51,621 bases of DNA from Gammaproteobacteria bacterium. GTDB lineage: Bacteria; Pseudomonadota; Gammaproteobacteria; UWMA-0217. Below the pieces are notes generated by a model that worked only from the letters and a program-made list of their open reading frames with translations, did no database searches and was not told where the DNA came from. Location: NCBI GenBank assembly GCA_026981985.1, contig JALSHZ010000105.1:1-51621 (forward strand), in the 5' to 3' direction. Shown piece after piece: positions 1-51,621 of the stretch (position 1 is its first letter; each line of letters starts with the position of its first letter). The position numbers and the translations under genes are program-made.

Positions 1-133
1 CTATAGAATGATGATGCTTCTGAGGCAGGGGTTTGAAGCTAATCCCTGGATTGCCGAAAAAGCAGGAAAAATACGCAAAAACCCTGTCAAGCTTTTTTTA
101 TGGTTTTTTTGCGCTGAGTAGTTACGAAAGAGC

Positions 134-165
134 TTGACCTGTGACTAACGTACAGCTTGTAGCCT
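134..165 (+). promoter_or_regulatory. MerR-type operator/promoter of the MerR-family gene
   Basis: A -35 TTGACC (134-139) and a -10-like TAGCCT (160-165) are separated by 20 bp, the over-long spacer that MerR-family activators act on. The spacer carries an imperfect dyad, ACCTGT ... ACAGCT. The same layout occurs before the multicopper oxidase gene (2880-2911), so the regulator encoded just downstream probably controls both itself and that gene. Confidence 0.72.
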
Positions 166-210
166 TTGCATACAGGTAACCCAAAACGGCCATCAACACC
201 GGAGAACAAC

Positions 211-669
211 ATGCAAACATTCACCGTCACCGAACTGGCGAAACGCTGCAATACCACCCCCCATGCCGTGCGCTACTACACGAGGATGGGGCTGCTCAGG
301 CCGAAACGCCATCCCGATAACGGCTATCGCCTCTATGGCACTGGCGAAGTCCCCTGGCTCAAATTCGTCCAGCGTGCAAAAAGCCTCGGCTACACGCTGA
401 AAGAAATCAAAGAGATCATGCACGATGCCGACGACAACAAATCACCATGCCCCCGCGTGCGCGAAATATTAATGAAACGTATCGATGAAAACAGACAAAG
501 ATTAAATGAACTGCTGGCACTGCAGACGCGCATGGAGCAGGCATTGAGACAATGGGAAGATATGCCTGATGGCGTTCCCGATGGCCACTCCGTCTGCCAT
601 CTGATCGAATCCGTCGTCAGTGACACAGAGGAGATCGTACCGGCACGGGAAAATGCGCTGAAACATTGA
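211..669 (+). CDS. MerR-family metal-responsive transcriptional regulator
   Basis: A 152-residue protein with an N-terminal MerR winged helix (TVTELAKRCN, then VRYYTRMGLL, then a NGYRLY wing) and a long dimerisation helix. Cys80 before that helix, and Cys129-His130 near the C terminus, are placed where ZntR/CueR-like regulators bind metal. The ATG at 211 follows GGAG at good spacing; a TTG 45 bases upstream is less likely. Its own promoter has MerR geometry and the same operator lies before the multicopper oxidase at 2763, so copper or a related soft metal is the likely inducer. The exact metal cannot be read from the sequence. Confidence 0.88.
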   Translation: MQTFTVTELAKRCNTTPHAVRYYTRMGLLRPKRHPDNGYRLYGTGEVPWLKFVQRAKSLGYTLKEIKEIMHDADDNKSPCPRVREILMKRIDENRQRLNELLALQTRMEQALRQWEDMPDGVPDGHSVCHLIESVVSDTEEIVPARENALKH

Positions 670-749
670 AGTGATCAAAGTGTTGGCGCAAAAAAACCGT
701 TCCTGAAAGCCATTGCAGGAATACTCCGGCAAGGCGGATAGTCACCTTA

Positions 750-957
750 CTCAAGTTTCGGGGTTCGCGGCACTCATTTCTGCCCCTGATATCCGGTAGG
801 TTGGGCAAAGGAACGATAGTGACGTGCCCAACAACCACGGGCGAGTACAACACCAAGCCTTTGTTGGGCACGCTGCGCTTTGCCCAACCTACCGGAAGAG
901 CGTCCCTTCGGATATTGGTCAAATCCATGAACTCCGGAATGAACTCCGAAATTTGAG
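750..957. mobile_element. MITE-like element, copy 1 (terminal inverted repeats)
   Basis: The left end CTCAAGTTTCGGGGTTC (750-766) and right end GAACTCCGAAATTTGAG (941-957) are inverted copies with two mismatches. Flanking direct repeats TCACCTTA (742-749) and TTACCTTA (958-965) differ by one base and look like a target-site duplication. The element has no credible coding region. Nearly the same ends bound a second element at 44957-45088. The core holds a separate long palindromic repeat. Confidence 0.66.
792..896. repeat. Long imperfect palindrome inside the MITE-like element
   Basis: The 19-base arms at 792-810 and 878-896 (core CCGGTAGGTTGGGCAAAG) are perfect inverted complements. A second inverted pair, GTGCCCAACA (824-833) and TGTTGGGCAC (862-871), lies between them. 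Together they could form a large cruciform or RNA hairpin. The GGTTGGGCAAAG/TGCCCAAC style resembles dispersed palindromic repeats I know from other proteobacterial genomes; that likeness is from memory. Confidence 0.7.
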
Positions 958-1031
958 TTACCTTACCTATCTTGATGTCCTGGGCGGACGGTCGACAATT
1001 CGCGGCAAGACGCTACCTACACCGGGAACCG

Positions 1032-1250
1032 CTACCGTAATAGCTCGCGTTTTCTTTCTTCAAATTCCTTGTTGTCGATTTCACCGCGCGCATAACGCTC
1101 CTCAAGAATCTCCAGAGCAGTCTTGTCTCTTCGCTGTGACTGTCCGGCACCTCCCGTAGCAGCGGAAATCCCCCAGACGACAGCAATGATCAGAACAATC
1201 CAGATCAGCCACATGAAACCACCTCCAATAAAACCATGACCTTCCCACAT
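1032..1250 (-). CDS. Small SHOCT-domain membrane protein
   Basis: A 72-residue protein with a short Gly-rich N terminus, one hydrophobic membrane segment (about residues 13-31) and a C-terminal SHOCT motif (ILEERYARGEID ... FEERKREL). The ATG at 1250 is chosen because AAGGAGGTG sits eight bases upstream; the reading frame is open to 1283. It lies 22 bases after the multicopper oxidase stop and so is probably in the same transcript. SHOCT proteins of this form are often found beside copper-resistance genes, but the role is unknown. Confidence 0.8.
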   Translation of the reverse strand: MWEGHGFIGGGFMWLIWIVLIIAVVWGISAATGGAGQSQRRDKTALEILEERYARGEIDNKEFEERKRELLR

Positions 1251-1272
1251 CGCAATACACCTCCTTCGGTAA

Positions 1273-2763
1273 TCAAATGACAACGAACTGCCCCATCATC
1301 CCGGCATCCTCGTGTTCGAGGATGTGGCAGTGGAACATGTAGGGATTATCTGGATCAGAATAATTTTCAAACTGGGTGATGATCCGCACCGTCTCTCCAG
1401 CATCCACCAATACCGTGTCTTTCAGTCCCATCTCGTTAGCCGGCGGGCGCTGACCGTTCCGATCAAGAATTCGGAACTGGATATCATGAATATGAAACGG
1501 ATGTGGCATTGGGGAATCATTGCGAATTTCCCATATTTCCACGTCACCCAGCCGAATGCGTTCATCGATGCGTTTGATGTCCATCGCCTTGCCATTGATG
1601 GTAAACCCATTACCGAACATCATGGCTGGCCCCATACGCATATCAAGAACCATTTTCCGTGTTTTGGCAGCATCACGTGACGCCCAATTGCGGACTTTCA
1701 CCAGATGACTTGGTAGTGCGCTTTTTGCAGCGACCGGCGTGGTGGCGCGGAATTGCATGATCTCGAAGGGTTGGTCGTCTGCCCCCATCATCATCCCCAT
1801 CATGCCGCGTGACACAGCCCGACGGTTTGGCAGCGGTTTGTGTCGCAGTACGACATTATCATCAGGCGAAAACTCAACAACGATTTCAGCCCGCTCACCT
1901 GGTGCCAGGCGCAGTTGTCGCAGCGCGACAGGCCTCGCCAGCAACCCACCATCGGTTGCAATCTGCTGCATCGTCCGCCCGTCGCTGAATTCAAGATTGT
2001 AAATACGTGCATTGGAACCATTGAGAATACGGAGGCGCATCAGCTTGCTGGCCACCTGATGGACGGGAAAAGGCGCACCATTGACCAACATGACATCACC
2101 TTTCATTCCAGTCATTCGGTCACGCATCGACGACATATAGGAAAAACTACCATCGCTATTGAAACTGCGATCCTGGAGTACGAGTGGAATATCGTCGACA
2201 CCGTATTCCGATGGTAAATGCAAACGGTCTGCGGCATCGTCGTCGATATAAAAAAGTCCGGCAAGCCCGAAATAGACTTGCACCGCAGTACGGTGATACA
2301 TGTGGGCGTGATACCACTGCGTCGATGCTGGCTGACGAATATCGAATTCCGGCGACCAGGTCTGCCCTGGACGAATGACCTGATGCGGCCCACCATCCAT
2401 GATCGCTGGAAGGTGAACACCATGCCAATGCAGGGTCGATGCCTCAGACATTGTGTTGGTCACATTAATACGCAGCTTGTCGCCACGCCGGGTACGCAAT
2501 ACCGGCCCGAGGTAGTCGCCATTGATACCTGCACTGGGTGTCGCCAGCGCGGGGAAGAATTCATGTCGGCCTCGCTGGAGTGACAGATCGAACACGCGCC
2601 GGCCATTATCGATTTCCCCTTCCAACTGCTCGGGGATGGGCAAAGGCCGGACAAATTTTTCAATCGCTGGCTTCGCGCTCAGTTCACCCGCCCGGTACAA
2701 GGGCAAGGCAAGACCCGCCGCACCTACAACCGCTGCCTTGAGTACAAAACGTCTTGATACCAT
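1273..2763 (-). CDS. Periplasmic multicopper oxidase (CopA/CueO-like)
   Basis: A 496-residue three-cupredoxin oxidase. The copper-binding motifs are all present in order: HWHG, YHAH, HPFHIH and a terminal [13 protein letters not shown]. The N terminus (SRRFVLKAA followed by a hydrophobic run) is a Tat-type signal, so folded copper-loaded protein would be exported to the periplasm. A Met-rich stretch (RGMMGMMMGAD) lies between domains 2 and 3, as in cuprous oxidases. The start at 2763 follows GGAG; the frame stays open to 2904, but that extension runs into the promoter. Likely role: oxidation of Cu(I) to Cu(II) in copper tolerance, under the MerR regulator at 211. Confidence 0.9.
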   Translation of the reverse strand: MVSRRFVLKAAVVGAAGLALPLYRAGELSAKPAIEKFVRPLPIPEQLEGEIDNGRRVFDLSLQRGRHEFFPALATPSAGINGDYLGPVLRTRRGDKLRINVTNTMSEASTLHWHGVHLPAIMDGGPHQVIRPGQTWSPEFDIRQPASTQWYHAHMYHRTAVQVYFGLAGLFYIDDDAADRLHLPSEYGVDDIPLVLQDRSFNSDGSFSYMSSMRDRMTGMKGDVMLVNGAPFPVHQVASKLMRLRILNGSNARIYNLEFSDGRTMQQIATDGGLLARPVALRQLRLAPGERAEIVVEFSPDDNVVLRHKPLPNRRAVSRGMMGMMMGADDQPFEIMQFRATTPVAAKSALPSHLVKVRNWASRDAAKTRKMVLDMRMGPAMMFGNGFTINGKAMDIKRIDERIRLGDVEIWEIRNDSPMPHPFHIHDIQFRILDRNGQRPPANEMGLKDTVLVDAGETVRIITQFENYSDPDNPYMFHCHILEHEDAGMMGQFVVI

Positions 2764-2879
2764 TTCGATTCTCCAGAAATCGCTGTTTGGGTACTTCAAC
2801 CCATTTTTTGTGAATGCATCGTCACGCTGTGAGCGCCTGCGGATGGTTAACCCACATCGCTCGGTTAACTGATAATCAC

Positions 2880-2911
2880 AGTCTAAAACCTGTACCTTGG
2901 TCACAGGTCAA
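2880..2911 (-). promoter_or_regulatory. MerR-type operator/promoter of the multicopper oxidase operon
   Basis: Read on the minus strand: -35 TTGACC (2911-2906), a 20-bp spacer, then -10 TAGACT (2885-2880). The spacer contains a perfect dyad, ACCTGT-N9-ACAGGT. Geometry and half-sites match the promoter at 134-165 upstream of the MerR gene, so this is the probable main target of that regulator. Confidence 0.8.
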
Positions 2912-2946
2912 GCCTTTATTGATCTTTAGCGCATTTTCGCGCAAAT

Positions 2947-2978
2947 AAAAAAGGCCGACGCAAGCGCCGGCCTTTTTT
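2947..2978 (-). terminator. Rho-independent terminator after the lipoprotein multicopper oxidase
   Basis: Inverted repeat AAAAAAGGCCG (2947-2957) and CGGCCTTTTTT (2968-2978) with GC-rich inner pairs and T-runs on both strands. It lies just past the stop of the minus-strand gene ending at 3041 and would isolate it from the MerR-controlled promoter at 2880-2911. Confidence 0.85.
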
Positions 2979-3040
2979 ATTTTGCTGCGAAACAGCCTGA
3001 ATCTCCCACCCGTCGGCGAGAAATCCAGGCCGGTGCAGGA

Positions 3041-5704
3041 TCACTCGATGCGGAAGAATCCCATCATGCCTGCATCTTCATGCTCAAGAATGTGACAGTG
3101 GTACATGTAGTCACCCTTGTTGACTGCCGGGTCGAAGCGGCCAATGAAGCGCACCGTTTCTCCGGGCTGAACCAGCACGGTGTCTTTCCAGCCCAGATCG
3201 ACGCCACTGCCAGGTTTGCCGTTACGATCGAGGATCTGCCACTGAATCGCATGCGCATGGAACGGATGCGCCATGGGCGACATGTTGCGGATCGACCAGA
3301 TCTCGGTATCGCCTTCAGCCAGCTTGATCACCTCGTCGATACGATTTATGTCGAAGACCTTGCCATTGATGACGAAAGTCATACCGGCCATGCCGCCGCC
3401 AGAGCCCATATTGCCACCGGGGCCCATGCCATCGCCTGATCCCATGTTGCCCATATTCATGGTCATCACGAAATCACGCGTCTTGCTGGCATCCGACTCG
3501 GTCAGGCGCTGGGTATTGATCTCTGCATTGGCCGGCAACGCGGTGTACAGCGTTACGTCGTCGGTAACTTCTGTCGCAATGTCGAAGCGCATGATGTCTA
3601 GATACATGCCATTGGGTTGCATCGCCATGTTGCCCATGTCCGAGCCAGAACCCATGTCTGAGCCAGAACCCATGTCTGAGCCAGAACCCATGTCTGAGCC
3701 AGAACCCATGTCTGAGCCAGAGCCCATGCCCGAGCCAGAGCCCATGCCCGAGCCAGAGCCCATGCCCGAGCCCATGCCTGAACCATTCATGCCACCCATG
3801 CTACCCATGCCAGCCATTGGGCCACCACTGAAAGCACGACTGATCAACATGACTTTGTCACCCACTTTGTAGTTGGCAAAATCAACAACAATCTCCGCCC
3901 GTTCGGCGGCGCCGAGCATGATATGGTCAGTTTCTACTGGCTGCGGCAACAGACCACCATCGGTACCAACCACTTTGAACTTGGCGCCATCACTGAGCGC
4001 AAAATCATAAGTGCGCGCATTGGAGGTGTTGTAGATACGGAAACGATACTGTCTTGTTTCCACATCGAGCTTCGGCAGGACCACGCCGTTGACCAGTACC
4101 TTGTCCCCCAGCATGCCACCGCTATCCATTTCCTCGGTCATGTATTCGAGTTCACGAACGCCGTTCGTCTCATCGGCAAACCGGCGATCCTGAACCAGCA
4201 ACGGAATATCGTAGTCTGCTGCTGGCAGCTTTTTATCGGCTACCAACTGGGTAGAAATATCATCTTCCAGCAGAAACACACCGGCCAGTCCACGATACAC
4301 CTGTTTACCCGTTTTCATATCCGGGTGGGGATGGAACCACAGCGGAGCCGCAGGTTGCAGCATCTGAAAGCTGTAAGTCTTGCTCTCATTTGCCTCGACC
4401 GGAAAGTCAGGGCCACCATCCTGGTCACCCGGGATTTTGAAACCATGCCAGTGAATGGTCGTTTCCTCATTCAGCTTGTTTTCAAGATTCAATGTCATGA
4501 ACTCGCCACGCTTGGCTTTGATGACCGGAGGCAGTTCCATGCCGTTGTATCGCAACATCGGCGTCGTCCATGTCTGACCCGGCGCCTTGATGGTGACATC
4601 GACACCCGGTGTGGCCGTCAACGTGTAAGTCTGTGCGTTGTTGGCGGGATCACCGTCTTCATCAGTGAGAACGGGCAGGAAATTGAATGCGGGAAGATTG
4701 TCGGCAGCCAACAAGGTTTGTGTATTGGCCTGGGCAGCTTCACTCTTCTTTCTCAGGTCATCGAAGTATGAGGTGTCGATGCCAAGCTTCTCCAAGCGTC
4801 CACGTTCCGCCTCGGAGAGATCACCGCTGGCAATGCGGTCGATCGTTCGCGTCATCAGACGCGACCTTGCCTGCCCATAACTGGTTTTCTGGTCGAGATC
4901 AGCAAGACTACGGTCTTTGCCGCTTCGATCAGTTACCGATACAGGCCGTCCACTCTTATCCTTGCCATCCAGCTTGTTATCGCCCAAGTCCCTGGCACGG
5001 GCATCGATCAAATCGAAAACCGCTTCCGGGCTGAGGTTGAGCGCATCCGCTTCGTAGGAAAAGCTGATAGCACGATTCCGCGCCAATGCTTCACGCTGAT
5101 CGGCCGGTAAGTCCTGGCTGAGGTCGCCAATCAGAAACAGCTCATCGCCCGGTACGCCCATTGCCGGGTTGGTGCCCTGGATCAGCTGCTCTTGCACCGT
5201 TTTTCTCGCACCGGCAATGGCCTCAGACGGCGTCTTGCCAGAAGCCACCATCTCCTTCACCAATTCCGCCATCAACGTGGTTTCAGGGGTCATCGCCAAT
5301 ACCTGGCGGTTTTTGATGATGTCGCGAAGCTCGCCAGCAGTAAAAGCCGTCATCAGACCATTGCTACCCGGAGACACCGGCTGCCCGGTCGCTTCATCCG
5401 TGTACTGCCCACCCGTTGTTTCAACAAAGACCACCTGATCATCTGCTGGCAATGTCAAACCATCGAGTTCAAATTTGCCATTCTTGCTGCCGCCCGTCGC
5501 AAGAATATTGCCGGCCGCATCAAGTACCCGCACGGTTGCCCCATCGATGGGTCCTTTGAACGCGCTGCCAAACAAGGTCGTGACCGAAGCGCCCGAAGTA
5601 CCAGAAGCGCCGTCCGTAACCTGCGTTGTGCCGTCATTACATGCGGCCAGCGCGGTAACACCGATTGCAAGCGCAACAGCCTTGAAGAGTGTTGTTTTTT
5701 CCAT
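3041..5704 (-). CDS. Lipoprotein multicopper oxidase with N-terminal extension and Met-rich repeats
   Basis: About 887 residues. The N terminus has a lipoprotein signal with lipobox LAAC (Cys22), so it is probably membrane-anchored. Residues 35-380 form an extension that opens with a carboxypeptidase-regulatory-like fold ([18 protein letters not shown]) and continues as charged helix. The oxidase part (about 385-887) has HWHG near 417, a HPHPD motif, HPFHAH, and [13 protein letters not shown] from residue 869, so all copper sites look intact. Residues about 631-695 are an insert of GSGM/GSDM repeats, suited to Cu(I) binding. The usual family length is near 500. The ATG at 5704 is favoured for the signal peptide; 5719 is an alternative. 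The substrate may be copper or another metal. Confidence 0.85.
3634..3780 (-). repeat. In-frame 18-bp tandem repeat encoding Met-Gly-Ser-Gly-Ser-Asp units
   Basis: The unit GAGCCAGAACCCATGTCT (plus strand) and close variants recur in frame, giving repeated [12 protein letters not shown] segments inside the multicopper oxidase. The copies are almost identical in DNA, so copy number could vary by slippage and change the number of exposed methionines. Confidence 0.85.
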
Positions 5705-5831
5705 ATTTGATAAACCCATTATTTTTACTGACTGATTTTCGAGCACATTCACCGCCACCAGGGTTAAGCGATATCGTGCACCAACGTGGGCTAAATTCGC
5801 ATGGCGGTGCGAGCGGTTGACGCCCGAGGTG

Positions 5832-5861
5832 AAAAAAAGCGCGAAACCCGCTGATGGCGGG
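5832..5861 (-). terminator. Possible terminator between the outer-membrane barrel and the multicopper oxidase
   Basis: On the minus strand a short hairpin CCCGC-CATCA-GCGGG is followed after a few bases by a run of seven T. It lies in the 251-base gap after the gene ending at 5956. If real, the oxidase gene at 5704 has its own promoter in the remaining ~130 bases, although I see no clear -35/-10 pair there. Confidence 0.4.
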
Positions 5862-5955
5862 ATCAGCGGTATCAATATGACGATGAAATGGAGAAAGCAG
5901 TATTCAGCGGACTAGCCCCCGGGGGACAGGGAGCCTGTAAATTCTGGGACTGGCG

Positions 5956-7014
5956 TTAAAAATCGTGGACGAGCCGAACAGACACGGCAAAAAACCTCTC
6001 TCGACCGTCGTTGAGGTTCGATGAATAGATGCCTGCAGAAAAATCACCCTTTAGCCACAGCCTATTGCGCAGACGGTGGCTGAGCGCGATAAACGAAAAT
6101 AGCGTGAGGTCCTCTCGTTTTTTGGCTGCATTAATGCCTGTTGCAGGCATCACCAGCGAAGCACCATCAGGCGCAGTCCCCTGCATTCCATCATCATCAC
6201 TATTCATGCCATCCCCCGGCGCGTTGCGCATGCCAGGGCCAGCACCCGGAATTCTGCTATTGCTTTTCTCGTAAAAATCCCATTTCGATTCAACGCCCGC
6301 CTGCAGCCGCGTCTGGCCAATCTTCCATTGGCGTATCGTCGCGCCGAGCGAATAGGCTGTGTAGTCTCTACTGGGGACTGTGGCATCATTGCGCGTCAGC
6401 GCTGCTGTCACGCTCACTCCCGGCGCGTTTCTGGCATGGGGGAAATATTGCGTCAAGCTCAAGCGGCTACGTGTCGTATCGTAACGGTCGGTGTCGACTT
6501 CGCGGTGATTTTCTCGTTTGATGCGCAAACCAACATCGACACCACTAGCACGCTTGCCAAGATAGCCGAGCGTGGTGCTCACTGAGACGCCGCTGTAACT
6601 GTTCAGTGGCAGCGGTTCATTGTCGTGGTAACGTGCCGTCGCCACAGCCCGCAGCAACCAGGTGGGTGACAGTGCCAGCAGGCGCATGGCCGATGCGGAT
6701 GCGTTGGCGATATCGTTGCCCGTATCGCTACCACCAGCAATACCCTGGTTGTAGCTTGCAGTGGCATTCACGCCCCAGCCACCATCAACTTTCAGGGACT
6801 GGCGCGCCAGTGACAACAGCAGCTCGGTGCCTTGCCGACTCAGATCACCGCTGCCTTCACCGGCGCTCGGTGTCTGCACTTCGAGGTTGTCTGTATAGCT
6901 GTATCCCAGGCCAATGCTGGCCGCGGTATCTGCCATGACAAATCCGGGTGTCACACACAGCAGAAGGCCGCTGCATGCAGCGGCCTTGAACATTCCGAAA
7001 TCGGCTGATGTCAT
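5956..7014 (-). CDS. Outer-membrane beta-barrel protein, unknown function
   Basis: A 352-residue protein with a signal peptide (ends near GFVMA-DT), alternating polar/aromatic strands and a terminal Phe (RLVHDF), typical of proteins inserted by the BAM complex. One long loop (about residues 245-290) is rich in Gly, Asp and Met (PGMRNAPGDGMNSDDDGM), echoing the Met-rich inserts of its neighbours and suggesting metal contact at the cell surface. The start codon overlaps the stop of the DUF3106-type gene (ATGA, 7011-7014), so the two are translationally coupled. I cannot assign a family name; capture or export of metal is inference from context. Confidence 0.75.
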   Translation of the reverse strand: MTSADFGMFKAAACSGLLLCVTPGFVMADTAASIGLGYSYTDNLEVQTPSAGEGSGDLSRQGTELLLSLARQSLKVDGGWGVNATASYNQGIAGGSDTGNDIANASASAMRLLALSPTWLLRAVATARYHDNEPLPLNSYSGVSVSTTLGYLGKRASGVDVGLRIKRENHREVDTDRYDTTRSRLSLTQYFPHARNAPGVSVTAALTRNDATVPSRDYTAYSLGATIRQWKIGQTRLQAGVESKWDFYEKSNSRIPGAGPGMRNAPGDGMNSDDDGMQGTAPDGASLVMPATGINAAKKREDLTLFSFIALSHRLRNRLWLKGDFSAGIYSSNLNDGRERFFAVSVRLVHDF

Positions 7015-7571
7015 CGATGCTTCATCCTCTCGGACATTTCTTCCATCATCTCCGGCATCGACATGCCACTATCAGGGTCCATCATGTTATGCATCCCTTC
7101 CATTTGCCCCATGCCTTCACCCGGCATCATGTGACCACCACGGTGCTGGAATTCCTTGAAACGCTGCATCATCATCTGCTGCTGCTCGGGCGACATTTGC
7201 TGAAACATGCTGTGCGTCTCCATTAACCGCTGCCGCTCGCTATCCGGCAGGCTGCGAAATCTCGCATAAGCCTGTTCCATGGACAGACGATGCTCGGGAC
7301 TCATCGACTGCCAACGCTGAAAACGTGCCCACAGCAGGTTACGGCGATCGGCAGGCAGGGCCAGCCAGTGCTCACCATTTCGCAACAGATTTTGGCGTTT
7401 TTCAGCATCCAGTGATGCCCAATCGTTACGGTATTCACCCAGCAAGGTTTGCATCTCCGGGCTAAGCTGCTGCCAGGTTTCTCGATCAGACTGTTCAGCC
7501 ATCGATACCGACGCAGCCAGCACCAGTAACAGCACCATGAGACCAGTGATGCGCAGGAAATCAACGCGCAT
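7011..7571 (-). CDS. Secreted Met-rich DUF3106-type protein
   Basis: A 186-residue protein with an N-terminal signal peptide (RVDFLRITGLMVLLLVLAAS), then helical repeats with the motifs LSPEMQ, MSPEHR and MSPEQQ typical of DUF3106 proteins, and a C-terminal tail rich in Met and His (HMMPGEGMGQMEGMHNMM). The ATG at 7571 follows GGGGGAGG. It overlaps the small upstream gene by 11 bases and the barrel gene downstream by 4. DUF3106 genes usually follow an ECF sigma factor and a membrane anti-sigma protein, as here. The tail could bind copper in the periplasm; no function is established. Confidence 0.8.
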   Translation of the reverse strand: MRVDFLRITGLMVLLLVLAASVSMAEQSDRETWQQLSPEMQTLLGEYRNDWASLDAEKRQNLLRNGEHWLALPADRRNLLWARFQRWQSMSPEHRLSMEQAYARFRSLPDSERQRLMETHSMFQQMSPEQQQMMMQRFKEFQHRGGHMMPGEGMGQMEGMHNMMDPDSGMSMPEMMEEMSERMKHR

Positions 7572-7809
7572 GGCGCACCTCCCCCGTTTCATCACCCGGC
7601 GCTTCGACAGCACTTTCAGCCCCACGCTGCACCTGCTGTGTCGTGGCGAACTGGGCCAGCGCTTCGAATTCATTATCACTGAGCCGCTCGAGCAACGGCA
7701 GTTGTTCCAGAAACCCCTTCGGCAACGTCAGCGGCGGTGCGTCGCTGGCGATGACCAGACTGGTCAACAGCATTGAGAGCCAAAAGGATAGGCGGTTCAA
7801 TCGAATCAT
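7561..7809 (-). CDS. Small secreted protein in the ECF sigma operon
   Basis: An 82-residue product with a hydrophobic N-terminal signal (SFWLSMLLTSLVIASDA) and an acidic helical part (LPLLERLSDNEFEALAQFA). It resembles no family I can name. The ATG at 7809 has only a weak upstream GGAT. The first 134 bases overlap the 3' end of the anti-sigma gene in another frame, and its last 11 bases overlap the DUF3106 gene. The clean signal peptide in an overlapped frame argues that it is real. Alternatively, the upstream gene really stops earlier and the overlap reflects a frameshift. Confidence 0.6.
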   Translation of the reverse strand: MIRLNRLSFWLSMLLTSLVIASDAPPLTLPKGFLEQLPLLERLSDNEFEALAQFATTQQVQRGAESAVEAPGDETGEVRHAR

Positions 7810-8284
7810 CGGCGGTATCCAGTAACAGGTAAGCGGTTCTTACAGCACCGACGGCACTGCGCTGATCATCGTGCCCGGCGCTGCCTTTCTGCTGCGCGAG
7901 CCAGCGGTAAAAATCCAGGTGTTCGACCAGTTCGACAGGGGTATCGGTGTCTTTAACCCACAACGGCATCTGGGCCAGCAAACGGTTCTCGCCTGGTTCA
8001 ACCACCGGTTGTTGTGCGGTCATCTGCGCAGCATTATTTTGCTGCCCTAAATCGCCAAACTGCGTAACGACCAGAACAACCGCCACCACAGCGGAAAAGG
8101 CGGTTGCCAATGATACGCCAACCACCGGCCGCAGCCATTGGCGCTGTTTTCGCTGCTGATGCAACGCCACCGCCTCACGCGTCAGCTGCTGCAACCGCCG
8201 ATGGTGTTTTTGCGCCAGCTCATCGGCACGAGCATCGAGATACTCCCCCGCCTTATCCAGCTTGCCATGGTGATCATTGTTCAT
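7676..8284 (-). CDS. Membrane anti-sigma-factor-like protein (DUF3619-like)
   Basis: A 202-residue protein: a cytoplasmic helical N terminus (LDARADELAQKHHRRLQQL), one transmembrane helix (VVGVSLATAFSAVVAVVLVV, about residues 51-70) and a periplasmic part containing VELVEHLDFYRWLAQQ. This is the shape of single-pass anti-sigma factors of the DUF3619 kind that accompany ECF sigma genes. The ATG at 8284 starts one base after the sigma stop, behind GAGG. The last ~55 residues after the FYRWLAQQ motif look unlike the family and are read in an overlap with the next gene, so the true C terminus may be shorter. Confidence 0.7.
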   Translation of the reverse strand: MNNDHHGKLDKAGEYLDARADELAQKHHRRLQQLTREAVALHQQRKQRQWLRPVVGVSLATAFSAVVAVVLVVTQFGDLGQQNNAAQMTAQQPVVEPGENRLLAQMPLWVKDTDTPVELVEHLDFYRWLAQQKGSAGHDDQRSAVGAVRTAYLLLDTADDSIEPPILLALNAVDQSGHRQRRTAADVAEGVSGTTAVARAAQ

Positions 8285-8285
8285 A

Positions 8286-8867
8286 TCAGTGGTCCTCATC
8301 GACCCAGTCACTGAGCGCTTCACGCAGCGCCGTCATCGCGCGCGACAGATGCGTTTTAATGCTGCCCTCAGAGCAGCGCATGATGCTGGCCGCATCGCGT
8401 GTACTCAACCCCTGCCACTGGCGCAGCAAATAAGCTTCTTGCTGTCGAGCTGGTAAGGCACGCAACGCGGCTTCAAACTCGGCGGCCAGTTCGCCGCTCA
8501 TCAAGTCGGCATGCACCGGATTGTCTGATTCCGGGTCCACCAGCTCGGATTCATAGCTACTCTCGTGACCATTCTCGTCGTCTTGCCGCCCGCCAAATTG
8601 CGAAAACAGTGAGATATGGGCCAGCTTCTGCCGCCACTGCGTTTTGCGCTGCCAGTCCGTAATTCGCCGCGTGAGGATCTTGTAGAACAGATTCGTCCAC
8701 GCCTCCTCATCATAGCTATCCGCAGCCTTTACAAAACCCATCATTGCCTCCTGCAGCAAGTCGAGGGCCGTGTCTTCATTGCCAAGACGAAAGGTGGCAA
8801 AGGCCAACCCTTTGCCACGCATCCGCGTCAAAAAGCGTTCGATGGCGCGTTCCCTGTTGTCGTTCAA
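8286..8867 (-). CDS. ECF-type RNA polymerase sigma factor
   Basis: A sigma-70 region 2 (GNEDTALDLLQEAMMGFVKA, then WTNLFYKILTRRITDWQR) and a region 4 helix-turn-helix (LPARQQEAYLLR ... GLSTRDAASIM ... SEGSIKTHLSRA). About 193 residues if it starts at TTG 8867, which has AGGGA seven bases upstream; a GTG at 8960 would add 31 residues unlike the family. The anti-sigma gene follows after one base. Probably directs transcription of this envelope/metal cluster in response to periplasmic stress. Confidence 0.85.
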   Translation of the reverse strand: MNDNRERAIERFLTRMRGKGLAFATFRLGNEDTALDLLQEAMMGFVKAADSYDEEAWTNLFYKILTRRITDWQRKTQWRQKLAHISLFSQFGGRQDDENGHESSYESELVDPESDNPVHADLMSGELAAEFEAALRALPARQQEAYLLRQWQGLSTRDAASIMRCSEGSIKTHLSRAMTALREALSDWVDEDH

Positions 8868-9101
8868 GCGCTTGTCCCTAAATGGCTCCGACAGCGCTGT
8901 GCGGAGCGTATATTTCCAGCAAGCGAGCCGCCTCGAACGGGCGGATGGCAGGTTCAACACCTTGGCCCTCTGCCCCTAGATTCGCGTGGCATCACTATCG
9001 GTTGACACGATATGCGGAACCGTCTGTCAGCCATCGACAACAACAGCCCGCAGGTACTACCGCCCGCCCAGGAGGCTAGCGGTATTGCAGTTCAGGAAAA
9101 C

Positions 9102-9434
9102 TCAGACGAGTGGAGGGGGAAGCTCCGGTGCTCGGGGACGAAAGGTCATGGCCAGTGTATGGCACACACCCTCATAAGAGCGGGTATAGGGAAAGACAAT
9201 CTCAAAGCTGTCGAGCGGCCCAAACAGGTGGCAACATGGGCAGTTGAAACAATCACCATCACAACCGTCATGCGCGAAGGTGCAACCCGACATCTTCTCA
9301 TGCAGAGTCGAGTAATTCACGTCTGCAGCTACCGCATCATGATGACTGCCTACCATCGGCGCAGCACTTACCGCCGAAGTCAGCACCATGAACAGGAGCA
9401 AAGACAGCAATGTAATCAGTAAAGCTTTTAACAC
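9102..9434 (-). CDS. Small secreted Cys-rich protein (metal-binding peptide, CzcI/CopL-like style)
   Basis: A 110-residue product with a signal peptide ending near SAVSA, then His31-His32 and a dense Cys cluster (Cys51, 58, 62, 65, 67, 68, His69), ending in a proline tail (RPRAPELPPPLV). The layout of signal, CxxC/H cluster and Pro-rich tail recalls the small periplasmic proteins that precede czc or cop efflux genes, and it matches the one at 11967. The start is GTG 9434 with a poor ribosome-binding site, so the N terminus is uncertain. Metal sensing or buffering in the periplasm is inference. Confidence 0.62.
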   Translation of the reverse strand: MLKALLITLLSLLLFMVLTSAVSAAPMVGSHHDAVAADVNYSTLHEKMSGCTFAHDGCDGDCFNCPCCHLFGPLDSFEIVFPYTRSYEGVCHTLAMTFRPRAPELPPPLV

Positions 9435-9959
9435 GATTCAGCAGCATGGAAATTGCGAAGTACGAAGTATCACACCCCCCAAAAAGGGCGTCAACGATCA
9501 TGACATGGACAACTGCCAACCAATACCTGTCACCACCCTGTTGGCGAATTGCGATGACCACTGATACCCCAATGCAGATTGAGGCTGCCCAACCGCAAAA
9601 CCATTTGGATAAATAGAAATACAGGAATCAGCACAGGACCCCATCTGCATTCTTTCTTTATGATGATGCTCCACAGATCAGACTGGAGACTAGCAAGCCT
9701 CATTTCGCATCGCCCCCGATAAAAATAATGCCCGGGCGACGGCAACCTGCCGCCTCCATTTTTGACATATCCCGAACACCCGAAGGTGAGTCAAACCCTA
9801 ACCTTCAAGAAAGCTACGCTTCGCTGAAAAGCCCATAAATAGGCTATGCTTTAGTGACACATCGAAAAATAGCAATGTCATGACATTGTCGATGATGAAA
9901 CCTACTTTACCTGGCAACTCATCATACGTTTGGTGTTGCTCACAATAGGAGGAATACCC
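9435..9959. other. Non-coding gap before the porin gene
   Basis: No convincing gene on either strand. The last 90 bases carry the perfect palindrome at 9873-9888 and the ribosome-binding site AGGAGG for the GTG start at 9960. No clear sigma-70 -35/-10 pair is seen, which would fit use of an alternative sigma factor or an activator. Confidence 0.5.
9873..9888. promoter_or_regulatory. Perfect 16-bp palindrome, candidate operator
   Basis: CAATGTCATGACATTG is a perfect palindrome 71 bases before the porin start codon. It shares the string GCAATGTCAT with the dyad at 11952-11966 at the start of the czc unit. Both may bind one dimeric regulator; no such regulator gene lies next to them. Confidence 0.5.
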
Positions 9960-11192
9960 GTGAACCAGCCACGCCCCACGCTAAATAAAATAATTTTTTC
10001 AATTGCTCTTACCCTGGTGTTACCGATGACCACATCGATAACACTCGCATCCGAAGCCGACCTACAGAAACAACTTGATTCACTGCAAAGACAGCTCACC
10101 GCTTTGAACGATCAAACGCAACAAGCCGCAGAATGGAAAAACCCGAACACCTTGGCACACCTAGCCGGGTATGCAGATGCCAGCTACAAGAAGAGGGAAA
10201 ACGAAGATGCCAGTTTCTTGGTCGGCCAGTTCGCACCGATTTTTCATTTCCAGTATCGAGATATTGTGATGCTTGAAGCCGAGTTGGAGTTTGAGGCAGG
10301 TGAATCTGGCGAGACCGAAGTGGCACTCGAATACATGACAATCGACTGGTTCATCAATGACTATGCAACATTGGTAGCCGGAAAATTCCTCACCCCAATC
10401 GGGCAGTTCAGACAAAACCTGCATCCATCATGGATCAACAAAATCGCCACTGCCCCGCCAGGGTTTGGCCATGATGGCGCGGCACCAGTATCCGATATTG
10501 GGATGCAGCTTCGTGGTGGCTTTGCGGTCAGTGGCATGCGTGCAAATTACGCGGTGTATGCATCCAATGGCCCGGAAATAAACGCTGAAACCGAAGATGG
10601 CATTGAATATGCGCTGGATGGTGTCGCCGCCGAAGGTTTTAACGCTGACAGTGATGGCAACAAGGTCTACGGTGGCCGCTTGGGCCTGTTGCCAGCCCCC
10701 TCGTTCGAGGTGGGCATTTCAGCTGCAGCCGGCAAGGCTGCCGTCACCCAAATCGAGTCGGACGATGAAGCCCTTGCACGTCCGATCGCAGGCGAAAATT
10801 CACGCGACTATACCGTCTATGGCGCGGACTTTGTCTGGTTTTCCGGCGGCATGAGCCTGCGTGGTGAAATCGTAAAAACGAAGGTTGGTGACGACACAAG
10901 CACCGGCGCAACATCAAGCGAAGGTGCCGATTGGCAGACATGGTATACCCAGCTTGCCTATCAGCTACCCGGGACGAAATGGGAGGGGGCAGTGCGTTAC
11001 GCCGACTACGATTCACCGCATGACAGCATAGACCAGAAACAGGTCGCTCTGGGGGTTAACTACCTGGTTTCCAATAACTTCATCGTCAAATTGACACATG
11101 AACTCAACGACGGAAAAACCAACCCTGAAACAGGCGAGAAATATGCGACCGATGCCAACCTGACGATGTTACAACTGGCCTACGGGTTCTGA
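9960..11192 (+). CDS. Porin-like outer-membrane protein with N-terminal coiled coil
   Basis: A 410-residue protein: a signal peptide (IIFSIALTLVLPMTTSITLA), a short coiled coil (DLQKQLDSLQRQLTALNDQ) like the trimerisation stalk of some porins, then a beta-rich barrel ending in LQLAYGF with terminal Phe. The GTG at 9960 is chosen for the upstream AGGAGG. Motifs such as VAGKFLTPIGQF and PGFGHDG resemble phosphate-selective (OprP/OprO-type) porins and porins found with cytochromes. A diheme cytochrome gene follows after 10 bases, so the pair probably acts together in electron or ion traffic across the envelope. Confidence 0.8.
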   Translation: MNQPRPTLNKIIFSIALTLVLPMTTSITLASEADLQKQLDSLQRQLTALNDQTQQAAEWKNPNTLAHLAGYADASYKKRENEDASFLVGQFAPIFHFQYRDIVMLEAELEFEAGESGETEVALEYMTIDWFINDYATLVAGKFLTPIGQFRQNLHPSWINKIATAPPGFGHDGAAPVSDIGMQLRGGFAVSGMRANYAVYASNGPEINAETEDGIEYALDGVAAEGFNADSDGNKVYGGRLGLLPAPSFEVGISAAAGKAAVTQIESDDEALARPIAGENSRDYTVYGADFVWFSGGMSLRGEIVKTKVGDDTSTGATSSEGADWQTWYTQLAYQLPGTKWEGAVRYADYDSPHDSIDQKQVALGVNYLVSNNFIVKLTHELNDGKTNPETGEKYATDANLTMLQLAYGF

Positions 11193-11202
11193 GGAGGAAC
11201 AC

Positions 11203-11820
11203 ATGAAACAGATCAACAAACCAAAATACCCCGCGCTGCTTGCCATCATTTACCTGGTCGCATCGAGCGTTTGGACTGTGAATGTACACGCAGCCGACTA
11301 CCCAAGAACCGGTGATTTTTCCAATGGCGCAAAAGTATGGGCACAAACCTGCAACCGCTGCCACAACATGCGCGGACCCAAAGAACTGCGCGACGACCAA
11401 TGGATATCGACAACTTTTCACATGCGCATACGTGCTGGCCTAACCGGGCAAGAGGTACGTGATGTGATCACTTTTCTACAGGGATCGAACACCAAATCCG
11501 CATCTGGTGACCCCGCAACCGTCACGACTGACAGCTACACAGCCGAAACAGGCAAGGAAATATACACAACAACCTGCATTGCCTGCCATGGTAGCGATGG
11601 AAAAGGCGCGTTACCCGGGGCTCCTGACTTCGCCAAACCTGACGGGGCATTGTCGAAATCAGACAATGAATTGATTACCAACATCAGCAACGGCTTCCAG
11701 AGCGAAAACTCACCGATGGCAATGCCCCCGAAAGGTGGCAATCCGAACTTGAGCACCCGCGATATCAAAGCAGTCCTCACCTATATTCGGGAGGCATTTG
11801 GTCATACGGGCGAACCGTAA
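11203..11820 (+). CDS. Periplasmic diheme cytochrome c
   Basis: A 205-residue secreted protein (cleavage probably after Ala30, VHA-AD) with two haem-binding motifs, CNRCH (Cys50-His54) and CIACH (Cys125-His129). The C-terminal half is a class I cytochrome c fold with MAMPPKGG supplying a likely Met axial ligand. The N-terminal haem lies in a smaller module. RBS GAGGAGG precedes the ATG. It follows the porin gene at 10 bases and is probably cotranscribed. A partner redox enzyme is not encoded nearby, except possibly the multicopper oxidases upstream. Confidence 0.87.
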   Translation: MKQINKPKYPALLAIIYLVASSVWTVNVHAADYPRTGDFSNGAKVWAQTCNRCHNMRGPKELRDDQWISTTFHMRIRAGLTGQEVRDVITFLQGSNTKSASGDPATVTTDSYTAETGKEIYTTTCIACHGSDGKGALPGAPDFAKPDGALSKSDNELITNISNGFQSENSPMAMPPKGGNPNLSTRDIKAVLTYIREAFGHTGEP

Positions 11821-11951
11821 GCCGCCCAACGTCAGCAATCATGACTCGCTGGCGCACAAACAAAAGGTATTTCTTTTCAACAAACGGGTCCTTTTCCGGC
11901 ACCGTGATCGACCATTCCTCGGGCTAGCGCTTGCAGAATAGGCATGACCGT

Positions 11952-11966
11952 GGCAATGTCATTGCC
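11952..11966. promoter_or_regulatory. Dyad abutting the start of the czc unit
   Basis: GGCAATG-T-CATTGCC is a perfect 7+7 dyad ending directly before the GTG start at 11967. It contains GCAATGTCAT, shared with the palindrome at 9873-9888. A protein bound here, or an RNA hairpin, would block translation or transcription of the first gene. Confidence 0.45.
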
Positions 11967-12275
11967 GTGAAAAGACTGCTATCCCTCATTCTGGTGTTGA
12001 CCGCCCTGCTAGCCAATGTTTCCTGGGCGACGGACTCGCACAGCGAAGCGTGGGTCGGGCATGGTGCCGAAGTCAGCCAGGGCTGGATGGTAGACGACCA
12101 TGACAACGATCACGCTGGCTGCGATCATTGTTGTCACGGATTTGCACACATCGTCGGCCTTGCGCCGCAGCTATCCCAATTGATGCCAATTCCATTACGG
12201 ACGACGGTTTCACTGCCCGAACGCCGCTACCGCAGCCATTCTCCCGCGCCACTGATTCCCCCTCCCAACGCCTGA
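11967..12275 (+). CDS. czcI: CzcI-like small periplasmic His/Cys protein
   Basis: A 102-residue product with a signal peptide (KRLLSLILVLTALLANVSWA), a His/Asp-rich stretch and the cluster CDHCCH (Cys52-His57), then a Pro-rich tail (PLIPPP). Small proteins of this design precede czcCBA in other bacteria and are thought to affect induction of the efflux pump. The GTG at 11967 gives a proper signal peptide; the frame is open to 11931. It lies 69 bases before the outer-membrane component of the same efflux system. The symbol is by analogy of position and motif. Confidence 0.62.
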   Translation: MKRLLSLILVLTALLANVSWATDSHSEAWVGHGAEVSQGWMVDDHDNDHAGCDHCCHGFAHIVGLAPQLSQLMPIPLRTTVSLPERRYRSHSPAPLIPPPNA

Positions 12276-12344
12276 TTCTCGAAACGCTTTCCCCTCGCAT
12301 TCGCCTCTGCGCGCATGTGAGCACCCATGTTTTGAGGATCGATC

Positions 12345-13607
12345 ATGTCAAGAATTGCATTGTTTATGGCCGTGCTGCTGGTCTTGTGGGCACCCGTGCG
12401 CACCGTGCTGGCTGCACCGGAAAGTACGGCATCCAACACCACGACACTCAACCGCCTGACAGACTTTGTCCGGAAGGTGCAAGAACGCAGCCCGCAAATT
12501 CGTGCGCTAGACGCCGCGTTGGACGCGGCCATAGCGCGCTTCGACGCCGCTGGAAAACCCCTCTACAACCCGGAACTGGAACTGGATGCCGAAAATCCGG
12601 GCAGCCGTACCATTGGCATCAGCCAGACGCTGGACTGGGCTGGAAAGCGCGATGCCCGCAGTAAGGTTGCGGATCATGCTTTGCGTGCAGCAGCAGCCGA
12701 AGTCGAGCTGGCCCGACAGGCGCTGGCTGGCGAGCTGTTGAAAGGATTGGCGGAATACAGCACCGCCGCAGCTCTGAACCGCCTCGCAAACGAGAAAATG
12801 AAGCTGATGCAGCAGTTCGCCGATATCGCCCAACAACGGCAGGCGGCTGGCGATCTGGACCAGGTGGAGTTCGAGCTGGCCAGGCTGGCAGCGCTGGAAG
12901 CATCACTCGAAGCGGCGAGCCTCGCCACCCGCCTTGGCGAAGCCAACAGCAAGCTTGTCGCACAGACCGGCCTGGCGGAAAAAAGCTGGCCTGATCTGCC
13001 AATGGCACCACCTTTGTCACCCGCCATCTCTACCGATACCGCAACGCTGCTACAGCAACATCCGGCATTACGCATACGCCAGTTCACTGCGGAATCCGCC
13101 AAAGCCACAACCGAGTTGCGCAGACGCGAGGCGCGGCCGGACCCCGCCGTCGGCCTGAGAGTGGGCCGCGATGCCGATGACACGTTGACGGGTCTGACCT
13201 TTTCCATGCCGCTGCTGATTCGCAATCGCTTTCAGGCCGAAATCGCTGAAGCATCGGCACTGGCCAACCAGGCCCGCCTCGATATGGCGGCAATCCGGAT
13301 CAAGCTGGCGAGCAATATCGACGCTGCACGCACGCGCTACCAACTGGCGCGCAGCACCTGGGACCATTGGCAACAACAGGGGGAAACCCTGCTCCAGCGC
13401 CGCGGCAAACTGCTGACACGGCTTTGGCAAACCGGTGAGCTGAGCACCACTGATTATCTCGTGCAACTGCGGCAGACCCTCGACACGCGCAGCGCCGCTG
13501 CGGAATTGCGCGGCAAGCTATGGCGATCCTGGGCTGACTGGCAGCAGGCCAGCGGCACGATCTTGCAGTCGCTGCACATCGCCACGCCCAACACAGATAC
13601 CGAATAG
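12345..13607 (+). CDS. czcC: Outer-membrane efflux channel of an RND metal pump (CzcC-like)
   Basis: A 420-residue TolC-family protein with a signal peptide (ends VLAAP) and two long coiled-coil helical hairpins separated by strand segments (NPELELDAENPGSRTIGISQ; PAVGLRVGRDADDTLTGLTF). It would trimerise into the channel that carries metal from the CzcA pump through the periplasm and out. GAGGATC precedes the ATG. The membrane-fusion gene follows after 9 bases. Confidence 0.88.
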   Translation: MSRIALFMAVLLVLWAPVRTVLAAPESTASNTTTLNRLTDFVRKVQERSPQIRALDAALDAAIARFDAAGKPLYNPELELDAENPGSRTIGISQTLDWAGKRDARSKVADHALRAAAAEVELARQALAGELLKGLAEYSTAAALNRLANEKMKLMQQFADIAQQRQAAGDLDQVEFELARLAALEASLEAASLATRLGEANSKLVAQTGLAEKSWPDLPMAPPLSPAISTDTATLLQQHPALRIRQFTAESAKATTELRRREARPDPAVGLRVGRDADDTLTGLTFSMPLLIRNRFQAEIAEASALANQARLDMAAIRIKLASNIDAARTRYQLARSTWDHWQQQGETLLQRRGKLLTRLWQTGELSTTDYLVQLRQTLDTRSAAAELRGKLWRSWADWQQASGTILQSLHIATPNTDTE

Positions 13608-13616
13608 GAACACACC

Positions 13617-14855
13617 ATGAACAAACCGCTTTCCAAACTTTTCCTGCTGGCAGTCCTGCTTGGCCTCGGTGTCAACGGCTGGTCAGGCAGCAAAGCACAT
13701 GATCACGCAGAAAGTCACGCAAAGCATGACGATTCCGAAGAACACGAAGAACACGGAGAACACGGAGAACACGGAGAACACGGAGAACACGGAGAACACG
13801 GAGAACACGGAGAACACGGAGAACACGGAGAACACGAAGCCGGAGTAGTTGAGCTCAGTGCCAAGCAGCAGCAAGCTGCGGGTATCGTTGTGCAAACACT
13901 CGAACCACGACAGCTGGCCGCCGATATCCGTGCTCCCGGCGAAGTAATGCTGAATGCCTATCGCAGCAGCAAAGTGACGCCACGCGTGACGGCCCAGATC
14001 GTCACACGCCATGTCACCCTTGGCGACCGCGCCGCACAGGGGCAAAAACTGGTGACATTGTCGAGCGTGGAGATGGCTGAGGCACAAGGCGCATTGCTGG
14101 TCGCCGACCGTGAATGGCAGCGGGTGAAAAAACTCGGCGCCAAAGTCGCTTCCCAGCGGCGCTATACCGAAGCACAGGTAAATCGCCAGCTGGCCTGGGC
14201 CAAAGTCAGCGCCTATGGCATGACACCCAAGGAAATCAACGCACTGCTCAAATCAGGCAATGCGCGCAAGGCCAATGGCGAATTCAACCTGCTGGCCGCA
14301 CGTGCAGGCACGATCGTCGAGGATAACTTCATCGAAGGCGCCGTCGTTGGGCCCGGCCATGTGCTGATGACCATCACCGATGAAAGCGCGGTATGGGTTG
14401 AAGCCAGGCTGACACCGACACAATTGACCCAGATCAGCAAGGGTGCCCGCGCCAGCGTGCTGACGCCAAACGGCGAACTGGTCGGGAAAGTCACCCAAAT
14501 CCACCATATCGTCGACGAAGCTTCACGCACCATTGCCGTGCGCATCAGCGTCGACAACCCGGAGGATCGTATCCATCCCGGCGAATTCGTCGATGTAATG
14601 TTGCAAACGAATGCCAAAGAAATGGCACTCGCCGTACCCGACACCGCACTGGTGCGCGGTGCCGATGGCGACTGGCAGCTATTCATTGCTGAACATGATG
14701 GTGAATTTCGCGCGGTCGAAGTCGACGTGCTCGATACACGTAGCGGCTATACACGCATCACCGGGCTGGAACCCGGCGCTCGCATCGTCACCGAGGGCGC
14801 GTTCTTCCTGCAATCAGAACTGGCTAAAAGTGGCTTCGATGTACACAACCACTGA
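13617..14855 (+). CDS. czcB: Periplasmic adaptor of an RND metal pump (CzcB-like) with His-Gly-Glu repeat
   Basis: A 412-residue HlyD/membrane-fusion protein. After a signal peptide comes an exceptional stretch of HGE repeats (about residues 42-74), then lipoyl-like and helical-hairpin segments ([34 protein letters not shown]) and the beta-barrel domain ([12 protein letters not shown]). The His/Glu run is a natural Zn/Ni/Co/Cu ligand array and may collect periplasmic metal for the pump. The 9-bp DNA repeat behind it is nearly perfect, so its length may vary between strains. Confidence 0.9.
13740..13838 (+). repeat. 9-bp tandem repeat coding for Glu-His-Gly
   Basis: Nine perfect GAACACGGA units (13749-13829) are flanked on each side by a GAACACGAA variant. 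In frame they encode EHG units of the adaptor protein. Identical units imply recent expansion by slippage. Confidence 0.95.
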
Positions 14856-14927
14856 CGCCTCTTTCCTCCCGATCAACACCCACGCCCCTGCTGAACAAAA
14901 GCAGGGGCGACACCACCGGATTTCATC

Positions 14928-17900
14928 ATGCTGAACAAGATAATCGACGCCGCTGTTGCCAACCGCCTGCTGGTGATCTTGGCGCTACTGGCCATCATGG
15001 CAGGTGGCGCCATGATACTGCCAAAACTCAACCTGGATGCCTTCCCTGACGTGACCAATGTTCAGGTGACGATCAACACAGAAGCCAAAGGGCTCGCTGC
15101 CGAAGAAGTCGAGCAGATCATTACTTATCCGGTCGAGGCTGTCATGTACAGCCTGCCCGACGTGGAGGAAGTACGCTCCATTTCAAAAACAGGCCTGTCC
15201 ATCATCACCGTCGTCTTCAAAGAAGGGACGGATATTTATTTTGCACGGCAGCTGGTTTTCGAGCAGCTGCAAAATGCGCGGGAAAATATTCCGGAGGGTG
15301 TCGGGACGCCGGAAATGGGGCCCAACACTTCCGGGCTCGGTCAGATATTTCAATACATGTTGCGTGCGGATAATGCGGAAAAATTCGACGCCATTTCCCT
15401 GCGCAGTCTCAATGACTGGGTGGTCAAGTTACTGCTGATGCCCGTCGATGGCGTGACTAACGTACTTTCTTTTGGTGGCGAAGTACGCCAATACCAGGTG
15501 CAGCTCGACCCCGCCAGATTGCTCGCCTATCAGCTCAGTGCCAGCAATATCGCTGCGGCCATCGAGGAAAACAATCGCAACGCCGGCGGCTGGTACCTGG
15601 ACCGTGGCGCTGAACAATTGGTCATCCGTGGTGTTGGCTGGGTTCACAGCGGCGAGGCGGGACTGCGCGATATTGCCAATATTCCGCTCAAAGAAGGCGA
15701 CGGCATCGTTGTTCGCGTCAGCGATGTCGCCGATGTCCGGTTCGGCGGCGAAATTCGCCAGGGGGCTGTGACCATGACCACACGCGATGAAAACGGCCAG
15801 GCAAAACATCTTGGCGAGGTCGTGGTCGGCATCGTCCTCAAACGTCTTGGCGCCAACACGAAAGCCACCATCGACAGCATCCGTGAACGCCTGCCTGCCA
15901 TCCAGCAGGCGCTACCAGATGGCGTCTTGCTGGAACCGTTCTACGACCAGTCCGAGCTGGTGGAAAAAGCAGTCGACACGGTCACCAAGGCGCTGTTGCA
16001 GGCCTTCACACTGATCATTGTCGTATTGGCGCTGTTTCTGATGAATTTGCGCGCCACGCTGCTCGTTCTACTCTCGATTCCGATCTCCATCGGGCTGGCG
16101 CTGATGATCATGGCCTACTATGGTATCTCCGCCAACCTGATGTCACTGGGCGGATTGGCCATCGCCATTGGCATCATGATCGATGGCTCGGTGGTGATGA
16201 TGGAACATATTTTTTCCCATCTGACCCGCCCCGATGAATTGCACCGCGAGGCCATCGAGCACGATGTCGCACCCGGTGACACGCAGCCATTCGACACCCG
16301 TGGCGACCACGGTATGGCACTGCGTATTCAGGAAGCAGCGCGGGAAGTGGGGCAGCCGGTATTTTTTGCCGTGTTGATTATTACCATCGTGTTTGCCCCA
16401 CTGTTCACACTCGAAGGTGTAGAGGGAAAACTCTTTCAACCCATGGCGATCGCCATTGTGCTGGCCATGCTGTCATCTCTGATGGTTGCATTGATCGTTA
16501 TTCCGGCACTCGCGACCTATATTTTCCCGCGCGGCGTTCAGGAAAAGGAAAGCCCGCTGTTACAACCGGTCGCAAAGCTATACCGCATCGCTCTCGAAAA
16601 AGCCCTGAAACTCAGAAGCGTGGTGACAGCTGTTGCATTGGCGTTATTTATTGGCGCACTGGCCCTCATTCCCTTTCTTGGCACCGAATTCGTACCCGAA
16701 CTGGAAGAAGGCACGCTCAATATACGTGTCACACTGGCGCCGTCTTCCAGCTTAAATACCTCGTTACAGGTCGCCCAGAAACTCGAGCAACAGCTCATCA
16801 CTTTTCCTGAAGTGCTGTATACATCCAGCCGCATCGGCCGAGCGGAACTGGGCGGTGACCCGGAACCCGTCTCCAACATCGAGATCTTTGTCGGCCTGAA
16901 ACCACAGCGGGAATGGTCCAGCGCCGCCGACCGATCTACATTGCAAGCGCTAATGGAAGAAAAAATGCAGATAATGCCCGGACTGCTGTTTACTTTTTCA
17001 CAGCCGATCGCCACACGGGTCGATGAACTTTTATCGGGCGTCAAAGCACAATTGGCCATCAAACTATTCGGGCCAGATCTCGATGTGCTGGCGGATAAGG
17101 GGCAGGAAATATTGCAACTGACGCAAAATACCGACGGCACGCGTTCGGTGGAAATGGAACAAATCGCCGGTGAAGCACAACTGGTGGTACGCCCGAATCG
17201 TGACAAACTCGCGCGCTATGGCATCGCAGTAGCCCAGGTCATGGAGCTGGTGTCCGGCGCCATTGGCGGACGAACTGCCGGACAGGTGATTTCCGGCAAC
17301 GAGCGCTACGATATCTACGTACGCCTTGCCGAACCCTATCGCAACAGCGTCGAAGCCATTCGCGATCTGATACTGCAATCGCCAAGTGGCGCCTGGGTGC
17401 GGCTGGATGATGTCGCCGAAGTCACTATCGCGACAGGACCACCCCAAATCCGGCGCGATGATGTGCAACGCCGGGTTGTCATACAAGCCAATGTCGAAGG
17501 ACGTGATATGGGCGGACTGGTAGCAGAACTGCGGCAACGGATCGATGCGGAAATCGAACTGCCACCTGGCTACAGCGTCGTCTTCGGCGGCCAGTTCAAA
17601 AATCAGCAACGGGCCCAGCAGCGGCTGATGATCGTCGTTCCACTGTCGCTCGGGTTGATTTTTCTGCTGCTCTACTTTGCTTTCAGGTCGGTGGGCCAGG
17701 CGTTGCTGATCATGCTGAATGTGCCCCTGGCCACCATCGGAGGCATCGCCGCCCTGTTTATTTCAGGCCAATATCTGTCGGTACCCGGATCAATTGGCTT
17801 TATTGCCTTGTCCGGTATCGCAGTGCTCAATGGCGTGGTGCTCGTCAGCGCCATCAACCGCCGTGTAGAAGATGGCTTACCCATCGATGAAGCAGTTTTT

Positions 17901-18110
17901 TCCGGCGCATTCTCGCGCCTACGTCCGGTACTGATGACAGCACTGACCACGGCACTCGGCCTGATTCCGATACTGCTCGCCACTGGCGTTGGCTCCGAAG
18001 TGCAACGTCCACTGGCAACGGTGGTCGTCGGTGGTCTTTTCTCGTCTACGCTGCTGACGCTGTTCGTACTGCCGGTACTCTATCGGGTGTTTTCGCGCGG
18101 ACGCTTATGA
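14928..18110 (+). CDS. czcA: Heavy-metal RND efflux pump (CzcA/HME family)
   Basis: A 1060-residue inner-membrane proton antiporter of the HME-RND type. LNLDAFPDVTNVQV at the N terminus, 12 membrane segments and two large periplasmic loops are typical. The transmembrane motif is AIAIGIMIDGSVVMMEH (411-427), with Asp419 and Glu426. The DFG aspartate of Zn/Co-type CzcA is replaced by AIG, which is nearer to the CusA style, while DG and the Glu are kept. The metal is therefore uncertain and could be Ni, Cu/Ag or another. It lies 72 bases after the adaptor gene. Confidence 0.9.
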   Translation: MLNKIIDAAVANRLLVILALLAIMAGGAMILPKLNLDAFPDVTNVQVTINTEAKGLAAEEVEQIITYPVEAVMYSLPDVEEVRSISKTGLSIITVVFKEGTDIYFARQLVFEQLQNARENIPEGVGTPEMGPNTSGLGQIFQYMLRADNAEKFDAISLRSLNDWVVKLLLMPVDGVTNVLSFGGEVRQYQVQLDPARLLAYQLSASNIAAAIEENNRNAGGWYLDRGAEQLVIRGVGWVHSGEAGLRDIANIPLKEGDGIVVRVSDVADVRFGGEIRQGAVTMTTRDENGQAKHLGEVVVGIVLKRLGANTKATIDSIRERLPAIQQALPDGVLLEPFYDQSELVEKAVDTVTKALLQAFTLIIVVLALFLMNLRATLLVLLSIPISIGLALMIMAYYGISANLMSLGGLAIAIGIMIDGSVVMMEHIFSHLTRPDELHREAIEHDVAPGDTQPFDTRGDHGMALRIQEAAREVGQPVFFAVLIITIVFAPLFTLEGVEGKLFQPMAIAIVLAMLSSLMVALIVIPALATYIFPRGVQEKESPLLQPVAKLYRIALEKALKLRSVVTAVALALFIGALALIPFLGTEFVPELEEGTLNIRVTLAPSSSLNTSLQVAQKLEQQLITFPEVLYTSSRIGRAELGGDPEPVSNIEIFVGLKPQREWSSAADRSTLQALMEEKMQIMPGLLFTFSQPIATRVDELLSGVKAQLAIKLFGPDLDVLADKGQEILQLTQNTDGTRSVEMEQIAGEAQLVVRPNRDKLARYGIAVAQVMELVSGAIGGRTAGQVISGNERYDIYVRLAEPYRNSVEAIRDLILQSPSGAWVRLDDVAEVTIATGPPQIRRDDVQRRVVIQANVEGRDMGGLVAELRQRIDAEIELPPGYSVVFGGQFKNQQRAQQRLMIVVPLSLGLIFLLLYFAFRSVGQALLIMLNVPLATIGGIAALFISGQYLSVPGSIGFIALSGIAVLNGVVLVSAINRRVEDGLPIDEAVFSGAFSRLRPVLMTALTTALGLIPILLATGVGSEVQRPLATVVVGGLFSSTLLTLFVLPVLYRVFSRGRL

Positions 18111-18181
18111 AGAGAAACCATATTTCTGACCAGATAGCGGACCTTCAATCGTTACATCGACAACCGCACGAGACGAGAGGA

Positions 18182-18703
18182 TCAAGCTGATTCAGGCACC
18201 AGATAATCCGCATCAACTTGCAGCACATTGTCCCTGCCCAGCAGATTGAGCATCAGAATGACCCGCTCTTCGCCATTGTCGTTCTCGATAATGCCGGTCA
18301 GACCTTTTAATGGGCCTTCGATGACAGTGACTTTCTCGCCTTTCTTGAACGTTGCCTGTCGTCCCTTGCTGATGCCGAGCAGGTTGTCCTGGTTGGCGAT
18401 CAGGGCGCGCACGAAGTCGGATGGCACCTGCGCCGGATAGTCGCCAAAGCGGACGATCTGGTGCACGCCACGCGTCGAGCGAATCGGCGCGAAATTGTCT
18501 TCGAACATGGCCTGCCTAATGAACAGGTAGCGCGGAAACAGGGGTTCGATACGATTGGTCCATTTCCCGCGCAGGCGCTTCTTCGCCTTGATCAACGGCA
18601 GGCAGACCTCATAGCCTTGGCGCTCCAGGTGCTCACGCGCTGTTTTCTCCTGACGTGGCTTGGTATGAATCGCATACCACTTCGCTTGTACATTTTTTGT
18701 CAT
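18182..18703 (-). CDS. rfaH: RfaH-type transcription antiterminator (NusG paralogue)
   Basis: A 173-residue NusG-family protein with an N-terminal NGN domain (KWYAIHTKPRQEKTAREHL, LFPRYLFIR, STRGVHQIVRFGD) and a C-terminal KOW-type segment (KKGEKVTVIEGPLKGLTGII). RfaH proteins bind paused RNA polymerase at ops sites and raise expression of long operons such as lipopolysaccharide or capsule loci. The ATG at 18703 follows a GGGGGCAGGA stretch. It is a single gene, convergent with czcA. A plain NusG is excluded by the RfaH-type IHTKPRQE start and the lack of secE beside it. Confidence 0.86.
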   Translation of the reverse strand: MTKNVQAKWYAIHTKPRQEKTAREHLERQGYEVCLPLIKAKKRLRGKWTNRIEPLFPRYLFIRQAMFEDNFAPIRSTRGVHQIVRFGDYPAQVPSDFVRALIANQDNLLGISKGRQATFKKGEKVTVIEGPLKGLTGIIENDNGEERVILMLNLLGRDNVLQVDADYLVPESA

Positions 18704-18927
18704 GTTCCTGCCCCCGCTGAACTTGTTGTGATGCATTGCCCGTGGAAGTGTAGGGAACTTTTCAGCCGATGGGCGTGATCCGCTTCTCACGGAGACAGGC
18801 GTTTGTTTTTCCCTGACAGGCGGCGCAATTGATCAGGCTGTCGGACAATTGCGCCCGCAGGTCGCGGTTGGTAGCCAACTCGCTGAGACGTTACAATGCC
18901 GCCCTTCTTCGCATTCGGTACATAGGC

Positions 18928-20023
18928 ATGGAACTCAATCCACACTACAACAAGATCAAGGACTTGCAGGCTCGTTTGGAGAGCCTTAGGGGGTATCTTT
19001 GACTTCGCCGAGAAGCAGGAACGTCTCGAAGAGGTAGGCCGGGAGCTGGAAGACCCGGATATCTGGAACGATCCGGATAAGGCACAGGCATTGGGCCAGG
19101 AACGGGCGCGCCTGGAGGCCATCGTCAATGTGATCCAGAAGCTGGAGTCAGGTCTGGAGGATGCTAAAGACTACCTCGCCATGGCAGAGGAAGAGAATGA
19201 TCCCGATACGGTCGAGTCCGTCCAGGCAGACCTCGACGATTTCGAACAGCAAGTCGCCAAACTGGAATTCCGCCGCATGTTCTCCGGCGAGATGGACGAG
19301 AAGAATGCCTTTCTCGACATCCAGGCCGGCTCGGGTGGCACCGAGGCACAGGACTGGGCCGAGATGCTGCTGCGCATGTACCTGCGCTGGGCCGAACGCC
19401 ACGGTTTCGAAACGCAGATCATGGAGGTTTCGGCTGGCGAGGTGGCGGGCATCAAAAGTGCCACGGTACTGGTCAAGGGCGACTATGCCTTTGGCTGGCT
19501 GCGCACCGAAATTGGCGTACACCGGCTAGTCCGAAAATCACCATTCGACTCCGGCAACCGGCGGCACACCTCATTCGCGGCAGTCTTCGTCTCACCCGAA
19601 GTGGATGATGATATCGAAATCGACATCAACCCTGCCGATCTGCGCATCGACGTCTATCGGGCATCAGGCGCAGGCGGCCAGCACGTCAACAAGACCGAGT
19701 CGGCCGTGCGCATCACTCACCTGCCCACCAACACCGTGGTTCAGTGCCAGAACGGCCGCTCTCAGCATCAGAACAAAGACCACGCCATGAAGCAGCTCAA
19801 GGCGAAGCTGTATGAGCTTGAGGTGCAGAAACGCAACGCCGAGCAACAGACTCTGGAAGACAACAAGTCGGATATCGGCTGGGGCAGCCAGATACGCTCG
19901 TATGTGCTCGATCAGTCGCGCATCAAGGATTTGCGCACCGGCGTCGAAACCGGCAACACGCAGGCTGTGCTGGATGGGGAGCTAGACCCTTTTATCGAAG
20001 CAAGCCTGAAGTCAGGACTGTAG
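18928..20023 (+). CDS. prfB: Peptide chain release factor 2, with programmed +1 frameshift
   Basis: The 24-codon first frame (18928-18999) ends at an in-frame TGA (19000-19002). A +1 shift at CTT-TGA-C continues from 19001 to 20023, giving 364 residues, the normal RF2 length. The SPF stop-recognition motif ([14 protein letters not shown]) and the catalytic GGQ ([13 protein letters not shown]) are present. RF2 ends translation at UGA and UAA. The shift site is used for autoregulation: low RF2 favours the shift. A tRNA-Lys gene lies convergent beyond the terminator. Confidence 0.97.
18988..19003 (+). promoter_or_regulatory. prfB programmed frameshift site
   Basis: The internal Shine-Dalgarno AGGGGG (18988-18993), then TAT and the slippery CTT TGA C (18997-19003) match the conserved RF2 recoding signal base for base. 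The in-frame TGA is codon 25. Confidence 0.96.
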
Positions 20024-20053
20024 CCACTCCGTATCGAAATCTGGCGGAAACGA

Positions 20054-20084
20054 AAAAGGCCCGGCGAAAATCGCCGGGCCTTTT
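20054..20084. terminator. Bidirectional terminator between prfB and tRNA-Lys
   Basis: A perfect 14-bp stem AAAAGGCCCGGCGA / TCGCCGGGCCTTTT around an AAA loop, with A/T runs on both sides. It serves prfB from one side and the minus-strand tRNA from the other. Confidence 0.93.
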
Positions 20085-20090
20085 GGAATA

Positions 20091-20166
20091 TGGTGGGTCG
20101 TGAGCGATTCGAACGCTCGACCATCGCATTAAAAGTGCGGTGCTCTACCAGCTGAGCTAACGACCC
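20091..20166 (-). tRNA. tRNA-Lys (anticodon UUU)
   Basis: 76 nt with encoded CCA. The acceptor pairs GGGTCGT with ACGACCC, the D-arm is GCTC...GAGC, the anticodon loop reads CTTTTAA (anticodon TTT) and the T-arm has TTCGAATC. All stems are intact. It is a single tRNA with its own promoter upstream. Confidence 0.97.
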
Positions 20167-20184
20167 GATGTGAAAGAGCGCGTG

Positions 20185-20212
20185 ATTTTACACCGTATAG
20201 GAAATTTCACAA
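20185..20212 (-). promoter_or_regulatory. tRNA-Lys promoter
   Basis: On the minus strand TTGTGA (20212-20207), a 16-bp spacer and TAAAAT (20190-20185) are followed by the GC-rich discriminator CACGCGC, as in stringently controlled stable-RNA promoters. It lies about 20 bases before the tRNA. Confidence 0.6.
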
Positions 20213-20308
20213 CCCCCTTTTTGTGATCATCAGATCCGCCACGGAAACAAACCTCACGGCCAACTCAAACCGGATCGTAACGACTCTGTTTTACTACCTG
20301 CCGAATAG

Positions 20309-21526
20309 TTACACCGGATCTAACGTTCGCAATCTATTGGGTAGTAGCCGGAGGTCGACGAGCCCGGCAATCAGTGCCTTGCCAAAGCTGGCATCTTCTT
20401 CATAGACCATTTTGTAGAGCTGCACTTTCATCGTCAGTGCGCTGCCAAGCATGATGGCGAGCATCGTCATGAATGAACCCAGCGCCAACGTCGACGCGCC
20501 GGAAACACCCTGGCCGATGGTGCAACCCATGCCGAGCACGCCACCGATCCCCATCAGCAGACCGCCGATGATGTGATTGATGAAGTCACGGGAATCATTG
20601 AACCACTCGATCTTGAATTTGCGTGTGCCAGCAGAATAAAGCAAAGCACCGATGATCGCGCCCATCGCGGCAAACATGGCGAAGGTCAGCATCAGCGGCG
20701 AAAACCCGCTCAACCCCCAGTTGTAGAGCTGGCCGCTGGGCTGGACGAAGGTAAGCGCCTGGGCACCAACGGCCAGTGGCCTTTCATCCATGAACTCCAC
20801 CTCCTCAATCCAGGCCTGCCCCATCGGTCCCGTGGTGACATACCATGCGGCCACCACCGCCAGACCAACGACAAGCCCACCAAGGATGTTGTCGAAACTG
20901 CCTCGGAAGTCAGCGGACCAGAATGCCCAGATGATCAGCGCCCCGGCCAACCCCGCCGCCACCATGTATTCAAGATTGGCGACCGCGATACCCAAGCCGC
21001 CGCTGAGAATGGCAGGAATGCTCTGATCATTGATCCCCATACTGCCCAGGTCGATGAACATTGGCGTCATCCATTGCAGGAAAACGTTATAGCCGAAATT
21101 GGTGAATATCATCAGGTAAGCGGCGAACCCCATCGCAGCAATGGTGAAAATCGACTTCAGGTTTCCGCCCCCCACGCGCAGCAGGTTCTTGTTACCGCAA
21201 CCGGAGCCCAGCGTCATACCAATACCAAACAACAAGCCGCCGACGAGGTATCGCGGCCAGGCCAGCATCGGGGTCCGGTAGGGAGGAACGGCGCTATCGC
21301 CACTGGCTGTCACTGCAAAGTCACTGATACCGAACAGCTGTAATGCCATCACACCAAGCATGGCGACGGCGGCCGCAAACAGCCACGCGCGCAGCCGACC
21401 AGTGTCACCCATATTGACAGCATCGGACACTGCGCCCATGGTGCAAAAGTTGGTCTTGACAGCGACGGCACCCATGACACAGGTGATGGCAAACGCCGAC
21501 AACAGGATCTGCATGGATATGCTCAT
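20309..21526 (-). CDS. YeeE/YedE-family sulfur-compound transporter
   Basis: A 405-residue polytopic membrane protein. The repeated half-motifs with conserved cysteines (NFCTMGAVSD, GSGCGNKNLLR, MGCTIGQGVSG) are those of YeeE/YedE proteins such as the thiosulfate importer TsuA, whose cysteines pass the sulfur compound through the membrane. It is the long, fused two-domain form. The ATG at 21526 follows AGAAGGAG. No tusA or rhodanese gene is adjacent. Thiosulfate or a related sulfur species is the likely substrate. Confidence 0.85.
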   Translation of the reverse strand: MSISMQILLSAFAITCVMGAVAVKTNFCTMGAVSDAVNMGDTGRLRAWLFAAAVAMLGVMALQLFGISDFAVTASGDSAVPPYRTPMLAWPRYLVGGLLFGIGMTLGSGCGNKNLLRVGGGNLKSIFTIAAMGFAAYLMIFTNFGYNVFLQWMTPMFIDLGSMGINDQSIPAILSGGLGIAVANLEYMVAAGLAGALIIWAFWSADFRGSFDNILGGLVVGLAVVAAWYVTTGPMGQAWIEEVEFMDERPLAVGAQALTFVQPSGQLYNWGLSGFSPLMLTFAMFAAMGAIIGALLYSAGTRKFKIEWFNDSRDFINHIIGGLLMGIGGVLGMGCTIGQGVSGASTLALGSFMTMLAIMLGSALTMKVQLYKMVYEEDASFGKALIAGLVDLRLLPNRLRTLDPV

Positions 21527-21589
21527 GAAAATTCTCCTTCTGGTTCTACAACCATGCGACAGCGACGGTGGCATGCCGCCCCAAGCTCG

Positions 21590-22264
21590 TCACTCCACGT
21601 AACATGTCGCATCAGCAACACCAGCAGCTTCGAATCCCGCCCTGCGCAACCGGCAGGCATCACATTTCCCGCAGGCACGGCCTTCAGCATTCGCTTGATA
21701 ACAACTGACCGTGTCACGATAGTCGATGCCAAGCGCAATGCCCTGGCGAATGATTTCGGCTTTCGACAGCTGAATCAGCGGTGTATTGATGCGTATCGAC
21801 TGACCTTCGACACCTGCCTTGGTAGCCAGATTAGCCATGGTTTCGAAGGCCTCGATAAAACCGGGACGGCAATCGGGATAGCCGGAGAAGTCGACCGCAT
21901 TGACGCCAATATAGATATCAGCAGCACCCAGCACCTCGGCCCAGGCCAGCGCAATGGAAAGAAACACTGTGTTGCGGGCCGGCACGTAGGTTACCGGGAC
22001 CCCGTCGGCCGGCGTTTCAGGCACGTCGATACGACTGTCTGTCAGCGCCGACCCGCCGATGCCAGCAAGGTCGAGGTCGATGATGCGATGTTGCTCGACC
22101 GCAAATTGCCGCGCGATCCTTTGTGCCGCGTCAAGTTCGGCGCTGTGACGTTGACCATAGCGAAAACTCAAGGCATGGCAGCGATGCCCCGCCGCAGTCG
22201 CCATCGCGAGTACCGTAGCCGAATCCATGCCGCCCGACAGCAGTACGACTGCATTCTTGCTCAT
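21590..22264 (-). CDS. queC: 7-cyano-7-deazaguanine synthase QueC
   Basis: A 224-residue enzyme of queuosine biosynthesis that makes preQ0 from 7-carboxy-7-deazaguanine, ammonia and ATP. The PP-loop SGGMDS near the start and a C-terminal zinc site with four Cys ([17 protein letters not shown]) are present. The ATG at 22264 overlaps the queE stop (ATGA), so the pair is translationally coupled. Confidence 0.96.
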
Positions 22265-22953
22265 CGTCCCGGCTCCTCTCCCCAAAGCAGTTTATGCAGC
22301 TGAAGCTGAAAACGCGCATTCAACCCGTCGGCCAGCATCCACGCGGCCAGATCGGCTGGCTGCAGCTCGCCATGCGCCGGCGATAGCAGGACTTCGCAGC
22401 GCGACGCCAGCCCCTGCTCCGCCATCAGTGAGCGCGCCCATTCATAGTCCTGACGATTGCAAATGACGAATTTGACCTGATCCCGCATGCTCAGATGGTC
22501 GAGGTTTTCGTAGCGGTTGCGCGCCACCTCGCCAGATGCGGGGGTCTTCAGATCCATGACCTTGATCACGCGCGGATCGACGGCGGAGACATCGAGCGCA
22601 CCGCTGGTTTCGAGTGATACGTGATAACCGCCATCAGCCAGGCGGGATAGCAGTGGCAAGCATTGCTTCTGTGCCAGCGGCTCCCCCCCCGTGACGGTGA
22701 CGTGGCGCGCCGGATAGGATGCTACCCGCTCGATAACATCATCAAGCGTCATCCAGTCGCCGCCAGTGAATGCATATTCCGTGTCGCAATAGCCACAGCG
22801 TAGCGGACAGCCCGTGAGCCGGACAAAGCTAGTTGGCCAGCCGACGCTGCGGGATTCTCCTTGCAGGGAGTAGAAAATTTCGGTGATTTTCAGCCGCGGT
22901 GCCGAGTCGACGGAACCCGCGGCATCCTGCGCATCAGTCAAACTTCGGCCCAC
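22261..22953 (-). CDS. queE: 7-carboxy-7-deazaguanine synthase QueE
   Basis: A radical SAM enzyme of about 230 residues converting 6-carboxytetrahydropterin to 7-carboxy-7-deazaguanine. The cluster motif CPLRCGYCD binds the 4Fe-4S cluster, the substrate region is FYSLQGES, and the GGEP motif for SAM follows. The start is a GTG at 22953 inside the end of the hydroxylase gene; a later start would still keep all motifs. It precedes queC with a 4-base overlap. Confidence 0.94.
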
Positions 22954-23609
22954 ATGCGGAATAGATTGGCGTAAGCGATATCGAGCTTTTTCGTATCCTC
23001 ATCGGTCGGTGCCTTGCGCAGCATCTTTTCCCGCACACTGTTGATGCCAAATAGCACCTCACGCTTTTCGGCGCTGCGGATCATGCTCTGAATCCAGGTG
23101 ACCATGACCCGGCGCTCGCCAGACAGCACTTCGTTGACATGGTGCAGGCTATGAGATGGATACACCACGGCATGGCCAGCCGGTAACTTCATCACCTTCT
23201 CGCCATAGGTGGTACGCACCACCAGCTCGCCGCCATCGTAGGCCTCCGGCCCATTGAGAAACACCGTGGTCGACACATCGCTGCGGAAATAGTGCGGGGC
23301 CCCCATGACGGGATCATCGATATGATCACCATACTGCTGCCCAATGCCGTAGCGTGCATAGAATGGCGATGCGATCTTGTTGGCCAATGCCGCGTTCTTG
23401 AATAGCGGATGGCGCATCAGGTTATTCAGCACCAGTTTGTTGAGCTGCTTGTAAACATCCGACTTCTGGTCCATCTCCGAATTGTTCTTGACCAGCTGGG
23501 CAGCCGATCCGGCGGAGAGTTTGCCATCGACAAACTCTCCCTGTTCGAACAGTTCGTTGACGGTTTCGAGATCACGGGGTCCAAGAACGGAGGGGATTAT
23601 GACAAGCAT
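22938..23609 (-). CDS. PKHD-type 2-oxoglutarate/Fe(II) hydroxylase (YbiX/PiuC-like)
   Basis: A 223-residue oxygenase. The iron motif HxD (YGDHIDDP), the distal His (SLHHVNEV) and the 2-oxoglutarate Arg (GERRVMVTW) are present in order. YbiX/PiuC proteins lie near TonB-dependent iron uptake genes in other bacteria, but none is present here. The substrate is unknown. The reading frame overlaps queE by 16 bases, so it may share that transcript. Confidence 0.87.
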   Translation of the reverse strand: MLVIIPSVLGPRDLETVNELFEQGEFVDGKLSAGSAAQLVKNNSEMDQKSDVYKQLNKLVLNNLMRHPLFKNAALANKIASPFYARYGIGQQYGDHIDDPVMGAPHYFRSDVSTTVFLNGPEAYDGGELVVRTTYGEKVMKLPAGHAVVYPSHSLHHVNEVLSGERRVMVTWIQSMIRSAEKREVLFGINSVREKMLRKAPTDEDTKKLDIAYANLFRMWAEV

Positions 23610-23738
23610 GACAAGTAGTTACCCTGAATGACGTAGACGATCGGGACACCTCGCTCATGAGCCTGTCATGCACCGCGACGCCCGCCCGGCGATATGGTAA
23701 CCCCTCCCCTCAGGCCGCGAAAGGTGCGGCGTGGCCGA

Positions 23739-24134
23739 TCAGTACGCCAAGTTGGTCTGTTCCCAGCCGAAGGTGCAATCAAGCTCGGCGCGGACCATCT
23801 TCATGCCAGCCAGGCCGTCATTGACGATGGCGGTCAGCGGCGGACGGTTGCCAAGACGGTTGATGGGCTTTTTCAGCCAGTTGATGCCGGCGCTCGTGTT
23901 ATGCGGGTAAGCTGTGCGCAAGCCCTCCGAAATGCCGACGAGGTGTTCGATCCGCTCATTGAGGTCGTCATTGTCGGGGAAGGCCATGCCTGTATTGAAA
24001 CGCTCCATCTGGCGGAAAGGGGTATCGAGCCCCAACGCGTTATGAATGTCGCGGCTGCTCAGGCCCCAACTGTGCATCATGCGCATGATCGCGCGGGTCA
24101 ATTCGACACGGTATTGCTCGTCATCAGTATTCAT
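23739..24134 (-). CDS. MbcA/ParS/Xre-type antitoxin-like protein, without toxin
   Basis: A 131-residue protein with an N-terminal helix-turn-helix-like part (WGLSSRDIHNALGL) and a C-terminal DUF2384-type domain (AYPHNTSAGINWLKKPINRLGNRPPL). In most genomes this family is the antitoxin of a RES-domain toxin. No RES gene lies next to it; the next gene downstream is the PKHD hydroxylase. It sits 17 bases after the 94-residue gene, so it may be a domesticated regulator of this operon. Confidence 0.75.
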   Translation of the reverse strand: MNTDDEQYRVELTRAIMRMMHSWGLSSRDIHNALGLDTPFRQMERFNTGMAFPDNDDLNERIEHLVGISEGLRTAYPHNTSAGINWLKKPINRLGNRPPLTAIVNDGLAGMKMVRAELDCTFGWEQTNLAY

Positions 24135-24151
24135 GGTTCAAATCCTCTCTG

Positions 24152-24436
24152 TCATTCCGGCTTTTTCAAGCCATCTATCGAAACCACGTTACTGGTTTTC
24201 GGTTCATCTACATAGCGGGGCCGCTCTTTTACTTCGATACCCCGCAGCGCTGCAAGCTCACGTTCGCGTTCGGAAATCCTCCCCAGACACTGGCGAATTT
24301 CCTCGACGGTTGCATCACTGATGCCACGGCTCAAGCCGGGCGCCGGTGGTGTGGTATCCCGCACCACGGATGACAATGTCTTGCGCATCATCATCATGAT
24401 TTCCTGTTCTTTCTTGAGTTCCTGTTCGTCACTCAT
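24152..24436 (-). CDS. Hypothetical protein, 94 residues
   Basis: A charged, probably helical soluble protein (DEQELKKEQEIMMMMRKTL at the start, EEIRQCLGRISERERELAAL in the middle). No signal peptide, membrane helix or known motif is seen. Its ATG overlaps the stop of the lipoamide dehydrogenase-like gene by 8 bases, so the two are coupled. I do not recognise a family. Confidence 0.7.
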   Translation of the reverse strand: MSDEQELKKEQEIMMMMRKTLSSVVRDTTPPAPGLSRGISDATVEEIRQCLGRISERERELAALRGIEVKERPRYVDEPKTSNVVSIDGLKKPE

Positions 24437-25829
24437 GTTTCATACCTATTGGATATTCGGGCTGCTGTTCGATCAGCGGCGCGAGATTGTTGAACGCCGC
24501 CTGCAGCGCCTCTTCCACAACTGGATGATAGTAGGTCATCTGCAAAGCGTCGAATACGGTCATCTCCTGTTGCAATGCCCAGTTCAGCAAATGCCCCAGG
24601 CTTTCGCCCTTGACCGCAACCATCGCTCCGCCGAGCAGTTTGCCGGTTTTCTTTTCGGCATAGACGCGGATGACACCCTTGTTCTTGCCCATGATCAGGG
24701 CCCGGCCCACCGGCCCCATCGGCATTTCCGCGGCGACCACGTCATCACGATCTTTCAGCGTATCCCAGCTGGCGCCCACGGTGACAATATTCGGGTCACA
24801 GAAGGTGATTGCAAGCAGCGGCTTGCGCACGAAACGCTCTGCCGACTGATGCGCTGCGTTGTAACCGGCAATCTTGCCCTCGTCACCCGCCTCGTGCAGG
24901 ATCTGGACATCACCATTCATGTCCCCCGCGATATAGACGGGCAGATCACCCACCTGCATCGTGGCGCGGTCGTATTCCGGCACACCGCGCTCATCCAGCG
25001 GCACGCCCAGTGTTTCCAGCCCAAGCCCGGCAGTGTTGACCTTGCGGCCGATGCTCACCAACACCTTGTCGACCTCGACCTGGTTGTCACCTGCCTTGAC
25101 GAGAATCTTGTCGCCGGCGCGTGATAGTTCGGCGTGCTGCCCCAGCCACATCGGAAACTCGCTTTTCATGATATTGATGGCCTGTTGGTTGACCACGTCA
25201 TCGCAAAGCCCCGAGATGCGTTCCAGCGCATCGATGCCGGTCACCTCGACGCCGATGCGCGCCAGCGCCTGCCCCAGCTCCAGACCAATGACGCCAAGGC
25301 CAATGACTGCCATGGAGTTCGGCAGCGTCTCCATTTCGAAAAAATCGTCGGTGGTAATGACCTGATCACCAAACTCACGCCACACCTCGGGCATGATCGG
25401 CGAAGAACCAGTGGCGATGACAATCGCATCGGCTTCGATCTGCTCATCATTGACGACCAGGCTGTTGGGCCCGGTCAGGCGGGCGTAGCCTTCAACCAGC
25501 TCATCCCCCAGATTGTCCGTGGTGCTGCCAAGCACGCGATCGACGAACACATCACGCAGATCACGCACATGCTCCATCAAGTTGTCGTGCTCGATACCCA
25601 GATCATCACCGCCAATAATGCAGTGGCGCTTGAAAATGTGCCGGCGGTGGAAATCCTCGGCCACCTGTATGAATGCCTTCGATGGCATGCAACCTACGCG
25701 AGCACAGGTGGTTCCCAAGTGCCCGCCGTTGATCAGCACGAAGGATTTTCCCGCCCGGCGTACTTGCCCCATCGCATTCAGCCCCGCCGTGCCCGCGCCA
25801 ATGATCGCGACACCTACCTTTCTTGTCAT
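24429..25829 (-). CDS. Dihydrolipoamide dehydrogenase-like flavoprotein
   Basis: A 466-residue pyridine-nucleotide disulfide oxidoreductase. FAD motif GAGTAGLNAM, redox pair CARVGC (Cys42/Cys47), NAD motif GLGVIGLELG and the C-terminal catalytic HPVVEE are present. It resembles Lpd but no pyruvate, oxoglutarate or glycine-cleavage gene lies nearby. It heads a three-gene run with two regulatory or unknown small proteins, so a special redox role is likely. Confidence 0.85.
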   Translation of the reverse strand: MTRKVGVAIIGAGTAGLNAMGQVRRAGKSFVLINGGHLGTTCARVGCMPSKAFIQVAEDFHRRHIFKRHCIIGGDDLGIEHDNLMEHVRDLRDVFVDRVLGSTTDNLGDELVEGYARLTGPNSLVVNDEQIEADAIVIATGSSPIMPEVWREFGDQVITTDDFFEMETLPNSMAVIGLGVIGLELGQALARIGVEVTGIDALERISGLCDDVVNQQAINIMKSEFPMWLGQHAELSRAGDKILVKAGDNQVEVDKVLVSIGRKVNTAGLGLETLGVPLDERGVPEYDRATMQVGDLPVYIAGDMNGDVQILHEAGDEGKIAGYNAAHQSAERFVRKPLLAITFCDPNIVTVGASWDTLKDRDDVVAAEMPMGPVGRALIMGKNKGVIRVYAEKKTGKLLGGAMVAVKGESLGHLLNWALQQEMTVFDALQMTYYHPVVEEALQAAFNNLAPLIEQQPEYPIGMKHE

Positions 25830-26001
25830 GTTTACCCTGATAACCCGTTACACAAATGGCGCTAAGATAGCAGAGTTGTATTGTGAGTGGAAAAACCCAT
25901 AGTGGGTCGGGCGTTACCCTTGCTTGAGACAGGGCATTGACAAAAGACCGTGGATGATTGGGCTAGAATGCAGACCATCCCGTGGCTACAGGAAGCAAAC
26001 G

Positions 26002-26331
26002 ATGATTTTTACACTGTACATTGACGACAATGCGGTACCCATCAACGTGCCCGATGCACTGGTGCAGGGTGCGGAAGATGTTTTCCAGAAGATCGATGCC
26101 GATATGGATCGAGGCTGGCAGATGGGCCGGCAGTGGGTCGACAACCCTGACCTGGAACAACGCTGCCAAGTCGCCGCGCACCGACTGGTCACGGCCTGGG
26201 AAACAGGCAACCAGAAGCTGGGCATGATGATGGCCGGTTATATCATGGCACGCGCCCCCATGGTTCGGATTGCGCGCGTACCGGCCGACGGCGAGATTCA
26301 GGACATCGAGCTATTGATGACCAACGAGTAG
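26002..26331 (+). CDS. Conserved hypothetical protein, 109 residues
   Basis: A soluble protein starting at ATG 26002 behind AGGA, with strands at the start (FTLYIDDNAVPINVPDALV), an amphipathic middle (DADMDRGWQMGRQWVDNP) and a helix-rich end (NQKLGMMMAGYIMARAP). No known motif is seen. It stands alone, divergent from the flavoprotein gene and convergent with the GNAT gene. Confidence 0.7.
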   Translation: MIFTLYIDDNAVPINVPDALVQGAEDVFQKIDADMDRGWQMGRQWVDNPDLEQRCQVAAHRLVTAWETGNQKLGMMMAGYIMARAPMVRIARVPADGEIQDIELLMTNE

Positions 26332-26346
26332 CAGGCAGAATAACTG

Positions 26347-26982
26347 CTAAGTGGAGGGCGGCACGGCTTCAGCCGCTTGCTGCCTGCGCCATTGCAGGCG
26401 CTTTTTCATGGCGAAGCAGTTGTCGGCATTCTTGATCATATAGTCTTTGCCGGCGGGCATGAAACCAAGGCTCTCGTAGAAATGCTTCACCTTGCGAATC
26501 TCCTCGGGATCACGCTCTCGGCCAAAGTCCTGTGACAACGGAAAGGCTTTCAGACCGATCAAGGCATGCTCGATATCGATGGTCAGACTCATCTGCTTCA
26601 TCAGTTCGTGGCCGATACCTTCCCCTCGCCGATCTGCCTGCACCAGCACTTCATCGATATAGACCAAGCTGTCGCACAAGGGCTGGGCACATCCAGAACC
26701 CTTATTGCTGACCGGCAGATAGCAGATACCACCCTCAAACACCGTGGCACGAAAATCGGAAATGTCGGGGGAAATGCTGTCCATCAAGGTGGCGATATCC
26801 ATCCCGTCCGCGCGCGCAGCGGCAAAGTCGATGCGGTGGCCGCGTATCGTACCCGCTTCCACCTCCGTGGCCTCATCATCATCCCATTGCAGGGCGCGCC
26901 CCGTAAACTCAAGAACATAAGGTGCCTGCTCTTCATCGGCTACTGACTTGACGATGAATTCAAACTCCAGCGGCTCATCCAT
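26347..26982 (-). CDS. GNAT-family acetyltransferase-like protein
   Basis: A 211-residue protein. The acetyl-CoA motif is VLVQADRRGEGIGHELM and the C-terminal FYESLGFMPAGKDY matches GNAT enzymes. The N-terminal ~100 residues are unlike the standard domain, with an insertion containing GSGCAQPLCDS. The ATG at 26982 is used. Substrate unknown. Confidence 0.72.
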   Translation of the reverse strand: MDEPLEFEFIVKSVADEEQAPYVLEFTGRALQWDDDEATEVEAGTIRGHRIDFAAARADGMDIATLMDSISPDISDFRATVFEGGICYLPVSNKGSGCAQPLCDSLVYIDEVLVQADRRGEGIGHELMKQMSLTIDIEHALIGLKAFPLSQDFGRERDPEEIRKVKHFYESLGFMPAGKDYMIKNADNCFAMKKRLQWRRQQAAEAVPPST

Positions 26983-27086
26983 CACGGCATCCCAATCAGC
27001 AGATTAGCAAATTCTAATCCATAGCCTAGTTGAGCGCCCCACAACAAGCAAACCGGGATTACCAACCCAGATTCCCAGCTGGAATC

Positions 27087-28142
27087 TCAGAAAGCCCGCG
27101 CTTCGATCAACCGCGACAACTCCTCAGCTGCACCATTTCCAAGCCCGAGAATCTCATCCATCAACTGCGTCCAGTGCACTTTTGCCCCACCTGCCGCAAT
27201 GGCCAGTCTGTCGATATCGCCAGACTCGCACCACTGCTGGTAAGCATCTTGCAGCGTCGGCGAAAGGTGGCGGCGCATTGGCCCGAGCGTACCAAAATAG
27301 AAATGCAGCAGCTCGGGCCGCCCCGCTTCAACCAGGGCGGGCAAGGTTGAAACCGCATCGGCAAGATTGTCGCGTATCGCCCGCAGCTGCAGCTCGGCCT
27401 TGCGTCCGGCGGTCGCCAGCAACAGCGCCTGCCAGTCATCTTCAATCTCCTGACCGACCTCGACCTCTCCGACTTCGTGCAGCAATACGGACTCCATCTG
27501 ATCGTCAACCAGGCGCTCTAGCCCGCCCTGCAGATCGTCGTCCAGCCCATAGTATTCCAGCGCACGGCCCAGCGGGCTGTCACAACGATTCCAGCGCCAC
27601 TCCTGCACCCGCTCCCACAACAAGCGCCGTAACGACTCCCGACGCAGAAAGATCACATTCCCCCGTGTCATCGCTGGCGGGGAGACCAGATCCCGCGCCC
27701 ACTCGCGGCCGGAGATCAGCACACTGAAATGATCGAACTCGCGCTTCTCCAGCAACTCGGCAAGGAAGAAATGCGCGGCAGCCTGCTTGCCGAGACCACT
27801 ACTGTAGACAAAGCCAGCCGGGGTCAGCACCGCATTGACCTCATCGTGCTCGAACGGCGCGATCTGCATATCATCCAGCGGCAGTGGCTGAAACGACTCC
27901 CCCTCAAGAGACTCCCACCACGCTTCACGCGCCCGCACCCAGTCGCCAACCTTGTCACTATCCAACTCGGCTTCCAGCGGCAGACCATGCTCCCAGCGGT
28001 ATAACTCGCGCATCTTCATCAGGTAAGTACACAGCGTGTAGTCACCCGCATGGGCGGCATCGGCGATGTGGCAATTGCGCCGGACGGCTTGCAGCAACAT
28101 GTCGGGTGGGTTGCCGACGGCTTTTTCTGAGGCAGACAACAT
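27087..28142 (-). CDS. Conserved hypothetical protein, 351 residues (Sfum_1244-like)
   Basis: A soluble, mostly helical protein with HAGDYTLCTYLMKMRELYRWE near the N terminus, by which I recall the Sfum_1244 family; that recall is not checked. It also contains VYSSGLGKQAAAHFFLAELL and a Trp/Arg-rich middle (LLWERVQEWRWNRC). No signal peptide or cofactor motif. Divergent from the gene at 28218, whose start is 75 bases away. Confidence 0.72.
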   Translation of the reverse strand: MLSASEKAVGNPPDMLLQAVRRNCHIADAAHAGDYTLCTYLMKMRELYRWEHGLPLEAELDSDKVGDWVRAREAWWESLEGESFQPLPLDDMQIAPFEHDEVNAVLTPAGFVYSSGLGKQAAAHFFLAELLEKREFDHFSVLISGREWARDLVSPPAMTRGNVIFLRRESLRRLLWERVQEWRWNRCDSPLGRALEYYGLDDDLQGGLERLVDDQMESVLLHEVGEVEVGQEIEDDWQALLLATAGRKAELQLRAIRDNLADAVSTLPALVEAGRPELLHFYFGTLGPMRRHLSPTLQDAYQQWCESGDIDRLAIAAGGAKVHWTQLMDEILGLGNGAAEELSRLIEARAF

Positions 28143-28217
28143 AATTTCCGACCATTTTACTCTGTAAATTTTATGCTACCATCCTCTCCCATTCCGACCA
28201 ACCTCAAGACTTGACCA

Positions 28218-28805
28218 ATGGCGATAAGACTCAAGACAAAATGGCATAACAAGGAAAAGGAACGCACGGTCGAGGAGATTGCCAGCGCACTGGCTTTTTC
28301 CATCTGGCGCATCGGCATGGAGGGCGTGCTGCACTTAGAGAATGAGGATTTCGAAACGACCAGCAACTCGCAGCGTATGGATGTCGTCACGGTGTTCGTG
28401 ATCTTCATGACCCATTTGATCGACCGCATGGCTTACAGCCGCCTGACCGACGAAGAACGAGCCGCGCTGGTCACCGCGCTGGCCAAGCGACTGGCATTCT
28501 TCCTGCAAGAAAACCGCGAGGAGGTCGAAGGCCCGGGCGATTACACGAGCATCTTCATCGACGCATTGAACACCCAGATGGACGACTACGCCGAATGCAA
28601 CTGGGACGAAAAAGGTGGCCCCGGCTTTTCCATGCGCCGCACTTTTGGCGACCATGTGACGGAGGTGATGGGTGACAAGTACCGCAAATGGATCACCACC
28701 TACATTATCGACGTCGAACTGCCAGAGACCCTGACCGTACTGAACCGGGCAGTGAAACAACTGCTGAACTGGGACATCGAACACAAGCCCAAAGGTGATT
28801 TCTGA
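28218..28805 (+). CDS. Conserved hypothetical protein, 195 residues
   Basis: A soluble helical protein with no motif I recognise. Features: VEEIASALAFSIWRIG near the start, FMTHLIDRMAYSRLT in the middle and YAECNWDEKGGPGFSMR later. It is a single-gene unit, ending 31 bases before a strong terminator. It faces the 27087 gene across a short shared upstream region and could be co-regulated with it. Confidence 0.72.
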   Translation: MAIRLKTKWHNKEKERTVEEIASALAFSIWRIGMEGVLHLENEDFETTSNSQRMDVVTVFVIFMTHLIDRMAYSRLTDEERAALVTALAKRLAFFLQENREEVEGPGDYTSIFIDALNTQMDDYAECNWDEKGGPGFSMRRTFGDHVTEVMGDKYRKWITTYIIDVELPETLTVLNRAVKQLLNWDIEHKPKGDF

Positions 28806-28835
28806 ATCGCGCCAAAGTGGCGAACAACACGGCAT

Positions 28836-28866
28836 AAAAAACCCGCCGTTCATGGCGGGTCTTTTT
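28836..28866. terminator. Rho-independent terminator
   Basis: Stem ACCCGCC (28841-28847) and GGCGGGT (28854-28860) with loop GTTCAT, an upstream A5 and a downstream CTTTTT. Serves the gene at 28218 and possibly the minus-strand small gene at 28911. Confidence 0.88.
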
Positions 28867-28910
28867 ATGGTTCCGATCTGAGCTGACTGGCCAGTCAGCT
28901 CAGCGACCGA

Positions 28911-29105
28911 TCAGGAGATCCAGGCAGTATACCCTTCGGTATTCTTGGCCTGACCGTCTGCGTAGCCGGCTTCGTAAGCTTCCGTGACGCGCTGCTCTTC
29001 GCGCTCGGGATGCCCCAGATAACCAACCTGCCAGCCGATGATGTAGTCCTTGTTGACACCTTTCTCTTCCATCGCGTCGGTTGTTGCACGGTACTCGTCG
29101 TTCAT
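28911..29105 (-). CDS. Small conserved-looking protein, 64 residues
   Basis: An acidic soluble protein (MNDEYRATTDAMEEKG, then IIGWQVGYLGHPEREEQ, then AYEAGYADGQAKN). The GYLGHPEREEQRVTEAYEAG part repeats the G-Y-x-x-G theme. The ATG at 29105 follows TTTGGAGAC, a good binding site; the open frame to 29168 has none. No family recognised. Confidence 0.68.
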   Translation of the reverse strand: MNDEYRATTDAMEEKGVNKDYIIGWQVGYLGHPEREEQRVTEAYEAGYADGQAKNTEGYTAWIS

Positions 29106-29452
29106 AATTGTCTCCAAACCATTTGAAAAATTGCTGAATCTGGTGGCTGTATACCCTGAAAAACCCACAGCCTCAACCAGAACCCGAATGGATCTTCCGT
29201 CGGCAGTCCGTGGAACTGAATGTCACAGGCCAGACGGGGGCTGCCACCAACTGTTTCCGGGTACAGCAGCCCTATATTTGGTAATGGGGCGTGATGCTAT
29301 ATCAATAGCCGCTGATACAGCAATATCCCCATCGGAGGGTATCACCAAGCCAATACGCTTTCGCGTATCCCGGCAACAGTTCCTATATTCCCCTATCGGA
29401 TTGCCGGTACACTGCGCATCTGGAGCCAGCCAACAAGGAACCACAGTAAAAT
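29106..29452. other. Non-coding gap before the amidotransferase-like gene
   Basis: No gene seen. It contains a short perfect hairpin, ATACGC-TTTC-GCGTAT (29353-29368), and no clear promoter. Confidence 0.5.
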
Positions 29453-30229
29453 ATGAGCCGCCTAGCTGCCTACATCGGCCCCGATATCGCCTTGCAAGAT
29501 CTGCTCATCCGGCCACCCAACAGCCTCTACCTGCAAGCCCGAGAATCCCGCGAGACCTTCCACGCCAGCTTCAATGCCGATGGCTTCGGTGTCGGCTGGT
29601 ATCGGGATGATGCACCTCTGCGCTACATCCAGACGTCACCTATCTGGCACGATCTCAACCTCGGCGCACTGACACGATCACTCCAGAGTGAGCTGTGGCT
29701 GGCAGTGGTCCGCAACAGCATCGGTCGCAGTGATGCCACACCGTACAACGCACAGCCATATCTCAATGATGCCCTGATGTTCATGCACGATGGTTTTGTC
29801 ACCGACTTCAACCTCAACCTCAAACCCGCCTGTCTCAGCTACCTTTCCCCCGATGTCGCCAGCAACATCCACGGCAACTCAGAATCGGAATACCTGTTTG
29901 CACTCCTGCGGCAACGCATGACCGATCCAGACGAACTCACCCTGGAGCATGCGATTGCCGATATTCTCGCCAATCTGGAAATTTCACTGCGGGACATCCC
30001 TTCCGTCATGAATGTTGTGGTCTCCGATGGCTACAAGCTGGTTGCCGCCCGCCACGCCACCGCGCACGACTGCGCCAGCCTCTACTACACAACCGAGAAC
30101 AAGCGTTACCCCGGCGGACAGCTGATCGCCTCCGAACCGCTGGACGACGACGGCAACTGGGAGCCAGTACTGGAAAACCACGTTGTCGTTCTCGAACGCG
30201 ACAAAGCGCCCCGGGTTTCCCGAATCTGA
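29453..30229 (+). CDS. Class II glutamine amidotransferase-fold protein lacking Cys2
   Basis: A 258-residue protein of the YafJ/EgtC type: SRLAAYIGP at the N terminus, NADGFGVGWY (41-50) and MHDGF (111-115). In active members the second residue is the catalytic Cys (MCR...); here codon 2 is AGC (Ser), and an in-frame TAA just upstream rules out a longer form. The usual HNG is HDG and the RxAT motif is RNSIG. The glutaminase reaction is therefore probably lost or altered. It precedes a putative envelope protein and nadC on the same strand. Confidence 0.83.
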   Translation: MSRLAAYIGPDIALQDLLIRPPNSLYLQARESRETFHASFNADGFGVGWYRDDAPLRYIQTSPIWHDLNLGALTRSLQSELWLAVVRNSIGRSDATPYNAQPYLNDALMFMHDGFVTDFNLNLKPACLSYLSPDVASNIHGNSESEYLFALLRQRMTDPDELTLEHAIADILANLEISLRDIPSVMNVVVSDGYKLVAARHATAHDCASLYYTTENKRYPGGQLIASEPLDDDGNWEPVLENHVVVLERDKAPRVSRI

Positions 30230-30296
30230 TGTCCCTGCACCACCCAAGCAGCTCACCCCCCTACCACCGCACTACAACATCGACGGAAAGCAAAAT

Positions 30297-31316
30297 ATGC
30301 CTGCGCGCCTCACCCTGCGCCAGCTGATTACCCTGGTTCTGCTGCTGGGACTCAACGCACTACAGGTGCCAGATGCCGATGCAGAAGACGCTGATGGCTT
30401 CGACTGGATGCTGCATCAGCCACCAGCCTTTGACGACACGTTCGAGGAAGAAGACGACACGGACTCGGAAGAACTGGGCGAAATATACAACTTCGAACAA
30501 CAACACCAGCAAATCACGCAGAATCTCCAGGAAACGGCAGCATGGCTGGACAGTTTCTTTGGCAGTGAACGGGTGGGCGAATTCGATACAGCGTCAACCG
30601 AGCTCCGGGTCGCCTGGGAAAACAACTTTCTCGAATCAGAAAACCCCAATACAAGGCTGAAGCTACGAGGCAAACTTCGCTTGCCGCATATGCAGAAAAG
30701 GCTGCAACTGGTCTTCGAAGGCGAGCCAGACGAGCGCGATCCATCCGGCCTCGACCAGGAAAACAGCAGCTCCGCGCTGCGCTATAGCGTCACCAGGAAC
30801 ACTCTTAGATCCATCGACCTCGATATTGGCTTCCGCGGTGGCCTGTCGGATCCGCGACTTTTCACCCGGCTGAAAATGCGAAAAATACTGTTACGCAACG
30901 ACACACAGCTCCACCGACTCACGCCGGCGATCACCTGGGACAGCCGCCTTGGCTGGGAGCTCTATGTCCGCCATGACAGTGAATTTGAACCGCGCAAAAA
31001 CATCTTCTTCCGCGCCACCACCCAGCCGGGCTGGTCGCAAGACGCCGACGGCTACACCTTGGCACAAAACTTCACGGTTTTCCGCAAGCTCTCGCCCCAC
31101 CGCTACGTCGCCCTGGACTGGCTCAACAGCGGCGTCGTATACCCCTATAGCGACATCACCTCACGCATTCGGGTTCGCTTTCGACGCGCATTGCGCGAAA
31201 ATCAGCTCTACCTCGAACTCGCCCCCGGACTGCGCTTCGCCGAGGAAAACGATTTCCGCGCCCAGTGGGAGGGATACATCACGCTCGAAGTGGTATTCTC
31301 ACCAAACGAAAAATAA
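30297..31316 (+). CDS. Putative envelope protein, 339 residues
   Basis: Signal peptide (ARLTLRQLITLVLLLGLNAL), an acidic region (FEEEDDTDSEELGE), a Gln-rich helix and then many beta strands with alternating charged residues (LRLPHMQKRLQLVFEGE; ITSRIRVRFRRALRE). It looks like an outer-membrane or periplasmic beta-rich protein, but the last residues (FSPNEK) are not a standard BAM signal. The ATG at 30297 follows GGAAAG. nadC begins 18 bases after its stop. Confidence 0.68.
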   Translation: MPARLTLRQLITLVLLLGLNALQVPDADAEDADGFDWMLHQPPAFDDTFEEEDDTDSEELGEIYNFEQQHQQITQNLQETAAWLDSFFGSERVGEFDTASTELRVAWENNFLESENPNTRLKLRGKLRLPHMQKRLQLVFEGEPDERDPSGLDQENSSSALRYSVTRNTLRSIDLDIGFRGGLSDPRLFTRLKMRKILLRNDTQLHRLTPAITWDSRLGWELYVRHDSEFEPRKNIFFRATTQPGWSQDADGYTLAQNFTVFRKLSPHRYVALDWLNSGVVYPYSDITSRIRVRFRRALRENQLYLELAPGLRFAEENDFRAQWEGYITLEVVFSPNEK

Positions 31317-31333
31317 CCCCTTCCGACAGCCTA

Positions 31334-32164
31334 ATGAACCTGCTGCATGACCTGCAAAGCAACGTCCGTACCACCCTCGAAGAAGATGTTGGTAGCGGTG
31401 ATGTCACCGCCAGCCTGATTCCAGCCGATCAGACAGCCAACGCAACCATTTCGCTGCGCGAAGACGCCATCGTCTGTGGCCAGCCCTGGTTCGACGAGGT
31501 TTTTCGTCAACTGGATGAACAGATTCATATCGAATGGCTGGTCAAGGAAGGAAGCCAGCAACGCGCCGAGACACTGCTGTGTAGGCTTTCAGGCAACGCC
31601 CGCAGCCTGCTTGCCGGTGAGCGCGCCGCGCTGAACTTTCTGCAACTGCTCTCGGGCACCGCTACAACCACCAGGCAATATGCTGACCAGTTGCAAGGGC
31701 TGCCAACCCGGGTACTCGACACCCGCAAAACCATTCCCGGGCTACGCCTGGCACAAAAATATGCCGTTGCCGTCGGCGGCGGCAAGAACCACCGCATCGG
31801 CCTATACGACCAGATCTTGATCAAAGAGAACCATATCGCCGCCGCCGGCTCGATCAGCACTGCCGTGGCTGCCGCCCGCAAGCTTCACCCGGCACTACTG
31901 GTCGAAGTCGAAACCGAACATCTGGGGGAGTTCGAAGAAGCACTCGGCACCAGCGCCGACATCATCATGCTGGACAACTTCAGCCTCGACGACATGCGTC
32001 GCGCGGTAGCGATGAACAACGGCAACAAGAAGCTGGAAGCATCAGGCAACGTCACCCTGACAACCATCCGCCAAATCGCCGAAACAGGCGTCGACTATAT
32101 CTCCAGCGGCGCCCTGACCAAGAACGTCACCAGCATCGACCTGTCCATGCGATTCATCAGTTAA
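31334..32164 (+). CDS. nadC: Nicotinate-nucleotide pyrophosphorylase (quinolinate phosphoribosyltransferase)
   Basis: A 276-residue enzyme joining quinolinate to PRPP in NAD synthesis. Typical motifs: EEDVGSGDVT, RLSGNARSLLAGERAALNFL, RVLDTRKTIPGLR, GGGKNHRIGLYD, IKENHI and IMLDNFS. It is close behind the envelope-protein gene, probably in the same transcript. nadA and nadB are not in the window. Confidence 0.96.
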   Translation: MNLLHDLQSNVRTTLEEDVGSGDVTASLIPADQTANATISLREDAIVCGQPWFDEVFRQLDEQIHIEWLVKEGSQQRAETLLCRLSGNARSLLAGERAALNFLQLLSGTATTTRQYADQLQGLPTRVLDTRKTIPGLRLAQKYAVAVGGGKNHRIGLYDQILIKENHIAAAGSISTAVAAARKLHPALLVEVETEHLGEFEEALGTSADIIMLDNFSLDDMRRAVAMNNGNKKLEASGNVTLTTIRQIAETGVDYISSGALTKNVTSIDLSMRFIS

Positions 32165-32318
32165 AGCGGCAAACCTTTGCCCGCATTGCCGCGCCGGCAC
32201 AACCGCTCACGCCCTCTTTCGAGCCGACCAGCCATCAAAATAGCGGCACCACAAAAAAACCTTCGGCCAGATCTCACCGCCAGCGGCAAGAGTTTGCCCA
32301 TACTATGCCCACCACGAC

Positions 32319-32339
32319 GGAGCAACCCGGGGTTGCTCC
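32319..32339. other. Hairpin upstream of an outer-membrane protein gene
   Basis: A perfect 9-bp stem GGAGCAACC / GGTTGCTCC around CGG. There is no T-run, so it may end nadC transcription weakly or form part of the 5' leader of the gene at 32381. Confidence 0.5.
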
Positions 32340-32380
32340 AGGCCATAAGATCATTGATAACAATAACAACAAGGTGAATT

Positions 32381-33088
32381 ATGAAAACACTGTCGCAGCG
32401 CATCCTCATGCTTTCCATCGCTACCGGGCTCTCCCTGTCAGCGGGCAACGCGATGGCCGTCGATATCGGCCTCGGCGCCAAGGCCGGCACGCTCGGCGCT
32501 GGTCTCGACCTGTCAGTGGGGGTTACGCCGAAACTGGCTCTGCGCGGCGGTTTCAGCCAGTTCGACTTCAACTATGCCGACAGCATCGAAAGCGAAACGT
32601 CATCCCAGGGTGCCAGCGTCAGCAGCACCGCCGACTACACAACCACGTTCGAGTTCAATACCCTTGCCATGCTGCTGGACTACCATCCGTTCGCATCCGG
32701 ATTCCGCCTCACAGCCGGGGCAATGCTGAACAATAACGAACTCAGGGGAACTGCGGTTGCGGGCGACCAGACTATCGAAATCGGTAACTACACCTCGACA
32801 CAAGGTGCCGACCTGCAAGCCGACGTCAGCATCACCTTTCCCAAGACCGCGCCTTACCTCGGCATTGGCTATGACTCATCCCGCTATTCGAAGAGCGGAT
32901 TCAGCTTCGCCTACGATATTGGCGTGATGTTTCACGGCGAGCCCACTGCCACGGTGACGCTATCAGGAGACGATGCCGCAGGGGTTCCACAGGAGGATAT
33001 TGACCGAGAAGTGGCGAACATCAACGAGGAAATCTCCAGTTTCACGATCTACCCAGTGATGAACCTGGGCCTGAGTTACACCTTCTGA
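32381..33088 (+). CDS. Outer-membrane beta-barrel protein, 235 residues
   Basis: Signal peptide (ends NAMA-VDIG), repeated amphipathic strands and a terminal Phe (LGLSYTF). Its size and Gly-rich strands (GLGAKAGTLGAGLDLSVG) resemble small 8-stranded barrel proteins of the OmpA/OmpW size class. Role unknown. AAGGTG precedes the ATG. A stem-loop follows the stop. Confidence 0.8.
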   Translation: MKTLSQRILMLSIATGLSLSAGNAMAVDIGLGAKAGTLGAGLDLSVGVTPKLALRGGFSQFDFNYADSIESETSSQGASVSSTADYTTTFEFNTLAMLLDYHPFASGFRLTAGAMLNNNELRGTAVAGDQTIEIGNYTSTQGADLQADVSITFPKTAPYLGIGYDSSRYSKSGFSFAYDIGVMFHGEPTATVTLSGDDAAGVPQEDIDREVANINEEISSFTIYPVMNLGLSYTF

Positions 33089-33096
33089 TCTGCCAT

Positions 33097-33121
33097 GCGG
33101 GAGGAGCGCCACTCCTCCCGC
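33097..33121. terminator. Stem-loop between convergent genes
   Basis: A perfect 10-bp stem GCGGGAGGAG / CTCCTCCCGC with loop CGCCA directly after the barrel gene and before the end of the minus-strand gene at 33128. It lacks a T-run, so it could be a weak terminator or an mRNA 3' protector. Confidence 0.55.
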
Positions 33122-33127
33122 GGCACT

Positions 33128-33988
33128 TCAACGAACCGCTAGCAAGCTGCTGAAATCTTCTACAACCTTCTTGAAAGCCCCGACCGATTGCTGCGACGGC
33201 CGCTGACACTGCCGTTGCAGCGCCTCCGTACTGCCGAGCAGATCAGACATGGCCGAGCGCCATAGCGTGAAATGCGTGGTGACTTCGATCAGCGGTGTCT
33301 GCGACAGCTCACGGGCCAAATCGGAGATCTTGTTGGCATCGGAACACAGCAGCTTTTGCCCTTCAGCTTCTGGCACAAACGCCGTGTTGTCGACAACCTT
33401 CGCCAGCGCTATCTGCAATATCCCCAGTTCGGGCGGCAACCCGGTCTCCACCTTGATCGGCGCCAGCCCCAGACCTAACTTGATGTTTTCGATTCCGGCT
33501 TCAGATACTGGCGACGACTGCTCGGCAGCGGCCGGATCTTCTGCCGTCGCGGCTGCCCCAGATGCTTTTTGCACGGCCGGCGCCTTGTCCGGCTCGGCTA
33601 GCGGTGCAGAGGGCAACTGCGGTGGCTTCGGAGGACCGACCACGACTGGCTTGGGGGCAACCGGCACGACCGTTTCGGCTTCCCCGGGGGTCTTTTGCTT
33701 TGCAGGTGCTGCCTCACTCTCCGCTGGGGTAACCGCCGGCGGCGTGGTGACAAAAATAGGCTGAGCCTGCGGATTGCTCTGGCTGGCAGCATCGACAGGC
33801 GTGACGGGATATGACTTGGCCACCGGCAAGTCCTCGAGCGAATCGACCGGTTTCTGCGGGGTTGGCGCAGCCGTCGATTCGGCAGCGATCGGCGGTGATA
33901 CAAAAATGGGTTCCGCAGCGAACGCTACACCCAGCATGGCGCCGAATACCACAAGGCTTCGCGCCAGCACGCTGATTTTTGATGACAT
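33128..33988 (-). CDS. Secreted Pro/Ala-rich hypothetical protein
   Basis: A 286-residue product with a signal peptide (SKISVLARSLVVFGAMLGVAFA), a long low-complexity Pro/Ala/Lys linker (about 30-150) that twice repeats the pattern PIFV(S/T)PP, and a helical C-terminal domain with two Cys (LLCSDAN; QRQCQRP). It may span the periplasm like TonB-type proteins, but has no TonB motif. The ATG at 33988 gives the best signal peptide; 34003 is possible. Confidence 0.7.
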   Translation of the reverse strand: MSSKISVLARSLVVFGAMLGVAFAAEPIFVSPPIAAESTAAPTPQKPVDSLEDLPVAKSYPVTPVDAASQSNPQAQPIFVTTPPAVTPAESEAAPAKQKTPGEAETVVPVAPKPVVVGPPKPPQLPSAPLAEPDKAPAVQKASGAAATAEDPAAAEQSSPVSEAGIENIKLGLGLAPIKVETGLPPELGILQIALAKVVDNTAFVPEAEGQKLLCSDANKISDLARELSQTPLIEVTTHFTLWRSAMSDLLGSTEALQRQCQRPSQQSVGAFKKVVEDFSSLLAVR

Positions 33989-34105
33989 AACAATCCAGCC
34001 CATGGACAGGTTTTCTAGAAGAAAATGCTCGCTGGACTCCCCACTGCCGGCCGTCTCTCCATTCTGGGTGGAAAGTACGGCCTATCTCGCTCCCGCAGGA
34101 ACGGG

Positions 34106-34486
34106 TTATGCCGCCTGCTCGGGTATAGCGCCCGACACACGCAGAATTTCGTTGCGTTCGTTGACATAGACGAGCTTCGGCTTGTGTTCAGACGCCTCGG
34201 CCCCATCCATCTCGGCATAGGTGCAGATAATGACGATATCGTTGACCTCGGCCTTGTGCGCCGCCGCGCCATTGACCGAGATCATACCGCTCCCTGCTTC
34301 GCCCCGGATGGCATAGGTGGCGAAGCGCTCCCCATTGGTCACATTGTAGATTTCGATCCGCTCGTACTCATGCATGCCAGCCGCATCCATCAACTCGGTA
34401 TCAATCGCGCAGGATCCTTCGTAGCCCAACTCGACGTTGGTGACGGTTACCCGGTGCAATTTGGATTTGAGAAGCGTGAGTCTCAT
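34106..34486 (-). CDS. panD: Aspartate 1-decarboxylase
   Basis: A 126-residue pyruvoyl enzyme making beta-alanine for pantothenate. The self-processing site is YEGSC, cleaved between Gly and Ser to give the pyruvoyl group. [21 protein letters not shown] and NDIVII are typical. Its ATG shares one base with the panC stop (TGATG), so translation is coupled. It closes the pan operon. Confidence 0.96.
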
Positions 34487-35430
34487 CAACTACCTCGATT
34501 CAAAACGTCAGAACCTATTATGGGGGATGGCCTGTGACTGTTCAAACAACCGTCATGCCAATGCAACAACGGCGCAAGATCCTGACCTCGCACTTTCACA
34601 TTGTCGATCAGACGAGTACTTCCCAGCCAGGCTGCCACCAGCACGATCAAATCCGCATCACCCGGCTCGCCAGGCTGGAGATCGGCGCTTCTACATATTT
34701 CCAGATAATCGACGCTAAAACCGGCATTTTGCAGCAGTTCGACGCCTTTCGCTTCAAGTTTACGAAAATCCCGCCCGCCCAGGCGGATCACCTCCACTAT
34801 CTTCGTCAGGGTTTGATGCAGGCGAGGCGCAATCTGCCGCTCCGTATCACTGAGGCGCGTATTGCGTGAACTCAGGGCAAGACCATCGGCTTCTCTGACT
34901 GTGGGTTCGCTCATGATCGAGACTGGAAGGGCAAGATCTTCGACCATCTTTTCGATCATCCGCAACTGCTGAAAATCCTTCTCCCCGAAGAACGCGATAT
35001 CGGGCTGGATGAGGTTGAACAGCCTGTTAACCACTGTTGCCACACCGGAAAAATGCCCTGGCCGAGATGCCCCCTCAAGCCTTTCGGTGATCCCCGGCAC
35101 TTCTATGCGCGTCAGCAACGCCGGCTCGCAAGGATAGAAGCTTTCTGGCTCTGGTGCATACAGTAGGTTCACACCGACTGTTTCGAGCAGACGTGCGTCC
35201 TGCTCCAGCGTCCTGGGATAGGCATCGAGATCATCCTGGCGATCGAACTGCAGCGGGTTGACAAAAATACTGACGACGACGAAATCGGCCTGAGTCGCGG
35301 CTCGACGCACCAGCGACAGATGCCCTTCATGCAGATGCCCCATGGTGGGCACGAAACCAATCGTGCGACCGGCTGCCGCCTGCGCCTTCAGCAAGGCCCG
35401 CAGGCGGCGAATATCATTGACTTGCTGCAT
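34486..35430 (-). CDS. panC: Pantoate-beta-alanine ligase
   Basis: Pantothenate synthetase, joining pantoate and beta-alanine using ATP. Motifs: [36 protein letters not shown] and [10 protein letters not shown]. It is 314 residues against about 283 in E. coli; the extra ~30 residues at the C terminus (after [10 protein letters not shown]) have no assigned role. The ATG at 35430 follows AGGAAACG. It lies 91 bases after panB and overlaps panD. Confidence 0.95.
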
Positions 35431-35521
35431 CTCGTTTCCTGCCCTTGTTATCAACTCGCATTTCTGAGCGGGTCTCATGACGAAGGTTCGCGCGCAATGC
35501 TAAGCCGGGAGAGCCATCCTG

Positions 35522-36337
35522 CTACTTGAACAGATGCCCCTCGTCCGGAAACTCGCCAACCTTTACCGCCGCCACATAGGCGCGTATCGCGTCCGGAATA
35601 TTGCGCTGGCCTTCCATGAAGTCTTTCACGAAGCCCGGCGCCCGCCCCGGCGTAATCCCCAGCACGTCTTGCAGCACCAGGATCTGACCATCGCACCCCC
35701 CGCTGGCACCGATGCCGATGACCGGGATGTCCAGCTCAGCAGTTATCTCATCAGCCAGCAGCGCCGGGACACACTCCAGCAGCAGCACATCCGCCCCGGC
35801 TCGCTCCAGCGACGCGGCATCTTTGATCATGCGCTCGGCCTGGGCTCGCTCCCGCCCCTGCACACGGTAGCCTCCCAGCTTATGCACCAACTGCGGCTGC
35901 AAACCGATATGAGCGCAGACTGGCACGCCATGCTCGGCCAGCTTGCTGACCACCTCCACCTGCCGTGCATCGCCTTCGAGCTTGACCATCTGCGCCCCGC
36001 CCTCCTGCATCAGCCGCGCGGCCGACACCATGGCCTGGGTCGTCGATGTGTAGCTCATGAACGGCATATCGGCCATCAGCAGCGCACGCCGGCAACGGCT
36101 GGCCACCGCTCGGCTGTGGTAGACGATATCGTCCACCGTGACCGGTACGGTGGTCTCATGCCCCTGAATCACCATGCCAAGCGAATCACCGACCAGCATG
36201 ACATCCACGCCCGCCTCGTCCAGCACGGCAGCAAAGCTGGCATCGTAGGCCGTCAGGCAGGCAATCTTTTCACCTGCCGCCTTCATCTTCTTCAGTGTGG
36301 CGACGGTGACGGATTTGACGTCAGTATGGATGCTCAT
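35522..36337 (-). CDS. panB: 3-methyl-2-oxobutanoate hydroxymethyltransferase
   Basis: A 271-residue enzyme making ketopantoate from ketoisovalerate with methylenetetrahydrofolate. Typical motifs: LTAYDASFA, VGDSLGMV, MADMPFMSY, KLEG and VIGIGAS. It follows the deoxynucleoside kinase gene after 9 bases, within the pcnB to panD run. Confidence 0.97.
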   Translation of the reverse strand: MSIHTDVKSVTVATLKKMKAAGEKIACLTAYDASFAAVLDEAGVDVMLVGDSLGMVIQGHETTVPVTVDDIVYHSRAVASRCRRALLMADMPFMSYTSTTQAMVSAARLMQEGGAQMVKLEGDARQVEVVSKLAEHGVPVCAHIGLQPQLVHKLGGYRVQGRERAQAERMIKDAASLERAGADVLLLECVPALLADEITAELDIPVIGIGASGGCDGQILVLQDVLGITPGRAPGFVKDFMEGQRNIPDAIRAYVAAVKVGEFPDEGHLFK

Positions 36338-36346
36338 GAGCCGACC

Positions 36347-36991
36347 TTAGCGCAGATCCGGTAGCGGATTGAAAAAATGCCGCCCTTTGCCAATGGTGCT
36401 GATTTGCTCGAACAACCGCTGATAGTCGTTTTCATTGTGCGCGAAGTCAATCTCGGTCGCATTGACAATCAATAAAGGCGCATCGTTGTAGTAGTGAAAA
36501 AAACTCGCGTAGGCGTCCGCTAGCTGGTGCAGATAGGTGGTATCGATCGGTCGCTCGAAACGCCGGCCACGCTTGCGAATGCGGCGCAACAACACCTCGG
36601 TCGGCGCTTGCAGATAGACCACCAAATCCGGCTTTGGCGCGGCCGAGATCAAGGCCTGATAGATCTGGTCGTAGAGACGGAATTCGGTATCACTCAGCGT
36701 CGCCTCGGCAAACAATCGATCCTTCTCCAGCAAAAAATCGGCGATGATACGTTCGTCACCACGATTGAGCGCGATCCCTTCGACCTGCTGCTTGCGTTGC
36801 AGCAGAAAGAACAGCTGCGTATGTAGCGCCATCTGCCGCGGATTGACGTAGAACTTTTCCAGAAACGGGTTTTCATCAGCCCGCTCCAGCACCAGGCTGG
36901 CCTTCATGTCTTCCGCCAGGCGTGACGCAAGCGTTGTCTTGCCGACACCAATCGGCCCTTCGACAACGATGTATTTCATTTTTTCTGTCAT
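36347..36991 (-). CDS. Deoxynucleoside kinase
   Basis: A 214-residue kinase with P-loop GPIGVGKTT, a DRLF(A) region (LEKDRLFAEATL) and the lid RIRKRGRRFER, typical of the dNK/dGK family that phosphorylates deoxynucleosides for salvage. Its ATG overlaps the folK stop by 4 bases. Its insertion between folK and panB is a known arrangement in many gammaproteobacteria. Substrate preference cannot be read from the sequence. Confidence 0.9.
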   Translation of the reverse strand: MTEKMKYIVVEGPIGVGKTTLASRLAEDMKASLVLERADENPFLEKFYVNPRQMALHTQLFFLLQRKQQVEGIALNRGDERIIADFLLEKDRLFAEATLSDTEFRLYDQIYQALISAAPKPDLVVYLQAPTEVLLRRIRKRGRRFERPIDTTYLHQLADAYASFFHYYNDAPLLIVNATEIDFAHNENDYQRLFEQISTIGKGRHFFNPLPDLR

Positions 36992-37521
36992 TCGATCAGT
37001 TTTTCCAATGTCTTGTGCTCCACGCCTGCCAACATCTTTTCGAGCGCCTCATGACCGGGAACAACCAGATCGGTCGGCGCGATTTCCGCCAGTGGCAGCA
37101 GTACAAATGCACGCTCGGCGATACCCGGATGCGGCACCCTGAGCCGCGGCAGGTCGATACGCCGGGCACCATAGAGCAGCAAATCCAGATCCAGCGTTCG
37201 CGACGCCCAGTGCACGCCGGTACGCAGGCGCCCCAGACGTTTCTCCACCCCTTGCAGACGGCGTAACAGCTGCATTGGGGGCAGCGACGCCTCAAGCATC
37301 GCGACCGCATTGATGTAGTCCGGCTGGCGTGTGCGCCAGCGTGAGGAGACCTGCCGCCGGCCACGTTTCTGGGGCAATTTGACCATGGGCTGGCTGCGAT
37401 AAAACGATGAACATTGCTGTACGTCGACCTCCGACAGCCTGTCTAGCAGGGCGACTGCTTCGAGCAGGTGGGCTACCGGATCGCCCAGATTACTGCCCAG
37501 CCCGACATACGCTGTCACCAT
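36988..37521 (-). CDS. folK: 2-amino-4-hydroxy-6-hydroxymethyldihydropteridine pyrophosphokinase
   Basis: A 177-residue folate-synthesis kinase. Motifs AYVGLGSNLGDP, YINAV and WASRTLDLDLLLYG are present. A basic insert of about 18 residues (KLPQKRGRRQVSSRWRTR) lies after SSFYRSQPM, where other FolK proteins have a short loop over the pterin site. The ATG at 37521 is used; a TTG at 37533 is possible. 12 bases after pcnB. Confidence 0.9.
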   Translation of the reverse strand: MVTAYVGLGSNLGDPVAHLLEAVALLDRLSEVDVQQCSSFYRSQPMVKLPQKRGRRQVSSRWRTRQPDYINAVAMLEASLPPMQLLRRLQGVEKRLGRLRTGVHWASRTLDLDLLLYGARRIDLPRLRVPHPGIAERAFVLLPLAEIAPTDLVVPGHEALEKMLAGVEHKTLEKLIE

Positions 37522-37533
37522 GTACGGACGCAA

Positions 37534-38844
37534 TCAAGCACTTGACGCGGGCTTCTTGCGGCGGGAACGACGACGCGGCGGCTGCCGACGCCGGGGTGCA
37601 GAGGGCTCACGCTTGCTCTTGACCGGGTTTTCCTCCTGGAACTTCGTCCACCATTCACACAGTGCCATCAGGCCATCCTCACCCGAATGAGCGCGCAGAC
37701 AGAGAAAATCGTAGCCCGCGCGAAAACGTGGTTCATTGATCAGACGAAGCGGACGTTTGCCACGGGTACCGCGCAGCCGCTGCTGTAACTCCCAGATTTC
37801 CCGCGACTGGATGCTGAACCGCTTGGGTACCGCGACATGCTTGACCTCTCGCGACAGCACTGCGTGACTGGCTTTTTGCAATGCCACAAACGGCGGCAAG
37901 CCCTCTGCAATCTGCACCTCCTGAGCGCGCACCACCGGCCGCCACAGGAACACCGCAACCAGAAACGCCGGGTTGACCGGCTTGCCTTCAGCAACGCGTT
38001 TGTCGGTATTCTTCAGCGCATTGCGGATGAATTGCTCGAACAGACCACCCTCATCCTGCTGCAACATTTCCTCGGTTTCGGGAAACAACTGCCCGAACAG
38101 CTGATACTCTCTCAGCATCTCGAAAGTATCGAAAGCGGCTCCGGCATGCATCAGCTTGAGGAACTCCTCGAACAACCGGGCAGGCGCCACACCCTGTAGC
38201 AGGTGCGCCAGATCGGTGAGAATATGTTCGGCTTCAGGATCGATACGAAACCCCAGCTTGGCAGCGAAGCGCACCGCGCGCAGCATCCGAACCGGGTCTT
38301 CATGGTAACGCTGCTCCGAATCACCGATCATCCGCAAGATGCCTTCGCGCAGATCGGCGACACCGCCGGTGTAGTCGATAATCGCGTTGTCGGCGATATC
38401 GTAGTAGAGCGAGTTGACGGTGAAATCACGACGCCAGACATCCTGCTCCAGCGAGCCATAGACGTTGTCACGAAGAATGCGGCCAGTGTGCTCGACCAGC
38501 GCCTCGGCATCCTCGATCGCCTCCTCGTGGGGCGCACGAAACGTGGCAACCTCAATGATGTCGCGGCCATAGCGGATATGCGCCAAGCGGAATCGCCGGC
38601 CAATCAGGCGCGCGTTGCGGAACAGGCGCTTCACCTCATCCGGCGTCGCATCGGTGGCAACATCGAAGTCCTTCGGCGTAATACCGAGCAGTAGATCCCG
38701 CACCGCACCGCCCACCAGACAAGCCCGAAAACCGGCTTCATGCAAACGGTTCAGCACCTTGCGGGCATTGACATCGATTTTCGACAGTGGAACACCATGT
38801 GTCTCCGCATCGAGAATCAGCGGTTCCTCCTCGCTTGGCGTCAT
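37534..38844 (-). CDS. pcnB: Poly(A) polymerase I
   Basis: A 436-residue nucleotidyltransferase that adds poly(A) tails to RNA and promotes its decay. Signature LVGGAVRDLLLG and KDFDVAT (catalytic carboxylates), the RRDFTVNSLYYD motif and a basic C-terminal tail (RREPS...RRRSRRKK) are typical and separate it from CCA-adding enzymes. GAAGG precedes the ATG. First gene of the housekeeping run down to panD. Confidence 0.95.
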   Translation of the reverse strand: MTPSEEEPLILDAETHGVPLSKIDVNARKVLNRLHEAGFRACLVGGAVRDLLLGITPKDFDVATDATPDEVKRLFRNARLIGRRFRLAHIRYGRDIIEVATFRAPHEEAIEDAEALVEHTGRILRDNVYGSLEQDVWRRDFTVNSLYYDIADNAIIDYTGGVADLREGILRMIGDSEQRYHEDPVRMLRAVRFAAKLGFRIDPEAEHILTDLAHLLQGVAPARLFEEFLKLMHAGAAFDTFEMLREYQLFGQLFPETEEMLQQDEGGLFEQFIRNALKNTDKRVAEGKPVNPAFLVAVFLWRPVVRAQEVQIAEGLPPFVALQKASHAVLSREVKHVAVPKRFSIQSREIWELQQRLRGTRGKRPLRLINEPRFRAGYDFLCLRAHSGEDGLMALCEWWTKFQEENPVKSKREPSAPRRRQPPRRRSRRKKPASSA

Positions 38845-38959
38845 TGAACTACCTTCATGATGTCACCTGAATTCCCACCCGCTTGTTACCACGACCGCCC
38901 AATGCGGCACGCTGAAACGCGCGATTCTACCACTGTTTCAGTCGGTTGAGTTCCCTGGG

Positions 38960-39361
38960 TTAATGCTGCTTGCCTGTAAACGAGCGGATCTTGCGTCGAT
39001 CACGCCCAGAGGGGCGATGCGGCGCTGGCCGTGCGCCCTGGTAGGCCAATTTGCGCAGTGCAGCAGCTTCTTCACGTTTGGCGATACTCTCCTGCGTCTC
39101 GTGATAGAGCTTCTGCGCCTCTTTCGCCGGCCCACGCCGCGCCGAAAGCCCATCGACGACAATCGTGAACTGATCCGGCCCGCACCAGACTTCGATCACG
39201 TCACCCGGTTTTACCGCACGCGAACTCTTCACCCGCTGCTGATTGACATGAACCTTGCCGCCATTGATTGCCGCCGAGGCTAAGGAACGCGTCTTGAAAA
39301 AACGCGCCGCCCACAGCCATTTATCGAGCCGGACCTTCTTAACCTCCGTATTCTCAACCAT
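38960..39361 (-). CDS. hslR: Ribosome-associated heat-shock protein Hsp15
   Basis: A 133-residue S4-domain protein that binds stalled 50S subunits carrying nascent peptide. The S4 motif VRLDKWLWAARFFKTRSLA ... GKVHVNQQRVKSS is clear, followed by a basic tail (RDRRKIRSF). The ATG at 39361 is used. Single gene, with 115 bases before pcnB. Confidence 0.93.
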   Translation of the reverse strand: MVENTEVKKVRLDKWLWAARFFKTRSLASAAINGGKVHVNQQRVKSSRAVKPGDVIEVWCGPDQFTIVVDGLSARRGPAKEAQKLYHETQESIAKREEAAALRKLAYQGARPAPHRPSGRDRRKIRSFTGKQH

Positions 39362-39520
39362 CACGACGCCAACCAATACACTGAATCTATACCCCTATTC
39401 AACCACTTACATAACAATTTATACACGCTCTAATTAAGTACCGCCCATCCCGCCATTACCTCAGCTTATCCACCTAGACTTCCTCTTTTCAACTAACCCG
39501 TCTAGGCTAATTCTCGTTGA

Positions 39521-39661
39521 CAGGATGTCAGACGGAACTTGTTGAGCAATCAGCATTTGACGTTGCCAGGGACGGCGCTTCCAAACAAGAAGCGGGGACC
39601 ACGGAAGGCCCCCTAACAATAAGAAATAACAGCAAAGTACTGTTATCGAGGTGCCATAACG
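39521..39661 (+). other. Hairpin- and GGA-rich leader of the small membrane protein
   Basis: Three stems stand in the 140 bases before the gene at 39662: CGCTTC/GAAGCG (39576-39581, 39589-39594), GGGG/CCCC (39594-39597, 39610-39613) and ATAACAG/CTGTTAT (39626-39632, 39640-39646), the last ending three bases before the GAGGTG binding site. Five GGA motifs occur, one as CAGGATG (39521-39527), the repeat unit of CsrB RNAs. It could be a CsrA-controlled leader or a small RNA; this is inference. Confidence 0.42.
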
Positions 39662-40054
39662 ATGTCAACCACACTCACATCCGCTGAGTTTTCGCAGAAA
39701 TTTTTCGAGAAAATCCCCCACAGTATCCGCGAAAGCCTGACCCCTGAACAGTACCAGGCCATCGAACAGGCGTACTCCGAACAGTGGAAACGCCATCCGC
39801 TGGATATTCGCTACTCCTTCGGTTTCTGGCGCTGGCGTTACTACGTCGTTCTGATCGGCGGACGCGACCGCCGCAAGCTGACACGCAAGCAACAGCGCTT
39901 CTTCACCCTCGCCGAGTTCTGGTTCCTGATGGCCTATGCCACCAGTTCGGCGCTGTTCGGCCTGCTGATTCTCTATCTGATCAAATCAGCGCTAGGCATT
40001 GATCTGTTCCCGAACTTTCATGTCGGGATCTGGACCTGGCTGACGGGGCATTGA
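39662..40054 (+). CDS. Small membrane protein, unknown function
   Basis: A 130-residue protein: a soluble helical N terminus (FSQKFFEKIPHSIRESLTPEQ), a basic region (GGRDRRKLTRKQQRFF) and one or two membrane helices (FWFLMAYATSSALFGLLILY). GAGGTG precedes the ATG at good spacing. No family recognised. It lies 74 bases before purB, which has its own -10 signal. Confidence 0.72.
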   Translation: MSTTLTSAEFSQKFFEKIPHSIRESLTPEQYQAIEQAYSEQWKRHPLDIRYSFGFWRWRYYVVLIGGRDRRKLTRKQQRFFTLAEFWFLMAYATSSALFGLLILYLIKSALGIDLFPNFHVGIWTWLTGH

Positions 40055-40089
40055 GCCGAAGGGAGCAAGATTTCCAACCCTCACAAGTA

Positions 40090-42647
<2,558 letters not shown>

Positions 42648-42655
<8 letters not shown>

Positions 42656-43070
42656 CCAGGCAGCTTGGCAGATTCGCATCGCCGACTGGGGAACTAGCAC
42701 CGACCGCAGCGCACTCGAGTTGGTACGGCGGGAAGTGTTCATTGTCGAGCAGCAAGTCCCGGAAGCGCTGGAGTGGGATGAAGACGACGCCGCGGCCATC
42801 CACTTGCTGGCAGTCGCGGATCACAAACCCGTCGGCACCGCACGCGTTTTGCCGAGCGGCCAGATCGGGCGGATGGCCGTGCGTAAACCTTGGCGCGGAC
42901 GGGGCATCGGTAAGGCGCTGCTGCTGACCGCGATCGAGCATTGTTCCCGCCCGCCTTTTCTGCATGCACAGGTCCATGCCATTGCTTTCTATAGCGCCGC
43001 AGGCTTCCTGCCCAGCGGGGATGTGTTCGACGAAGCAGGTATCCCGCATCAGCGCATGGTGCTCGCATAG
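42648..43070 (+). CDS. GNAT N-acetyltransferase (YjcF/ElaA-like)
   Basis: A 140-residue enzyme. VRREVFIVEQQVP near the start is typical of the ElaA/YjcF group, and the acetyl-CoA loop is KPWRGRGIGKALL. The FYSAAGFLPSGDVFDEAGIPH end is standard. The ATG overlaps the roxA stop, so it is coupled. Substrate unknown. Confidence 0.88.
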
Positions 43071-43171
43071 GTACCCAAGATTCGGGCGGGAACATGAAAC
43101 AAGTCAACGCGCCGTCACCCAGTTAAGCGTATCTTCCCCAGCTTCCAAAGGATTGAAGACAGGCCGATACC

Positions 43172-44824
43172 ATGTACACCGACGCGCGCGCCCTCGACGA
43201 CAACAAAACCCTCTCGACCGATATCTGCATCATCGGCGCCGGTCCGGCCGGCACGACCCTGGCACGCGAATTCGCCGGCAGTGACATCAAGGTCATGCTG
43301 CTCGAAAGCGGCGGCGAGAAATCCGACCATCGTACGCAGCAACTCAGTTCAGGAGAAGTCACCGGCGACTTCACCGAACCCGTTGAAAACACGCATCTGC
43401 GCCAGTTGGGCGGCACCGCCAACCACTGGATCATCAAGATGTCGGACAAGCAGTATGGCTACCGCTACGCCCCGCTGAACCACATCGATTTCGAGAAACG
43501 CGACGCCATCCCCTACTCCGGCTGGCCCATCAGCCGCGAGGATCTAGACCCATATTACGCTCGCGTTCATGACATCTGCGAAGTCGGCCCGTTCCGCTAC
43601 GAACCTGGCAGCTGGGAAACCGAGCGATTCAAGCCACTCCAGCTCGATAGTGACCGCGTGGTCACCGACTTCTTCACCTTCGGGCCGACACGCCTGTTTG
43701 GAACAGACTTCCCGCGCCAGGCCGTGAAAGCCGGGAACGTCGACGTCCTGCTTCACGCCACCGTCACCGAACTGCTGGCAAACGATGCGGGCAGCGCCGT
43801 CGAAGCGGCGCTGATCAAGACGCTGAACGGCAAGACCATCAAGGTCGAGGCAAAACACTTCATCATCGCCTCAGGCGGTTTCCAGACGCCGCGGCTGCTG
43901 CTGAACTCACGCAACAAGTTCGCGAACGGCCTCGGCAATCAGCACGACGTGGTCGGACGCTACTACATCGACCACGGCCTGGTGCCCAGCGGCAACCTCT
44001 ATCCGCATGATCCGAAGATCATCAACTCCCTCGGTATCTACGACATGCGGCTGATGGAGGGCTGCTCGGTGCTGGGCAAGCTGTCACTAGCAGAAAAAGT
44101 CATGCGCGAAGAAGGGCTGCGCAATTTCTGCGCGACCCTGTTCCCGATGCCAGAACTGCGTGATGTCGAAGCGATTCTGAGCATGAAGTCGATTGCGGTC
44201 GATCTGGCCGGGCGCAAGTTTCCCAAACAGCTGCCAAAACATCTTTTCAACATGCTGCGCGGTAGCAAGCACCTGATGTTCATGATGAACCAGAAACTGC
44301 GCCACGGCGGTACGCTAATGCCGGGTTTTGGTCAGGGCGGCTGGTCGAAATTCGATGACAACGAGAAGAAATATCACCGTATGGAATTGATGGCCTTCAT
44401 CGAGCAGACGCCCGACCCTGACAACCGCGTCACGCTGATCGATGACCGCGATGAACTGGGCTGCCAGAAGATTCAGGTGCACTACGAATGGAAGGAAGAC
44501 GACATCCGCAGTATCGCCCGTGCGCAGGAAATCATGTGGGAGGCACTGGACGAGCTTGGCATCGGCAGAATCGAGCCGCCCGAGCGGCCCGGCGGCCTGC
44601 CTCGCGTTGGCTCCGAAGGGCTGCACCATCTGATGGGCACAACGCGCATGTCCGACGACCCCAAGCTTGGCGTGGTGGACAGCAGCTGCACCGTACACGG
44701 CATCGGCAACCTGCACATCGCCAGCAGTTCCGTATTTCCCACCGGTGGCTATGCCAACCCGACCATCACGATTCTGGCACTGGCGCTGCGGCTGGCGGAG
44801 CATTTGAAGCAGGATTTTCGATGA
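43172..44824 (+). CDS. GMC-family FAD oxidoreductase
   Basis: A 550-residue flavoprotein with the FAD fold ICIIGAGPAGTTLAREF, the second motif LRQLGGTANHW, and the C-terminal GMC domain (GTTRMSDDPKLGVVDSSC ... PTGGYANPTITI). GMC enzymes oxidise alcohols, sugars or sterols; the substrate here is unknown. No signal peptide is seen, so it is cytoplasmic or peripheral. A strong terminator follows after about 100 bases. Confidence 0.88.
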   Translation: MYTDARALDDNKTLSTDICIIGAGPAGTTLAREFAGSDIKVMLLESGGEKSDHRTQQLSSGEVTGDFTEPVENTHLRQLGGTANHWIIKMSDKQYGYRYAPLNHIDFEKRDAIPYSGWPISREDLDPYYARVHDICEVGPFRYEPGSWETERFKPLQLDSDRVVTDFFTFGPTRLFGTDFPRQAVKAGNVDVLLHATVTELLANDAGSAVEAALIKTLNGKTIKVEAKHFIIASGGFQTPRLLLNSRNKFANGLGNQHDVVGRYYIDHGLVPSGNLYPHDPKIINSLGIYDMRLMEGCSVLGKLSLAEKVMREEGLRNFCATLFPMPELRDVEAILSMKSIAVDLAGRKFPKQLPKHLFNMLRGSKHLMFMMNQKLRHGGTLMPGFGQGGWSKFDDNEKKYHRMELMAFIEQTPDPDNRVTLIDDRDELGCQKIQVHYEWKEDDIRSIARAQEIMWEALDELGIGRIEPPERPGGLPRVGSEGLHHLMGTTRMSDDPKLGVVDSSCTVHGIGNLHIASSSVFPTGGYANPTITILALALRLAEHLKQDFR

Positions 44825-44923
44825 TCAAGCATTGACGGTGCGCACGCTCGCCGCGCGCGCACCCTGCTGATTCTGGAGAGATGGGAGGCTCATGCCATGC
44901 GGATGAACGCCAATATGTACGTT

Positions 44924-44953
44924 AAAAAAACGGCGCCGAAGCGCCGTTTTTTT
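44924..44953. terminator. Rho-independent terminator after the GMC gene
   Basis: Perfect stem AAAAAAACGGCGC / GCGCCGTTTTTTT around CGAA. The T-run on the plus strand serves the GMC gene. The MITE-like element begins just beyond it, and part of its T-run forms the left direct repeat. Confidence 0.94.
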
Positions 44954-44956
44954 CTA

Positions 44957-45088
44957 CTCAAGTTTCAGAGTTCATCACGGTTGAGGCCAGCACTATCCGT
45001 AGCAACACGACTACCGCGTCTGACAGCTTCCCCCTTTGCGAAAGGGGGGGAACTGGCTGATGTGCAGATCTGAACTCCGAAACTTGAG
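44957..45088. mobile_element. MITE-like element, copy 2 (terminal inverted repeats)
   Basis: The left end CTCAAGTTTCAGAGTTCA (44957-44974) and right end TGAACTCCGAAACTTGAG (45071-45088) are inverted with one mismatch. Flanking TTTCTA at 44951-44956 and 45089-45094 is a perfect direct repeat. 132 bp, non-coding, with an internal CCCCCTTTGCGAAAGGGGG hairpin. The ends match those of the element at 750-957; the cores differ. Confidence 0.72.
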
Positions 45089-45109
45089 TTTCTACCATCG
45101 GGCAGACAA

Positions 45110-45697
45110 TCAGCCGCCGAAGTTGCTGGCAACAAAATCCCAGTTGACCAGGTTCCAGAAGTTCTCGACATACTTGGGACGCATATTGCGGTAGTCGATG
45201 TAGTACGCATGCTCCCAGACGTCGCAGGTCATCAGCGGCGTCTTGCCTTCTTCAGTCAGGGGGCAGCCGGCGTTGCTGGTGTTCATGATTTCGACCGAAC
45301 CATCGGTGTTCTTGACCAACCAGGTCCAGCCGGAGCCGAAGTTGCCAACGCAGGAAGCTGCGTACTTTTCCTTGAACTCGGCGAAGGAGCCGAAAGCAGC
45401 ATTGATGGCATCAGCCAATGCGCCAGTAGGCTCACCGCCACCGTTGGGGCTGAGGCAGTTCCAGTAGAAGGTGTGATTCCAGACCTGAGCAGCGTTGTTG
45501 AAGATGCCGCCGGCTGGTGCGCTTTTAATGATGTCTTCGAGTTCCTTCTCTTCGAACTCGGTGCCTTTGATCAGGTTATTCAGGTTGGTGACATAAGCCT
45601 GGTGGTGCTTGCCATGGTGATACTCAAGGGTCTCGGCGGAAATATGGGGTTCCAGTGCATCTTGTGCAAAGGGAAGTGATGGTAATTTATGCTCCAT
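45110..45697 (-). CDS. sodB: Superoxide dismutase, iron type
   Basis: A 195-residue enzyme. Metal ligands: His27 ([13 protein letters not shown]), the His of VWNHTFYW, and Asp/His of [19 protein letters not shown] and [11 protein letters not shown] favour the iron form. No signal peptide, so cytoplasmic. ATG 45697 follows GACAGGAGCG. Single gene. Confidence 0.95.
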
Positions 45698-45901
45698 GTT
45701 CGCTCCTGTCAGCGTATTTTTAGAACTGTTCAAAAAGAGCGGCTAGTGTAGCAAAGCGGCGGGAATAAGGTGATAACCCGTGAGTGAGGTGAGGCAATAA
45801 TCCTGCCAGCGGCCCGCTGATACCCGAGTTCCGGGACATGAGGATTGAGCGCCACAGCATTTGTCAAAACATGGTGACCTTTTCTGCCCCCCTCTCCCCA
45901 G

Positions 45902-45923
45902 CCCTCTCCCCCAGGGGAGAGGG
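45902..45923. repeat. Palindromic repeat, REP-like
   Basis: A perfect 10-bp stem CCCTCTCCCC / GGGGAGAGGG with a 2-base loop, preceded by a partial direct copy (CCTCTCCCC). It has no T-run. Similar CCCTCTCCC/GGGAGAGGG palindromes are dispersed in many proteobacterial genomes as far as I recall. It lies in the 250-base gap between sodB and the end of the large dehydrogenase gene. Confidence 0.6.
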
Positions 45924-45947
45924 AGCCATGAATGCTGATACTTTACG

Positions 45948-48900
45948 CTACAGCAGGACTTTCTCGACCCCGCCCGCAACTGTCTCGTCCACGAAACGCT
46001 GTTGCCAGCCATCCCCGAGGATGCGGTTCGCCAGTTCGACGACGATGTAGTCGGTTTCCAGGCCGGTGTCTTCGCGGTAGCGTTCCAGCCCCTGCTGGCA
46101 GGCGGGGCAACTGGTGAGTATCTTGACGTTGCCATCAACAACCTGTTCTTGCCCGCTCAACGCCTTGATACCGTTTTTCAGCTCCTCAAGTTTGCGAAAA
46201 CGCACCTGCGTGGCGATGTCCGGGCGGCTGACGGCAAAGGTGCCGGCTTCTCCACAGCAGCGATCGGACAACTGGACTTCGCTACCTAGCAGGCTGCTGC
46301 CGACCTCGATGGAGTCATACAGCTTCATCGGGGTGTGGCAGGGCTCGTGGTAGAGGTACTGCCTACCTGCAAGACCTTCGGCGCTGACACCCTTTTCCAT
46401 CAGGTATTCGTGGATGTCGATGAGCCGGCAGCCAGGAAAGATCTGCTCGAATTCGTACTTGAGCAGCTGATCCATGCAGGTGCCACAGGAAACCATGACG
46501 GTCTTGATATCCATGTAGTTCAGCGTGTTGGCAACGCGGTGGAACAAAACCCGGTTTTCGGTGGAGATCGCTTTTCCTTTCGCTAGCTCACCGCCGGCCG
46601 TCTGCGGATAACCGCAGCAAAGATACCCCGGCGGCAACACAACTTCCGCACCAGTGTGGGCGAGCATGGCGAGAGTCGCCAGCCCAACCTGACTGAACAG
46701 TCGCTCGGAGCCACAACCGGGAAAATAGAATATCGCTTCACCGCTACCCGGCGCAGTATTCGGCCGCCGCAGAATTGGTACCATTTTGTCGTCTTCGACC
46801 CCCAGCAGTGCACGCATTGTTTTGTTTGGCAGCGCCGCTGGCATGGGTTTGCGCACGAATTCGATAACCTGCGCCTTGATGGCCGGCTTACCTGTCGTCG
46901 CCTGTGGCCGTTGCTCGGCCTTAATCAGACCCGCCTTGCCAAACAGCCAGTGTCCCAGCCGCTGCGATTGATAACCCCATTCGACGACCGCCTTGCGCAT
47001 CAACCGAATCGTGCGCGGATCCTTGACGTTCAGGAAGGCCATCGATAGCGCTGTCATGGCCTTGGGATGACGTTTGCCACGCTGTTTGAGGATGGCACGC
47101 ATCTTCACCGTGACATCACCAAAGTCGATGTTGACCGGACAAGGCTTCAGGCAACGATGGCAAATGGTGCAGTGATTGGCAACGTCGTTCATCTCCTCGA
47201 AGTGGCGAAACGAGACACCACGCCGGGTCTGCTCTTCGTAGAGAAACGCTTCGATCATCAGGCCGGTGGCAAGAATCTTGTTGCGCGGGGAATAGAGCAG
47301 ATTGGCGCGGGGCACGTGGGTGGTACACACAGGCTTGCACTTGCCGCAACGCAGGCAGTGTTTGATGTCATCGTTGAGATCGCCAAGTTCGCTGTCCTCC
47401 AGGATTAGCGCTTCCTGCTGCACCAATTGCAGTGAGGGTGTATAGGCGTTGTCGAGACCACTGCCAGGCATGAGCTTGCCACGGTTGAAATTACCTGCCG
47501 GATCGACCGCCTCCTTGTAGTGCTGAAAACGGCGAACGCTGTCGTCGTCGAGATATTTGAACTTGGTGATGCCAATACCGTGCTCGCCGGAAATCACGCC
47601 ATCGAGCCGCTGCGCCAGCGCCATGATCTCATCGACGATCCGGTCGGCCTCGTGCAGCATCTGGTAGTTGTCGGAGTGCACCGGGATATTGGTGTGGACA
47701 TTGCCATCGCCCGCATGCATATGCAGTGCGACAAACAGCCTGCTTGAGCGTATTTCAGCGTGGACCTGATCGAGCTGTTCCCGCAGGAAGCGGAAATCGC
47801 GGCCGGCAAAGATCGTCTTCAGCGTCTCTTCGATCGAACGGCGGTATGAGATGCGCAAGCTACGGCGCAGCAGCAGGTCGATGATTCGGTCGCCGGGACG
47901 CAGATCCTCCCTGGCGGCGTCATCAAGCAGATCCGGCACGGTTTCCGCTGCGGTTTCGCGCGCTTCGAGAATCTCTTCCCACTGAGTTCGCACAGCTGCG
48001 AGATGTTTCAGCGCGGCTTCCAGCTTGAGGCTGATCTGCTTCTCACGTTCCGCGCTTGCCTCAACGCTTTTCGCGCCCCGCAATTCCGCGGGATCACTGC
48101 GCAGATACGCCTCCACCGCCGCGACAATCCGCAGCTTGTTGCGCATCGACTGGTCGATGTTAAGGCGCTCGATGCCTTCACTGTAGGCAGCGAGGTTATG
48201 CAACGGTATGACGACATCCTCGTTGATCTTGAAGGCGTTGGTATGCGCCGCAATCGCCGCGGTGCGAGAGCGGTCGAGCCAGAACTGGCGGCGTGCTTCG
48301 GGGCTGATGGCGACGAAGCCGACGCCCTGACGTGCCGCTGCCATCTCGACCATTCTCTGCGCCGCAGCAGAGACATCTTCTTCACGATCACCAACGACAT
48401 CGGCAATCAGAATCATTTTCGGCAAATGTATGGAGGCACCCTTGGGGGTGTACTTCACCGCCTTGATATAGCGCTCGTCGAGATGTTCAAGGCCAGCCAA
48501 CGTGACTGTTTCATCCGCTTCAAGCATGTCGATGATCTCGACGATGGCCGGTACAGCTTCGTGCAAGTCACTGCCGTAGAATTCCAGGCATACCGTTTGT
48601 GTCACCGCCGACATCTGGTGAAGAACGAAGACGCCTGAGGTAATCAGCCCATCACAACCCTCTTTCTGAACGCCAGGCAACCCGCCGAGGAATTTGTCAG
48701 TCACATCCTTGCCAAGGCCAGCCTTACGAAACATCGCCCCAGGAAATTCGAGCAACTCAGACTCACCTTGCAGGGTCTTGCCGTCTTCGCCAAAGCGTTT
48801 GACCCGAAAACGAACGGTCTCCTGCCGATGAATCTTGCCCAGGTTATGGCCAAGTCGCTCCACTTCCAGCCAGCGACCATCGGGCGTAACCATGCGCCAG

Positions 48901-49805
48901 CTGACCAAGTTGTCGAGCGTGGTGCCCCACAGTACCGCTTTCTTGCCACCGGCATTCATGGCGATATTGCCGCCAATGGTGGAGGCATCCTGCGATGTCG
49001 GGTCTACCGCGAAGATGTATCCAGCGGCGGCCGCCTTTTCGGAAACCCGCTTGGTCACCACGCCAGCGCCAGCACGAATCGTCGCCACCTCGCGCTCGAC
49101 CCCATCGATATGCTTCAGAGTGACTTCGCCCAGTTGCTCCAACTTTTCGGTGTTGATGACCACGCTGTCCGGCACCAGCGGGATTGCGCCGCCCGTGTAG
49201 CCTGTGCCGCCGCCCCGGGGAATGACTGTCAGCCCCAGCTTGATACAACTGCGCACCAGACCCGCCACCTCCGCTTCGGTGTCGGGCGTGAGTACCACGA
49301 GCGGCAGCTCTACGCGCCAGTCGGTTGCATCGGTGACGTGAGAGACTCGGGCGAGACCGCCAAAATCGATATTGTCCCGACGGGTGTGTTTGAGAAATTC
49401 CTTCAGCGCCTTCTTGCGCAACGCTATCTGGCGCGGGAAGGAGGCTGCGAAGTCATCGACGGCCTTGCAGGCACGTCGCGCCAGATCCAACGCTATTTCG
49501 TTGCCATCGGCCCTTGCCTCGATTTGGCGCAAACGATGGCGCATCGCTTCGATCAATGCGTGCAGGCGCTTCGGCGTTTCGAGAAGATCATTTTGAATAT
49601 AGGGGTTGCGGGTCACTACCCAGAGGTCGCCAAGGACTTCCAGCAGCATCCGCGCCGATATGCCGGTGCGGCGGGCACCGCGAAGTTCCTCGATAATTTC
49701 CCAGGCATCGGCGCCGAGCAGGCGAATAACGATTTCGCGATCGGAAAACGAAGTGTAGTTGTAGGGAATTTCCCGAATTCTCGGGCTGGCGGCAGCAGCT
49801 GACAT
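45948..49805 (-). CDS. Fused FAD-linked oxidase / Fe-S / CCG-domain dehydrogenase (DUF3683 type), 1285 residues
   Basis: A GlcD-like and GlcF-like fusion. Residues 1-140: DUF3683-type N terminus. About 165-790: FAD-binding PCMH domain ([33 protein letters not shown]) and an oxidase C-terminal part ([20 protein letters not shown]). About 830-935: two 4Fe-4S motifs ([24 protein letters not shown]). The rest: CCG domains ([39 protein letters not shown]). It probably oxidises a 2-hydroxy acid such as D-lactate or glycolate and passes electrons to quinone or a cytochrome. The exact substrate is unknown. ATG 49805 is used. Confidence 0.88.
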
Positions 49806-49891
49806 ATCCGGCAAGGCAGGGTGACTTTCGGGGCGCCATCATATCACTCCCCCAGCAGAAACCGAATTGACAATCCGCGCCAGCCCCATAC

Positions 49892-49924
49892 GATAAGGGC
49901 GCGACCATTGGCCGCGCCCTTATC
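49892..49924. terminator. Stem-loop between the cytochrome fusion and the dehydrogenase
   Basis: A perfect 12-bp stem GATAAGGGCGCG / CGCGCCCTTATC with a 9-base loop, downstream of the gene ending at 49969. No long T-run. Confidence 0.72.
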
Positions 49925-49968
49925 AGCTAAACGCCGGGACTCAAGCCTTCCCGGATGAGGGTTGCAGA

Positions 49969-51087
49969 TCAGAACTCGCCGGTAGCGCCCGCAACCATGA
50001 TGTCCAGCATGGCCTGATTGACGCGGATAGCCGTCTCAACGACATCAGGCGCAAGCAACTTGCTGTTGATCAGCATGTCGAGGTTGAGCATCATCAGCCA
50101 AGGCTTACCTTCTTTGTCTTCGACCAACGCGATACGGCAAGGCATATAGCTGGCGAAAATCGGGTTGTTCACAATCATCGTGCGAGCATCCATCGGATCA
50201 CAGAATTGCAAGATCGTCAGGTAAGGCGTCTCGACACCCCGCGCTTCAAGCTCTTTGGAGACATGCTGCTGCCCCACCATCTTGAGGTTGATTTCGGCAG
50301 CCTTCGACATCATCGCTTCGATGGCGTCTTCTTTGCTGACACCTTCTCTAAGCGCCATTTGGGCAACTGTTTGTGTAATATCGGTGATCTGCAATCCCTT
50401 GGAGGCAGTTGGAGGTGCGGCTTTCGCAAGCGCTACTGCGGTGACTTGTGGTACATAGATCTCACCTCCAGCAACAAATTTCTTGTCGTCCAGTGTCGCC
50501 AGATAAGCCGTAATATTGCGAATGTCCTCTTTCGAATAATCATCAAAAGTTTCATCTTCAGGATCATTTGCATGCTCACGCATCTTCGCCTTGAACAGGT
50601 TGATCGAAGAGTCTATGTAGGCAAAATGCTGACCGGCTAGTGGTGGCGCTTCCTTCCGGGGCTTACCGAACCCGTCCTTGGCATGACAGGTCTTACAATC
50701 CCCCTTATAAATCTCTCGTCCTTTTTCCGGATCACCAACGGCCTGCTTGATATCGAACTGAGAGTCTTTCGAGACATCGATCCGCGACAGATAGTCGGAA
50801 ATATCTTCAATATCCTGATCCGTCATGCTTTTGATACCGGAGGTAGTATCCATCAGGAGATTGACCCTTTTCCCGTCGCGGTACTCCTTAATTGCCTTAA
50901 CCAAGTAATATTTCGGCAATCCAGCAAGGCGCGGTGAAATCCCACCTGGCGTCCCTTGTCCATACTGGCCATGGCAAAGCGCACAGGTTTTGTTGATCTC
51001 CTTACCGCGAGCCAGATCACCAGCCAACAGATGTGCCGGTGCCAGCAGCGAAAACACGGCCGCGATCAAAATAAAGAGTCTTGTCAT
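49969..51087 (-). CDS. Diheme cytochrome c fused to a DUF302 domain
   Basis: A 372-residue secreted protein: signal peptide (LFILIAAVFSLLAPAHLLA), cytochrome c domain 1 with CALCH (35-39), domain 2 with CKTCH (131-135), a linker and a C-terminal DUF302 domain (about 240-372: TPYLTILQFCDPMDARTMI, MPCRIALVED). DUF302 alone is a small fold of unknown function. The fusion suggests a periplasmic redox protein handling a small ligand, possibly a sulfur compound. TGGAGG precedes the ATG. It lies upstream of the large dehydrogenase on the same strand, which could be its electron donor. Confidence 0.87.
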   Translation of the reverse strand: MTRLFILIAAVFSLLAPAHLLAGDLARGKEINKTCALCHGQYGQGTPGGISPRLAGLPKYYLVKAIKEYRDGKRVNLLMDTTSGIKSMTDQDIEDISDYLSRIDVSKDSQFDIKQAVGDPEKGREIYKGDCKTCHAKDGFGKPRKEAPPLAGQHFAYIDSSINLFKAKMREHANDPEDETFDDYSKEDIRNITAYLATLDDKKFVAGGEIYVPQVTAVALAKAAPPTASKGLQITDITQTVAQMALREGVSKEDAIEAMMSKAAEINLKMVGQQHVSKELEARGVETPYLTILQFCDPMDARTMIVNNPIFASYMPCRIALVEDKEGKPWLMMLNLDMLINSKLLAPDVVETAIRVNQAMLDIMVAGATGEF

Positions 51088-51476
51088 TACATGCCTCCAG
51101 GGTCCATTTATTAAGTTTTATCGTTACCGCATGCTGCCAGCTTTGAGTGAAAACACTCGATTGAGACTGGCCCTCCCCAGAAAGCAGCTGATCTGCACAC
51201 CGATCAACGCCGGCCATAGTGAATAGCTGGTTAACGGTTAGAAAGGAGAAAGCGGGAAGGCCGATGTGACCATTTTTCATCCGTATCAGTCAATCGCAAA
51301 TATGCTCGGCTGCAATAAAACCAGGATATTCCGTCAGAAACGGCGGACACTCAGGAGAAATTCCCAGGATAGTACTACCCCATTTTTCTGGAAAGCGACT
51401 GCATCCCCCCACAATACATCTAGCCCACCGAACGCCTGGCTTGCGCTCGCTACGACTACGCATCCCCCATTAAAAA
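51088..51476. other. Non-coding gap
   Basis: No convincing gene on either strand. It should hold the promoter of the cytochrome fusion gene; I see no clear -35/-10 pair. Confidence 0.5.
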
Positions 51477-51506
51477 AGCCCCTGCAAGAGTTAACCTGCA
51501 GGGGCT
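51477..51506 (-). terminator. rRNA operon terminator
   Basis: A perfect 10-bp stem AGCCCCTGCA / TGCAGGGGCT with a 10-base loop. On the minus strand it is followed by six T. It ends the ribosomal RNA operon whose 5S gene lies just beyond. Confidence 0.92.
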
Positions 51507-51516
51507 CGGTATAAAA

Positions 51517-51621
51517 GCCTGGCGGTGACCTACTTTCGCATGGGGAGGCCCCACACTATCATCGGCGCTAAGTCGTTTCACTTCCGAGTTCGGGATGGGA
51601 TCGGGTGGTTCCAACTCGCTA
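51517..51621 (-). rRNA. rrf: 5S ribosomal RNA, 3' part (runs off the window)
   Basis: On the minus strand the end of the window reads GGAACCACCCGATCCCATCC ... GAACTCGGAAGTGAAACG ... GTAGGTCACCGCCAGGC, typical of 5S rRNA. The 5' end lies beyond 51621. The 16S and 23S genes would follow outside the window. Confidence 0.95.

Follow-up and report, generated by a model that had tools for sequence, protein, structure and literature searches.

A conserved ECF-sigma operon with a Met-bearing barrel and a lipoprotein multicopper oxidase: a putative outer-membrane copper-oxidation system in uncultured Gammaproteobacteria

By sequence comparison, a distinct clade of ECF sigma, anti-sigma and DUF3106 genes is encoded together with an outer-membrane barrel and a lipoprotein multicopper oxidase (MCO). 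On balance, we think that this operon and the MCO gene probably form an ECF-sigma-controlled system for the oxidation of copper (Cu(I)) at the outer membrane.

Results

A conserved gene order

Within the window, the 51,621-nucleotide stretch of DNA analysed here, six genes occupy positions 3041-8867, every one of them on the minus strand. A sequence-only reading had described them as a cluster of a sigma factor, Met-rich envelope proteins and a lipoprotein MCO, and this description was confirmed by the coordinates, which agree from the TTG start codon of the sigma gene (8865-8867) to the end of the MCO gene at 3041, by Pfam and by the lipobox; all six genes are real. Their association, for which that reading had proposed a search among genomes, is found in relatives as well, with gene set and order kept across at least four families. 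Fourteen MAG loci (named records) share the order sigma factor, anti-sigma factor, small secreted protein, Met-tailed DUF3106 protein and 14-strand barrel, and in most of them the barrel gene is followed by an MCO gene, usually of the lipoprotein type. Lipid anchoring of the MCO is not universal among the operon loci: in L098 and in the operons of G004 and G002 no lipoprotein MCO gene immediately follows the barrel gene, and in L099 this place is taken by a Tat-type CueO.

When the barrel profile was searched over 398 genomes of the phylum, the only match was in the genome that carries the window, and the cluster is therefore rare. The hosts are uncultured Gammaproteobacteria, and the MAG names point to vents, apparently in the deep sea. 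A literature search on the six-gene combination found no description of it, and a search on DUF3106 found no paper treating that family.

One promoter element before both transcription units

The sigma factor (8286..8867) matches Pfam Sigma70_r2/r4, and all the operon sigmas, this one included, group in a single clade (100/100 support). Ordinary ECF sigma/anti-sigma/DUF3106 sets resemble the operon in the order of sigma, small membrane anti-sigma and DUF3106 genes and in their GTCAACC -35 element, but they have a CGTT -10 and no Met tail, barrel or MCO, and their sigmas are separated from the operon sigmas with full support; the operon DUF3106 proteins likewise stand in a clade of their own. 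One such set is present in the same genome, at G000:C31. The membrane anti-sigma factor (7676..8284) has no Pfam match; its start at 8284 was inferred from homologues, the open frame beginning at 8323. Homologues occur in all operon loci and have in common an N-terminal helix, one TM stretch and the motif P.WV.D..P..L.E..FY.W. For this protein DUF3619, which the sequence-only reading had mentioned as part of known sigma/DUF3619/DUF3106 sets, received weak support, with matches in 2 of 15 anti-sigmas and a best E of 0.001.

Two sites on the minus strand carry the element GTCAACC-N15-CGA: P1 (8982..9006) before the sigma gene, where it is conserved in relatives, and P2 (5797..5821) before the MCO gene. 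The motif, with a spacer of N15/16, is present in all 12 MCO gaps (12/12). Inside 6.1 kb of target DNA there are 24 of its 27 matches, while the remaining 384 kb of the operon loci hold 3, an enrichment of 500-fold over the rest of these loci. The -10 is CGA in 13 of 14 operon loci and CGTT in 0 of 14. At the sequence level, both transcription units, the sigma operon and the MCO gene, thus carry one ECF-type promoter element, and the expected link between the sigma factor and the oxidase gene is borne out to that extent. As a genome-wide finder of the regulon, GTCAACC-N15/16-CGA was rejected as too loose (28 matches in the genome against 17 for a reversed-pattern control), and we therefore claim only the two window sites, P1 and P2. 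A third match in the window, at 41232 on the plus strand, falls within a predicted coding region and was treated as chance.

The oxidase and the barrel

The MCO (3041..5719; start codon at 5719 or 5704) combines a lipobox, a stretch of about 330 residues that matches no Pfam family, and CueO-like domains; it has three Pfam Cu-oxidase domains and is 55-69% identical to the MCOs of relatives. It shares with CueO the MCO domains, the copper motifs (HWHG, HPHP, HPFHAH and HCHILEH...M, all intact in the alignment) and an insert rich in Met that precedes the last domain. In place of the Tat signal of CueO it has a lipobox and an N-terminal region that is long and unclassified, and its match to NCBIfam CueO (4e-94, 316 bits) is below the cut-off of 525. 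The insert, (MGSGSD)n at 3587..3832, is at the same place in relatives; its 9 Met in 40 aa rank second of 43 window proteins (median 3). All 8 of the aligned MCOs have the lipobox Cys, and residue +2 is not Asp in any aligned lipoprotein MCO. The MCO is predicted to be an outer-membrane lipoprotein, for which surface exposure is plausible. No TbpB-like cargo domain was found in it with Pfam.

The barrel (5956..7014) has 14 strands in its AlphaFold model (pLDDT 80.6, pTM 0.74), starts right after the signal peptide and lacks an N-terminal TPR domain. Its nearest solved folds are CymA (Z 22) and OmpG (Z 20), and no Pfam family matched the window protein. By profile comparison it comes nearest to the DUF560/Slam barrel: hhalign against SlipAM proteins gave 81% and 1.2e-5 over a stretch of 185 columns up to the C-terminus, compared with 1.3% for CopB, 0.2% for Phenol_MetA_deg and <2% for reversed and shuffled controls, and the value varied from 5 to 81% on subsets of the alignments. 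PF04575 (SlipAM) was the best Pfam match of 1 of 15 members (E 0.0035). Identity with CopB/PcoB was rejected on the hhalign result and on PF05275, which none of the 15 members matched even with E values up to 1. A Met/Asp-bearing loop (residues 254-299; 6118..6255), a disordered segment between strands 11 and 12, is predicted to be extracellular.

A candidate sensor and copper-type neighbours

The DUF3106 protein (7011..7571; Pfam DUF3106, 7e-19) ends in a Met/His-rich tail, which makes it a possible sensor. Met accounts for 17.6% of this tail versus 2.3% in ordinary DUF3106 proteins, and with 13 Met per 40 aa the tail ranks first of the same 43 window proteins. The sequence-only reading had credited three exported proteins with Met-rich stretches, and for the DUF3106 tail and the MCO insert this holds; the barrel loop, with its 4 Met in 51 aa, would by itself be unremarkable, although 12 of 15 aligned barrels, the window one included, have 2-8 Met there (the other three have 0). 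The DUF3106 model found no PDB match by sequence, Foldseek or a second-look aligner; this includes a CnrX/Spy-like fold, as in CnrYXH-type metal-sensing ECF systems, which the absence of a match does not exclude. The small secreted protein (7561..7809), which carries the motif APP.TLP..F...LP.L, aligns with homologues in L026 and L027 and has no Pfam family.

Several neighbours had escaped the sequence-only reading. A Cys/His-rich small secreted protein (9102..9434, minus strand), a possible accessory, is encoded upstream of the sigma gene and resembles small proteins before sigma in L093, L095 and L096; the small proteins in L095 and L099 have weak CopL scores. A second CueO-like MCO with a Tat-type start (1273..2763, minus strand; NCBIfam CueO 3e-141, 472 bits against the cut-off of 525) is 64% identical to the MCO of G004, and no P2-like element was found before it. 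The window also encodes a MerR regulator (166-669) and a CusCBA/CzcCBA-type pump (12345-18110).

Copper is most likely the metal concerned, judging from homology and neighbours, because the MCO resembles CueO and has a Met-rich insert, and because copper genes flank the operon or sigma gene in relatives: copper_res_A and CopB adjoin the operon in L095 and L099, CueO and a CopA ATPase in G004, CopB, MCO and MerR genes lie beside sigma in G002, and CopL-like proteins are among the flanking genes. Of the earlier suggestion of a surface system that binds and oxidises copper, Mn or Fe, copper is thus the better supported metal; the predicted positions of the barrel loop and of the MCO agree with an outer-membrane location, but action at the surface does not follow from them.

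Discussion

In the system that we propose, the DUF3106 protein would sense excess envelope copper with its Met/His tail, the small secreted protein perhaps taking part, and the membrane anti-sigma would then be relieved. The freed sigma would direct transcription of its own operon and of the MCO gene. After delivery of the MCO to the outer membrane by the Lol pathway, its Met-rich insert would gather Cu(I), which the enzyme would oxidise to Cu(II). The barrel, with its Met-bearing outer loop, may serve as the outer-membrane partner, either as a copper conduit or as a holder or translocator for the oxidase.

If true, this would add to copper defence a route under ECF-sigma control, in which a lipoprotein copper oxidase is paired with an outer-membrane barrel of its own; the uncultured Gammaproteobacteria that carry it seem to come from metal-rich vents. 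It would also provide a first clue to the function of the DUF3106 family, in which the tail is Met-rich only in the clade with a copper oxidase in its putative regulon. The two paralogous sigmas, apparently alike in -35 and differing in -10 (CGTT or CGA), would form a natural pair directly usable for the study of promoter specificity.

A less probable but serious alternative is a periplasmic copper detoxification of the PcoAB/CopAB kind, with the MCO anchored facing the periplasm and the barrel acting as a copper efflux pore, analogous and not homologous to PcoB. PcoAB likewise encodes an MCO with a Met-bearing barrel, PcoB has a Met/His-rich region and stabilises PcoA (PMC12509749), no CopB was found in the window's own genome, and the barrel fold resembles the monomeric porins CymA and OmpG. 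However, the segment of the barrel that bears Met is predicted to be an extracellular loop and not a periplasmic N-terminal region, no profile links the barrel to CopB, and several loci have CopB as well, so that the barrel is not simply a CopB replacement. Compared with PcoAB/CopAB, the MCO here is a CueO-like lipoprotein and not copper_res_A, and an ECF sigma stands in place of the two-component system. We find it rather unlikely that the barrel is a TPR-less relative of the DUF560/Slam barrels of type XI secretion and serves to carry the lipoprotein MCO to the surface of the cell. The SlipAM profile match, above CopB, Phenol_MetA_deg and controls, the Pfam match of one member, the 14 strands and the adjoining lipoprotein gene all speak for such a relation, as does NilB, where removal of the whole N-terminal periplasmic domain relieved the defect of partial TPR deletions (PMC8406197). 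Against it are the spread of the match over alignment subsets, the position of most members below Pfam level, the missing TPR and TbpB-like cargo domains, the nearest solved folds and the loci that lack a lipoprotein MCO. Similarly doubtful is the fuller version, in which a metal-induced, TPR-less type-XI-like translocator would display the Met-rich lipoprotein MCO on the cell surface, and copper would be oxidised there, on the outside. In this version the controlling ECF sigma would have diverged in -10 specificity from the ordinary paralogue in the same genome.

It seems improbable that the system is an outer-membrane oxidase of iron(II) or manganese(II) with a link to extracellular electron transfer. 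Porin-MCO clusters have been hypothesised in Fe(II) oxidisers (PMC5566968), the MAG names suggest vents, and in G059 the barrel and MCO genes are separated by one for a multihaem cytochrome; yet this cytochrome gene is missing from the sister genome G195 and from the other loci, and the MCO type, the Met-rich parts and the neighbours are of the copper kind. That the six genes are chance neighbours is scarcely credible: beyond the division of sigma and operon between two contigs in G002 nothing speaks for it, and the conservation of gene order, clade and promoter element across families led us to reject it.

The proposed copper-oxidation system can also be compared with CorE of Myxococcus, an ECF sigma that is likewise associated with an MCO gene. 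In CorE, a Cys-rich C-terminal extension of the sigma itself serves to sense copper (PMC10141476), whereas the window sigma ends (...ALREALSDWVDEDH) soon after region 4, without such an extension, and is accompanied instead by a membrane anti-sigma factor.

A conserved and rare six-gene operon

The operon occupies 8867-3041 (minus strand), where the sequence-only reading had correctly placed it. In order it encodes an ECF sigma factor (from 8867, TTG start), an anti-sigma with one TM, a small secreted protein, a Met/His-tailed DUF3106 protein, an outer-membrane barrel and, ending at 3041, a lipoprotein multicopper oxidase (MCO). The MCO comprises a lipobox, ~330 residues without a Pfam family match, and CueO-like domains bearing an (MGSGSD)n insert; the motifs of its copper sites are intact. 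Contigs of several MAGs (loci L091, L093 and L096) break within the Met-rich repeat of this gene, and thus genes with such repeats are probably under-assembled in metagenomes. The anti-sigma carries a C-terminal extension (window 7676-7850) that overlaps the small secreted protein gene in a different frame; a comparable extension is present in Thiotrichaceae loci (L093, L095, L096 and L099) and not in other families.

A barrel profile search of the class matched 9 of 369 genomes, from four families, with one additional marginal match. These same 9 genomes gave the top 9 DUF3106 scores, far above those of ordinary DUF3106 proteins; a DUF3106 match of any sort was found in 92 genomes in total. 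Gene order is identical in these loci, and the co-occurrence that the earlier reading had proposed to search for is borne out. A DUF3106 profile scan of ~85,000 named genomes yielded 14 loci, every one from a MAG labelled Gammaproteobacteria or Thiotrichaceae, and all 14 contain the operon, whole or in large part. Record names (e.g. HyVt, AMOR) suggest that these MAGs come from hydrothermal vents. In a sample of the phylum, the window's own genome was the sole match. We conclude that the operon is real, conserved and rare. The cluster is absent from a genome of the same genus (G001), and in the tree the window sigma clusters with Thiotrichaceae sigmas and not with that of G004, a genome of its own family; horizontal transfer of the operon is therefore likely.

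A promoter element ahead of sigma and MCO genes

The DNA ahead of the sigma genes contains a conserved element, GTCAACC-N15/16-CGA, which also precedes the MCO gene in 12/12 loci having that gap (the L086 contig stops ahead of the gene, and the L088 start is an estimate). Since the pattern was derived from sigma-side sites, it is tested more fairly by the MCO gaps. Over the 14 loci, there were 24 matches in 6.1 kb of target DNA versus 3 in the remaining 384 kb (both strands), a 500-fold enrichment whose p-value overstates the case because the loci are related to one another; as a counterpoint, the barrels between the two sites share only 20-35% identity with the window barrel. The two window sites lie at 9006 and 5821 (minus strand); three matches were seen in the window as a whole versus 0.33 expected from shuffles, the third within a coding region. 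From these sequence patterns, we infer that both the sigma's own operon and the MCO gene are under its control.

Ordinary DUF3106 sets, which have no barrel or MCO and of which the window's genome holds one paralogous copy, carry GTCAACC-N14/16-CGTT in 14 of 22 loci, and this form occurs in no operon locus. The two groups stand apart in trees with full support. The -10 preference of the operon sigma would thus appear to differ from that of its own-genome paralogue. In ordinary loci (e.g. L080, L083, L184:5412), the common GTCAACC-N-CGTT ahead of the sigma gene is probably the autoregulatory promoter of the whole ECF group.

Some loci depart from this layout. The operon of genome G002 (L094, G002:C21) has no sigma gene and keeps a near-match, GTCAACT, ahead of the anti-sigma. 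In G059, a multihaem cytochrome c gene preceded by a near-match, GTCAACG, lies between barrel and MCO (L077:6554-8428), and is absent from the sister genome G195. In both of these genomes, GTCAACC-N15/16-CGA stands ahead of another CueO-like MCO gene (L097:9033 in G195, L077:2605 in G059), a likely additional regulon member.

Copper as the best-supported metal

The DUF3106 tails of 16 operon members contain 17.6% Met, those of 23 ordinary DUF3106 proteins 2.3%. A copper_res_A oxidase and CopB adjoin the operon in L095 and L099, as do CueO and a CopA-type ATPase in G004. The G002 sigma is on a separate contig (L183, G002:C432) with CopB, an MCO and a MerR regulator sharing 53% identity with the window MerR (166-669), which is farther from the operon. 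Because of these neighbours and the CueO-like oxidase, copper appears to be the best-supported metal. For porin-MCO pairs, a role in iron oxidation has been suggested (PMC5566968); the evidence for this operon favours copper.

The layout is that of other anti-sigma-controlled ECF systems and unlike that of CorE (PMC10141476), and the operon falls in a clade separate from ordinary DUF3106 sets. Pco/Cop likewise combines an MCO with a barrel (PMC12509749) and works similarly, although its barrel is not homologous to the operon's. No paper on the six-gene combination was found in the open-access literature searched, which excludes most subscription journals. The operon most likely encodes a system for copper oxidation at the outer membrane, under ECF control.

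The barrel and possible surface display

An AlphaFold model of the barrel has 14 strands (pLDDT 80.6, pTM 0.74), with CymA and OmpG as nearest folds. In the model, a long disordered Met-bearing segment comes after strand 11, and is predicted to be extracellular, since strand 11 points outward if both barrel ends are periplasmic. Profile comparison with SlipAM/DUF560 gave 81% over 185 columns reaching the C-terminus, and the reversed and the shuffled controls both stayed below 2%; because the figure spread from 5% to 81% across alignment subsets, the relation is a lead rather than a classification. The same comparison linked the barrel to neither CopB (1.3%) nor Phenol_MetA_deg (0.2%). In the window's genome, the MCO has no further match, and neither CopB nor a SlipAM protein was found.

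In Lol sorting, residue +2 of a lipoprotein decides outer-membrane placement. The aligned MCOs have no Asp at +2, and by this rule the MCO is a predicted outer-membrane lipoprotein. DUF560 barrels carry lipoproteins to the surface, with cargo frequently encoded close by, and in NilB, partial TPR deletions cause a defect that is relieved when the entire N-terminal periplasmic domain is removed (PMC8406197). With such a predicted lipoprotein beside a possibly DUF560-like barrel, surface display of the MCO is plausible.

Surroundings of the operon

Upstream, a Cys/His-rich secreted protein is encoded at 9102-9434 (minus strand); loci L093, L095 and L096 have small Cys-rich proteins of this kind ahead of the sigma gene, and weak CopL scores were obtained for those of L095 and L099. 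Downstream lies a second CueO-like MCO (1273-2763, minus strand) with a Tat-type start. Near 2945-2980, between the two MCOs, a GC-rich palindrome with T's behind it, seen by eye and absent from the scan output, could be a terminator. Farther away on the plus strand are a porin, a cytochrome c and a CusCBA/CzcCBA-type pump. Directly ahead of the pump genes, 11931-12275 encodes another small secreted protein with His and Cys residues and a weak DUF2946 match, distantly similar to that at 9102-9434. The pump adaptor protein (13617-14855) has a long (HGE)n repeat behind its signal peptide, likely a metal-binding stretch.
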